The notes below the pieces were generated by a model, which was not told the origin of the DNA, searched no databases, and worked only from the letters and a program-made list of their open reading frames with translations. Shown piece after piece: positions 1-35,150 of a DNA stretch of 35,150 nt. How positions within the stretch are numbered: position 1 is the first letter of the stretch; every line of letters begins with the position of its first letter. The position numbers and the translations under genes were made by a program. Location of the stretch: NCBI GenBank assembly GCA_027858235.1, contig JAQIDC010000038.1:1-35150 (forward strand), read 5' to 3'. The stretch comes from Patescibacteria group bacterium (GTDB lineage: Bacteria > Patescibacteriota > Patescibacteriia > Patescibacteriales > BM507).

Positions 1-137
1 TTCAATCTCAAAATAATGCCAAAACATTGAAAGGCAAAAATATTTATTTCTGAAATACTTTAAAAATTTACGAATAATTATCTTCTGCCAAATCACATTA
101 TGTATTATACCTTCTATGAGGATTTAATATCATTTGC

Positions 138-167
138 TTGTTACAAATTACTATTTTATGTTATAAT
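138..167 (+). promoter_or_regulatory. Promoter of the type IV pilus operon
   Basis: Extended -10 element TGTTATAAT at 159-167, with a weak -35 (TTGTTA, 138-143) 18 nt upstream of the -10 hexamer. The predicted transcription start near 174 leaves a leader of about 23 nt before the pilB ATG. There is no Shine-Dalgarno sequence in it. The same TGnTATAAT element recurs before pilM, before corA and on the opposite strand before the glycosylation operon. In bases 1-137 I see only AT-rich sequence without a supportable gene. Confidence 0.7.
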
Positions 168-196
168 ATCAATAATATATAAAATTATAATCCCCT

Positions 197-1927
197 ATGC
201 TTAGCAACGAACAATTAAAAGAAATTTTAAATAAGTTTGAAGTTGTCCCTGAATCAGAATTTGACAAGTATTTAGCAGAGGCAAAAAATGTAAGAAAAAA
301 TGTTGTAAATTACTTAATTGAGAAAAAAATTATTTCTCCAACAGTACTTTACGAGAGCATAGCCAATTTCTTCAAAATTCCATTTATAGATTTGAAAAAT
401 CAGACCATCAGAAAAGATGTTCTTTTTGTTATTCCAGAATCTATAGCTTCTTCTCACAACATAATAGCCTTCGATTCAGACACCAAAGAGTTGAAAATAG
501 CTGTTACTGATCCCGAAGATTTAGAAATTTTTGAGTTCTTACGAAAAAAAACTAGTCTTGAATTAAAAATTCACCTCACCACGCCAGAAAACATCAATGA
601 TACTTTAAAGCAATACCACAAGAGTCTTAAAGCAGAATTTAATTATCTCAATGATGATATTACCAAGGTTGCTGAAGATGGAAATAAAAATCTTACAAAA
701 TTAGCCGAAGATTTGCCTGTTGTTAGAATTGTAGATACTCTGCTCGAATACGCCATCATGGAAAGTGCTTCTGATATTCACATAGAACCGGAAGAAAAAG
801 ATGTTATTGTTCGCTATCGTATCGATGGTGTTCTTCATAACGTCATGATACTCCCTAAAAATGTGCAATCAGGGATTGTCGCTCGTATCAAAATATTATC
901 TAACCTAAAAGTAGATGAACATAGAATGCCTCAAGATGGACGTTTTAAAATAAAGAACAAAGAATATAAGGTTGCTTTTCGTGTTTCCATTCTACCAACT
1001 TTTGATGGGGAAAAATTAGTTCTTAGACTATTAAATGAACAGGCACAAGCCTTAAACCTTGAACAAATTGGCCTACAAAGAAGTGCTCTTGAAACACTAA
1101 AGAGAAATGTTGCAAAGCCAAATGGAATTATTTTAGTAACTGGTCCGACTGGTTCCGGTAAAACCACCACTCTCTACACTGTCCTAAATATTCTAAACCA
1201 ACCAGAGGTTAATATCTCAACGATTGAAGACCCGATCGAATATAGAATGCCTCACGTTAATCAATCACAGGTAAATTCAAAAATTGGTTATACTTTTGCT
1301 TCTGGGCTAAGAGCCTTCCTTAGGCAAGATCCTGATATTATTATGGTGGGAGAGATTCGAGATCAAGAAACAGCAGAGATTGCTGTTCATGCTGCTATGA
1401 CTGGACACCTTGTTCTCTCAACCATTCATACTAACGATGCTGCTGGAACAATGCCTCGTTTAGCTGAAATGGGAGTCCCTAATTTTCTAATTGCGACTAC
1501 TACAAATCTTATTATTGCCCAGAGGCTTGTTAGAAAAATTTGTGCTAATTGTATTCAAAGTTATAATCTTGACACTGAGACTATAAAAGATATTGAAAAA
1601 AATATGGATATTGTTGATGTTTTGAAAACACTCGAAAAAGAAAAAATAATTGTTGATTCTAAAAAAGGTCTCAAATCACTTCTTTTCTATCGAGGCAAAG
1701 GATGCAAAAGATGCAACAACACAGGTTATAAAGGACGAATTGGTATATATGAAGCCCTTGAAAATTCTGAGGAAATATCAAAATTAATATTATCTAGGGC
1801 TGATGGGAGAACCATAAAAAGACAAGCAGTCGAACAGGGAATGCTTACGATAGCTGAAGACGGATTCATTAAAGCAAAAAATGGAATAACTACTATCGAA
1901 GAAGTTATGAGAGTTACAAAAAATTAA
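197..1927 (+). CDS. pilB: Type IV pilus assembly ATPase PilB (GspE/PulE family)
   Basis: Cytoplasmic hexameric ATPase that powers pilus extension by acting on the PilC platform. The 576 residues are near the family's usual length. An MshEN/T2SSE_N-like N-terminal domain (residues about 1-150) is followed by the ATPase core. Walker A GPTGSGKT is at residues 316-323, the Asp-box EDPIEY begins at 344, and Walker B ends in Glu386 within GEIRD. The His-box region with TGHLVLSTIHTNDA follows. Two CxxC pairs (Cys449/452 and Cys503/506) form the tetracysteine zinc site typical of extension ATPases; PilT retraction ATPases lack it. This is the first gene of the pil operon, 20 nt before pilC. No pilT lies in the window. 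Confidence 0.97.
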   Translation: MLSNEQLKEILNKFEVVPESEFDKYLAEAKNVRKNVVNYLIEKKIISPTVLYESIANFFKIPFIDLKNQTIRKDVLFVIPESIASSHNIIAFDSDTKELKIAVTDPEDLEIFEFLRKKTSLELKIHLTTPENINDTLKQYHKSLKAEFNYLNDDITKVAEDGNKNLTKLAEDLPVVRIVDTLLEYAIMESASDIHIEPEEKDVIVRYRIDGVLHNVMILPKNVQSGIVARIKILSNLKVDEHRMPQDGRFKIKNKEYKVAFRVSILPTFDGEKLVLRLLNEQAQALNLEQIGLQRSALETLKRNVAKPNGIILVTGPTGSGKTTTLYTVLNILNQPEVNISTIEDPIEYRMPHVNQSQVNSKIGYTFASGLRAFLRQDPDIIMVGEIRDQETAEIAVHAAMTGHLVLSTIHTNDAAGTMPRLAEMGVPNFLIATTTNLIIAQRLVRKICANCIQSYNLDTETIKDIEKNMDIVDVLKTLEKEKIIVDSKKGLKSLLFYRGKGCKRCNNTGYKGRIGIYEALENSEEISKLILSRADGRTIKRQAVEQGMLTIAEDGFIKAKNGITTIEEVMRVTKN

Positions 1928-1947
1928 TACATGAACTATAAAAAATT

Positions 1948-3096
1948 ATGACAGTAAATTTCTCAGACGATCAATTGAGGTCCAAGGGGGTGGGAAAAGA
2001 TAACAAGGAAAATCAATACTCATTAATGGACAAAATTAACATGTTCCTACTAACCTTAAGTAAAGTCCCACTTAAGGAAAGGTTGTTTTTCGTCCAACAT
2101 TTAGGAATCATGCTTAAGGCTGGGATTTCTCTTTCCAAGGCCCTAAAAACGATTTCGAATCAATCAGAGAATAAATACTTCCAATCTATTTTAGCTGATT
2201 TAGCTAGTCAAGTTGAGAAAGGCTCTGGCTTTTCTGATTCTCTCAGAAAATACGAAAAAGTTTTTGGTGAAATGTTTATTAGTATGATTGATGCTGGAGA
2301 ACTTTCTGGTAAACTCGAAGAAGTTCTACACGAATTATTTATTCAAATGAAAAAAGAGCACGCTCTTATCTCAAAAGTTAAGGGAGCCCTCACCTATCCT
2401 GCTGTAATTATAATGGCTATGCTTGGGATTGGTACTTTCATGCTTATTTTTGTTATTCCAAAGATTACAGAAATGTTTGATAGTCTTGAAGCAGAGCTAC
2501 CTCTTCCAACTAAAATTCTTATAGCAGTTAGTGATGCTTTGGCTAATAATGGTATTTTAAGTCTTGCTATCCTAATAATTTCAATTATCATTACCGTAAA
2601 AGTTTTAAAGACTTACAAGGGTAAATTTTATTTTCAATTAATTTTGTTAAAAACCCCTGTCTTTGGCCCAATCATTAAGAAAATAAACCTAGCCCGCTTT
2701 GCCAGAAATATATCCTCTCTTCTAAAAACAGACATTATGATAATCAAGTGTTTCCAAATTACAGCGAATGTTCTAGGTAATCTCCACTACCGCAAGGCTC
2801 TAGAAGAAATGGCTATCCAAATTAAAAAAGGAACAAATATCAATGAAATCGCAGCTCAATATCCAAAACTTTTTCCTCCAATGGTTGTTCAGATGATATC
2901 AATTGGTGAAGAAACAGGAGAGATTGATAATATCCTCATGGAGTTAGCTGAATTCTACGAAGAAGAAGTAGATCAAATTATGCAAAACCTTCCGGCGATT
3001 ATCGAACCGCTCTTAATTCTTGGACTTGGAGTTGGAGTTGGTGGTGTGGCGGTTGCCGTGATTATGCCAATGTATGCTTTAACTTCAGCTATGTAA
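1948..3096 (+). CDS. pilC: Type IV pilus inner-membrane platform protein PilC (GspF family)
   Basis: Polytopic membrane protein that couples PilB ATP hydrolysis to extraction of pilins from the membrane. The 382 residues contain two T2SSF domains. The first starts near residue 45 (FVQHLGIMLKAGISLSKAL) and the second near residue 245 (FARNISSLLKTDIMIIKCF). Three hydrophobic helices are visible at about 150-170, 195-215 and 350-375; the last is the glycine/valine-rich GLGVGVGGVAVAVIMPMY. The start ATG follows pilB by 20 nt and has no Shine-Dalgarno sequence, so translational coupling is likely. The N-terminal 40 residues are polar and poorly conserved, and an internal start at MDKINMF is possible. 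Confidence 0.96.
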   Translation: MTVNFSDDQLRSKGVGKDNKENQYSLMDKINMFLLTLSKVPLKERLFFVQHLGIMLKAGISLSKALKTISNQSENKYFQSILADLASQVEKGSGFSDSLRKYEKVFGEMFISMIDAGELSGKLEEVLHELFIQMKKEHALISKVKGALTYPAVIIMAMLGIGTFMLIFVIPKITEMFDSLEAELPLPTKILIAVSDALANNGILSLAILIISIIITVKVLKTYKGKFYFQLILLKTPVFGPIIKKINLARFARNISSLLKTDIMIIKCFQITANVLGNLHYRKALEEMAIQIKKGTNINEIAAQYPKLFPPMVVQMISIGEETGEIDNILMELAEFYEEEVDQIMQNLPAIIEPLLILGLGVGVGGVAVAVIMPMYALTSAM

Positions 3097-3099
3097 TTT

Positions 3100-5352
3100 A
3101 TGACAAAAACTTTTTTAAAAAATAATAAAGGATTTGGTTTAATGGAAGTTCTTGTTTCTGTTTTAATAATTTCTTCCCTTACAGTAACTGTTTTTTCTTT
3201 AATTATTCAATCAATTAAATTGACTGCAAACAATAAACAAACTCTTTCAGCCAACACTCTTGTCAACCAAAGATTAGAATACATCAGAAGTCTCCCTTAT
3301 GATGACGTTGGGACCATCTCTGGTATTGTAACTGGCATTATACCTGATTCTGAAATTTCTTCATCCAACAATGGACGCTATACCCTGTCTACTTACGTTA
3401 ACTATGTGGATGACCCTTTTGACGGAGTTGATTTAGGTTCTCCAAATGATATTATTCCTAATGACTACAAAATAGTTAGAGTTATAGCAACTTGGAGTGG
3501 GTCTTTTGGTGAACAAGGAGTCACGGGATACACAAATATTGCACCCCGTGGGATTGAAACAGCGCTTGAAGGTGGAACTCTTTCAATTTCCGTCCACGAT
3601 GCCAGTGGGCAACCAATTGAAAATGCCCTAGTTGATATTATTAACAATAATGTTGTTCCGGTTATAAATATTAATGACGATCTAACAAATTCTAACGGAA
3701 CTCTTAACTACTATGGGGCCCCTGAATCGATAGAAAATTACGAAGTATCTGTGACAAAGCCAGGATATTCAATCGATGCCACCTACCCAAGAACAGCCAC
3801 AAATACTAATCCAACAAAACCACATTCCACTGTTTTGGAATATTTAAGAACCGATATTAGTTTTGCTATAGATCTGCTAAGCAATCTAAATATAGATGTT
3901 ATTACTGCCAATCTGCCAAATAATTTTGCTGTTAGCAGTGACATTAGCGGAGATGATCAGAAAAATTCTCGCTTAACGATTGATTCGGCTGGAAATATTT
4001 ATATTGTATGGGAGGATTACAGACAGACAGGAGATTCTAAAATATATGCTCAAAAATATAACTCTTCTGGGACCCCACAATGGAGTGGAGCCGAAGATGG
4101 TGATGTCATAATCGGTACCGCCAACGGATTAGAGCTACCTGATATTGATATTGATTCTGCTGGCAATCTTTATCTAGCTTGGACTGATGGATCAATTGGA
4201 AATAATGATTGTTACGTAGTAAAACTCTTTTCAGCAACTGGAGGGATTGACTGGGAAGGAAGAGTTAATGTCGCCTATGATAACGACAATCAAACATCTC
4301 CTCGGATAAAAGTATCTGAGAATAACGGAGATACGTTTGCAACCGTTGTTTTTGAAGACGATAGAGATAACGAACTCGATGTTTATTTTGTTAGATATGA
4401 CTCTTCTGGAAATTTAATTTGGGGAAATGATGGTGAAGTAAGAGTAAACACTAATCCTGTTATCGACAATACAAATCAATTTTATCCGCACCTAGATATC
4501 AGTTCAAATGAAGAAATTTTCATTGTCTGGACAGATGAGAGAAATGGTAGCCTTGATGTTTATGCTCAAAAATATGCATCATCTGGCATAGCTGTTTGGC
4601 TACAGGACTTAATGATTCCCACAGAAGCCACTTCTTCTGCTCAATTTTCAGCCTCTACAGCAATTGACATGGATTCTTTTGATAATATTTATATTATTTG
4701 GACAGACGAGAGAAATGGTGACCAAGATATATATGCTCAAAAATACGATATAGATGGAAATTCTTTGTGGGGTAACGACAAGAGAATGAATTCAGATACT
4801 GGCTCAGCTGATCAATTTCAACCTGCTATTGCTATTGATTCTCTAAATAATATTTATATAGCCTGGACAGATGAGAGAAATGGAAATCAAGACATTTATG
4901 GTCAAAAATATGATTCAAACGGAACACCAATCTGGCTAGTGGATATGCGGATAAATATGGACACTAATAGCAACAATCAATACAACCCCGATATAGTAAT
5001 GAATCCAAGCAACAATCAGCCATACATAACATGGGAAAGTGATGATGATGGTGATATAAATATTTATGCATCCTCTTTTGGTGATTATAGTACTGAAACA
5101 CCCCTAAACGGTGTTGATATTCTAGTGAGGGGCGCAAAAAAAATAGGAGAAAATCCAATTATCTACAAATATGAAGAAATTCACACCTCTGATGCTTTAG
5201 GGAATATTTCCTTAACCGGAATCGAATGGGACTCATATTCTTTCGGAGTAGATGCAACTAGTACTGGGTATGAGTTAATGATGACGATGCCAAGCATGCC
5301 CCTAAATATTGACCCTGGCACCACAGAAACAATTAAACTTTATTTAAAATAA
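3100..5352 (+). CDS. Pseudopilin fused to a predicted seven-bladed beta-propeller
   Basis: A 750-aa protein that begins with a class III prepilin signal: short basic leader, NNKGFGLMEVLVSVL with Glu at +5, then a hydrophobic helix to about residue 35. The pilin-like part runs to about residue 155. A CarboxypepD_reg/CnaB-like sandwich follows at about 158-245 (LSISVHDASGQPIENALVDI). Residues about 283-657 carry seven repeats of about 50 residues with the core 'IYIxWTDERNGxxDIYAQKYD'; the first three are diverged and repeats 4-6 are nearly identical. Seven repeats suggest a closed seven-bladed propeller. A second CnaB-like domain closes the protein at about 667-750. Known minor pilins are usually 150-250 residues, and oversized ones such as PilY1-associated or vWA-bearing pilins sit at the pilus tip, so a tip adhesin is the likely role (inference). 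It starts 3 nt after pilC and its stop overlaps the next ATG. Confidence 0.85.
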   Translation: MTKTFLKNNKGFGLMEVLVSVLIISSLTVTVFSLIIQSIKLTANNKQTLSANTLVNQRLEYIRSLPYDDVGTISGIVTGIIPDSEISSSNNGRYTLSTYVNYVDDPFDGVDLGSPNDIIPNDYKIVRVIATWSGSFGEQGVTGYTNIAPRGIETALEGGTLSISVHDASGQPIENALVDIINNNVVPVININDDLTNSNGTLNYYGAPESIENYEVSVTKPGYSIDATYPRTATNTNPTKPHSTVLEYLRTDISFAIDLLSNLNIDVITANLPNNFAVSSDISGDDQKNSRLTIDSAGNIYIVWEDYRQTGDSKIYAQKYNSSGTPQWSGAEDGDVIIGTANGLELPDIDIDSAGNLYLAWTDGSIGNNDCYVVKLFSATGGIDWEGRVNVAYDNDNQTSPRIKVSENNGDTFATVVFEDDRDNELDVYFVRYDSSGNLIWGNDGEVRVNTNPVIDNTNQFYPHLDISSNEEIFIVWTDERNGSLDVYAQKYASSGIAVWLQDLMIPTEATSSAQFSASTAIDMDSFDNIYIIWTDERNGDQDIYAQKYDIDGNSLWGNDKRMNSDTGSADQFQPAIAIDSLNNIYIAWTDERNGNQDIYGQKYDSNGTPIWLVDMRINMDTNSNNQYNPDIVMNPSNNQPYITWESDDDGDINIYASSFGDYSTETPLNGVDILVRGAKKIGENPIIYKYEEIHTSDALGNISLTGIEWDSYSFGVDATSTGYELMMTMPSMPLNIDPGTTETIKLYLK

Positions 5353-5954
5353 TGAAATATTTAAAAAACAATAAAGGGTTTACTTTAATAGAGCTTCTGG
5401 TTTATATGCTTATATTTTCTAGTCTCGTTTTTATGTCTTCTGATTTTGTTATAAATGGGTTTAGGGCAACAACTTTTGGCATAGAGCAAGAAGAAGCAAC
5501 AAAAAATGCCAAGAAAACTGTTGACTCCATGGTCCTAGAAATAAGAGAAGCCAGGAGTAGTTCTCGTGGTGATTATCTTCTTGACGATGTTAGCTCGCAA
5601 AGTTTAAGTTTTTATTCCGATATAGATAGTGATTCCAATATTGAAAAGGTGAGATATTTTATTGATGGTGATATCCTGAAAAAAGGAACAATAGAACCCT
5701 TGGGGTCTCCACTTGAGTATCTTTCTATAAATGAAGTTATAGAGATTGTTGCTGAAAATATTAACAATCAGGTTCTGGATGTATTTACCTATTTTGATAC
5801 TGACCAAAACCAAATAATAAATCCTGGCGGTGATAGGGATAGGATTCGTCTTATTAAAGTTTCTTTATTGGTGAATGTTACCCCAGAAATTATGCCTGCT
5901 GACTATATTATAGATATGGATATTCATATTAGGAATCTTAAAGATAATTTATGA
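5352..5954 (+). CDS. Pseudopilin with prepilin methylation motif (PulJ/GspJ-like)
   Basis: A 200-aa minor pilin. The N-terminus MKYLKNNKGFTLIELLVYML is a textbook prepilin cleavage/methylation site: cleavage after Gly, methylated Phe, Glu at +5. The hydrophobic helix reaches about residue 32, and the remaining residues are a polar pilin head. Length and features resemble GspJ/PilW-type pseudopilins, which form part of a priming tip complex. Its ATG overlaps the preceding stop by one base, and its own TGA overlaps the next ATG (ATGA), so the three pseudopilin-like genes are tightly coupled. Processing would need a PilD peptidase, which is not in the window. The assignment to GspJ rather than GspI is uncertain. 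Confidence 0.88.
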   Translation: MKYLKNNKGFTLIELLVYMLIFSSLVFMSSDFVINGFRATTFGIEQEEATKNAKKTVDSMVLEIREARSSSRGDYLLDDVSSQSLSFYSDIDSDSNIEKVRYFIDGDILKKGTIEPLGSPLEYLSINEVIEIVAENINNQVLDVFTYFDTDQNQIINPGGDRDRIRLIKVSLLVNVTPEIMPADYIIDMDIHIRNLKDNL

Positions 5955-7396
5955 AAAATTTTAATTATAAGAGTCGAAAAGGAGGCATGCTTGTTATAGT
6001 CTTGGTTGTAACATCACTTTTTATTGTTATTTCTATTGGAATAATAGAATTGAGTCTTCTTAGACAAAAAGTTTTAAAAAAACAAATTTCAAAAACGCAA
6101 TCTCTCCATATTGCCGAGGCAGGAATCAATTATTACAGATGGCATTTGGCTCACGATGGAACAGATTACTATGATGGGACAGGTTCGGATCCAGGACCAG
6201 TGGGAGAACCTTATGGACCCTATATTTATGACTATATATCCCCCGGCGGAGAAGTACAAGGAAAATTTAGTCTTGAAATTACTCCTCCACCAAGTGGCTC
6301 AACAATTGTCGGCATTAAATCAGTTGGCTGGACCCTTGATAACCCCTATATTACACGAACAATTGATGTAAAATATGGAATGAGGTCTCTGGCCCATTAT
6401 TCCTATCTAACCAATAGTGACATATGGTTAGGGCCCACAGAAAGCGTGAGGGGTGAAATGCATTCAAATGGTGGAGTAAGGATGGATGGATCAAACGATT
6501 CGCTTGTAACATCATCTAGAAGTACTTATGTCTATAATACTTATCCAGTCTGTGATTTTATAACTTGTGTAGCCCCTTGTTCTTGTGTTTTATCAGATTG
6601 TATTTGCTCTGGAGTATGGGGGGCTGGAGCTAATTTTGATCTATGGGATTCCCCTGTTCCCAACGTGGACTTTAATGCTATTACTGTTGATGTAGCCGAA
6701 TTATATGCTCAAGCAGCAGCTCCTTACGGTTATCTTGGACATTCGGGCAATGATGGATACCATGTTATTTTCAAAAGCGATGGCACTTATGATCTTTACG
6801 AAGTAACAGACCTAAAACCTACTTTAATCCAACTAAATGATGACTGGGATGCTTGGCGAAGCATCGCAGAAGAAATTAATTCAGAAAACTTTATTGACAA
6901 TAATCCTATACCAACAAACGGCATACTCTATATTGAGGACAATGTTTGGATTGAGGGGGTGGTTAACGGTAGACTTACTTTGGTTGCAGCAAGACTGCCA
7001 GACAATATAAACAAAAGAAGATCTATAATAATAAATGACAACTTAACTTACCTAAATAGAGATGAAACTTGCGTTCTTGGTCTTATTGCTCAAAAAGATA
7101 TTAAAGTTCCTGCGCATGCCCCAACTGACATAAGCATAGACGCTGTTATGTTGGCACAGAATGGAAGAGTTTTTAGAAACTACTATAACCCGCATGTTCT
7201 TAAAAATAGTATAGAAGTTTATGGTGGCATAATCTCCTACAAAACGTGGACTTGGTCATGGGTAGATAGTGGTGGAATTCTGATTGACGGTTATGGAACG
7301 AGTACTTCAATCTATGATAACAATGTTTCCTTTTCCCCTCCCCCGCTTTTCCCAAGCACCGGAGAATATGAGTTCATGTCGTGGGAAGAAAACTAA
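5951..7396 (+). CDS. PilX/GspK-like minor pilus protein with a cysteine cluster
   Basis: A 481-aa protein with an N-terminal hydrophobic helix (about residues 13-35) after a basic start with KGGMLVIVLV, then QSLHIAEAGINYYRW. That is the PilX_N pattern (AEAG motif) of PilX- and GspK-like tip components. The rest is extracellular in character: polar and rich in Gly, Asn, Asp and Tyr. Six cysteines fall within 19 residues (Cys201, 206, 210, 212, 217, 219), which suggests disulfides or a metal site. About 120-180 residues later the chain looks like a beta-rich or polymer-like domain (NIYIEDNVWIEG-type turns). It overlaps the upstream pseudopilin by 4 nt, which fits a joint tip complex with the two preceding proteins. 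Known PilX proteins are much shorter (about 170 residues), so the large C-terminal part is unassigned. Confidence 0.78.
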   Translation: MKNFNYKSRKGGMLVIVLVVTSLFIVISIGIIELSLLRQKVLKKQISKTQSLHIAEAGINYYRWHLAHDGTDYYDGTGSDPGPVGEPYGPYIYDYISPGGEVQGKFSLEITPPPSGSTIVGIKSVGWTLDNPYITRTIDVKYGMRSLAHYSYLTNSDIWLGPTESVRGEMHSNGGVRMDGSNDSLVTSSRSTYVYNTYPVCDFITCVAPCSCVLSDCICSGVWGAGANFDLWDSPVPNVDFNAITVDVAELYAQAAAPYGYLGHSGNDGYHVIFKSDGTYDLYEVTDLKPTLIQLNDDWDAWRSIAEEINSENFIDNNPIPTNGILYIEDNVWIEGVVNGRLTLVAARLPDNINKRRSIIINDNLTYLNRDETCVLGLIAQKDIKVPAHAPTDISIDAVMLAQNGRVFRNYYNPHVLKNSIEVYGGIISYKTWTWSWVDSGGILIDGYGTSTSIYDNNVSFSPPPLFPSTGEYEFMSWEEN

Positions 7397-7413
7397 AATT
7401 AAATTTCAAAATG

Positions 7414-7422
7414 TGTTATAAT
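7414..7422 (+). promoter_or_regulatory. Internal promoter before pilM
   Basis: Extended -10 TGTTATAAT in the 49-nt gap between the PilX-like gene and pilM, with the -10 hexamer at 7417-7422. No good -35 is visible at 17 nt (the stretch there is TAAAAT), which is common for extended -10 promoters. The expected start near 7429 leaves about 17 nt before the pilM ATG. It would let pilMNO be transcribed apart from the extension ATPase and tip genes. Confidence 0.6.
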
Positions 7423-7445
7423 ATGAAAAACTTCAGAATTTAAAA

Positions 7446-8603
7446 ATGATAATTCTACATCAAAATTCAAAATACCCAATTGGTCTTGATATATCAGACT
7501 ATAGTTTAAAATTGATTCAGCTAAACAAGAATGGCCGAGATACTATAAATATTCAAGCAATTTCTAGAGTTGAACTAGAAAAAGGGATAATAGAAGGAGG
7601 GGTAATAATCAACAGAATAAAAGTCATAGAAGCAATTAAAACTCTCTTGGAAAAACCGCTTAGAGGTAAAGTGAGTTCGAGAGATGTTGTTGCTTGTCTT
7701 CCTGAAACTAAAACATATCTCAAATTAATAGAAATTGAAAAATCCCCCAATGAAATTAGCCAAGTCATTGAATCAGAGATAGAAAAACACATTCCTCTCT
7801 CTGTAGACGATATATATTATGACTGGCAAATCATTCAATCCACAAGAGAGGTTGATAAAGTTTTAATTGGAGCTTGTCCTAAAAAAATAGCCAATCAATA
7901 TATAGATGTTTTAAAAGAGGCCAAACTCTCTATAGTTGGTTTTGAAGTTGAGGCCGTTGCCATATCAAGAGCACTGCTAAAAGAAGAGTCGCCCAAAATT
8001 AAAAAAGGTCAGTTAAAAGATAACTACCTGATAATTGATATAGGTAAAAAGAGAACGAGCATGGTTGTTTACTCGAAAAATTCTCCGATATTCACCCTAA
8101 GTCTTCCTCTCTCTGGTGAATTAATCACATCCCATATTGCTAAATCCTTAGAAATTGATGAAAACCAAGCTGAAAAAGCAAAAATTATCTGTGGCCTAGA
8201 CAAGACAAAAGCGAAAGGAATTATTAGAAATATCTTATCTGACACCATTGACAACATAATTGAAAAAATTGATGAATCAATAGACTATTTCAATCATCAC
8301 TTTCCAAACAAGGGTGATATAGACAACATCTTAATTTGCGGAGGTGGGTCTAGCATTAAAAATATTGACACCTACATTGAAGAAGCGACATCAATCAAAA
8401 CTACCAAAGGTGATTCCTTAATCAATTTTAACAACAGTAATAAAAACATTGAAAATGCATTTGTAGAAATACTTAAAATTAATTCAGACTTTACTGGGAA
8501 CAGTGAAGATTCCAAAACCATGACCATAACTCAAGACAATAGGCTGACATATACAACCGCTATTGGGTTAGCTCTTAGAAACATCTTCAACCCTAAACTA
8601 TAA
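7446..8603 (+). CDS. pilM: Type IV pilus actin-like ATPase PilM
   Basis: A 385-aa cytoplasmic protein of the actin/FtsA/PilM fold. It opens with YPIGLDISDYSLKLIQL, the phosphate-1 loop of the fold. A second nucleotide-binding stretch, NYLIIDIGKKRTSMVVYS, is near residues 195-215, and the adenosine-motif region ILICGGGSSIKNIDTYIEE is near residue 295. PilM binds the cytoplasmic tail of PilN and links the membrane PilNO complex to the PilB/PilC motor. The gene leads a pilM-pilN-pilO series with 2-nt spacing and a 14-nt overlap. The ATG at 7446 is set by the nearby promoter; no Shine-Dalgarno sequence is seen. Length is near the family norm of about 350. Confidence 0.94.
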   Translation: MIILHQNSKYPIGLDISDYSLKLIQLNKNGRDTINIQAISRVELEKGIIEGGVIINRIKVIEAIKTLLEKPLRGKVSSRDVVACLPETKTYLKLIEIEKSPNEISQVIESEIEKHIPLSVDDIYYDWQIIQSTREVDKVLIGACPKKIANQYIDVLKEAKLSIVGFEVEAVAISRALLKEESPKIKKGQLKDNYLIIDIGKKRTSMVVYSKNSPIFTLSLPLSGELITSHIAKSLEIDENQAEKAKIICGLDKTKAKGIIRNILSDTIDNIIEKIDESIDYFNHHFPNKGDIDNILICGGGSSIKNIDTYIEEATSIKTTKGDSLINFNNSNKNIENAFVEILKINSDFTGNSEDSKTMTITQDNRLTYTTAIGLALRNIFNPKL

Positions 8604-8605
8604 AT

Positions 8606-9145
8606 ATGATAAAATTAAATATAATCCCAGATAAAATAAAAAAGGAAATAAAAGTTAATTTTATTTATAATATTATTAAAAAATCTCTATATATTTTAAT
8701 AATAGTCTTTTCTGTTGCTGGGATTATACTTTTAGCTTCTGAGTATATTTTATTATCATCTCTCGCAAAAGAAATTAATGGATCAACTCTCGACTTCAAG
8801 AGTTCTGTTGACACGTCTCAAAACAAAGTAAGTGAAATAAACAATGAAATAATATTACTTGAAAATATTCAAGCAGATCACGTTAGGTGGTCAGTCTTAT
8901 TTAATTATATTTCAACAAATTCCCCGGACGGGATTAGCTTTAGACAAATAAACATTGATAAAAAAGTACCGAGCATTAGTTTTAATGGTCTTGCTGTCAG
9001 TAGAGACCAGCTTCTGTCATTCAAGATTTTTTTGGAAGATTCTTCCATCTTTGAAAATATTGATTTCCCAATTCAAAACTTACTCCAAAAAGAAAATATA
9101 AATTTTGAAATAAATGCTAAGTTAAACATTTATGAAATTAAATAA
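8606..9145 (+). CDS. pilN: Type IV pilus alignment protein PilN
   Basis: A 179-aa bitopic membrane protein. The short N-terminus MIKLNIIPDKIKKEI matches the PilN motif (INLLP in proteobacteria) that inserts into PilM. A transmembrane helix spans about residues 29-51. A coiled-coil segment follows (about 60-95), then a small ferredoxin-like domain with the characteristic SFNGLAVSRDQLLSFKIFLE stretch. It starts 2 nt after pilM and overlaps pilO by 14 nt. In diderms PilN/PilO link to the secretin via PilP/PilQ; no secretin gene occurs here, as expected for a cell without a classical outer membrane. Confidence 0.85.
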   Translation: MIKLNIIPDKIKKEIKVNFIYNIIKKSLYILIIVFSVAGIILLASEYILLSSLAKEINGSTLDFKSSVDTSQNKVSEINNEIILLENIQADHVRWSVLFNYISTNSPDGISFRQINIDKKVPSISFNGLAVSRDQLLSFKIFLEDSSIFENIDFPIQNLLQKENINFEINAKLNIYEIK

Positions 9146-9704
9146 AAACATAAATTACAAACAAAAAGTGCTACTGGGCTTAACATCAAACTTTGTTATA
9201 GCATTTTTAATATCTTATTTTTTTGTATTTTCCTATATAAACAGAGTAGAAGAAGCAAGCATATTACTAATAAACCATCGAGTAGAGTTTGAAACTAAAT
9301 TAATAAAAGAAGAAAAATTTTCAAAAATAAGCAAAAATCTAACAAAAATAGAATTAGACTTAAGAAAGATTGAAAAAGCCTTTATTGATACAAACAATAA
9401 ATTGGAGTTTATTACAATGTTTGAAGGATTGGCGGACAGAACCGGGATAGACATGAAAATGAATATTAATTTTGAAAAGATAAGTTCAAAAGATAGCTCA
9501 GCTCCTCTTACTTTAACTCTAAATGGCCCCTACGACAATTTAATGAACTTTCTTGTCTCTGTTGAGAATCTTAACTACTACATAAATGTAAATAATATAG
9601 ATATTAAAAATTCCAACATCGCCTCCAGCAGAACCGTAGCCCCAAATCAAAATAGAGACAATAGTCTCACAATGCAATTATCAGCTTTAACTTACTGGAA
9701 ATAA
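9132..9704 (+). CDS. pilO: Type IV pilus alignment protein PilO
   Basis: A 190-aa bitopic protein. One transmembrane helix (about residues 17-35) is followed by a coiled coil (about 38-85) and a C-terminal ferredoxin-like domain with LTLNGPYDNLMNFLVSVENL, the segment shared by PilO and PilN families. It partners PilN. The ORF begins 14 nt inside pilN, a spacing consistent with coupling. Length fits PilO (about 200). The family call rests on position, topology and this motif more than on strong sequence identity. Confidence 0.82.
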   Translation: MKLNKNINYKQKVLLGLTSNFVIAFLISYFFVFSYINRVEEASILLINHRVEFETKLIKEEKFSKISKNLTKIELDLRKIEKAFIDTNNKLEFITMFEGLADRTGIDMKMNINFEKISSKDSSAPLTLTLNGPYDNLMNFLVSVENLNYYINVNNIDIKNSNIASSRTVAPNQNRDNSLTMQLSALTYWK

Positions 9705-9705
9705 T

Positions 9706-9969
9706 ATGAAAAAATATAAACTTAAATTTGAAAATTTAGAGCTATACACCTTTATTATTCTTGCAGTCTTCATAGGGGTCGCTAGTGTTTATTTTTATGG
9801 TTTCATAGACAAGAATGTCTACAAGACCATTACCTCAAGTGAAATATTTCTTGATGCTTCCTCAATAAGGATTTCTGACGTTAATATATCCAAATTTAAC
9901 AATGTCTCTGCTAACATTGTAAATAAGGCTAGTTCAAAAAAGGTCAATTCTAGAAACGTCTTTGAATAG
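9706..9969 (+). CDS. Small single-span membrane protein at the PilP position
   Basis: An 87-aa protein with a basic N-terminus, one transmembrane helix (about residues 14-34, LYTFIILAVFIGVASVYFYG) and a short extracytoplasmic tail ending in VNSRNVFE. It begins 1 nt after pilO, so it is almost certainly part of the pilus operon. It occupies the place where proteobacterial operons have the lipoprotein PilP, but it has no lipobox and no PilP domain, so I do not name it. Its last 20 nt overlap the end of the convergent glycosyltransferase gene. It could be a small PilN/PilO-associated subunit. Confidence 0.7.
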   Translation: MKKYKLKFENLELYTFIILAVFIGVASVYFYGFIDKNVYKTITSSEIFLDASSIRISDVNISKFNNVSANIVNKASSKKVNSRNVFE

Positions 9970-11110
9970 GAGATAAAAAATCAAGTACTTTATTAATATA
10001 GGCATCTGCGCTTAAATTAAGCGCTTTTTTATTTGCTTGATTGATATTCTTATTCATTCCTATATACTCTTTTATGGAATGAGGTAAAGAACCATCTTTG
10101 TATGGATTGAAACCGATACCAGAGAAGTATTTACCAATTTCGGATGCTCCACCAAAATCAGAAAATATAAAATCAAGATTGCAAATAGCTGCTTCATAAA
10201 TAACTGTGGGTGAATTTTCGTAACAAAGTGAAGGGGCAATCAGACAATCAGACAAAGTTAGTTTTTCAATAATTTCCTTTTTATTTAATCTCCCATAAAA
10301 TTTTATTCTTTCAATATATTTGTATTTCTCACTAAATTTAGGATACAGAGACCCATCTCCTATAACTAGAAAACGGATATTCTTATTATTATGAATTAGT
10401 CTTTCCATGACCTCAAAAAGTTTAACAACTCCTTTATGCTCCTCAATTTGACCAACATACACAAAATCCAGAAAATCACTTTGTTTTAATTTTTCAGGTA
10501 AAGAAGAATAATCTATTGGATTAAATATTTGAAGAGTTTGTGCATTTTTAAAAAATCCTTTTTTCTTGTGTAGACTGATTATCCATTCTGATGGAGCAAC
10601 AACATATTTAACTACAGAAAAAATATAAATATTTATTTTTTGATAGACTCTGGGAAAAAAACCATCTAATAAATCTTCCATTCCCAGAAACATCATACCG
10701 CTTGGATGAAGAAGTTGAATATCGTGCAAAACATGAAGATGTTTAATATTTTTGTTAAAAAATAACATTGGTAATAAAAATCCTAGACCGACTAAATTGT
10801 TAGTAATAACAAGACTTGGTTTTTCTTTTTTTATTATTTTTCTTACTTGAAAATACTTATATATATTAATAATATTAAATAAGTGCCAAAAAAATCTAAA
10901 TAATTTTGGAAACTTAGATAAATTAAAATAAAGTGAATTCAGATAATATACATCTTTTTCCTCTCCTAACTTTTTGCCATACGGTTTTGTTGATATAACA
11001 ACAACGTCATCACTCAAACCTGAAAAACCCTTAAAAAGATTTTCTACATATCTTTCTGCCCCTCCCCTATTATAGGGTTTATACAAATTATTAATTAAAC
11101 AAACTTTCAT
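9950..11110 (-). CDS. Family 4 glycosyltransferase (GT-B fold)
   Basis: A 386-aa retaining glycosyltransferase of family GT4. The N-terminal Rossmann domain opens with MKVCLINNLYKPYNRGGAER, the glycine-rich acceptor-side loop. The C-terminal nucleotide-sugar domain has FVYVGQIEEHKGV (start of the GT-B C-domain) and the catalytic E-x7-E pattern in CYENSPTVIYEAA. No membrane span is present, so it probably works at the inner face of the membrane on a lipid-linked or protein acceptor. The sugar cannot be predicted. It is the last gene of a six-gene minus-strand operon, 14 nt after the other GT4. Its 3' end overlaps the pilus operon by 20 nt and carries that operon's terminator. Confidence 0.9.
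   Translation of the reverse strand: MKVCLINNLYKPYNRGGAERYVENLFKGFSGLSDDVVVISTKPYGKKLGEEKDVYYLNSLYFNLSKFPKLFRFFWHLFNIINIYKYFQVRKIIKKEKPSLVITNNLVGLGFLLPMLFFNKNIKHLHVLHDIQLLHPSGMMFLGMEDLLDGFFPRVYQKINIYIFSVVKYVVAPSEWIISLHKKKGFFKNAQTLQIFNPIDYSSLPEKLKQSDFLDFVYVGQIEEHKGVVKLFEVMERLIHNNKNIRFLVIGDGSLYPKFSEKYKYIERIKFYGRLNKKEIIEKLTLSDCLIAPSLCYENSPTVIYEAAICNLDFIFSDFGGASEIGKYFSGIGFNPYKDGSLPHSIKEYIGMNKNINQANKKALNLSADAYINKVLDFLSPIQRRF
10008..10034 (+). terminator. Terminator of the pilus operon, inside the convergent gene
   Basis: Perfect stem GCGCTTAA / TTAAGCGC (10008-10015 and 10017-10024) around a single A, followed by TTTTTTATTT. It starts 39 nt after the last pil stop codon. It lies wholly inside the 3' coding part of the opposite-strand glycosyltransferase, where it encodes the KKALNLSA stretch. 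Confidence 0.85.
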
Positions 11111-11124
11111 AAATTTATATTTGC

Positions 11125-12243
11125 TTATACTTCATCGACAATTGAATTTATTCTTTTTGATATTGTTTCATAGGAATATTTATCCACGGATAGTCTCCTG
11201 GCACTCTCAGACATCTCAGTCAAAAGACTATCATCATCTAGAAATATTTTAATTTTATCAGCTAAATCTTCCCTGTCTGATGGTTTAGTTAAAAACCCTT
11301 CTTTATCTGTAAAAACACTCCTAACTCCTGGTAAATTAGAGGCGATAATAGGAAGACCGCTTGCCATTGCTTCAAGTAGAACTATCCCAAATGCTTCACC
11401 CTTGTTTATTGATGGTAATACAAAAAAATCGGATTCCCTGTAAACGATTGGTAAATCCTCATGGGACACTGAACCCAAAAACTCAACTCTCGAAGATAGT
11501 TTTTTTTCTTCGCACTTTTTTATATATTCCTGTTTCAAATTTCCTTCTCCTACTACTTTTAATATCCAATCATTTCTTTTTCTGAGTAAAAACAAAGCAT
11601 CAATTAGAACATTAAGTCCTTTGAAATAATGAGCTTTGTCCAGACCACCTACAAATAATATTTCTTTTTTTTCTCTAACTCCCCTGTCTGTCCTTGTATG
11701 AAACTTTTTTGTATCAACAGGAAAATAAGTTTCACGAAAAATGCCTGGATTGTCAGTGTAGAAATTTTTTATTTGAGAATTTTGAATATAATCAAGACTA
11801 CCCGCCGTAATCAAATCAGCCTTTTTTAATAAACTCTTTTCAATCATTTTTGAGGGAAATGAAAGGAGCTTGAATAGTGGGGACAATCCTATAACATCCA
11901 TATGATAATGGAAAATTACTTTAGTTTTTCTATTGAACAATTTAAAAAACCAAATTATTTCTGCTCCACCAAAGAATGGATAATGCAAATATACTAAATC
12001 ATATTTTTTGAGTTTAGAAAAAAGCCTTGGGACAAAAGCTCCGTTACCAAGCTTAAGAATAGGTTTAATTCTAATTATCTTGGTTGAATTACTATCATCT
12101 TCTGAAATATCATTCGTGTACAGAGGGGCATACACATCAACCTGATGGCCACCCTCTCTCATCATTATAGAAAAATCTAGAGCACTTTTCCCAATCCCAC
12201 CCCCATAAGGAGGAAACACGCATACTACATGAGCAATTTTCAT
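11125..12243 (-). CDS. Family 4 glycosyltransferase (GT-B fold)
   Basis: A 372-aa GT4 enzyme. The N-terminus reads MKIAHVVCVFPPYGGGIGKS, with the GGGIG loop of the family. The C-terminal half has EILFVGGLDKAHYFKGLNVL, RVEFLGSVSHEDLP, and the catalytic E-x7-E in NKGEAFGIVLLEAMASGLP. It is similar in plan to the next gene (9950-11110) but not a recent duplicate. It starts 3 nt after the four-helix membrane protein. Likely adds one sugar to a surface glycan; donor and acceptor are unknown. Confidence 0.92.
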   Translation of the reverse strand: MKIAHVVCVFPPYGGGIGKSALDFSIMMREGGHQVDVYAPLYTNDISEDDSNSTKIIRIKPILKLGNGAFVPRLFSKLKKYDLVYLHYPFFGGAEIIWFFKLFNRKTKVIFHYHMDVIGLSPLFKLLSFPSKMIEKSLLKKADLITAGSLDYIQNSQIKNFYTDNPGIFRETYFPVDTKKFHTRTDRGVREKKEILFVGGLDKAHYFKGLNVLIDALFLLRKRNDWILKVVGEGNLKQEYIKKCEEKKLSSRVEFLGSVSHEDLPIVYRESDFFVLPSINKGEAFGIVLLEAMASGLPIIASNLPGVRSVFTDKEGFLTKPSDREDLADKIKIFLDDDSLLTEMSESARRLSVDKYSYETISKRINSIVDEV

Positions 12244-12246
12244 AAA

Positions 12247-12657
12247 CTAACCGGCCTTCCTGTAGAGGGCTTTAAAATAAATGTATAAAACTATAAAAAC
12301 AATACTTGCCTGCATTACATCATCTTTTTGAATACTCCACTTCATAAGAAATCCTACAAGCATAACAAGTAGCGGTAGACCTGTAAATAACATATCAGAG
12401 GTAAGCCTATCACCATAATTTAAAAATAAAGTTAAATCATAATTAGAATCATCTTTTTTCTTTTTAATCTCTCTTTTTCTTATATTTAGAATCACGACAG
12501 CAATTAAAGAAAATATAGCAAAAGGTATTATACTAATAAAAAATCTCATTATCGGTTCAAACCTATCGCCAAGTATAATAAAAAATATCACAAAAGCAAA
12601 CGATAAAAGAGCTACTACGTAGCTAGCAAAATCAATTAAGGCGTCTTTTCCACTCAT
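12247..12657 (-). CDS. Four-helix membrane protein of unknown function
   Basis: A 136-aa protein with four predicted transmembrane helices (about residues 8-30, 36-57, 92-107 and 114-130). A basic, polar loop (RKREIKKKKDDSNYD) lies between helices 2 and 3 and would face the cytoplasm. I do not recognise a family. It lies between DUF2304 and a GT4 gene with small gaps (25 and 3 nt), so a role in envelope glycan synthesis or transport, or as a partner for the DUF2304 protein, is likely but inferred. Confidence 0.7.
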   Translation of the reverse strand: MSGKDALIDFASYVVALLSFAFVIFFIILGDRFEPIMRFFISIIPFAIFSLIAVVILNIRKREIKKKKDDSNYDLTLFLNYGDRLTSDMLFTGLPLLVMLVGFLMKWSIQKDDVMQASIVFIVLYIYFKALYRKAG

Positions 12658-12682
12658 ATTTTTTTAAATAAATAATAAAATC

Positions 12683-13075
12683 TTACTCTTTGTTAGTGGC
12701 CCTGATACTTGGAGCTTCAAAATATGGGGGCCTGCCCTCCGAAGCCTTTGGCGCAGGAGGGTTTATAGAGATGTTCCGGACAAGCACAGTGATGTTTTTT
12801 TCGATTTTTTCGATTTTAATAATTATTTTAAAAATTATATAAAATATAACGGCTATGCTTAAATAAGATAAAACGTCTATACCAGATGCTGAAAAACCAA
12901 GATTTGAAACAATTATATCGATCTTTTTTATAAAAATTATAAAGATACCTGCAAAAATCCAAAAAATAAACCAAAAAATAAACTCAATTTTTGATATTTT
13001 ATTATTTCTTTTCTGCCAATAGGTTCTCGCTAAAAAGAAGAGTATTATTATTAATGCAGTAGCAATCTGAAACAT
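12683..13075 (-). CDS. DUF2304 membrane protein with a repeat-derived tail
   Basis: A 130-aa protein with three transmembrane helices (about residues 2-17, 28-50 and 65-85) followed by a basic amphipathic segment, the layout of DUF2304. Members of this family usually sit beside a dolichol-phosphate-mannose-synthase-like GT2, as here: the GT2 gene is 3 nt upstream. The last 26 residues (NPPAPKASEGRPPYFEAPSI and on) differ in composition from the rest. They are encoded by a GC-rich hairpin element, so the native protein probably ended near NISI and gained a tail by repeat insertion. Function is unproven; a role in lipid-linked sugar handling is an inference. Confidence 0.8.
   Translation of the reverse strand: MFQIATALIIILFFLARTYWQKRNNKISKIEFIFWFIFWIFAGIFIIFIKKIDIIVSNLGFSASGIDVLSYLSIAVIFYIIFKIIIKIEKIEKNITVLVRNISINPPAPKASEGRPPYFEAPSIRATNKE
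12725..12762. repeat. GC-rich palindromic element inside the DUF2304 gene
   Basis: Nested hairpin: CCCTCC (12735-12740) pairs with GGAGGG (12756-12761), and inside it GCC (12744-12746) pairs with GGC (12750-12752) around TTT. Its GC content is far above that of the surroundings. Read on the minus strand it encodes PPAPKASEGRPP. It looks like a mobile palindromic element that landed in frame. Confidence 0.65.
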
Positions 13076-13078
13076 AAA

Positions 13079-13804
13079 TTAATTGATAAATTTTCCTAAA
13101 ATTAAATCCTTTATAATTATAAATCCTCCCTTACCTCTTCCTTTACCAGAAAAAAGGCCTTGGCCATAATCATAGTATCTCACCGTAACTGCCACTTCTT
13201 TATATCTTAGACCATTTTTTGCAGTCTTGGCAAGAATTTCACTACAATGAGCTGATCCGTCCTGTTCTATTTTTATTAACTGAAGAGCCTTCTTATTCAC
13301 TACGCGAAAACCATTTTGTGGATCGCTTAATTCTAAACCAAGGAATATTCTATTCACAAATCTGCCCAATCTCATAATAACCTGTTTCTTAAAAAAGGGC
13401 ATATTGGACTCTTTTCCTAAAAACCTAGAACCAAAAACTACATCGAAATCACCATTAACAACTGCTGAAGACATATCTTCAATCTCAGTAGAGAGAAACT
13501 GACCATCGGCATCGAAATGAACCACTACATCAGCACCGTTGTTCAGAGCAAAATCATCGCCAGTTTGAAGTGCTGCTCCTTGTCCTCTATTTATAATATG
13601 TTTTAAAATATATACGTTTGTATTTTTTAGTTCTGCTGAATTTTTTGCTTCCTTTGCTTCCTCAAGAGTTCTATCGCCTACCCCATCTACTACAACAACC
13701 AAAGAATGAACAAGGGGTGCAACTTCACTAATTACTTTTTTAATATTTTTCTCTTCGTTGTAAGCGGGAATTACACAAAAAACCTTCTTGGAGTGCATAT
13801 TCAT
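13079..13804 (-). CDS. Family 2 glycosyltransferase, polyprenyl-phosphate sugar synthase type
   Basis: A 241-aa GT-A enzyme of family GT2. It starts VFCVIPAYNEEKNIKKVISE, the nucleotide-binding strand-loop. It carries VVVDGVGDRTLEEA and the metal-binding motif FDADGQF, followed by VFGSRFLG and the QNGFRV segment found in DPM1-like synthases. These enzymes transfer a sugar from NDP or GDP to polyprenyl phosphate on the cytoplasmic face. There is no C-terminal membrane domain; the adjacent DUF2304 protein may supply the membrane part. The ATG at 13804 overlaps the upstream TGA (ATGA), which supports this start over the internal MHSKK start two codons in. Confidence 0.92.
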   Translation of the reverse strand: MNMHSKKVFCVIPAYNEEKNIKKVISEVAPLVHSLVVVVDGVGDRTLEEAKEAKNSAELKNTNVYILKHIINRGQGAALQTGDDFALNNGADVVVHFDADGQFLSTEIEDMSSAVVNGDFDVVFGSRFLGKESNMPFFKKQVIMRLGRFVNRIFLGLELSDPQNGFRVVNKKALQLIKIEQDGSAHCSEILAKTAKNGLRYKEVAVTVRYYDYGQGLFSGKGRGKGGFIIIKDLILGKFIN

Positions 13805-14289
13805 TTTCTTTTAAGTTTCATTATCTCATCCAACTTACTTTTAGCAAGCTGCTCAATAAAAAATTTGTTAACTCCAGGAATCATCTTCAACCAGTCTTTT
13901 ATTAAAACAAGAATTTTTTTAACTTTAATTTTTGTGTTATCAATAAGTAAGTTTATTGCTTTTGCAGTTTTTTCTCCTTGAATTTTAAATAGTATTTTAT
14001 CTTCGGGAGACAATTTCAAGTAAACGTTTGCCAAGTCAACTTCCAGGATACTTTCAATCTTTTTTTCTCTTTCACTTTGTGTACTTTGAACCAAGGTACT
14101 AACATTACCTTTTTTATTTTCCGAAATTTTTTCAGAAATCAAAGATGTGTCCTCAGCACTTTTTTCATAATTATCCTCAGTTTTACTAATTTGCTCGTGG
14201 CGGGGGGTGTTTTTTTCTACATCGAAAGGATCAACTTCTGGTCCTTTAATCTTTGGTATTAATTTTTCATCGATTGTTTTTTCAGGCAT
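13801..14289 (-). CDS. Hypothetical protein, disordered N-terminus and helical C-terminus
   Basis: A 162-aa protein. Residues 1-90 are charged and low in complexity (Lys, Glu, Ser), probably disordered. Residues about 95-162 form a predicted helical domain with LANVYLKLSPEDKILFKIQGEKTAKAI, then LVLIKDWLKMIPGVNKFFIEQ. The pattern 'speek..F...GE..A..I' followed by 'WL..IPgvNk.F..Q' seems familiar from uncharacterised CPR proteins, but I cannot name a family. It is the first gene of the glycosylation operon and is coupled by ATGA to GT2. No signal peptide or membrane span is present. Confidence 0.75.
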   Translation of the reverse strand: MPEKTIDEKLIPKIKGPEVDPFDVEKNTPRHEQISKTEDNYEKSAEDTSLISEKISENKKGNVSTLVQSTQSEREKKIESILEVDLANVYLKLSPEDKILFKIQGEKTAKAINLLIDNTKIKVKKILVLIKDWLKMIPGVNKFFIEQLAKSKLDEIMKLKRK

Positions 14290-14309
14290 ATTTTGTATTT
14301 TATAAAGTA

Positions 14310-14318
14310 ATTATATCA
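14310..14318 (-). promoter_or_regulatory. Promoter of the glycosylation operon
   Basis: Extended -10 TGATATAAT on the minus strand (hexamer 14315-14310), with predicted start near 14303, about 14 nt before the ATG at 14289. No clear -35. It is back to back with the corA promoter in the 90-bp divergent region. Confidence 0.6.
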
Positions 14319-14363
14319 TATTTATCTATAAAACATAAGCATAGTGTCATACCACTAATTTTA

Positions 14364-14372
14364 TGTTATAAT
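14364..14372 (+). promoter_or_regulatory. corA promoter, possibly giving a leaderless mRNA
   Basis: Extended -10 TGTTATAAT with its hexamer at 14367-14372. The corA ATG is at 14380, 8 nt after the hexamer, about where transcription should begin. If this ATG is right, the mRNA has no leader. Confidence 0.6.
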
Positions 14373-14379
14373 ATAGTAT

Positions 14380-15342
14380 ATGAATCAAAATATATCAACA
14401 AACATAAAAGAAAGTATAATAAAACCGACTGGGAGTAAAAAGACTCTATCATGGATAAACATTAGTCTTGCCCGAAAGAATGAAATTGAGTTTTTAAGGA
14501 AAAAATTTAATTTTAAGCTCAGCCAATTAAGACTTTCTTCTTCGAACTACAAATCACAAAGACCCATGCTCGAAGAAAGTGACAATTATTTTTTCTTAAT
14601 ACTTCATTTTCCCATCTTTCAAAACGAAAATATAGTTTCCGCTGAAATTGATTTTTTCATAACGAAAGACTTTGTAATAACTCTTCATAATAATGATCTT
14701 GATGACCTACAAGAATTTTTCAATTTAAGCAGAAAAGATCCTGAGTCGCTTCTCTCCTTCAACATTCAAAAGCCAGAAATTCTTCTTTATGAAATATTAA
14801 GCAAGCTTACTATTTCACTTTATGATATACTCGATGAAAATAGTATTGCAATATCAGAAATTGAATCTACAATCATTGAGGGTGAGCACAGAAAGGTTGC
14901 TAGTAAAATACTTCTTTTGAGAAGAAATATCATTAATATCAGAAAGATAATGCAAAATCACAAGAATATCTTTAAGAAATTAATGATAATTCAAAAAGCA
15001 CCCGCTACCACTGCTATTCTTAAAGAACATTATTCTAAATTAATAGAACATTCCAAAACGTTTTGGGAAATCCTTGATAACCAGAAAGAGATGATTGAAG
15101 CCCTTGATCAAACCAATGAATCAATGCTCAATTACAGGATAAGTGACATAATGAAAACTTTAACAATGTTTTCTGTTATTGTTTTTCCCCTTTCTCTGCT
15201 TGCAGGCTTATTTGGCATGAATACAATGGGTGGGATGCCTTTCCTTAAAAATCCAAATGGTTTTTGGATTATAATGTCAATAATGTTATTTGGAATCTTC
15301 TTAATGATACTTTTATTCCAAAGGAAAAAATGGTTTAAATAA
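14380..15342 (+). CDS. corA: CorA-type divalent cation (Mg2+/Co2+) channel
   Basis: A 320-aa pentameric membrane channel of the CorA/MIT family. The long N-terminal cytoplasmic alpha/beta domain with extended helices (about residues 1-250) precedes two C-terminal transmembrane helices. The first ends in the selectivity signature GMN (residues 279-281, AGLFGMN). A short loop follows, then the second helix (FWIIMSIMLFGIFLMILLF) and a basic tail. The usual acidic loop MPEL after GMN is replaced by MGGMPFLKN, as in several divergent CorA branches, so ion preference is uncertain. It is a single-gene unit between a divergent promoter and a bidirectional terminator. Confidence 0.93.
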   Translation: MNQNISTNIKESIIKPTGSKKTLSWINISLARKNEIEFLRKKFNFKLSQLRLSSSNYKSQRPMLEESDNYFFLILHFPIFQNENIVSAEIDFFITKDFVITLHNNDLDDLQEFFNLSRKDPESLLSFNIQKPEILLYEILSKLTISLYDILDENSIAISEIESTIIEGEHRKVASKILLLRRNIINIRKIMQNHKNIFKKLMIIQKAPATTAILKEHYSKLIEHSKTFWEILDNQKEMIEALDQTNESMLNYRISDIMKTLTMFSVIVFPLSLLAGLFGMNTMGGMPFLKNPNGFWIIMSIMLFGIFLMILLFQRKKWFK

Positions 15343-15365
15343 CAAATACAATATATTAAAATACA

Positions 15366-15405
15366 AAAAAAACCCATATCAAATTGATTTGGGTTTTTAT
15401 TTTTT
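15366..15405. terminator. Bidirectional terminator between corA and dus
   Basis: Stem AACCCA / TGGGTT (15371-15376 and 15390-15395) and inner stem ATCAA / TTGAT around one A, with one mismatch between them. A runs precede it and T runs follow it, so it can end transcription from both sides. Confidence 0.8.
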
Positions 15406-15418
15406 AAAAGCTCCAAGA

Positions 15419-15456
15419 ATAGAGTACCCTATAGGGTACTCTATGGGGTACTCTAT
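15419..15456. repeat. Perfect 26-bp palindrome plus a third copy of its arm
   Basis: 15419-15444 is a perfect palindrome, with half sites ATAGAGTACCCTA and TAGGGTACTCTAT. The 11-mer GGGTACTCTAT is then repeated at 15446-15456, 12 bp after its first copy at 15434-15444. It lies between the corA terminator and the dus stop codon. See findings. Confidence 0.85.
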
Positions 15457-15492
15457 TTGTTTGGATATCATTCTCTAAAAAAATTTTCAAGT

Positions 15493-16422
15493 CTAAATTC
15501 TCAGAAGTGACTCAATGTCATTCATCGTTTCTACTCTTACCGCTCTCAACCTTAACTCACTAGCCCCCTCTAATCCGTGCATATACCAAGATAAATGTTT
15601 TCTTAACTCTGGTATTGCTCTGTCTCCCGCAATGCTATGCATTATTTTTGAGTGGTATAGGGCCACTTCGAATATCTCTGCTTTTGTTTTCAAAATATCC
15701 CTATCTTTCTTTATCTCTTCAAAAAGCCATGGTCTACCCATTATTCCTCTAGCAAGACCGATTCCATCTGCTCCAGTTTTTATTAAAATTTCTTTTGCAT
15801 CTTTCCTATTGCTTATTCCTCCATTTGCAATTACTTTCCCTCTAAATATTTCTCTTACTTTTTTAATACTATCAAAATCAATCTCTCCACTAAACCCTTG
15901 CCTAAATGTTCTACCATGAACCATTATAGCCGAAACGTTTAAATAATTTATGTTTTCCACGAAAGATATAACATCAACATCACCTGACTTGGTTCTCGTT
16001 TTAACTGAAAGTGGTTTGTCAGTTGAAGATAAAACGGCTTTGACGACATCCTTTGACTTGGATAAATTAGCCATTAGAGCAGCGCCTGCGCCTTGTTTTA
16101 TTACTTTTTGCACAGGACAACCAAAATTTATATCATATCCGTCTGGGTTGATCTCCTTGTCGAGAAGTTTAACTGCTTTTTCAAAATATTCTGGATTAGT
16201 CCCAAAAAGCTGAATCACATATGGTCTTTCAATCTCTGTAAAATAAAGCATTTCAATAGTTTTTTGGGAAGAATAAAAAAGAGCATCCACGGAAGCCATC
16301 TCGCTATACAAAACATCAGCTCCATAGGAAGCACAAATTTGCCTGAAAGCACTGTCAGAAATACCAGCCATCGGAGCGAGGGCTAAAATACTATCATCAA
16401 ATTGTTCCCAAAAATTATGCAT
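15493..16422 (-). CDS. dus: tRNA-dihydrouridine synthase
   Basis: A 309-aa flavoprotein that reduces uridines in the tRNA D-loop with NADPH. The TIM-barrel start LAPMAGISDSAFRQICASYG holds the FMN-binding first strand. The catalytic cysteine is Cys102 in INFGCPVQKVIKQGAGAALM. Phosphate-binding motifs MVHGRTFRQGFSG and IANGGISN, and then GADGIGLARGIMGRPWLFEE, follow in the expected order. The C-terminal helical tRNA-binding domain includes LRKHLSWYMHGL. Length is normal. The gene stands alone, with long flanking intergenic regions. Which D-loop position it modifies (DusB-like is likely) cannot be fixed by eye. Confidence 0.95.
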   Translation of the reverse strand: MHNFWEQFDDSILALAPMAGISDSAFRQICASYGADVLYSEMASVDALFYSSQKTIEMLYFTEIERPYVIQLFGTNPEYFEKAVKLLDKEINPDGYDINFGCPVQKVIKQGAGAALMANLSKSKDVVKAVLSSTDKPLSVKTRTKSGDVDVISFVENINYLNVSAIMVHGRTFRQGFSGEIDFDSIKKVREIFRGKVIANGGISNRKDAKEILIKTGADGIGLARGIMGRPWLFEEIKKDRDILKTKAEIFEVALYHSKIMHSIAGDRAIPELRKHLSWYMHGLEGASELRLRAVRVETMNDIESLLRI

Positions 16423-16796
16423 CTAAATATTCAATTAATATAAACTTTTTTAAAAGAAAATCTTATAACTATTTATTTTGTGAACATTGGGAAATTTTGG
16501 AGTAAAATGAAGCGCCCGCCTGGCTCGAAGTTAACAGCCGTATATAATTATAATGCTTAATATCGCTAGACATGAACAACATATTTAATGTGTTAACGCC
16601 ATTTCGGACAGGTAGAAAGCTCAATAAAATGTCCGCTGTTTGAGGAATGGAGTGTTGACGAAATGACGAGTTCGGAATTTTATTAGATTTCATAGCAGAA
16701 TGATCCAAAATTTTCTCAGAGAACGTTTTTGCGTACTTTTATATGCCCGAGCGAAGCGACAAAATGCCCTTGGGGTGAAAAAGTACATAAAAAAAG
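16423..16796. other. Intergenic segment of higher GC, no supported gene
   Basis: 374 bp between dus and cysS. The stretch from about 16490 to 16780 is visibly richer in GC than its neighbours. It contains a hairpin-capable pair CGGACA / TGTCCG (within 16600-16640) and an inverted-repeat-bounded element at 16733-16786. A 79-codon minus-strand ORF (16469-16708) exists but looks like no protein I know and lacks a ribosome binding site. I consider this decayed or repeat DNA that holds the dus promoter. Confidence 0.5.
16733..16786. repeat. 54-bp element bounded by inverted repeats GTACTTTT / AAAAGTAC
   Basis: The outer 8-bp arms are perfect (16733-16740 and 16779-16786). The GC-rich interior contains CGAGCGAAGCGA. 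It lies just downstream of cysS on the minus strand and could act as an end-of-transcript structure, or be a small palindromic repeat. Confidence 0.5.
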
Positions 16797-18206
16797 CTAT
16801 ATTTTTTTCAAAATACTATCTTCATTGCCATCTTCAACTAAATAACCAATATCTCTCAAATCATCTCTCAATCTATCTGAGGCTTCCCAGTCTTTATTTT
16901 TTCTTGCTTCTTCTCTTTGTTTAAAAATACTCAAAACATCATCTGGGTAAATTTCTAAATCTTTTCTTTCGCCCAATCCAAGACCCAATACTTTATCAAA
17001 ATCTATTACAGTGGCTAGCTTCTCTCCCTCGGAAATATCTGACTTCAAAACTGCTTGCACTACTGCCATTGCTTTTGGTGTATTAAAATCATCTGAGATT
17101 GCTTGTTCAAAAAGATTTTTATATTCTGCATTTATTCTCCCTTTTTTTTCTCCGAGTTTAATAACACTATTAAGCAATCTTTTATAACCTATTGAAGCAG
17201 ACTCCAAAGATTCCCAGGTGAAATTTTGTTTTGAACGATAATGTGCTTGCAAATAAAAATATCTTAAAGCGAAAGGAGAGAATCCTTTTTCCTTGATATC
17301 AGAAAGACTATAGGAAGTTCCCTCTGATTTAGACATTTTACCATTATTTACCAGAAGATGTTCATTGTGTAACCAATAGTTTGAAAATGTTTTACCATTT
17401 GCAGATTCACTTTGTGCAATCTCATTAGTATGATGAACAGGAACATGCTCTATTCCACCCATATGAACGTCGATAGTCTTACCTAGACATTTTCTACTCA
17501 TAGCCGAACATTCAATGTGCCAACCAGGAAAACCAATACCTTCTTTAACTAAAGCTGAATTAAATGGAGATTCCCAGTACTGCAAGGCATTTTTATGTAC
17601 TCCTGCTCTAAAAAACCATAATACAAAATCCTCTTTATTCTTTTTTTGAGAATCTGTAACATCGCCACTCCCCGCTCCAGAAATATTTTTTTCAATATTT
17701 TGTCTAGAAAGCTTGTTATAATCTTTTGCCTTTGATATATCAAAGTATATAGCCAAATCGGTGGTGTAGGCATAGCCCTTGTCAAGCAACTCGGCTGTCA
17801 TCTTAATCATTTCATCAATATATTGTGTAGCTTTTGGTTTATACTTTGGTTCTAGTATGTTTAACTCTCTAGTGTCATTTTCATATAAATCAATATATTT
17901 TTGAGCTATCTCTGCTGGCTTCAATCCTTCTCTTTTGGCACTCTTTTCCATTTTATCATCCCCTTCATCATTATCTGAACTAAGGTGTCCCACATCAGTA
18001 TAGTTTCTAACCAAGGAAACCCTGTAATCTAGATAAGAAAAAATCCTGACTACAGCATCTGTACAGAAAGAACCTCGCAGATTACCAATATGCTGAGTCC
18101 AATATACCGTTGGCCCGCAATGATATATCCCAACTCTCCCCTTCTTAAGGGGTTTGAACTCTTCTTTTTTTCTAGATAAGGTATTGTATAAAATTATTTT
18201 TTTCAT
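16797..18206 (-). CDS. cysS: Cysteine-tRNA ligase
   Basis: A 469-aa class I aminoacyl-tRNA synthetase that charges tRNA-Cys. Signatures: IYHCGPTVYWTQHIGNLRG, with the zinc-binding Cys and HIGN version of HIGH; WHIECSAMS, with the second zinc Cys; and HHTNEIAQSE, with the zinc His and Glu. KMSKSEGTS is the KMSKS loop. The C-terminal DALR-type helical domain (RREEARKNKDWEASDRLRDD-like) completes the family plan and length. It is the last gene of the mra/dcw operon, 31 nt after murF. That linkage is unusual outside reduced genomes. Confidence 0.98.
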   Translation of the reverse strand: MKKIILYNTLSRKKEEFKPLKKGRVGIYHCGPTVYWTQHIGNLRGSFCTDAVVRIFSYLDYRVSLVRNYTDVGHLSSDNDEGDDKMEKSAKREGLKPAEIAQKYIDLYENDTRELNILEPKYKPKATQYIDEMIKMTAELLDKGYAYTTDLAIYFDISKAKDYNKLSRQNIEKNISGAGSGDVTDSQKKNKEDFVLWFFRAGVHKNALQYWESPFNSALVKEGIGFPGWHIECSAMSRKCLGKTIDVHMGGIEHVPVHHTNEIAQSESANGKTFSNYWLHNEHLLVNNGKMSKSEGTSYSLSDIKEKGFSPFALRYFYLQAHYRSKQNFTWESLESASIGYKRLLNSVIKLGEKKGRINAEYKNLFEQAISDDFNTPKAMAVVQAVLKSDISEGEKLATVIDFDKVLGLGLGERKDLEIYPDDVLSIFKQREEARKNKDWEASDRLRDDLRDIGYLVEDGNEDSILKKI

Positions 18207-18237
18207 GCTTCTATACTACTAAATATGCCTAATAAAA

Positions 18238-19524
18238 TCAAGAACTGAGCCAATCTTCATCTTGTCTTACAAGAAACTCAGTTGATTGTTCTTTATTTTT
18301 GAGAAGGATTTTTACAATTTTTTCCATTCTAGCTCCTTGTGATCCTTTAACTAACACTAAATCTCCTTCTTCTATTTTACTTTCAACATGCTCCACTAAA
18401 TCTTTCTGTGATTCGAAATGAAATACTTGAGTTTTATTCATTTTTCCTTTCAAGGCGCCACTGCAAATATTTTTTGCAAATTCCCCAACGCAAAGAAGTG
18501 TATCTATTTTATACTTTGCAATATTCCAACCAATCTTATAATGTTCTTCATCCGATTCGTCACCAAGTTCAAGCATATCACCAAGTATGACAATCTTCCT
18601 TCCCTCTTCACTTTCTATTTCAGAGAGCGTCTCAATCGCTTTAAGCGAAGATTGCGGAGAAGAATTGTAAGTATCATCAATTAGTACTGAATCATTTATT
18701 CCCTCTAAAATATTTAGTCTTCCCTTTGGAGATTTAAAATCTCTTAAGGCCTCTGATATTTCTAGCAAATTCATTCCAAATTCTCGACCGACTATTGAGG
18801 CTACCAATGAAGCATAAACAAGGTGATAACCAATTGAACCATTCATGAATACAGGAACAACAGACCCTTTATACCTTAATTTAAAATTAATTCCTGAAAA
18901 TCCAGAATTCTTATTGTCAAATTTAAATCGCAGCTCTTCAGCTCTAACATCAGCTCTTTCATCAAAACCATAACTAATTACTTTTTCTTTGCTTAGGCTA
19001 ATTATTTCTCTGCTTTTTTCATTGTCATAATTAATAACAGCGAGTCCTTTTTTATTTAGATTTGTAATTATTTTTGCTTTTTCTCTTTTTATTTTATCTA
19101 TCGTTCCAAAATATTCAATATGCGACATTCCCACATTCGTTATTACACCAATATCACATTTCAAAATTTTATTTAGATAATCCATGTCGCCTGGTCTATC
19201 AACACCCATTTCTAAAACTAAAATTTCTGGATAGAACTTATCTTTTTTTGTTAACATTCTAAAGCCTTCCAAAAAAAGAAAAAACCAACTTAAAATATTT
19301 TTTCCAGGAGATTCAAATCCAAGAATAGATAGTGGTAAACCTATCTCATTGTTATAATTTTTTAAACTCTTCCCTACTCTATATTTTTTTGAAAGTACTG
19401 TAAATACTGCTTCTTTGGTTGTGGTTTTGCCAACACTCCCAGTAACACCAATAATCTTTGGTTTATATTTTTTTAAAACCAGCTTAGCAATTATTTTTAA
19501 TATAAATTGTAGTATTTTTCGCAT
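18238..19524 (-). CDS. murF: UDP-MurNAc-tripeptide-D-Ala-D-Ala ligase MurF
   Basis: A 428-aa Mur ligase that adds D-Ala-D-Ala to the UDP-MurNAc-tripeptide in the cytoplasm. The ATP-binding loop is VTGSVGKTTTKEAV (about residues 27-40). LEMGVDRPGDMDYL and ITNVGMSHIEYFGTIDKIKREK contain the carbamylation/metal region. The C-terminal domain has DDTYNSSPQSSLKAI and VILGDMLELGDESDEEH, both characteristic of MurF rather than MurC, MurD or MurE. The short N-terminal substrate domain is reduced to a hydrophobic helix (LQFILKIIAKLVL), which may associate with the membrane. It follows ftsI by 4 nt. No other mur genes are in the window. Confidence 0.94.
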   Translation of the reverse strand: MRKILQFILKIIAKLVLKKYKPKIIGVTGSVGKTTTKEAVFTVLSKKYRVGKSLKNYNNEIGLPLSILGFESPGKNILSWFFLFLEGFRMLTKKDKFYPEILVLEMGVDRPGDMDYLNKILKCDIGVITNVGMSHIEYFGTIDKIKREKAKIITNLNKKGLAVINYDNEKSREIISLSKEKVISYGFDERADVRAEELRFKFDNKNSGFSGINFKLRYKGSVVPVFMNGSIGYHLVYASLVASIVGREFGMNLLEISEALRDFKSPKGRLNILEGINDSVLIDDTYNSSPQSSLKAIETLSEIESEEGRKIVILGDMLELGDESDEEHYKIGWNIAKYKIDTLLCVGEFAKNICSGALKGKMNKTQVFHFESQKDLVEHVESKIEEGDLVLVKGSQGARMEKIVKILLKNKEQSTEFLVRQDEDWLSS

Positions 19525-19528
19525 ATTT

Positions 19529-21520
19529 TTATCTTAATCTTTCTTTAGGTATTTTCCAATAATTTAATATAAACTCAGCAATATCTCCAAAAAGTGGAGC
19601 AGCTGATGAAGCAGAATAATAAACATCTTTTGGATCATCAAGTCTAACTAACATTACAAATTCTGGCTCTTCAACCGGGGAAAACCCTACAAAAGTATGA
19701 ATAGTTTTCTCACCATAACCTTTGGTTACATCATCCGCTACTTGGGCCGTTCCTGTTTTCCCTGCTACATAATAGCCATCTACGGCAGCAAGTTTAGCGT
19801 GACCACCGTCGACTACATTGACAAGCATTCCAGATAGTATCAAGGCTGTTTTTTCTGAAATTACTCTTTTTAGTTCCCGAGCTTGGGTTACACTTTTTGT
19901 TCCATTCGAATCTATCATTTCAGCCACTAAATATGGTTTCATAAGTTTTCCTCCATTGGCTATTGCAGCATAGGAATTTATAAGCTGGAGCGGTGTAGCT
20001 GTAATACCTTGACCAAAAGATGCAACAGCCGAGTCAACTGGTCTAATTGTTTTTCTGAGAAGATTTGATATATCACCAGGAGCTTCTGTTTCAAGCTCAA
20101 TCCCTTCCTTTTCACCAAAACCAAAATCTTTAACATATTGTGTAAATATCTTATCGCCAGTTTTCTCCATTGCAAATATGACTCCGGTATTAAGTGAATT
20201 TTCTAAAACAGAGCTCATATCGGCCCATCCCCATGCCCCATGAGTACTAAAATCAGAATTCTTAATTGGTTTCGGCCAACCTTCAATCATTATACTTCCC
20301 TTATCTTCATAGATAGTTTTTGGTGTTATAGCCCCTGTATCAAGACCAGCCGCCATTGTTATTGTCTTAAACACCGACCCTGGCTCATACTGCCCAAAGA
20401 TTGCTTGATTGTTATAGACTTCAGAGTTCTCTGCTTCTCTATAGTTATTTGGATCGTAATCAGGATAAGAACACATAGCAACAATTTCTCCAGTTTGTGG
20501 TCTCATGACAATAACACTCCCTGCATCGGCACCATGTCTCTCTGCTGACTCTTTTAATTTAGTGCATGCTGTAAACTGAATAGTTCTATCAATAGTCAAA
20601 ACCAAATCACTTCCATTCTGTTCCTTGTCATATTCCATATCATTTACTATAATCACATTCCCCTGAGCATCACGTTCTGCTTTTATTAAACCAGCTTTTC
20701 CAGATAACTCTACGTCAAAAAATCCCTCAAGACCATATAGGCCTTTTTTTTCATCTGAAGAATAACCATAAAATCCTGAAATATGAGAAGAAAAATCTTC
20801 AGGATAATATCTGTGTTTCTGCATTAAATAACTTATACCAGGTATATTTTGTTCTAAAACTTTTCCCAACCCCTCCTCATCAACCTTGTCTTTAATTGGT
20901 TCATAGGGATCATTCTTTTTTGAAAACTTATTTTTAAATTCGTCAACTATTTCATTTTTTTTGAGACTTATATTCGCCTCTCTTTTTATATTTAAGAATT
21001 CAGCATATTCTTCATCGCTTAGTAAAGATTTTTGATTATTTTCTAACTCCACTTTTTTAGAAAGTATTTCTTCTTCGCTTAAGCCGACTAAGCTATCTAG
21101 CTCATTAATTATTTCGTCTCTTTTTTCATCATTTAGCATTTCCTCTACCTCTTTCTCAACATCTTCTCTAAATAAAATTTCGTAAATTTTATCAGCAGCT
21201 TCTTCTGGATTTTCAATATCTTTTGGAACAGCAAAAATATGGGCAAATTCTTTATTGGTTGCGATTGGGTAAAGATCTCTTTCCTCTCCATCTCCTCTAT
21301 CTTGAATAAATATTTTTCCTCTTTCTGGTTCTAGCTTATTCAAGACCTGATGCTGAGATGAAGCTAGGGCAATATAGAGATCATGGTTCGCAACCTGTAA
21401 ATAGTATAGACGATAAACCACAGCTAACCACAACAAAAAAATAATCGCAATTACTACATTAATGCGATTATTATAATCCATTCCTGGTTTTTTCCTAAGT
21501 TTTCTATTTTTAAATTTCAT
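19529..21520 (-). CDS. ftsI: Division transpeptidase FtsI (class B penicillin-binding protein)
   Basis: A 663-aa septal DD-transpeptidase. One N-terminal transmembrane helix (about residues 20-40) anchors it, and the pedestal domain and transpeptidase lie outside. Catalytic motifs: SVFK with Ser382 and Lys385, SLN at 442-444, KTGT starting at Lys588. No PASTA domain is present. A highly charged, helix-forming insert of roughly 100 residues (about 105-215, rich in Glu and Lys) sits in the pedestal before the conserved HRYYP and YGLEGFFD segments. It lies 43 nt after ftsL and 4 nt before murF, the normal dcw order. A role in cell division rather than elongation is inferred from that neighbourhood. 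Confidence 0.94.
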   Translation of the reverse strand: MKFKNRKLRKKPGMDYNNRINVVIAIIFLLWLAVVYRLYYLQVANHDLYIALASSQHQVLNKLEPERGKIFIQDRGDGEERDLYPIATNKEFAHIFAVPKDIENPEEAADKIYEILFREDVEKEVEEMLNDEKRDEIINELDSLVGLSEEEILSKKVELENNQKSLLSDEEYAEFLNIKREANISLKKNEIVDEFKNKFSKKNDPYEPIKDKVDEEGLGKVLEQNIPGISYLMQKHRYYPEDFSSHISGFYGYSSDEKKGLYGLEGFFDVELSGKAGLIKAERDAQGNVIIVNDMEYDKEQNGSDLVLTIDRTIQFTACTKLKESAERHGADAGSVIVMRPQTGEIVAMCSYPDYDPNNYREAENSEVYNNQAIFGQYEPGSVFKTITMAAGLDTGAITPKTIYEDKGSIMIEGWPKPIKNSDFSTHGAWGWADMSSVLENSLNTGVIFAMEKTGDKIFTQYVKDFGFGEKEGIELETEAPGDISNLLRKTIRPVDSAVASFGQGITATPLQLINSYAAIANGGKLMKPYLVAEMIDSNGTKSVTQARELKRVISEKTALILSGMLVNVVDGGHAKLAAVDGYYVAGKTGTAQVADDVTKGYGEKTIHTFVGFSPVEEPEFVMLVRLDDPKDVYYSASSAAPLFGDIAEFILNYWKIPKERLR

Positions 21521-21563
21521 GCACTGGTTTTAATCTCTTTTAAATCCATGGGTCAAATACACC

Positions 21564-21923
21564 TTACCTCAATGCTACATAATCATCTCCTGGGTTGATA
21601 TAGTCAATCTTGTCAGACTTAACCATTCCAAGCTCTTCAACTCTAATAGCAAGACTGTTATATGATTCGATCAAAGTTAAATCAAGTTCTAGGCTATCTT
21701 TTTGTTTATTTAGATAATTTACTTCTTTTTGTAAATCATTAATGACAAAACCCTTTACAGACAAATCATTCTTCACAAGAATATAGGAGATGCTTGATCC
21801 CATGATCATTATTGAGACCAAAGAAATAAGTAATCCAAGATTCATAAAATTTCTTCTTTTTCTTGAAGTAGTACTTCTTCTATTATTATTATTCTTAAAT
21901 TTGTCTTTTTGATTTTTGTCCAT
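21564..21923 (-). CDS. ftsL: Cell division protein FtsL-like
   Basis: A 119-aa bitopic protein. The N-terminal cytoplasmic tail of about 27 residues is very basic and Asn-rich. One transmembrane helix (about 28-50) is followed by a coiled coil with regular hydrophobic spacing (VINDLQKEVNYLNKQKDSLE) and a short tail with VEELGMVKSDKIDYI, typical of FtsL/FtsB. Its position between rsmH and ftsI decides for FtsL. It would bind FtsB and FtsI in the divisome. Confidence 0.85.
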   Translation of the reverse strand: MDKNQKDKFKNNNNRRSTTSRKRRNFMNLGLLISLVSIMIMGSSISYILVKNDLSVKGFVINDLQKEVNYLNKQKDSLELDLTLIESYNSLAIRVEELGMVKSDKIDYINPGDDYVALR

Positions 21924-21943
21924 TTAGTATTGACACCCCCCTT

Positions 21944-22011
21944 TATTCCCCTCTTGTTTATCCCGAAGAAAGCGGGAAGAGGGGTGGCACGATAGTGCCG
22001 GGGTGTGTTAT
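21944..22011. repeat. Structured dispersed repeat, copy A
   Basis: Outer stem CCCCTCTT / AAGAGGGG (21948-21955 and 21977-21984) encloses TCCCG / CGGGA. Second hairpin GGCAC-GATA-GTGCC (21986-21999), then GGGGTGTGTT. It fills the ftsL-rsmH gap inside the operon, so it is transcribed. Same family at 23273, 23363, 24800 and 24872. Confidence 0.85.
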
Positions 22012-22020
22012 TTTATTTAA

Positions 22021-22983
22021 TTAAATCTTCTCCGCCACTCGCATTTTTGCACTTCGAGCTTTTGGGTTTCTTGCCAACTCCTCCTCAGAAGCCTGCAATA
22101 TTTTTTTAGTTATTATTTTTATACTAGCCTTATGACCACACTGGCAAACTGGAAAGCTAGGTGGGCAATGGCAATCAATACTTTCCTTCTTAAATAGGTT
22201 TTTTACTATTCTGTCTTCAAGACTGTGATATGAAATTACAGCTATGCGACCTCCCATTTTTAACAAACGTAAACTGTCTGGCAATGCTTTTTCAATGTTT
22301 TTTAACTCTTCGTTAGTTTCTATTCTTAATGCCTGAAATGTTTTTGTAGCACAGTGTATTTTTTGTCTCTTGTAAAAAGCGGGCACTGCTTCTTCTATTA
22401 TTTCTACTAAATCTTTCGTAGTATCAATGCTTCCTTTTTTTCGGGCATCAAATATTCCTCCTACTATCCTTTTATGAAACTTTTCTTCACCTAACTCTTT
22501 TATAATTATTTCCAATTCTTCCCTACTGTAATTATTTACCAAATCCCACGTTCTGTTGTTATTATCACCAAATGCCATATTTAATGGTGTTTCATCCTTA
22601 AAGGAGAATCCTCTATTAGTGTCCTCTAACTGCGCATTTGATAAACCGAGGTCAAAAACGATACCAGAGAAAAGACCTTCATCAAATTTTTCTTCATTAT
22701 TTTTTCTAAAATTATTCTCGGCAGATTCATAAATATTTTTAAAATTAGTGTTTTCTAAAATTATATTATTTAATTTTTCTTTTTTTAAAATTTCTGAAGC
22801 GATTTCTATTGACCAAGGGTCTAAATCAAAGGACATCAACTTTCCTTTTTCCCCTAATCTTTTTGCAATTGCTACTGTGTAACCAGCTCCTCCCAATGTT
22901 CCATCTATATAATATTCTCCTTCTTTGGGGTCAAGATATTCAATAACCTCATCAAGCATAACTGGGACATGTCTATATTCCAT
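22021..22983 (-). CDS. rsmH: 16S rRNA (cytosine(1402)-N4)-methyltransferase RsmH
   Basis: A 320-aa SAM-dependent enzyme that methylates C1402 in the ribosomal P site. It begins EYRHVPVMLDEVIEYLDPKE, as the family does. The SAM motif is YIDGTLGGAGYTVAIAKRLG, followed by FDLDPWSIE. GIVFDLGLSNAQLED, RGFSFKDETPLNM, ALRIETNEELKNIEKALP and GGRIAVISYHSLEDRIVKN are all RsmH signatures. A Cys-rich stretch near the C-terminus (CHCPPSFPVCQCG) and the ending NPKARSAKMRVAEKI are also typical. Second conserved gene of the mraZ operon. A 6-bp hairpin (22993-23008) stands 9 nt upstream of its ATG, and there is no Shine-Dalgarno sequence. Confidence 0.97.
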   Translation of the reverse strand: MEYRHVPVMLDEVIEYLDPKEGEYYIDGTLGGAGYTVAIAKRLGEKGKLMSFDLDPWSIEIASEILKKEKLNNIILENTNFKNIYESAENNFRKNNEEKFDEGLFSGIVFDLGLSNAQLEDTNRGFSFKDETPLNMAFGDNNNRTWDLVNNYSREELEIIIKELGEEKFHKRIVGGIFDARKKGSIDTTKDLVEIIEEAVPAFYKRQKIHCATKTFQALRIETNEELKNIEKALPDSLRLLKMGGRIAVISYHSLEDRIVKNLFKKESIDCHCPPSFPVCQCGHKASIKIITKKILQASEEELARNPKARSAKMRVAEKI

Positions 22984-22992
22984 ATAATTTGA

Positions 22993-23042
22993 CTCGCTTG
23001 TGAGCGAGGCACCCGATCAATCGCCAAGCGATCTGAGTGGGC
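22993..23042. repeat. Palindromic element just upstream of rsmH
   Basis: Hairpin CTCGCT-TGTG-AGCGAG (22993-23008), followed by CGATC and GCGATC arms and GGCC. GC-rich relative to its surroundings. It lies in the transcript immediately before the rsmH start. Confidence 0.5.
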
Positions 23043-23062
23043 CTATTATTAACTAAACTCTT

Positions 23063-23197
23063 CTATTTTAACTTTATAGCTCTAGCCCTCTTAAAAATCT
23101 CCCTTCTTAAATTATTTGTTTCAAATAAAGGATTTTTAATAACTTTAATATCAACCCTTCCTTCTTTTATATTTTTTATTTTTATTTCTATTGGCAT
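23063..23197 (-). CDS. Possible 44-aa basic protein between mraZ and rsmH
   Basis: An ATG-to-TAG ORF of 44 codons on the operon strand. It begins MPIEIKIKNIKEGRVDIKVI and contains NPLFETNNLRREIFKRARAI. The composition (11 Lys/Arg-rich turns, alternating beta-like start, helical end) is protein-like, and this stretch lacks the repeats that crowd both sides of it. No family recognised and no Shine-Dalgarno sequence, although most genes here lack one. If real, it is co-transcribed with mraZ and rsmH. Confidence 0.4.
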   Translation of the reverse strand: MPIEIKIKNIKEGRVDIKVIKNPLFETNNLRREIFKRARAIKLK

Positions 23198-23272
23198 ACA
23201 CGTAAATTTCGAATGACGAATTTCGATTTTCGAATTAATCTTCTAATTTTTAAATTAAAATACTTTTTGAAT

Positions 23273-23314
23273 CCCCTCTTGAGAGGGGTGGCAACTTTGT
23301 TGACGGGGTGTGTT
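23273..23314. repeat. Structured dispersed repeat, copy B
   Basis: Stem CCCCTCT-TG-AGAGGGG (23273-23288), second stem CAAC-TTT-GTTG (23292-23302), then ACGGGGTGTGTT. Compare copy E, where the second stem is CAGC-TTT-GCTG. Confidence 0.85.
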
Positions 23315-23362
23315 TCGTCGTTTATCTGACTAATCATTTACGCACCTCCCCGCTTCGCGGTA

Positions 23363-23399
23363 CTCCTCTTCCCGCTTTCTTCGGGATAAACAAGAGGAG
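23363..23399. repeat. Structured dispersed repeat, copy C (inverted)
   Basis: Reverse-orientation copy of the copy A outer hairpin: CTCCTCTT ... AAGAGGAG enclosing CCCG and CGGG. It is preceded by another small GC hairpin CCGC-TTC-GCGG (about 23350-23360). Confidence 0.75.
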
Positions 23400-23432
23400 A
23401 TTTTATTTTGAAATAACTATCTTTTCTATTTT

Positions 23433-23474
23433 AAATTCTAAATTCCTAATTCCTAATTCTAAATTCTAAATTCC
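23433..23474. repeat. AT-rich short tandem repeat after mraZ
   Basis: Degenerate iterations of the 8-9-mer AAATTCTA / AATTCCT run up to the mraZ stop codon. A similar low-complexity motif flanks the gap at 32250-32375. Confidence 0.7.
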
Positions 23475-23906
23475 CTACACTCCCAAATCACCCAAAGCTT
23501 CAGCTATTTCACTACTATCCCCCTCTGAACTTTCTTTATATTTATCCCAATCACTTTCATTCCAAATTTCCAACCTATCATACAAACCAGCTACTATTGT
23601 TTTTTTATCTAGGTTTGCAAACTTTCTTAAATATTCTGGTAATGTAACACGTCCCTGTGAATCAAACTCTACATCCATAGCCCCAGCTAACATCATACGA
23701 CTAAATGCTCTTGCTTTAGATTGACTGATTGGTAAATTAGACAATTTTTTAGCAATATCACCCCATTCTTTCTTTGGATATAAAAAAAGACAGTTATCTA
23801 AACCCTTCGTAACAACTGCTCCTTCTTCAAGCATCGAACGGAACTTCGCAGGAACCGCTAACCTACCTTTTGCATCTAAATTATGATTGTATTCACCGAT
23901 GAACAT
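23475..23906 (-). CDS. mraZ: Transcriptional regulator MraZ
   Basis: A 143-aa ring-forming DNA-binding protein with two SpoVT/AbrB-like half-domains. Signature strands are NLDAKGRLAVPAKFRSML (near the N-terminus) and EFDSQGRVTLPEYLRKF (second half). MraZ represses or modulates its own mra/dcw operon by binding repeated boxes near the promoter; three such boxes are visible at 24517-24565. I place the start at the ATG at 23906. The codon before it is TTG (23909), and the resulting MFIGEYNHNLDAKGR start matches the family's usual MF... beginning. The first gene of the operon, followed by rsmH about 490 nt later. Confidence 0.96.
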   Translation of the reverse strand: MFIGEYNHNLDAKGRLAVPAKFRSMLEEGAVVTKGLDNCLFLYPKKEWGDIAKKLSNLPISQSKARAFSRMMLAGAMDVEFDSQGRVTLPEYLRKFANLDKKTIVAGLYDRLEIWNESDWDKYKESSEGDSSEIAEALGDLGV

Positions 23907-23912
23907 CAATTT

Positions 23913-23937
23913 GAATTATGAATTATGAATTATGAAT
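23913..23937. repeat. 7-mer tandem repeat next to the mraZ start
   Basis: GAATTAT repeated 3.6 times, ending 7 nt upstream of the mraZ ATG. On the operon strand this makes the ribosome-entry region simple AT-rich sequence that contains CATAAT at each unit. Confidence 0.85.
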
Positions 23938-23952
23938 CTCCTCTTTTGTCAT

Positions 23953-24059
23953 CTCGAGCGAAGTGCTAACGTAGTCGAGAGATCATAAATAAACTCTTTC
24001 AATAATTTTTGTCATTCTGAAGTGAGACCTCAAATATTATGGTTTAGCTCACTCCAGAA
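23953..24059. repeat. Two hairpin repeats in the mraZ leader
   Basis: The first unit (about 23953-23985) has CTCGA and TCGAG arms around an imperfect GC-rich interior with GAGCGAAGTGC. The second (24015-24059) pairs TTCTG-A-AGTGAG with CTCACT-C-CAGAA, 11 pairs and one mismatch. Both begin with GTCAT, like other palindromic repeats in this region. Confidence 0.65.
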
Positions 24060-24133
24060 CAACAGTTTTGTTACATGTTTTGTGTTACATGTTACATGAA
24101 TTGCACGACAAGCAAATTTGACCTTTTAAGGCC

Positions 24134-24212
24134 AAAAGGAGTTTGATATAGAATTTTAATATCAGACCCCTTCTTCACCTTAATTCTAGTCATTCCGGGC
24201 TTGACCCGGAAT
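24134..24212. repeat. Two further palindromic repeats in the mraZ leader
   Basis: 24134-24175: long hairpin, arms AAAAGGAGTTTGATAT and ATATCAGACCCCTTCT. 24192-24212: perfect ATTCCGGG-CTTGA-CCCGGAAT inside TCATTCC...GGAATCCAG. The latter closely resembles a widespread palindromic repeat of alphaproteobacterial and rickettsial genomes (from memory, not checked). Confidence 0.7.
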
Positions 24213-24321
24213 CCAGAAAAATCTAAAGAGAACTTCCCTTTTATTTTCTTTCTCCTCCTTAGATTAAAAGAAAATAAGATTTTGTTTTTGTTATATTTTG
24301 TTTTAATGATTATTAACTTGT

Positions 24322-24450
24322 CATTCTGCCTGTCCCGTCATTTGCGGGAGAACGAAACGCCAGTGCAGTGATAGAATCTAACATATTTTTGTCTTTTCTA
24401 AGATCCGAGAAGAAGTTTGACCAATGTTGAGTCCTGATCAAACCCCTTCT
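24322..24450. repeat. Repeat fragment and hairpin at the 5' end of the mraZ leader
   Basis: 24322-24372 holds a GC-rich stretch with TCCCG and CGGGA arms (CCGTCATTTGCGG). 24408-24450 is a hairpin with arms AGAAGAAGTTTGA and TCAAACCCCTTCT; in the minus-strand RNA two G-U pairs complete a 13-bp stem. It is related in sequence to the hairpin at 24134-24175 (shared TTTGA and ACCCCTTCTT). Confidence 0.6.
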
Positions 24451-24516
24451 TTGTCCTAAAAACGCACCCCCATGCGTAAAAAACATTTTAGAATGATGAA
24501 AGTGTTTCAAAATTCT

Positions 24517-24565
24517 CCACTTTCCCCCACTTTTCACCTATCTACTATCAGTATACACCACTTTT
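24517..24565 (-). promoter_or_regulatory. Three MraZ-type boxes (AAAGTGG)
   Basis: On the minus strand AAAGTGG occurs at 24564-24558 (inside the promoter spacer), 24533-24527 and 24523-24517. Start-to-start distances are 31 and 10 bp, whole helical turns, so the boxes face the same side. MraZ is known to bind short direct repeats of this type (AAAGTG[G/T] in mollicutes, TGGG-containing repeats in E. coli). Confidence 0.8.
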
Positions 24566-24578
24566 GGCCATTTGTCAA
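24550..24578 (-). promoter_or_regulatory. Promoter of the mra/dcw operon
   Basis: Minus-strand TTGACA (24578-24573), 17-nt spacer, TATACT (24555-24550). The start is expected near 24543, which makes a leader of about 637 nt before the mraZ ATG. One MraZ box lies within the spacer and two just downstream of the start. Confidence 0.85.
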
Positions 24579-24616
24579 TCCACCTACCCCACCACCTAAT
24601 TAGCTAATAATAAACA

Positions 24617-24643
24617 AAAAATGTGCATTTTATGCACATTTTT
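24617..24643. terminator. Bidirectional terminator upstream of the mra promoter
   Basis: Perfect 12-bp stem AAAAATGTGCAT-TTT-ATGCACATTTTT. T-rich tracts follow on both strands. It isolates the mra promoter from minus-strand transcription that comes from the right. Confidence 0.8.
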
Positions 24644-24751
24644 GATGGTGGGGAATCCCCTATTTTTCAGTTTTTTTTATACCATTTTAATTTATCCACA
24701 ATCTTATTAACAGGATATTAACAAAACACTTAATACAGCCTAAACGCAAAT

Positions 24752-24795
24752 AAAAAAGACCTCCAATGTTTTTAATGACATCGTAGGTCTTTTTT
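24752..24795. terminator. Hairpin with terminator features, also a repeat
   Basis: Perfect 11-bp outer stem AAAAAAGACCT / AGGTCTTTTTT, with inner ATGT / ACAT. It carries the string TTTAATGACATC, which recurs at 25009-25020 near another hairpin, so it probably belongs to a repeat family too. Confidence 0.65.
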
Positions 24796-24797
24796 AA

Positions 24798-24912
24798 TTC
24801 CCCTCTTGTTTATCCCGAAGAAAGCGGGAAGAGGGGTGGCCGACAGGCCGAGGTGTGTTTCCCAAATTATTCCCCTCTCTGAGAGGGGTGGCAGCTTTGC
24901 TGACGGGGTGTG
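24798..24912. repeat. Structured dispersed repeat, copies D and E in tandem
   Basis: Copy D: CCCCTCTT / AAGAGGGG (24800-24807 and 24829-24836), second stem GGCC-GACA-GGCC (24838-24849), then GAGGTGTGTTT. Copy E: CCCCTCTC-T-GAGAGGGG (24872-24888), second stem CAGC-TTT-GCTG (24892-24902), then ACGGGGTGTGTT. Both face the same way as A and B. The stretch 24600-25177 holds no gene I can support. Confidence 0.85.
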
Positions 24913-24982
24913 TTGTTCGGAGTGTGTTATTTAAACTCTCACCAATCTTTCAGACAACTCTCATCGTTCCCTACACACTTTA

Positions 24983-25020
24983 CGGAGGTGTCGGATACCT
25001 CCGATTGCTTTAATGACATC
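24983..25020. repeat. Palindromic repeat with GGAGGT hairpin
   Basis: CGGAGGT-GTCGGAT-ACCTCCG (24983-25003), followed by the string TTTAATGACATC that is also in the hairpin at 24752-24795. Confidence 0.6.
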
Positions 25021-25034
25021 TGATATCTACATTA

Positions 25035-25086
25035 GAGATAAATAAAATAGGTATAGAGTTAATTCTATACCTATTTTATTTATCTC
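25035..25086. repeat. Perfect 23-bp AT-rich inverted repeat
   Basis: The arms 25035-25057 and 25064-25086 are exact reverse complements around the 6-nt loop GTTAAT. No run of T directly follows on either strand, although AATTTTCTCTTAT is next on the plus strand. It lies 91 bp beyond the stop codon of the minus-strand gene at 25178. Confidence 0.85.
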
Positions 25087-25177
25087 AATTTTCTCTTATA
25101 ATCACTGTTTAAAATGAAGATGTTGCTTATAAACCTAATGTAGTCTACTTTTTTTTGAAAGCTTAGCTACCAAAAAA

Positions 25178-25672
25178 TTAGTCTATATCCTTTTCGTATA
25201 GAACATCCCACTTATATATCTCATTTACTTCCCTGCCCTTAAAATCATCATCACCTATTCCTATTTTTTCCAAATCAACAGAATATTTTCTTCTCTTTAA
25301 TGTTTCACGAATTGGCTGTCCTTCTGGATCCAGTTCTTCACTAACTCTGTCTAGAGATCTTGTTAATATTTCTGCTTGAGTTGGGGTTAAATCCATTTTG
25401 ATAATTAAAAATCCACTTTTCTCAGCTGGGGAAAATTGTTTGGTTGATGAAGCGGTTAAAACAACATCACCTCTGTCATATCTTCCCTCACCTCTCGAAG
25501 CTTCAATTTGTACTAACAATTTATGAGTAACTTTTTCTCCAATCTTAGCGGCCTTTTTTAGGGTCATCCCGTCATCATAGGGGTCAACTGGTCCACTATT
25601 TCTCATAATAAAAAATAAACCTAGAAGTAAAAGTAAAATTACACCACCTATTATAATAATTTTGTTTTTCAT
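25178..25672 (-). CDS. Membrane-anchored hypothetical protein
   Basis: A 164-aa protein with one N-terminal transmembrane helix or uncleaved signal (residues about 4-22, IIIIGGVILLLLLGLFFIM), then a polar extracytoplasmic domain. There is no lipobox. Around residues 38-100 the sequence (KIGEKVTHKLLVQIEASRGE ... GFLIIKMDLTPTQAEILTRS) looks like a small alpha/beta fold. I do not recognise a family. It is flanked by repeat-rich non-coding DNA on both sides, so it is probably a single-gene unit. Codon use is like that of its neighbours. Confidence 0.7.
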   Translation of the reverse strand: MKNKIIIIGGVILLLLLGLFFIMRNSGPVDPYDDGMTLKKAAKIGEKVTHKLLVQIEASRGEGRYDRGDVVLTASSTKQFSPAEKSGFLIIKMDLTPTQAEILTRSLDRVSEELDPEGQPIRETLKRRKYSVDLEKIGIGDDDFKGREVNEIYKWDVLYEKDID

Positions 25673-25800
25673 AGTATTAATTCAAAGATTGAAGATTAAA
25701 AAATTCAATGAATTTATTTTATTATTTTATTATTTTTCTGCCCGCCCGCCTCTAGAATATTATATATTATCTTGATTTTATTATAAAATAATTTTACTAG

Positions 25801-25895
25801 CCTCTTTCGATGTAATTCTTTTATGGCGTTTCGGGCGGGGATTCCGGATCCCCATACGTCAAGCTACGGGGTAAACAAGCTGAGAATGACGATGT
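25801..25895. repeat. GC-rich palindromic repeat fragment
   Basis: Hairpin GGGGAT-TCCGG-ATCCCC (25837-25853), then CATACGTCAAGCTACGGGG and GAGAATGACG. It reads like the reverse of the GTCATTC-type palindromes in the mraZ leader. It lies between the tsaB stop and the gene at 25178. Confidence 0.55.
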
Positions 25896-25900
25896 TAATT

Positions 25901-26272
25901 TTATAACTTCTTTTTTCCAATTGTTATATTTGGTTCACTTGAATATTCTGGTTTTACCATTTCAATATTATCGATTCTTATACTTTTTCCATCGAGGGAA
26001 GAAACGGGAATGTCTAAACCATAAGCCAATGTATTCGCTGTAACTATTCCGATACGCAAAGCTGAAAATGAACCGCCACTGTTACCTACTTTTATTTTTT
26101 CTAAATCTTTTGATTTTTTATTAATTTTCTTTAATAATAAATCAATCTCCGGCAAAAGTCTCTCAGCTTGAGTAAAGCTTGCTTCAAAATCTTTTTTAGC
26201 TAATAATTTTCCATTAGAGAATAGTTCTATAAGAATATTCTGATTTTTACTTGTATCGATTATTAATTCCAT
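25901..26272 (-). CDS. tsaB: Short TsaB-like protein (tRNA t6A synthesis partner)
   Basis: A 123-aa ASKHA-fold protein. MELIIDTSKNQNILIELF is the first beta-hairpin, and VGNSGGSFSALRIGIVTANTLAYGLDIPV corresponds to the conserved 'GPGSFTGLRIG' helix region of TsaB/YeaZ. TsaB holds TsaD in the complex that makes N6-threonylcarbamoyladenosine in tRNA. Proteobacterial TsaB is about 230 residues; this one keeps only the N-terminal lobe. The start is set at the ATG at 26272: the in-frame codon seven positions upstream is TTG and its extra residues MWYNFNQ do not fit the family. tsaD and tsaE are not in the window. Confidence 0.75.
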   Translation of the reverse strand: MELIIDTSKNQNILIELFSNGKLLAKKDFEASFTQAERLLPEIDLLLKKINKKSKDLEKIKVGNSGGSFSALRIGIVTANTLAYGLDIPVSSLDGKSIRIDNIEMVKPEYSSEPNITIGKKKL

Positions 26273-26316
26273 TTGATTAAAATTATACCACAATAAGTAT
26301 TTTATTCAATTATATT

Positions 26317-26363
26317 ATGTATTAAAAATCGGAGGAGTTAAACTCCTCCGATTTTTAATACAT
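26317..26363 (-). terminator. Terminator after typA
   Basis: Perfect 23-bp stem around one A (26317-26339 and 26341-26363). The GC core is CGGAGGAGTT / AACTCCTCCG. On the minus strand ATTTTTAATAC follows the core. It lies 8 nt beyond the typA stop and is nearly symmetrical, so it may also act on the other strand. Confidence 0.85.
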
Positions 26364-26370
26364 TCGTATC

Positions 26371-28167
26371 TTAAACTATTTTTTTTCTTCCTGCCTTTGT
26401 TCTTTCAGACTCTGTTAACAGTTGTTTTCTCATTCTTATTCCTTTTGGAGTAATTTCTAAATATTCATCATCTTTCATGATGCCCATTCCTCGTTCTAAA
26501 CTCAACTCTGTTGGTGGTGTTAGTCTAATAGCTTCGTCAGCTCCTGAAGAACGCATATTTGTAAGTTGTTTTCCTTTAGTGGCATTCACGACTAGGTCGT
26601 TTCCTTTTGCAACATTACCGATTACCATGCCTTCATAAACCTCTGTAGTTGCGGGAATATACAAGACTCCTCTATCTTGTAAATTGTATAATGAGAAGCC
26701 AAGAGTTTTTCCTTTAACTAATGAGATCATTGATCCAAGCTCATGTTTTTCGATTACACCAACATATGGTTTAAACCCAATAACCCTAGCGCTCAAAATC
26801 CCCTCACCTCTAGTATCGACAACGAATTCATTTCTATACCCCAGTAGCCCTCTGGTCGGAATTTCAAATACCAACCGTACATGGTTTTGTTCTGGCTTCA
26901 TTTCTGTCATGTTCCCTTTTCTCTTTGAAAGTTTTTCAATAACTGTTCCCGACATTGATTCAGGAACATCTATAGTTAACTCTTCAAAAGGTTCTAATTT
27001 TTGACCATCTTCTTCTTTGATAATTACTCTTGGCTGAGATATTTGTAATTCGTAGCCTTCTCTTCTCATGTTTTCAAGTAAAATTGCAATATGCATCTCT
27101 CCTCTTCCGAAAACTTTATAGTGGTCAGTACTTGAGAAGTCGATCTTCAAACCTACATTTACTTCCAATTCTTTTTGCAATCTTTCTTTCAACTGACTGT
27201 TTGTTACAAATTTACCTTCTTTTCCAGCGAATGGTGAACTATTTACCATGAAACTAAGTGAAATAGTTGGCTCATCAATATGTATGGCTGGTAATGCTTT
27301 TTGTTTTTCATCAACACAAATAGTTTCTCCGATATATATATTTGGGAGGCCTGCTGTAATTATAATATCTCCAGATTTTGCTTCATCAACTTCTTTCCTT
27401 TCAATTCCATAAAAAGCAAAAAGTTTCGTTATCTTACCTTTTCTGACGTTTCCTTCTTCGTTGGTTATAATAACGTTTTGCCCTTTCCTTATAGTCCCTT
27501 GATAAACTCTGCTAATAGCTAGTCTTCCTAAAAAATTATCATAAGCAAGATTAAAAGGTTGAACTAATAATTCTTTTTCAGCCTCATCCTCATTTGATGC
27601 CACTGGGACTTCAGCTAAAATAGCATCAAGGATTGGCATTAAATCAGATGATTCATCTTCCATCTTGTGTTTAGCAATTCCTTGCTTGGCGATAGCGTAA
27701 AGAGTTGTAAACTCAAGTTGCTCTTCAGTTGCTCCCAAGTCAAAAAATAGTTCAAAAACCTTATCCAAAACATACTCAACTCGAGCGGCTGGTTTGTCTA
27801 TTTTATTTATTATTACGATTGGTTTCAATCCTAGTTCTAAAGATTTTTTCAAAACAAATTTAGTCTGAGGCATTGGACCTTCTTGAGCATCAACAACCAA
27901 AAGAACTGAATCAATTGATCTCAAAACACGTTCAACTTCAGAACCAAAATCAGCATGACCTGGAGTGTCAACTATGTTAATCTTTGTATCTTTATAGATA
28001 ACAGATGTATTTTTTGAATAAATTGTGATTCCCCTCTCAAGTTCAAGAGTATTCGAGTCCATGCTAACGTCTTCGTTAGACATTCCAGTTTGTCTCATAA
28101 GCCCGTCGGTTAACGTGGTTTTTCCATGATCAACGTGAGCGATAATGGCAACATTTCTAATTTCCAT
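26371..28167 (-). CDS. typA: Ribosome-associated GTPase TypA/BipA
   Basis: A 598-aa translational GTPase related to EF-G and LepA, linked to stress and 50S assembly. G1 is AHVDHGKTTL (residues 10-19), switch I has ELERGITIYSKNT, G3 is DTPGHADF, and G4 is INKIDKPAARVEYV. The order of domains after the G domain is that of BipA: domain II, then the EF-G III-like and V-like domains (GRGEMHIAILLENMRREGYE; TRGLLGYRNEF). The unique C-terminal domain ends in LTESERTKAGRKKIV. Length is normal. Single-gene unit with its own terminator. Confidence 0.98.
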   Translation of the reverse strand: MEIRNVAIIAHVDHGKTTLTDGLMRQTGMSNEDVSMDSNTLELERGITIYSKNTSVIYKDTKINIVDTPGHADFGSEVERVLRSIDSVLLVVDAQEGPMPQTKFVLKKSLELGLKPIVIINKIDKPAARVEYVLDKVFELFFDLGATEEQLEFTTLYAIAKQGIAKHKMEDESSDLMPILDAILAEVPVASNEDEAEKELLVQPFNLAYDNFLGRLAISRVYQGTIRKGQNVIITNEEGNVRKGKITKLFAFYGIERKEVDEAKSGDIIITAGLPNIYIGETICVDEKQKALPAIHIDEPTISLSFMVNSSPFAGKEGKFVTNSQLKERLQKELEVNVGLKIDFSSTDHYKVFGRGEMHIAILLENMRREGYELQISQPRVIIKEEDGQKLEPFEELTIDVPESMSGTVIEKLSKRKGNMTEMKPEQNHVRLVFEIPTRGLLGYRNEFVVDTRGEGILSARVIGFKPYVGVIEKHELGSMISLVKGKTLGFSLYNLQDRGVLYIPATTEVYEGMVIGNVAKGNDLVVNATKGKQLTNMRSSGADEAIRLTPPTELSLERGMGIMKDDEYLEITPKGIRMRKQLLTESERTKAGRKKIV

Positions 28168-28335
28168 ATAATTTCAGGGATTTTTCCCAATAATAAAATC
28201 CTGCAGCAAAGCAGAATTCTTCTGATTAATAACTCTCCTAATAATAGTAAAAAAGGTGAAAAATGTCAAGAGACATCATCACGTAGCACACAACATATAA
28301 CATAAAACATAAATTAATGAATTTTCCATATAACC

Positions 28336-28371
28336 ACAAAAAAAAACTAGACTCCCACCGAGAGTCTAGTT
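28336..28371 (-). terminator. Terminator after the FKBP gene
   Basis: 10-bp stem AACTAGACTC / GAGTCTAGTT (28345-28354 and 28362-28371) with a 7-nt loop. A run of nine T follows on the minus strand. It starts 37 nt beyond the FKBP stop codon. Confidence 0.85.
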
Positions 28372-28407
28372 CATATGGTATCCATTTTCCATGTTACATG
28401 CTATGTG

Positions 28408-28734
28408 TTATGCGATTTTGAGTAATTCAACTTCAAAAATCAAATTAGCATTCGGAGGAATAACTCCACCAGCACCATTGGCACCATAGCCTAGCTCTGC
28501 AGGTATTTCCATTTTTTTCTTTTCTCCAACTTTCATTCCGACCATCCCCTGTTCCCATCCTTGAATAACTTGTCCAACTCCGACAGTAAAGGTAAAAGGT
28601 TGGCCCCTATCAACGCTTGAGTCAAATTTTTCACCGTTTTCTAGTGTCCCGGTGTAGTGAACAGTCAAAACATCGCCTGCCTTTGAAACTGCATCACCTG
28701 TTCCTTCTTTTAGTATTGTTGTTTTTAATTCCAT
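28408..28734 (-). CDS. FKBP-type peptidyl-prolyl isomerase
   Basis: A 108-aa single-domain FKBP without signal peptide, so cytoplasmic. It contains all landmarks of the fold: [20 protein letters not shown], the [10 protein letters not shown] strand, [20 protein letters not shown] with the active-site Trp, and [20 protein letters not shown] before the last strand FEVELLKI. It catalyses cis-trans isomerisation of X-Pro bonds. Size and sequence are close to FKBP12. Monocistronic, with a strong terminator downstream. Confidence 0.97.
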
Positions 28735-28842
28735 AATTTTCTACAAATTACGAATATTTACGAATATACGAATGAGAATGGGAAAAATCTAAATCATTTT
28801 CTTAAATATTTGTATATTTGTACTGATTTGTAATTCGTTATA

Positions 28843-29193
28843 TTATAATTTTTTAAATTTTACATTAAATATTGGTTCGTATTTATTTTCATATTCATCA
28901 CTTATTTCTATCATCTCCCCTTTCGTTAATTGATTGAGAGCTAGATCACTCATCATCATATTATCACTTTCAATATCAATTTTCAAATTTTCAAGTTTAT
29001 CAAATTCAGATGAAAAGTCCATTTGAATTACATTCTCTATTTCTTTTTTCTTATCCCTGAGTGTTTTTATTTTCTCTACTATTTCACCGTACTGTTGAGA
29101 AGTATCGAGGGCATCTTTATACATTTTTCTAATATCTGCTTGTTTCTTTTTACTTACTTGAATCTTGTTAAAAAAATCTTGAATTTTTGACAT
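28843..29193 (-). CDS. Hypothetical coiled-coil protein
   Basis: A 116-aa, highly charged, mostly helical protein. Heptad-like spacing of hydrophobic residues runs through about residues 20-75 (MYKDALDTSQQYGEIVEKIK, LRDKKKEIENVI), which suggests a coiled coil or helical hairpin. The C-terminal part (MIEISDEYENKYEPIFNVKF) looks beta-like. No signal or membrane segment. No family recognised. It stands alone between the YceI and FKBP genes. Confidence 0.65.
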   Translation of the reverse strand: MSKIQDFFNKIQVSKKKQADIRKMYKDALDTSQQYGEIVEKIKTLRDKKKEIENVIQMDFSSEFDKLENLKIDIESDNMMMSDLALNQLTKGEMIEISDEYENKYEPIFNVKFKKL

Positions 29194-29231
29194 AGTTTAG
29201 ATTATTAATAAATATAAAACGAGAAAGTTTT

Positions 29232-29289
29232 TTTGATGCTTAGGAATTATATTCCTAAATCAAAATAAATCGAACGCAAATCAGCGTTC
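29232..29289. terminator. Two candidate terminator hairpins after the YceI gene
   Basis: 29232-29264: TTTGAT-GC-TTAGGAAT-TAT-ATTCCTAA-ATCAAA, 14 pairs with a two-base bulge. 29272-29289: GAACGC-AAATCA-GCGTTC, followed on the minus strand by GATTTATTTT. They lie between the yceI-like stop and the next ATG. Confidence 0.5.
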
Positions 29290-29356
29290 ATTTATTTATT
29301 ATATATAATTTATAATGATTGGGCAAGAAACTTAAAATAATATCTCATGAACGAAA

Positions 29357-30046
29357 TTAAATAGTCTCAGCAACAATCCTTAAATCAAATCCGATCATAT
29401 CGTCAATCACATTATCCCCAAGCTCTTTAAAAAAGTTTCCTGAACCATAAATAATTTCCCATTTAGTTCTATCGATTGAAAAACTTGCCTCAGCGTTTAT
29501 CATGTCTTCATTCTTGTCTAACTTTACCTGAGTATCGATTTCATTCGTTAAGCCTTTTATTGTGAGGTCACCAGTTATTTGGTAATTATATTCATCATCT
29601 TCAATTTCTTCAATATCCTTGATTACAAACTTTGCTTCTGGATATTTTTCAACATCAAAAAAATCTTCTGACTTTATATGAGTTTCGAGAGAGTTTCTAC
29701 TTTTTTCTCCTGGAATATCAAGGTCTTTCAGCGACTTCATATCAATCGTAATATTTCCACCAATAAATTCATCACCATCCATTAATATCCGACCTTCTTC
29801 AACATTAATAGTTCCGAAATGATCGCTAGTTCTGACTATAGTTTTTTGTGCACTCCATTTCACTACAGAGGCTGGAGCATTTACTTTGAAATTTGTACCC
29901 CCTTCTACAGGCTCCTCGTCTTGAAAGTCGATATCGTTATTTACTTGTTTGTTATCAGTAGTGGGTGCCTGAACATTTGTTTTTGTGCAAGCCGACAAAA
30001 GGAAAAATCCTAAAAAAAGAAATAGTCCCAAATAGATTTTTTTCAT
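29357..30046 (-). CDS. YceI-domain lipoprotein
   Basis: A 229-aa exported protein. The signal peptide ends in the lipobox LSAC with Cys20 as the lipidation site (KKIYLGLFLFLGFFLLSAC). A linker of about 30 acidic residues leads to a YceI-like lipocalin domain (about 50-229). It shows VKWSAQKTIVRTSDHFGTIN, GGNITIDMKSLKDLDI, FFDVEKYPEAKFVIKDI, ITGDLTIKGLTNEID and the closing RTKWEIIYGSGNF. YceI proteins bind isoprenoid-like amphiphiles in a closed barrel; the ligand here is unknown. Lipidation would tether it outside the cytoplasmic membrane. An extended -10, TGATATATT (30086-30078), lies about 32 nt upstream of its ATG. Confidence 0.92.
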   Translation of the reverse strand: MKKIYLGLFLFLGFFLLSACTKTNVQAPTTDNKQVNNDIDFQDEEPVEGGTNFKVNAPASVVKWSAQKTIVRTSDHFGTINVEEGRILMDGDEFIGGNITIDMKSLKDLDIPGEKSRNSLETHIKSEDFFDVEKYPEAKFVIKDIEEIEDDEYNYQITGDLTIKGLTNEIDTQVKLDKNEDMINAEASFSIDRTKWEIIYGSGNFFKELGDNVIDDMIGFDLRIVAETI

Positions 30047-30109
30047 ATTATTGTTTTACATATTCTTATTTATAAAGAATATATCATTAATATTAATTCT
30101 AAATTAAAA

Positions 30110-30129
30110 AGCATGGAAAAGACCATGCT
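30110..30129 (-). terminator. Terminator after the 52-aa ORF
   Basis: 7-bp stem AGCATGG / CCATGCT with loop AAAAGA, followed on the minus strand by TTTTTAATTTAG. It begins 8 nt after the stop codon of the 52-aa ORF. Confidence 0.8.
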
Positions 30130-30136
30130 GATTTAA

Positions 30137-30295
30137 CTATTTTCCCTTATTTAACATTTGAAATAACTCTTGCTCGATTTCCTTATCAAGTGCCCCCTCC
30201 TCTGAAGCTAAAATCAAAAATTCTTTTAGTCTTGGTGGAAATAGCTTAGTTTTTTCTAGGGCGTCTATCAAGACTAATTTTTCTCCTTGATTCAT
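30137..30295 (-). CDS. Small 52-aa helical protein
   Basis: ATG (30295-30293) to TAG (30139-30137), 52 residues, beginning MNQGEKLVLIDALEKTKLFP and containing RLKEFLILASEEGALDKEIE. Composition, amphipathic helices and lack of rare codons are protein-like. A good terminator starts 8 nt after its stop, and the preceding response regulator gene has its own terminator 26 nt upstream of the start. No membrane span and no family recognised. It resembles small helical partner proteins in outline only. Being below usual gene-calling size, it is easily missed. Confidence 0.65.
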   Translation of the reverse strand: MNQGEKLVLIDALEKTKLFPPRLKEFLILASEEGALDKEIEQELFQMLNKGK

Positions 30296-30318
30296 TTTTT
30301 GATAATTATTTATTAATA

Positions 30319-30338
30319 TAAAAATCAGCTTATGCTGA
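30319..30338 (-). terminator. Terminator after the response regulator
   Basis: Stem TCAGC-TTAT-GCTGA (30325-30338), followed on the minus strand by TTTTTATA. It is 20 nt beyond the stop codon. Short stem, so possibly leaky into the 52-aa ORF. Confidence 0.6.
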
Positions 30339-30357
30339 CTAAGTTTTAAAATAAATT

Positions 30358-30738
30358 TTATTGATAAATTTTTATTTTTTCAATTACATCATCTGCAGTT
30401 ATGTTTGATTTTATCATATAGTCATCGGCACCTGAAACCATTGCTTTTTTTATATCATCATCATCTCCCAGATTAGATAACATTATAACGGGGATAGCGG
30501 CAATTTCAGCATCGTCATTATGGCGAACTTGTTTTAACACCTCATAACCATCAATGCCTGGCATCATAATATCAAGTAAAATAACATTTGGTCTGAATGT
30601 CGGTATTTTTTCTAAAGCCGTCTCACCATCTTGGGCTTGTTCTACCACAAAACCCTCTTTAGAAAGTTTCTTCGCTAAAAGAATCCGCAATGTTGCATAA
30701 TCCTCAACTATTAAAATTTTATTTTTAACATCTGACAT
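30358..30738 (-). CDS. Single-domain response regulator (CheY-like receiver)
   Basis: A 126-aa protein consisting of a receiver domain only. The acidic pocket is Glu12/Asp13 (ILIVEDYATL), the phosphoacceptor is Asp56 (VILLDIMMPG), the switch Ser is Ser88 (VIMLSNLG), and the conserved Lys is Lys110 (DDYMIKSNI). All residues needed for phosphorylation are present. No output domain, and no histidine kinase in the window, so the partner is unknown. In CPR and other bacteria such stand-alone receivers often accompany pilus or motility systems, but here the pilus genes are 20 kb away. Confidence 0.95.
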   Translation of the reverse strand: MSDVKNKILIVEDYATLRILLAKKLSKEGFVVEQAQDGETALEKIPTFRPNVILLDIMMPGIDGYEVLKQVRHNDDAEIAAIPVIMLSNLGDDDDIKKAMVSGADDYMIKSNITADDVIEKIKIYQ

Positions 30739-30745
30739 TTATATA

Positions 30746-30754
30746 ATAGTATCA
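30746..30754 (-). promoter_or_regulatory. Response regulator promoter, possibly leaderless
   Basis: Extended -10 TGATACTAT on the minus strand, hexamer 30751-30746. The ATG at 30738 starts 8 nt further, about where transcription should begin. Same geometry as for corA. Confidence 0.5.
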
Positions 30755-30765
30755 CATTGGAATAA

Positions 30766-30803
30766 ATAAAAAAAGCCCCTCCGAAAAGGGTCCTTGAGAG
30801 GAG
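30766..30803 (-). terminator. Terminator after the 82-aa gene
   Basis: On the minus strand, an imperfect hairpin with AAG / CTT and CCC / GGG pairs is followed by seven T and ATTTATT. It lies between the 82-aa gene stop (30813) and the response regulator promoter. Confidence 0.6.
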
Positions 30804-30812
30804 TCTTAAATA

Positions 30813-31061
30813 TTAATCTCGATGATCTTTAACACTTGCCCCCCCCTTTTTTTTAAAAACAACTTCTTTTTCAATGGACTCTATTTTATCGATATGGTGA
30901 AGTGTTTTTATTTGATCAATAGTATCTTCTTTATCTTTTCCGGCACGAAAGAAGACAATAATTTCATAATTCTCCTCTTTTGATAAAAGATAATCCCGAT
31001 AGCCCATAAACAAGTTAGCTGATTCAATATTATCCTCATTAATAATAACAAATTTTTTCAT
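30813..31061 (-). CDS. Hypothetical 82-aa protein with a strong Shine-Dalgarno
   Basis: An 82-residue, charged alpha/beta-looking protein (MKKFVIINEDNIESANLFMG at the N-terminus, then YEIIVFFRAGKDKEDTIDQI) with a Lys-rich end. No signal or membrane segment and no family recognised. AAGGAG (31073-31068) lies 6 nt before the ATG and fixes the start. This is the only canonical ribosome binding site I find among the genes of the window. The gap to the upstream glycosyltransferase is 33 nt, so it is probably co-transcribed with it, and a terminator follows. Confidence 0.7.
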   Translation of the reverse strand: MKKFVIINEDNIESANLFMGYRDYLLSKEENYEIIVFFRAGKDKEDTIDQIKTLHHIDKIESIEKEVVFKKKGGASVKDHRD

Positions 31062-31094
31062 TTCACTCTCCTTCCAAAAGTTTAGAAAAACAGA

Positions 31095-32246
31095 TTAAAT
31101 GCTTTTTTTTACTCTTCTGAAAAATATCCTCTTTTCAGAATATTTTAAAATTGTTTTTTTATACAAGTGACTTAAGTCTTCAGTAATAGTATCCCAATTA
31201 TAATATTTGTCTACTCTTTTCCTTGCCAGCACGCCGTATTCTTCAATATTTTCCATTTCAAGAAGTATCTCTAGCCTTGCTTTTAAATCAACGACACTTT
31301 TTGAAATAAATTTAAAACCAGTGTTTTCTATAACTTCTTTATTCTCAATTATATCTGAAACCAAAACGGGCAAGCCATAAGACATGCCTTCAAGCAGTGC
31401 TATCGAAAGACCTTCTGCTTCAGAGGGTTGGGAAAATAAATATGCGTTTGAAAATAGTTCATTTAATATATTTCCTTGTTGCGCTCCAGTGAAAATAATA
31501 TTTTCGTTTTTAGCTGCCTTTCTGCTAAGTTCCTTAACATAATCATCGCTATGAAAACCACTGCCCACAATCACTAATTTTTTATCAGTATCAAGCTCGT
31601 TAAATGCATCAATTAGATAATGAATTCCTTTATGTCTAATAAGTCTAGTTACGGCGAGAATATAATTTCCTTTTTCTAGCCCCCATTTTTTTATTTCTTG
31701 AGCCTCCTTGGCGCTTGGCATGGTTATTCCGTTTGGAATATATTTGGGATTTATATTATATTTTTTTGAAGCAAATTCAGCTATTCCTCTTGAAACAGCA
31801 ATGACCACATCGGCTGATTTACACAACAAAAATTCACTTATTTTTAAATAAGTTCTAGCTATTATCCCCCACTTTTTATGAAAATAGTCCCTAGAATGAA
31901 AAGTGGCCACAATCGGTGTCCTAGGGCTAAGTATTTTAAAAACCCAAATTAAAGACGATGGTCCAATTGAATGGAAATGAACCACATCATAGTCTTTCCT
32001 AACAGCGTGAAAAATAGAAGCGAAGGTATGACTAATAGCATCGAGATGTTTTGTTGGAACACTTCGAAAACTAATAAGTTTTACACCCTTATATTCTTCC
32101 AATTTTTCATCGGTATAATTTGGTCTTGTATAGACGACAACTTCGTTACCCTGAGTAGCCAACCTAACAGCTACTTCTTCTACGTGTCTTTCAACTCCTC
32201 CCATTATGGCGGGGATGCCTTTCTGCCCAATAAAAGCTATTTTCAT
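31095..32246 (-). CDS. Family 4 glycosyltransferase (GT-B fold)
   Basis: A 383-aa GT4 enzyme. It starts MKIAFIGQKGIPAIMGGVER, with the glycine-rich GGVER acceptor loop, and contains DVVHFHSIGPS and VVIAVSRGIAEF (end of the N-domain). The donor domain has ILAVTRLIRHKGIHYLIDAF and the catalytic E-x7-E in SEAEGLSIALLEGMSYGLP. The IPAIMGGVER start resembles GT4/DUF1972-type rhamnosyl- or mannosyltransferases, but the sugar is not certain. It is separated from the main glycosylation cluster and lies beside the secreted surface protein, which it may help glycosylate (inference). Confidence 0.93.
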   Translation of the reverse strand: MKIAFIGQKGIPAIMGGVERHVEEVAVRLATQGNEVVVYTRPNYTDEKLEEYKGVKLISFRSVPTKHLDAISHTFASIFHAVRKDYDVVHFHSIGPSSLIWVFKILSPRTPIVATFHSRDYFHKKWGIIARTYLKISEFLLCKSADVVIAVSRGIAEFASKKYNINPKYIPNGITMPSAKEAQEIKKWGLEKGNYILAVTRLIRHKGIHYLIDAFNELDTDKKLVIVGSGFHSDDYVKELSRKAAKNENIIFTGAQQGNILNELFSNAYLFSQPSEAEGLSIALLEGMSYGLPVLVSDIIENKEVIENTGFKFISKSVVDLKARLEILLEMENIEEYGVLARKRVDKYYNWDTITEDLSHLYKKTILKYSEKRIFFRRVKKSI

Positions 32247-32276
32247 AAAATTTTTAAATTCTAAATCCTAAGAACT

Positions 32277-32354
32277 AAACCCTAAACAAATCATAAATAC
32301 TAAATAAAAAATTTTAAACATTTATATTTTGATATTTGAATTTGTTTAGAGTTT
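32277..32354. repeat. Inverted repeat between GT4 and the surface protein gene
   Basis: Arms AAACCCTAAACAAAT (32277-32291) and ATTTGTTTAGAGTTT (32340-32354) match at 14 of 15 positions; in minus-strand RNA the odd pair is G-U. Degenerate AAATTCTAAA units extend both arms outward. May act as a transcript-end structure for the surface protein gene. Confidence 0.65.
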
Positions 32355-32384
32355 AGAATTTAGAGTTTCGAATTTTCTTATTTA

Positions 32385-34910
32385 TTATTCTTTAGTAACA
32401 ATAACAGGATTGTCATTAATATTCGCCTCGGGGACTACAGCAATGATAAAGAAATTAGTTCTATAATGAATAGTGGCCCAATTTTCACCGACCATAACTC
32501 CACCATTTTCTCCAAAATTATATCCATTTATATAGAGCACTCCCATGTTTTGGTTTTCGCTTTCAATATATTGAACACGTCTTGCTATGCTTCTAATCGA
32601 AACTGGCCCGAAATTAAATTCATTACTAAGCATATCACCAACAGCCACTTGTACATATCCGTAGTGATAATCATCCTGAACTTGTATTCTAATTTCTTGA
32701 CCCTCTTCAGTTGGGTAAACACCCAGAATTCTAGCCTGAGGTTCAATTATAGTTCTATTCTCATCAGCATATCTATAGGTAATTTCATTTTCACGAGGGT
32801 GAATTGAAAAACCATGACCTCTAATTATTAATATTTTACTATCAATATCCATTGAAGCATTTGTAATAGTTGGATTCACATTAAGAACAGAAGATGAATC
32901 ATCAATCCATTTGTCGTACTGTAGGTTTATAGTTGTGTACTTACTTGAAATTGCCATTGGAACTCTAACATGAACAACAGCCAATTCATCATATGAATCA
33001 ACTGACTCTGGAAGAACCTCTAACTTATCATTTCCAATATTAAAATATACTTTTGTTATAGACTGAACCGAACCAACACCACTAGCATGAATTGCCATTA
33101 GTGATCCTGGAATAATTTCTGCTGGTTGAATATCTAGAATAGTTGGAATAATTTCCAGAGGGAGATAATTTGATTTTAAACCATTTAATTCTGTATTTAG
33201 ATAACCATTCTGGACTCCATTTGGAACTATTACCTTTATCCAGCCTCCTCTTGGATCAGAGCTCGTTGGCATTACTTGAATTCTGCTATTTAAACCTTGA
33301 AATTCAACAGAGCCTGTCGCAATATCTGAAAAAAGACTACTTCCATATAGGATGATTTCCTCTCCAGCTTTTGCAGCGGGAATATTTGTTTCTGAGCCAC
33401 TCATAAATCTAGTTTTGGCCGTTTTTATACTTTTCAATAAAGGTTTTGCGGAATATGCGAGGGCAGTTGCTCTGTCACTTTCAATCCTTCCAATCTTAAC
33501 TGTAATATTTAGTTTATTAACATTAACAGGTGTGGCTACTTCAATTATTTCTTCGGAACCTATTTCCAATAATGTTCCTCTCATGGTAGCAATTTTTGTA
33601 CCGGCATCGTCATAAAAATTTACAACTGGTCTACTTGAAATTCCTTTCCCGTGAATTTTTATTTTATCACCAACTTGATCAAAACCCATATTACTCCACT
33701 CAGTCTGATAAATAACTGGCTTAACATCATATCTAAGGCTGTTGGATTTAACAGTAATATCTTCCCCTGCCATGTTTCTATAGGAAGTTTGAGTATATAT
33801 ACTCCCAGCAATAACACCAACTGGTAGCTTCACAGTAATCTGTTTAAGCTTTGGGTCGATTATGTGCGGAATAATATAATGATCGAAGTTAGACCCAGAA
33901 GAATCCATTGTTCTAACAACAACATACATTTTATCAATATCTGTTTGAGGATTAAAACCACTTCCTCTAATTACAACGTCTTCATCGGCATGAAACATAG
34001 AAGGAAAAAAATCAGTCATAACAGGAGAAACATTATAGTTAAATTCTCCCATTAAATTCCCTTGAGCATAAACTCTGGCAACACCAGAAAATGTGCCTTC
34101 AGAAATGTCCATATAAAATCCGGTTGTATTTACTTCGCTCGGATTGAACCTTCTAGTCCCAACGCTTGATGTATCTTCATGAAGATATGGGAGTTCTATC
34201 TCAATTTCATTTTGAGTAAAAAACGAAATATTATTTACTCTAACAAATCTTCTAGTTTGACCAATAGTCCCTTTAATCTCTGGAGTAATTACCTGGACAT
34301 CGTCTTCAAAAAGCTGAACACCATCTATAAGAATTTCGGCTCCCTCTGGAAGATCACCATATGTGAAAGATATATTCCCACCCGCACTTACATTTGAATT
34401 AAAAGAAACTACATGTCTAGCCCACTCAGTAGTAACAGGAATATCACGAAAACCATCAATAGTTTCATAATCTTGAGTATTGGACATTATCACTCTAGTT
34501 TGAGTATTCTGAGTCCCTTTTACATATAGGGCTAGATAATATCTCTTACCATTCTCAAGAGTAAAATCATTTGTATCCTCTCTTGGTTGAAAATTGGCAG
34601 TCCAAGCTTCTTCTGGTGCTCCACTTGTAGCTCTAATTGCGACAGAGTGAGAACCAAAACCGAAAGCAGACTCATATGATCTATAAACATCATATACCCT
34701 AGCAGAGGCTTCATTCTGCCAACTTGTCCAATATCCATTGATATCGGTTTCAAAACTCCCTTCTTTAAGCATATTAGTATATGCTTGGGCATAATCAACT
34801 GAAGTATCGGCAAAGAAACTAAAGTTGAAAACCAAAGCGAACAAAACTAAAGCATTTACGGCTTTATAAATTGTTTTTTTCGCTCTCTCCTTGTTTTGTG
34901 TGAATTTCAT
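32385..34910 (-). CDS. Secreted multi-domain surface protein with IPT/TIG-like repeats
   Basis: An 841-aa exported protein. The start ATG at 34910 gives a classic signal peptide: basic MKFTQNKERAKKTIYK, a hydrophobic core, and cleavage likely after AQA at residue 43. A longer ORF from 35009 is ruled out because that ATG overlaps the promoter -10. Residues about 47-210 look like a carbohydrate-binding beta-sandwich (SFETDINGYWTSWQNEAS ... GAEILIDGVQLFED, CBM_4_9-like). The rest is a chain of Ig-like IPT/TIG-type units, each with a 'G..I.I.G.GF' strand: EDVVIRGSGFNP, GDKIKIHGKGIS, GEEIILYGSSLF, PGSLMAIHASGV, KILIIRGHGFSI, GVLYINGYNFGE. No sortase motif, C-terminal helix or S-layer anchor is visible. 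A role in adhesion or as a coat protein is an inference. Confidence 0.85.
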   Translation of the reverse strand: MKFTQNKERAKKTIYKAVNALVLFALVFNFSFFADTSVDYAQAYTNMLKEGSFETDINGYWTSWQNEASARVYDVYRSYESAFGFGSHSVAIRATSGAPEEAWTANFQPREDTNDFTLENGKRYYLALYVKGTQNTQTRVIMSNTQDYETIDGFRDIPVTTEWARHVVSFNSNVSAGGNISFTYGDLPEGAEILIDGVQLFEDDVQVITPEIKGTIGQTRRFVRVNNISFFTQNEIEIELPYLHEDTSSVGTRRFNPSEVNTTGFYMDISEGTFSGVARVYAQGNLMGEFNYNVSPVMTDFFPSMFHADEDVVIRGSGFNPQTDIDKMYVVVRTMDSSGSNFDHYIIPHIIDPKLKQITVKLPVGVIAGSIYTQTSYRNMAGEDITVKSNSLRYDVKPVIYQTEWSNMGFDQVGDKIKIHGKGISSRPVVNFYDDAGTKIATMRGTLLEIGSEEIIEVATPVNVNKLNITVKIGRIESDRATALAYSAKPLLKSIKTAKTRFMSGSETNIPAAKAGEEIILYGSSLFSDIATGSVEFQGLNSRIQVMPTSSDPRGGWIKVIVPNGVQNGYLNTELNGLKSNYLPLEIIPTILDIQPAEIIPGSLMAIHASGVGSVQSITKVYFNIGNDKLEVLPESVDSYDELAVVHVRVPMAISSKYTTINLQYDKWIDDSSSVLNVNPTITNASMDIDSKILIIRGHGFSIHPRENEITYRYADENRTIIEPQARILGVYPTEEGQEIRIQVQDDYHYGYVQVAVGDMLSNEFNFGPVSIRSIARRVQYIESENQNMGVLYINGYNFGENGGVMVGENWATIHYRTNFFIIAVVPEANINDNPVIVTKE

Positions 34911-34961
34911 AATTTTTAAATTAATAATGTTTTTATTTAAAATTAACTTTATTTTATCTAC

Positions 34962-34988
34962 CTCAAAAGAAACTTTGCTTATTTTGAG
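34962..34988 (-). promoter_or_regulatory. Leader hairpin of the surface protein mRNA
   Basis: CTCAAAA (34962-34968) and TTTTGAG (34982-34988) form a 7-bp stem right after the predicted transcription start; TATCT / AGATA extend it past a bulge. It could stabilise the 5' end of an abundant transcript. Confidence 0.45.
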
Positions 34989-34999
34989 ATAAACATACA

Positions 35000-35028
35000 A
35001 TAATATCATTTTTTTTATACTTTGTCAA
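35000..35028 (-). promoter_or_regulatory. Promoter of the surface protein gene
   Basis: Minus-strand TTGACA (35028-35023), 17-nt spacer, TATTAT (35005-35000). The start is expected near 34993, giving a leader of about 83 nt before the ATG at 34910. One of two promoters in the window with a consensus -35, which fits a strongly expressed product. Confidence 0.8.
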
Positions 35029-35122
35029 GGCTATGCACTCGACCATGTTACAGTTGACACTATGAAGCTTTCATATGAAGAAAAGATATAGAAAAATGTG
35101 GGAAATAGATATTGGGGTTAAA

Positions 35123-35150
35123 ATGTCTGAAAAATATGATAATATTGATA
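35123..35150 (+). CDS. Possible start of a divergent gene, cut by the window edge
   Basis: ATG at 35123 opens a frame without stop to the window end (MSEKYDNID). The distance from the divergent promoter and a TTGACA at 35054-35059 would allow a gene here, but only nine codons are visible and no convincing -10 is seen. Product unknown. Confidence 0.3.

Follow-up and report, generated by a model that had tools for sequence, protein, structure and literature searches.

A conserved hairpin RNA, probably cis-regulatory, in the mraZ leader of an order of Patescibacteria

In regulons of the CsrA/CsrB type, mRNA leaders and a sponge RNA have hairpin motifs in common. In Mollicutes, the published operator of MraZ is (AAAGTGKN3)3 (PMC5282649; see also PMC8475190). 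In Rhodobacter, the small RNA UpsM derives from the 268-nt 5' UTR of the dcw operon, which contains a strong intrinsic terminator and is processed by RNase E; this extended 5' UTR is found in one family only, the Rhodobacteraceae, and has been proposed to be a riboswitch or a source of small RNA (PMC5089854). Our literature search on mraZ leader RNAs and on RNA motifs of Patescibacteria or Parcubacteria, conducted mostly outside subscription journals, returned UpsM as the only precedent. Ultrasmall Patescibacteria keep few transcription regulators, and the control of cell division in these organisms is an open question.

The window that we analyzed is a stretch of 35,150 nt from a Patescibacteria genome. 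The relatives of its mraZ place this genome in the order that includes Ca. Falkowbacteria, and the MraZ of one congener that we compared is 90% identical. The dcw cluster on the minus strand contains mraZ, mraW/rsmH, and genes for a 119-aa protein, a class B penicillin-binding protein, and a Mur ligase. A preliminary description of this region reported a promoter with three AAAGTGG boxes spaced by whole helical turns and separated from mraZ by about 637 nt of hairpin-rich DNA. We found this arrangement at 24578-24517 on the minus strand. The promoter (24578-24550) has 11 of 12 matches, the boxes are spaced by 31 nt (box 1 to 2) and 10 nt (box 2 to 3), and the predicted transcript start at about 24543 lies 637 nt from a genuine mraZ. 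Two of the boxes are in perfect register with the Mollicutes site; the remaining one is displaced upstream by three turns. The motif alone is not rare, with 9 occurrences in the window versus 5.7 expected. However, the combination of box array and promoter recurs 5' of mraZ in dozens of relatives, so the array is not due to chance. As in known MraZ operators, direct repeats of AAAGTG[T/G] with a 10-nt period overlap the mraZ promoter. An MraZ-type operator is thus well supported by conservation; the binding of MraZ itself, which the preliminary description took as clear autoregulation, is predicted. This part of the region is ordinary. Just downstream, the congener pairs AGUGG with CCACU where the window has a GAAAGUG/CACUUUC hairpin (Table 1). 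Upstream of the dcw region, at 25037-25084, there is a long and nearly perfect AT-rich inverted repeat.

Table 1. Features of the mraZ promoter, leader and first dcw genes, in the direction of transcription.
Feature	Position	Strand	Observation
Sigma-70-type promoter TTGACA-N17-TATACT of the mraZ/dcw operon	24550..24578	-	Top promoter-like site of the region; kept in relatives
MraZ box 1, AAAGTGG	24558..24564	-	Inside promoter spacer; same place in relatives
MraZ boxes 2 and 3, AAAGTGG	24533-24527, 24523-24517	-	10-nt period, around predicted transcript start
Small hairpin GAAAGUG/CACUUUC (RNA of last MraZ box with downstream CACTTTC)	24498..24524	-	Fold z -3.0
Element B, ACGCAU-GGGG-GUGCGU	24462..24477	-	Window variant GCATGGGGG; consensus in relatives GCAUGGGGAU
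D copy 1, UUAGGAC-AAAGAAGGGG...CUUCUUCU-GAUCUUAG	24398..24459	-	R1 58.2 bits; fold z -6.1
Repeat-like block between D copies	24285..24379	-	81% copy elsewhere in own genome
Dispersed palindromic repeat TTTTTCTGGATTCCGGGTCAAGCCCGGAATGAC (GGATTCCGGGTCAAGCCCGGAATGAC type)	24189..24221	-	Many own-genome copies; fold z -3.3 (24218-24189)
D copy 2	24126..24183	-	R1 58.1 bits; fold z -5.4
Element E, UUGC-UUGUCGU-GCAA	24101..24116	-	Consensus AUGCUUGUC; often apical loop in relatives
Dispersed ACATGTAACA-type repeat	24062..24098	-	Many own-genome copies
Long hairpin TTGTTCTGGAGTGAG..CTCACTTCAGAATGACAA	24008..24062	-	Fold z -4.2; ends resemble dispersed repeats
Dispersed palindromic repeat CTCGACT..CGAGATGAC	23942..23993	-	Own-genome copies; fold z -1.1, weak (23990-23945)
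7-mer tandem array (ATTCATA)n	23908..23937	-	Dispersed in genome
mraZ, first dcw gene	23478..23906	-	Pfam MraZ 9.7e-42
mraW/rsmH, second dcw gene	22021..22983	-	Pfam Methyltransf_5 7e-99

All five palindromes noted earlier in the leader exist, the last of them with a weak fold, and they are of two different kinds: copies of a conserved element and repeats dispersed in the genome. Two of the five belong to the first kind. They are copies of a covarying hairpin of about 60 nt, UUAAGGC-GAAGAAGGGG...CUYCUCCU-GCCUUAA, that we call D. In an alignment (A1) of 25 copies from 21 leaders, 88% of cells were paired in a two-helix hairpin and seven pairs showed compensatory change. There were 17 double-change cells versus 5.9 in shuffles (0/500), and at most 59% of cells were paired once the 3' partner was displaced. 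The alignment was seeded with AAGAAGGGG, so the invariance of that strand is partly a matter of selection; AAGAAGG was kept in the matches that the covariance model of D (R1) found after seeding. An A at column 12 is invariant even though it stands opposite a mismatch in 17 of the 25 sequences, so the conservation of D exceeds what pairing needs. Antisense scores with R1 were about 20-40 bits lower and D uses invariant G-U pairs, as expected of an RNA.

D is tied to mraZ. In searches of 60 genomes of the order, R1 had 24 matches at E<1e-7 after antisense echoes were left out, each of them on the mraZ strand and 5' of the gene, and weaker matches in four genomes (G017, G040, G046, G048) were likewise at mraZ. 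R1 matched 32 of 111 genomes of the order, and in the newly added genomes mraZ was confirmed downstream of the loci that were fetched; the link covers confident matches whose surroundings were examined. A class-wide draw of 381 genomes gave matches in genomes of the order itself and none outside it. More than half of the genomes of the order retain mraZ and have no D match. When promoter and boxes were located by one uniform rule, the distance from promoter to mraZ was 195-859 nt with D (median 439, n=29) versus 81-272 nt without D (median 101, n=45), a difference with p 7e-13. One leader without the D seed, with a distance of 425 nt, appeared by eye to contain variants of D and of A, a second hairpin described below. 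Three genomes of one family of the order (f3; G042, G053, G034) have A upstream of mraZ together with a variant D of the form GUAGAAGGGG..GUGGGUGAGUUUGG..CUUCUCUUGC, and share a GGAUAGGACCUAU-like hairpin.

Three further elements are conserved in these leaders. Hairpin A lies between the promoter and D in most relatives and has a fixed loop of 14-15 nt, CCAAGAYAAUNNRCG, on a freely covarying stem. In its alignment (A2), 94.6% of cells were paired, with 43 double-change cells versus 14.1 (0/500) and at most 39% pairing in slid controls. A had been seeded by its loop pattern plus at least four paired bases; with a narrower loop pattern and no stem filter, all matches listed had stems of at least 4 pairs. 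As in structured cis-regulatory leaders, both D and A have covarying helices, and D has a fixed position and strand upstream of one gene. We did not find A in the window's own leader, and its genus has lost this hairpin. A match to A in one genome outside the order (G191) was at mraZ; matches in five other genomes (G244, G269, G312, G272, G251), with no mraZ in the fetched stretch, look like chance. Element B occurred as exact GCATGGGGA in 13 of 31 leaders versus 0.03 expected after shuffling. The core of element E, UGCUUGUC, occurs in leaders both with and without D, and E is possibly older than D. In seven leaders without D, UGCUUGUC is in a hairpin loop about 35-55 nt before mraZ; these hairpins adjoin the operator, and in several the stem is partly MraZ-box RNA. 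The A loop (GAYAA) and E (UUGUC) could form a pseudoknot of five pairs; no covariation was seen by eye, and the idea was set aside.

A and B also occur away from mraZ. In several genomes the model of A (R2) matched a separate place downstream of a gene for a small single-TM protein (..KKKAMEQEFSWSGL.LSLSIAFF..), which is present in 29 of 60 genomes and had no Pfam match. This second locus contains, in most genomes, an A hairpin followed by a boxA-like CGCUCUUUNAAA, long hairpins, (A)GCAUGGGGA, and an intrinsic terminator. The A hairpin is present there in many copies. In the window's own genome the second locus is on contig C15 at about 21590-21810 on the minus strand, with GCATGGGGAT and a degenerate A; another R2 match on this contig, at 11932, looks like chance. 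D was not found at the second locus, and Rfam searches gave nothing convincing there. The presence of A and B at both loci suggests a shared trans factor. In CsrA/CsrB-type regulons, a short GG-rich hairpin element in a leader and in a stand-alone RNA would act likewise. However, a search for CsrA, which was positive in E. coli, B. subtilis and T. maritima, found the protein in none of the 41 genomes tested; the factor must therefore be other than CsrA. A tentative idea, which we hold to be possible and somewhat doubtful, is that the mraZ leader and the stand-alone, terminator-ended RNA with its boxA-like stretch form a two-locus regulon in a reduced bacterium without CsrA, in which an RNA-binding factor, perhaps titrated by the stand-alone RNA, would couple division to another cellular state.

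We conclude that the leader contains a conserved RNA that has not been described before and that is probably cis-regulatory for the dcw operon. The best reading is that it acts after initiation, alongside autoregulation by MraZ. Transcription would start at the promoter, where MraZ would occupy the AAAGTGG boxes and so regulate its own gene, and the transcript would then pass through the conserved structured RNA on its way to mraZ. In most relatives this RNA consists of A, B, one or two copies of the purine-rich D, and E, with A-rich linkers. The A loop, B, and the purine strand of D are conserved in sequence, which speaks for their recognition by a trans factor; a protein is the most likely candidate and a small molecule a less likely one. 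Binding of the factor would set how efficiently the operon mRNA is translated or how stable it is, as a second layer after repression by MraZ. Two mechanisms were considered and rejected. Sequestration of a Shine-Dalgarno sequence by D is unlikely since this group hardly uses such sequences: they precede 2 of 33 mraZ genes with D, a similar 8 of 76 without D by a lax rule, and 3 of the 32 genes in the window. For transcription attenuation, the sole terminator called on the minus strand after D is weak, where D2 and E overlap (24136-24117), and there was no convincing intrinsic terminator from promoter to mraZ. Apart from this weak call, neither a terminator nor a sequestered ribosome site of the kind used as a riboswitch expression platform overlaps the conserved domain. 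An alternative hairpin that pairs the D2 3' strand with sequence further downstream, UUUGGCCUU/AAGGUCAAA (UUUUGGC/GCCAAAA in the congener), occurs in this genus and is not general in relatives.

D might carry no signal and be a site for a double-strand-specific RNase or a 5' stabilizer that sets the half-life of the dcw mRNA. In compact relatives D is indeed a long, nearly perfect hairpin that stops 10-25 nt short of the start codon. This would leave the fixed A loop, GCAUGGGGAU, and the sharing with another locus unexplained, and we regard it as rather unlikely. Another view is that termination or processing before mraZ releases a trans-acting small RNA from the leader. UpsM is a precedent at exactly this position (PMC5089854), and A and B do recur in an RNA locus that ends in an intrinsic terminator. 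However, D is missing from that locus, neither the window nor the compact leaders have the strong terminator before mraZ of an UpsM-type leader, and in compact relatives the sequence runs on from D to the ATG without interruption. This makes a small-RNA source quite unlikely.

The preliminary description offered a choice between repeats that invaded a short leader and a structured leader with a role, and we found evidence for both. When we mapped repeats by BLAST of the leader against its own genome, the palindromes at 24192 and 23953, the ACATGTAACA-type repeat, and the 7-mer array, a tandem repeat of the ATTCATA type that had also been noted, proved to be dispersed. For these the invasion holds. 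The palindromes at 24408 and 24134, the two D copies, had no further copy in the genome and bear out the structured leader. The fifth (24015) had no clear sequence-level copy elsewhere in the genome, and we count it with neither kind. The distance from promoter to mraZ is 672 nt here versus 346 nt in the congener, 326 nt shorter, and the extra length is in two blocks: 214 nt here versus 50 nt between the D copies and 219 nt versus 47 nt from D2 to mraZ. The extra 330 nt or so is mostly genome-dispersed repeats. Since the congener leader is already about 350 nt long, the repeats invaded a long, structured leader and not a short one. The genus of the window has lost A, duplicated D, and gained repeats between the D copies and between E and mraZ, leading to the 637-nt leader. 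A further dispersed palindromic repeat, CCACCCCTCTTCCCGCTTTCTTCGGGATAAACAAGAGGGG, occurs in the window at 24839-24800, at 21987-21948 in the gap downstream of mraW, and reversed at 23365-23396. It is very unlikely that all of the hairpins are functionless repeats piled up in a permissive leader. The own-genome copies and the shorter congener leader fit this and it stands for the other hairpins, but it is refuted for D, which is single-copy, shows covariation, and in about 30 genomes is found at mraZ and nowhere else.

Two other explanations concern the nature of the conserved parts. A short regulatory ORF beginning at B (AUG GGG AUG/AUU/AUC/GUG), the translation of which would control the leader, fits the ATG GGG ATN, or M-G-(M/I/V), seen by eye in most B-bearing leaders. 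But by eye the frame relative to D varies among relatives and the peptides are alike barely past the first codons; in the window the frame ends after 5 codons, and B also occurs directly before the terminator of the second locus. With such inconsistent frames we rejected this highly improbable reading. That the conserved parts are protein-bound DNA inverted repeats, as palindromes near promoters often are operators and MraZ-type boxes lie just upstream, is extremely unlikely: G-U pairs are invariant and frequent, model scores are strand-asymmetric, loops vary, and the parts lie as far as several hundred nt downstream of the start.

A conserved RNA before the dcw operon makes a post-transcriptional layer of control directly testable. 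D offers a covariance model, a defined taxonomic range, and natural losses and duplications, and the modules common to the second RNA locus are a handle for finding the binding factor. The leader had no match in Rfam 15 at gathering score, and in permissive searches with it and seven mraZ loci of relatives the conserved elements came nowhere near that score; they would be an RNA family absent from Rfam. Some of the window's hairpins (24218-24189, 23993-23942) resemble REP/MITE-like dispersed palindromic intergenic repeats. D differs from these in being single-locus and conserved across genera, and B and E are also conserved leader motifs. The nearest described case is the UpsM leader (PMC5089854), likewise a long, structured, and taxonomically restricted 5' UTR from the dcw promoter to mraZ. 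Unlike it, the leader described here belongs to an unrelated phylum, has no terminator and no Rfam match, and contains elements A, B, D and E. The promoter resembles the MraZ-autoregulated dcw promoter of Mollicutes (PMC5282649, PMC8475190) in having AAAGTGG boxes in 10-nt steps at the mraZ promoter, with the regulator encoded by the first gene of the operon. By contrast with that operator, one of the boxes here lies between the -35 and -10 elements and is 31 nt away from its neighbor, and the promoter is followed by a conserved RNA leader.
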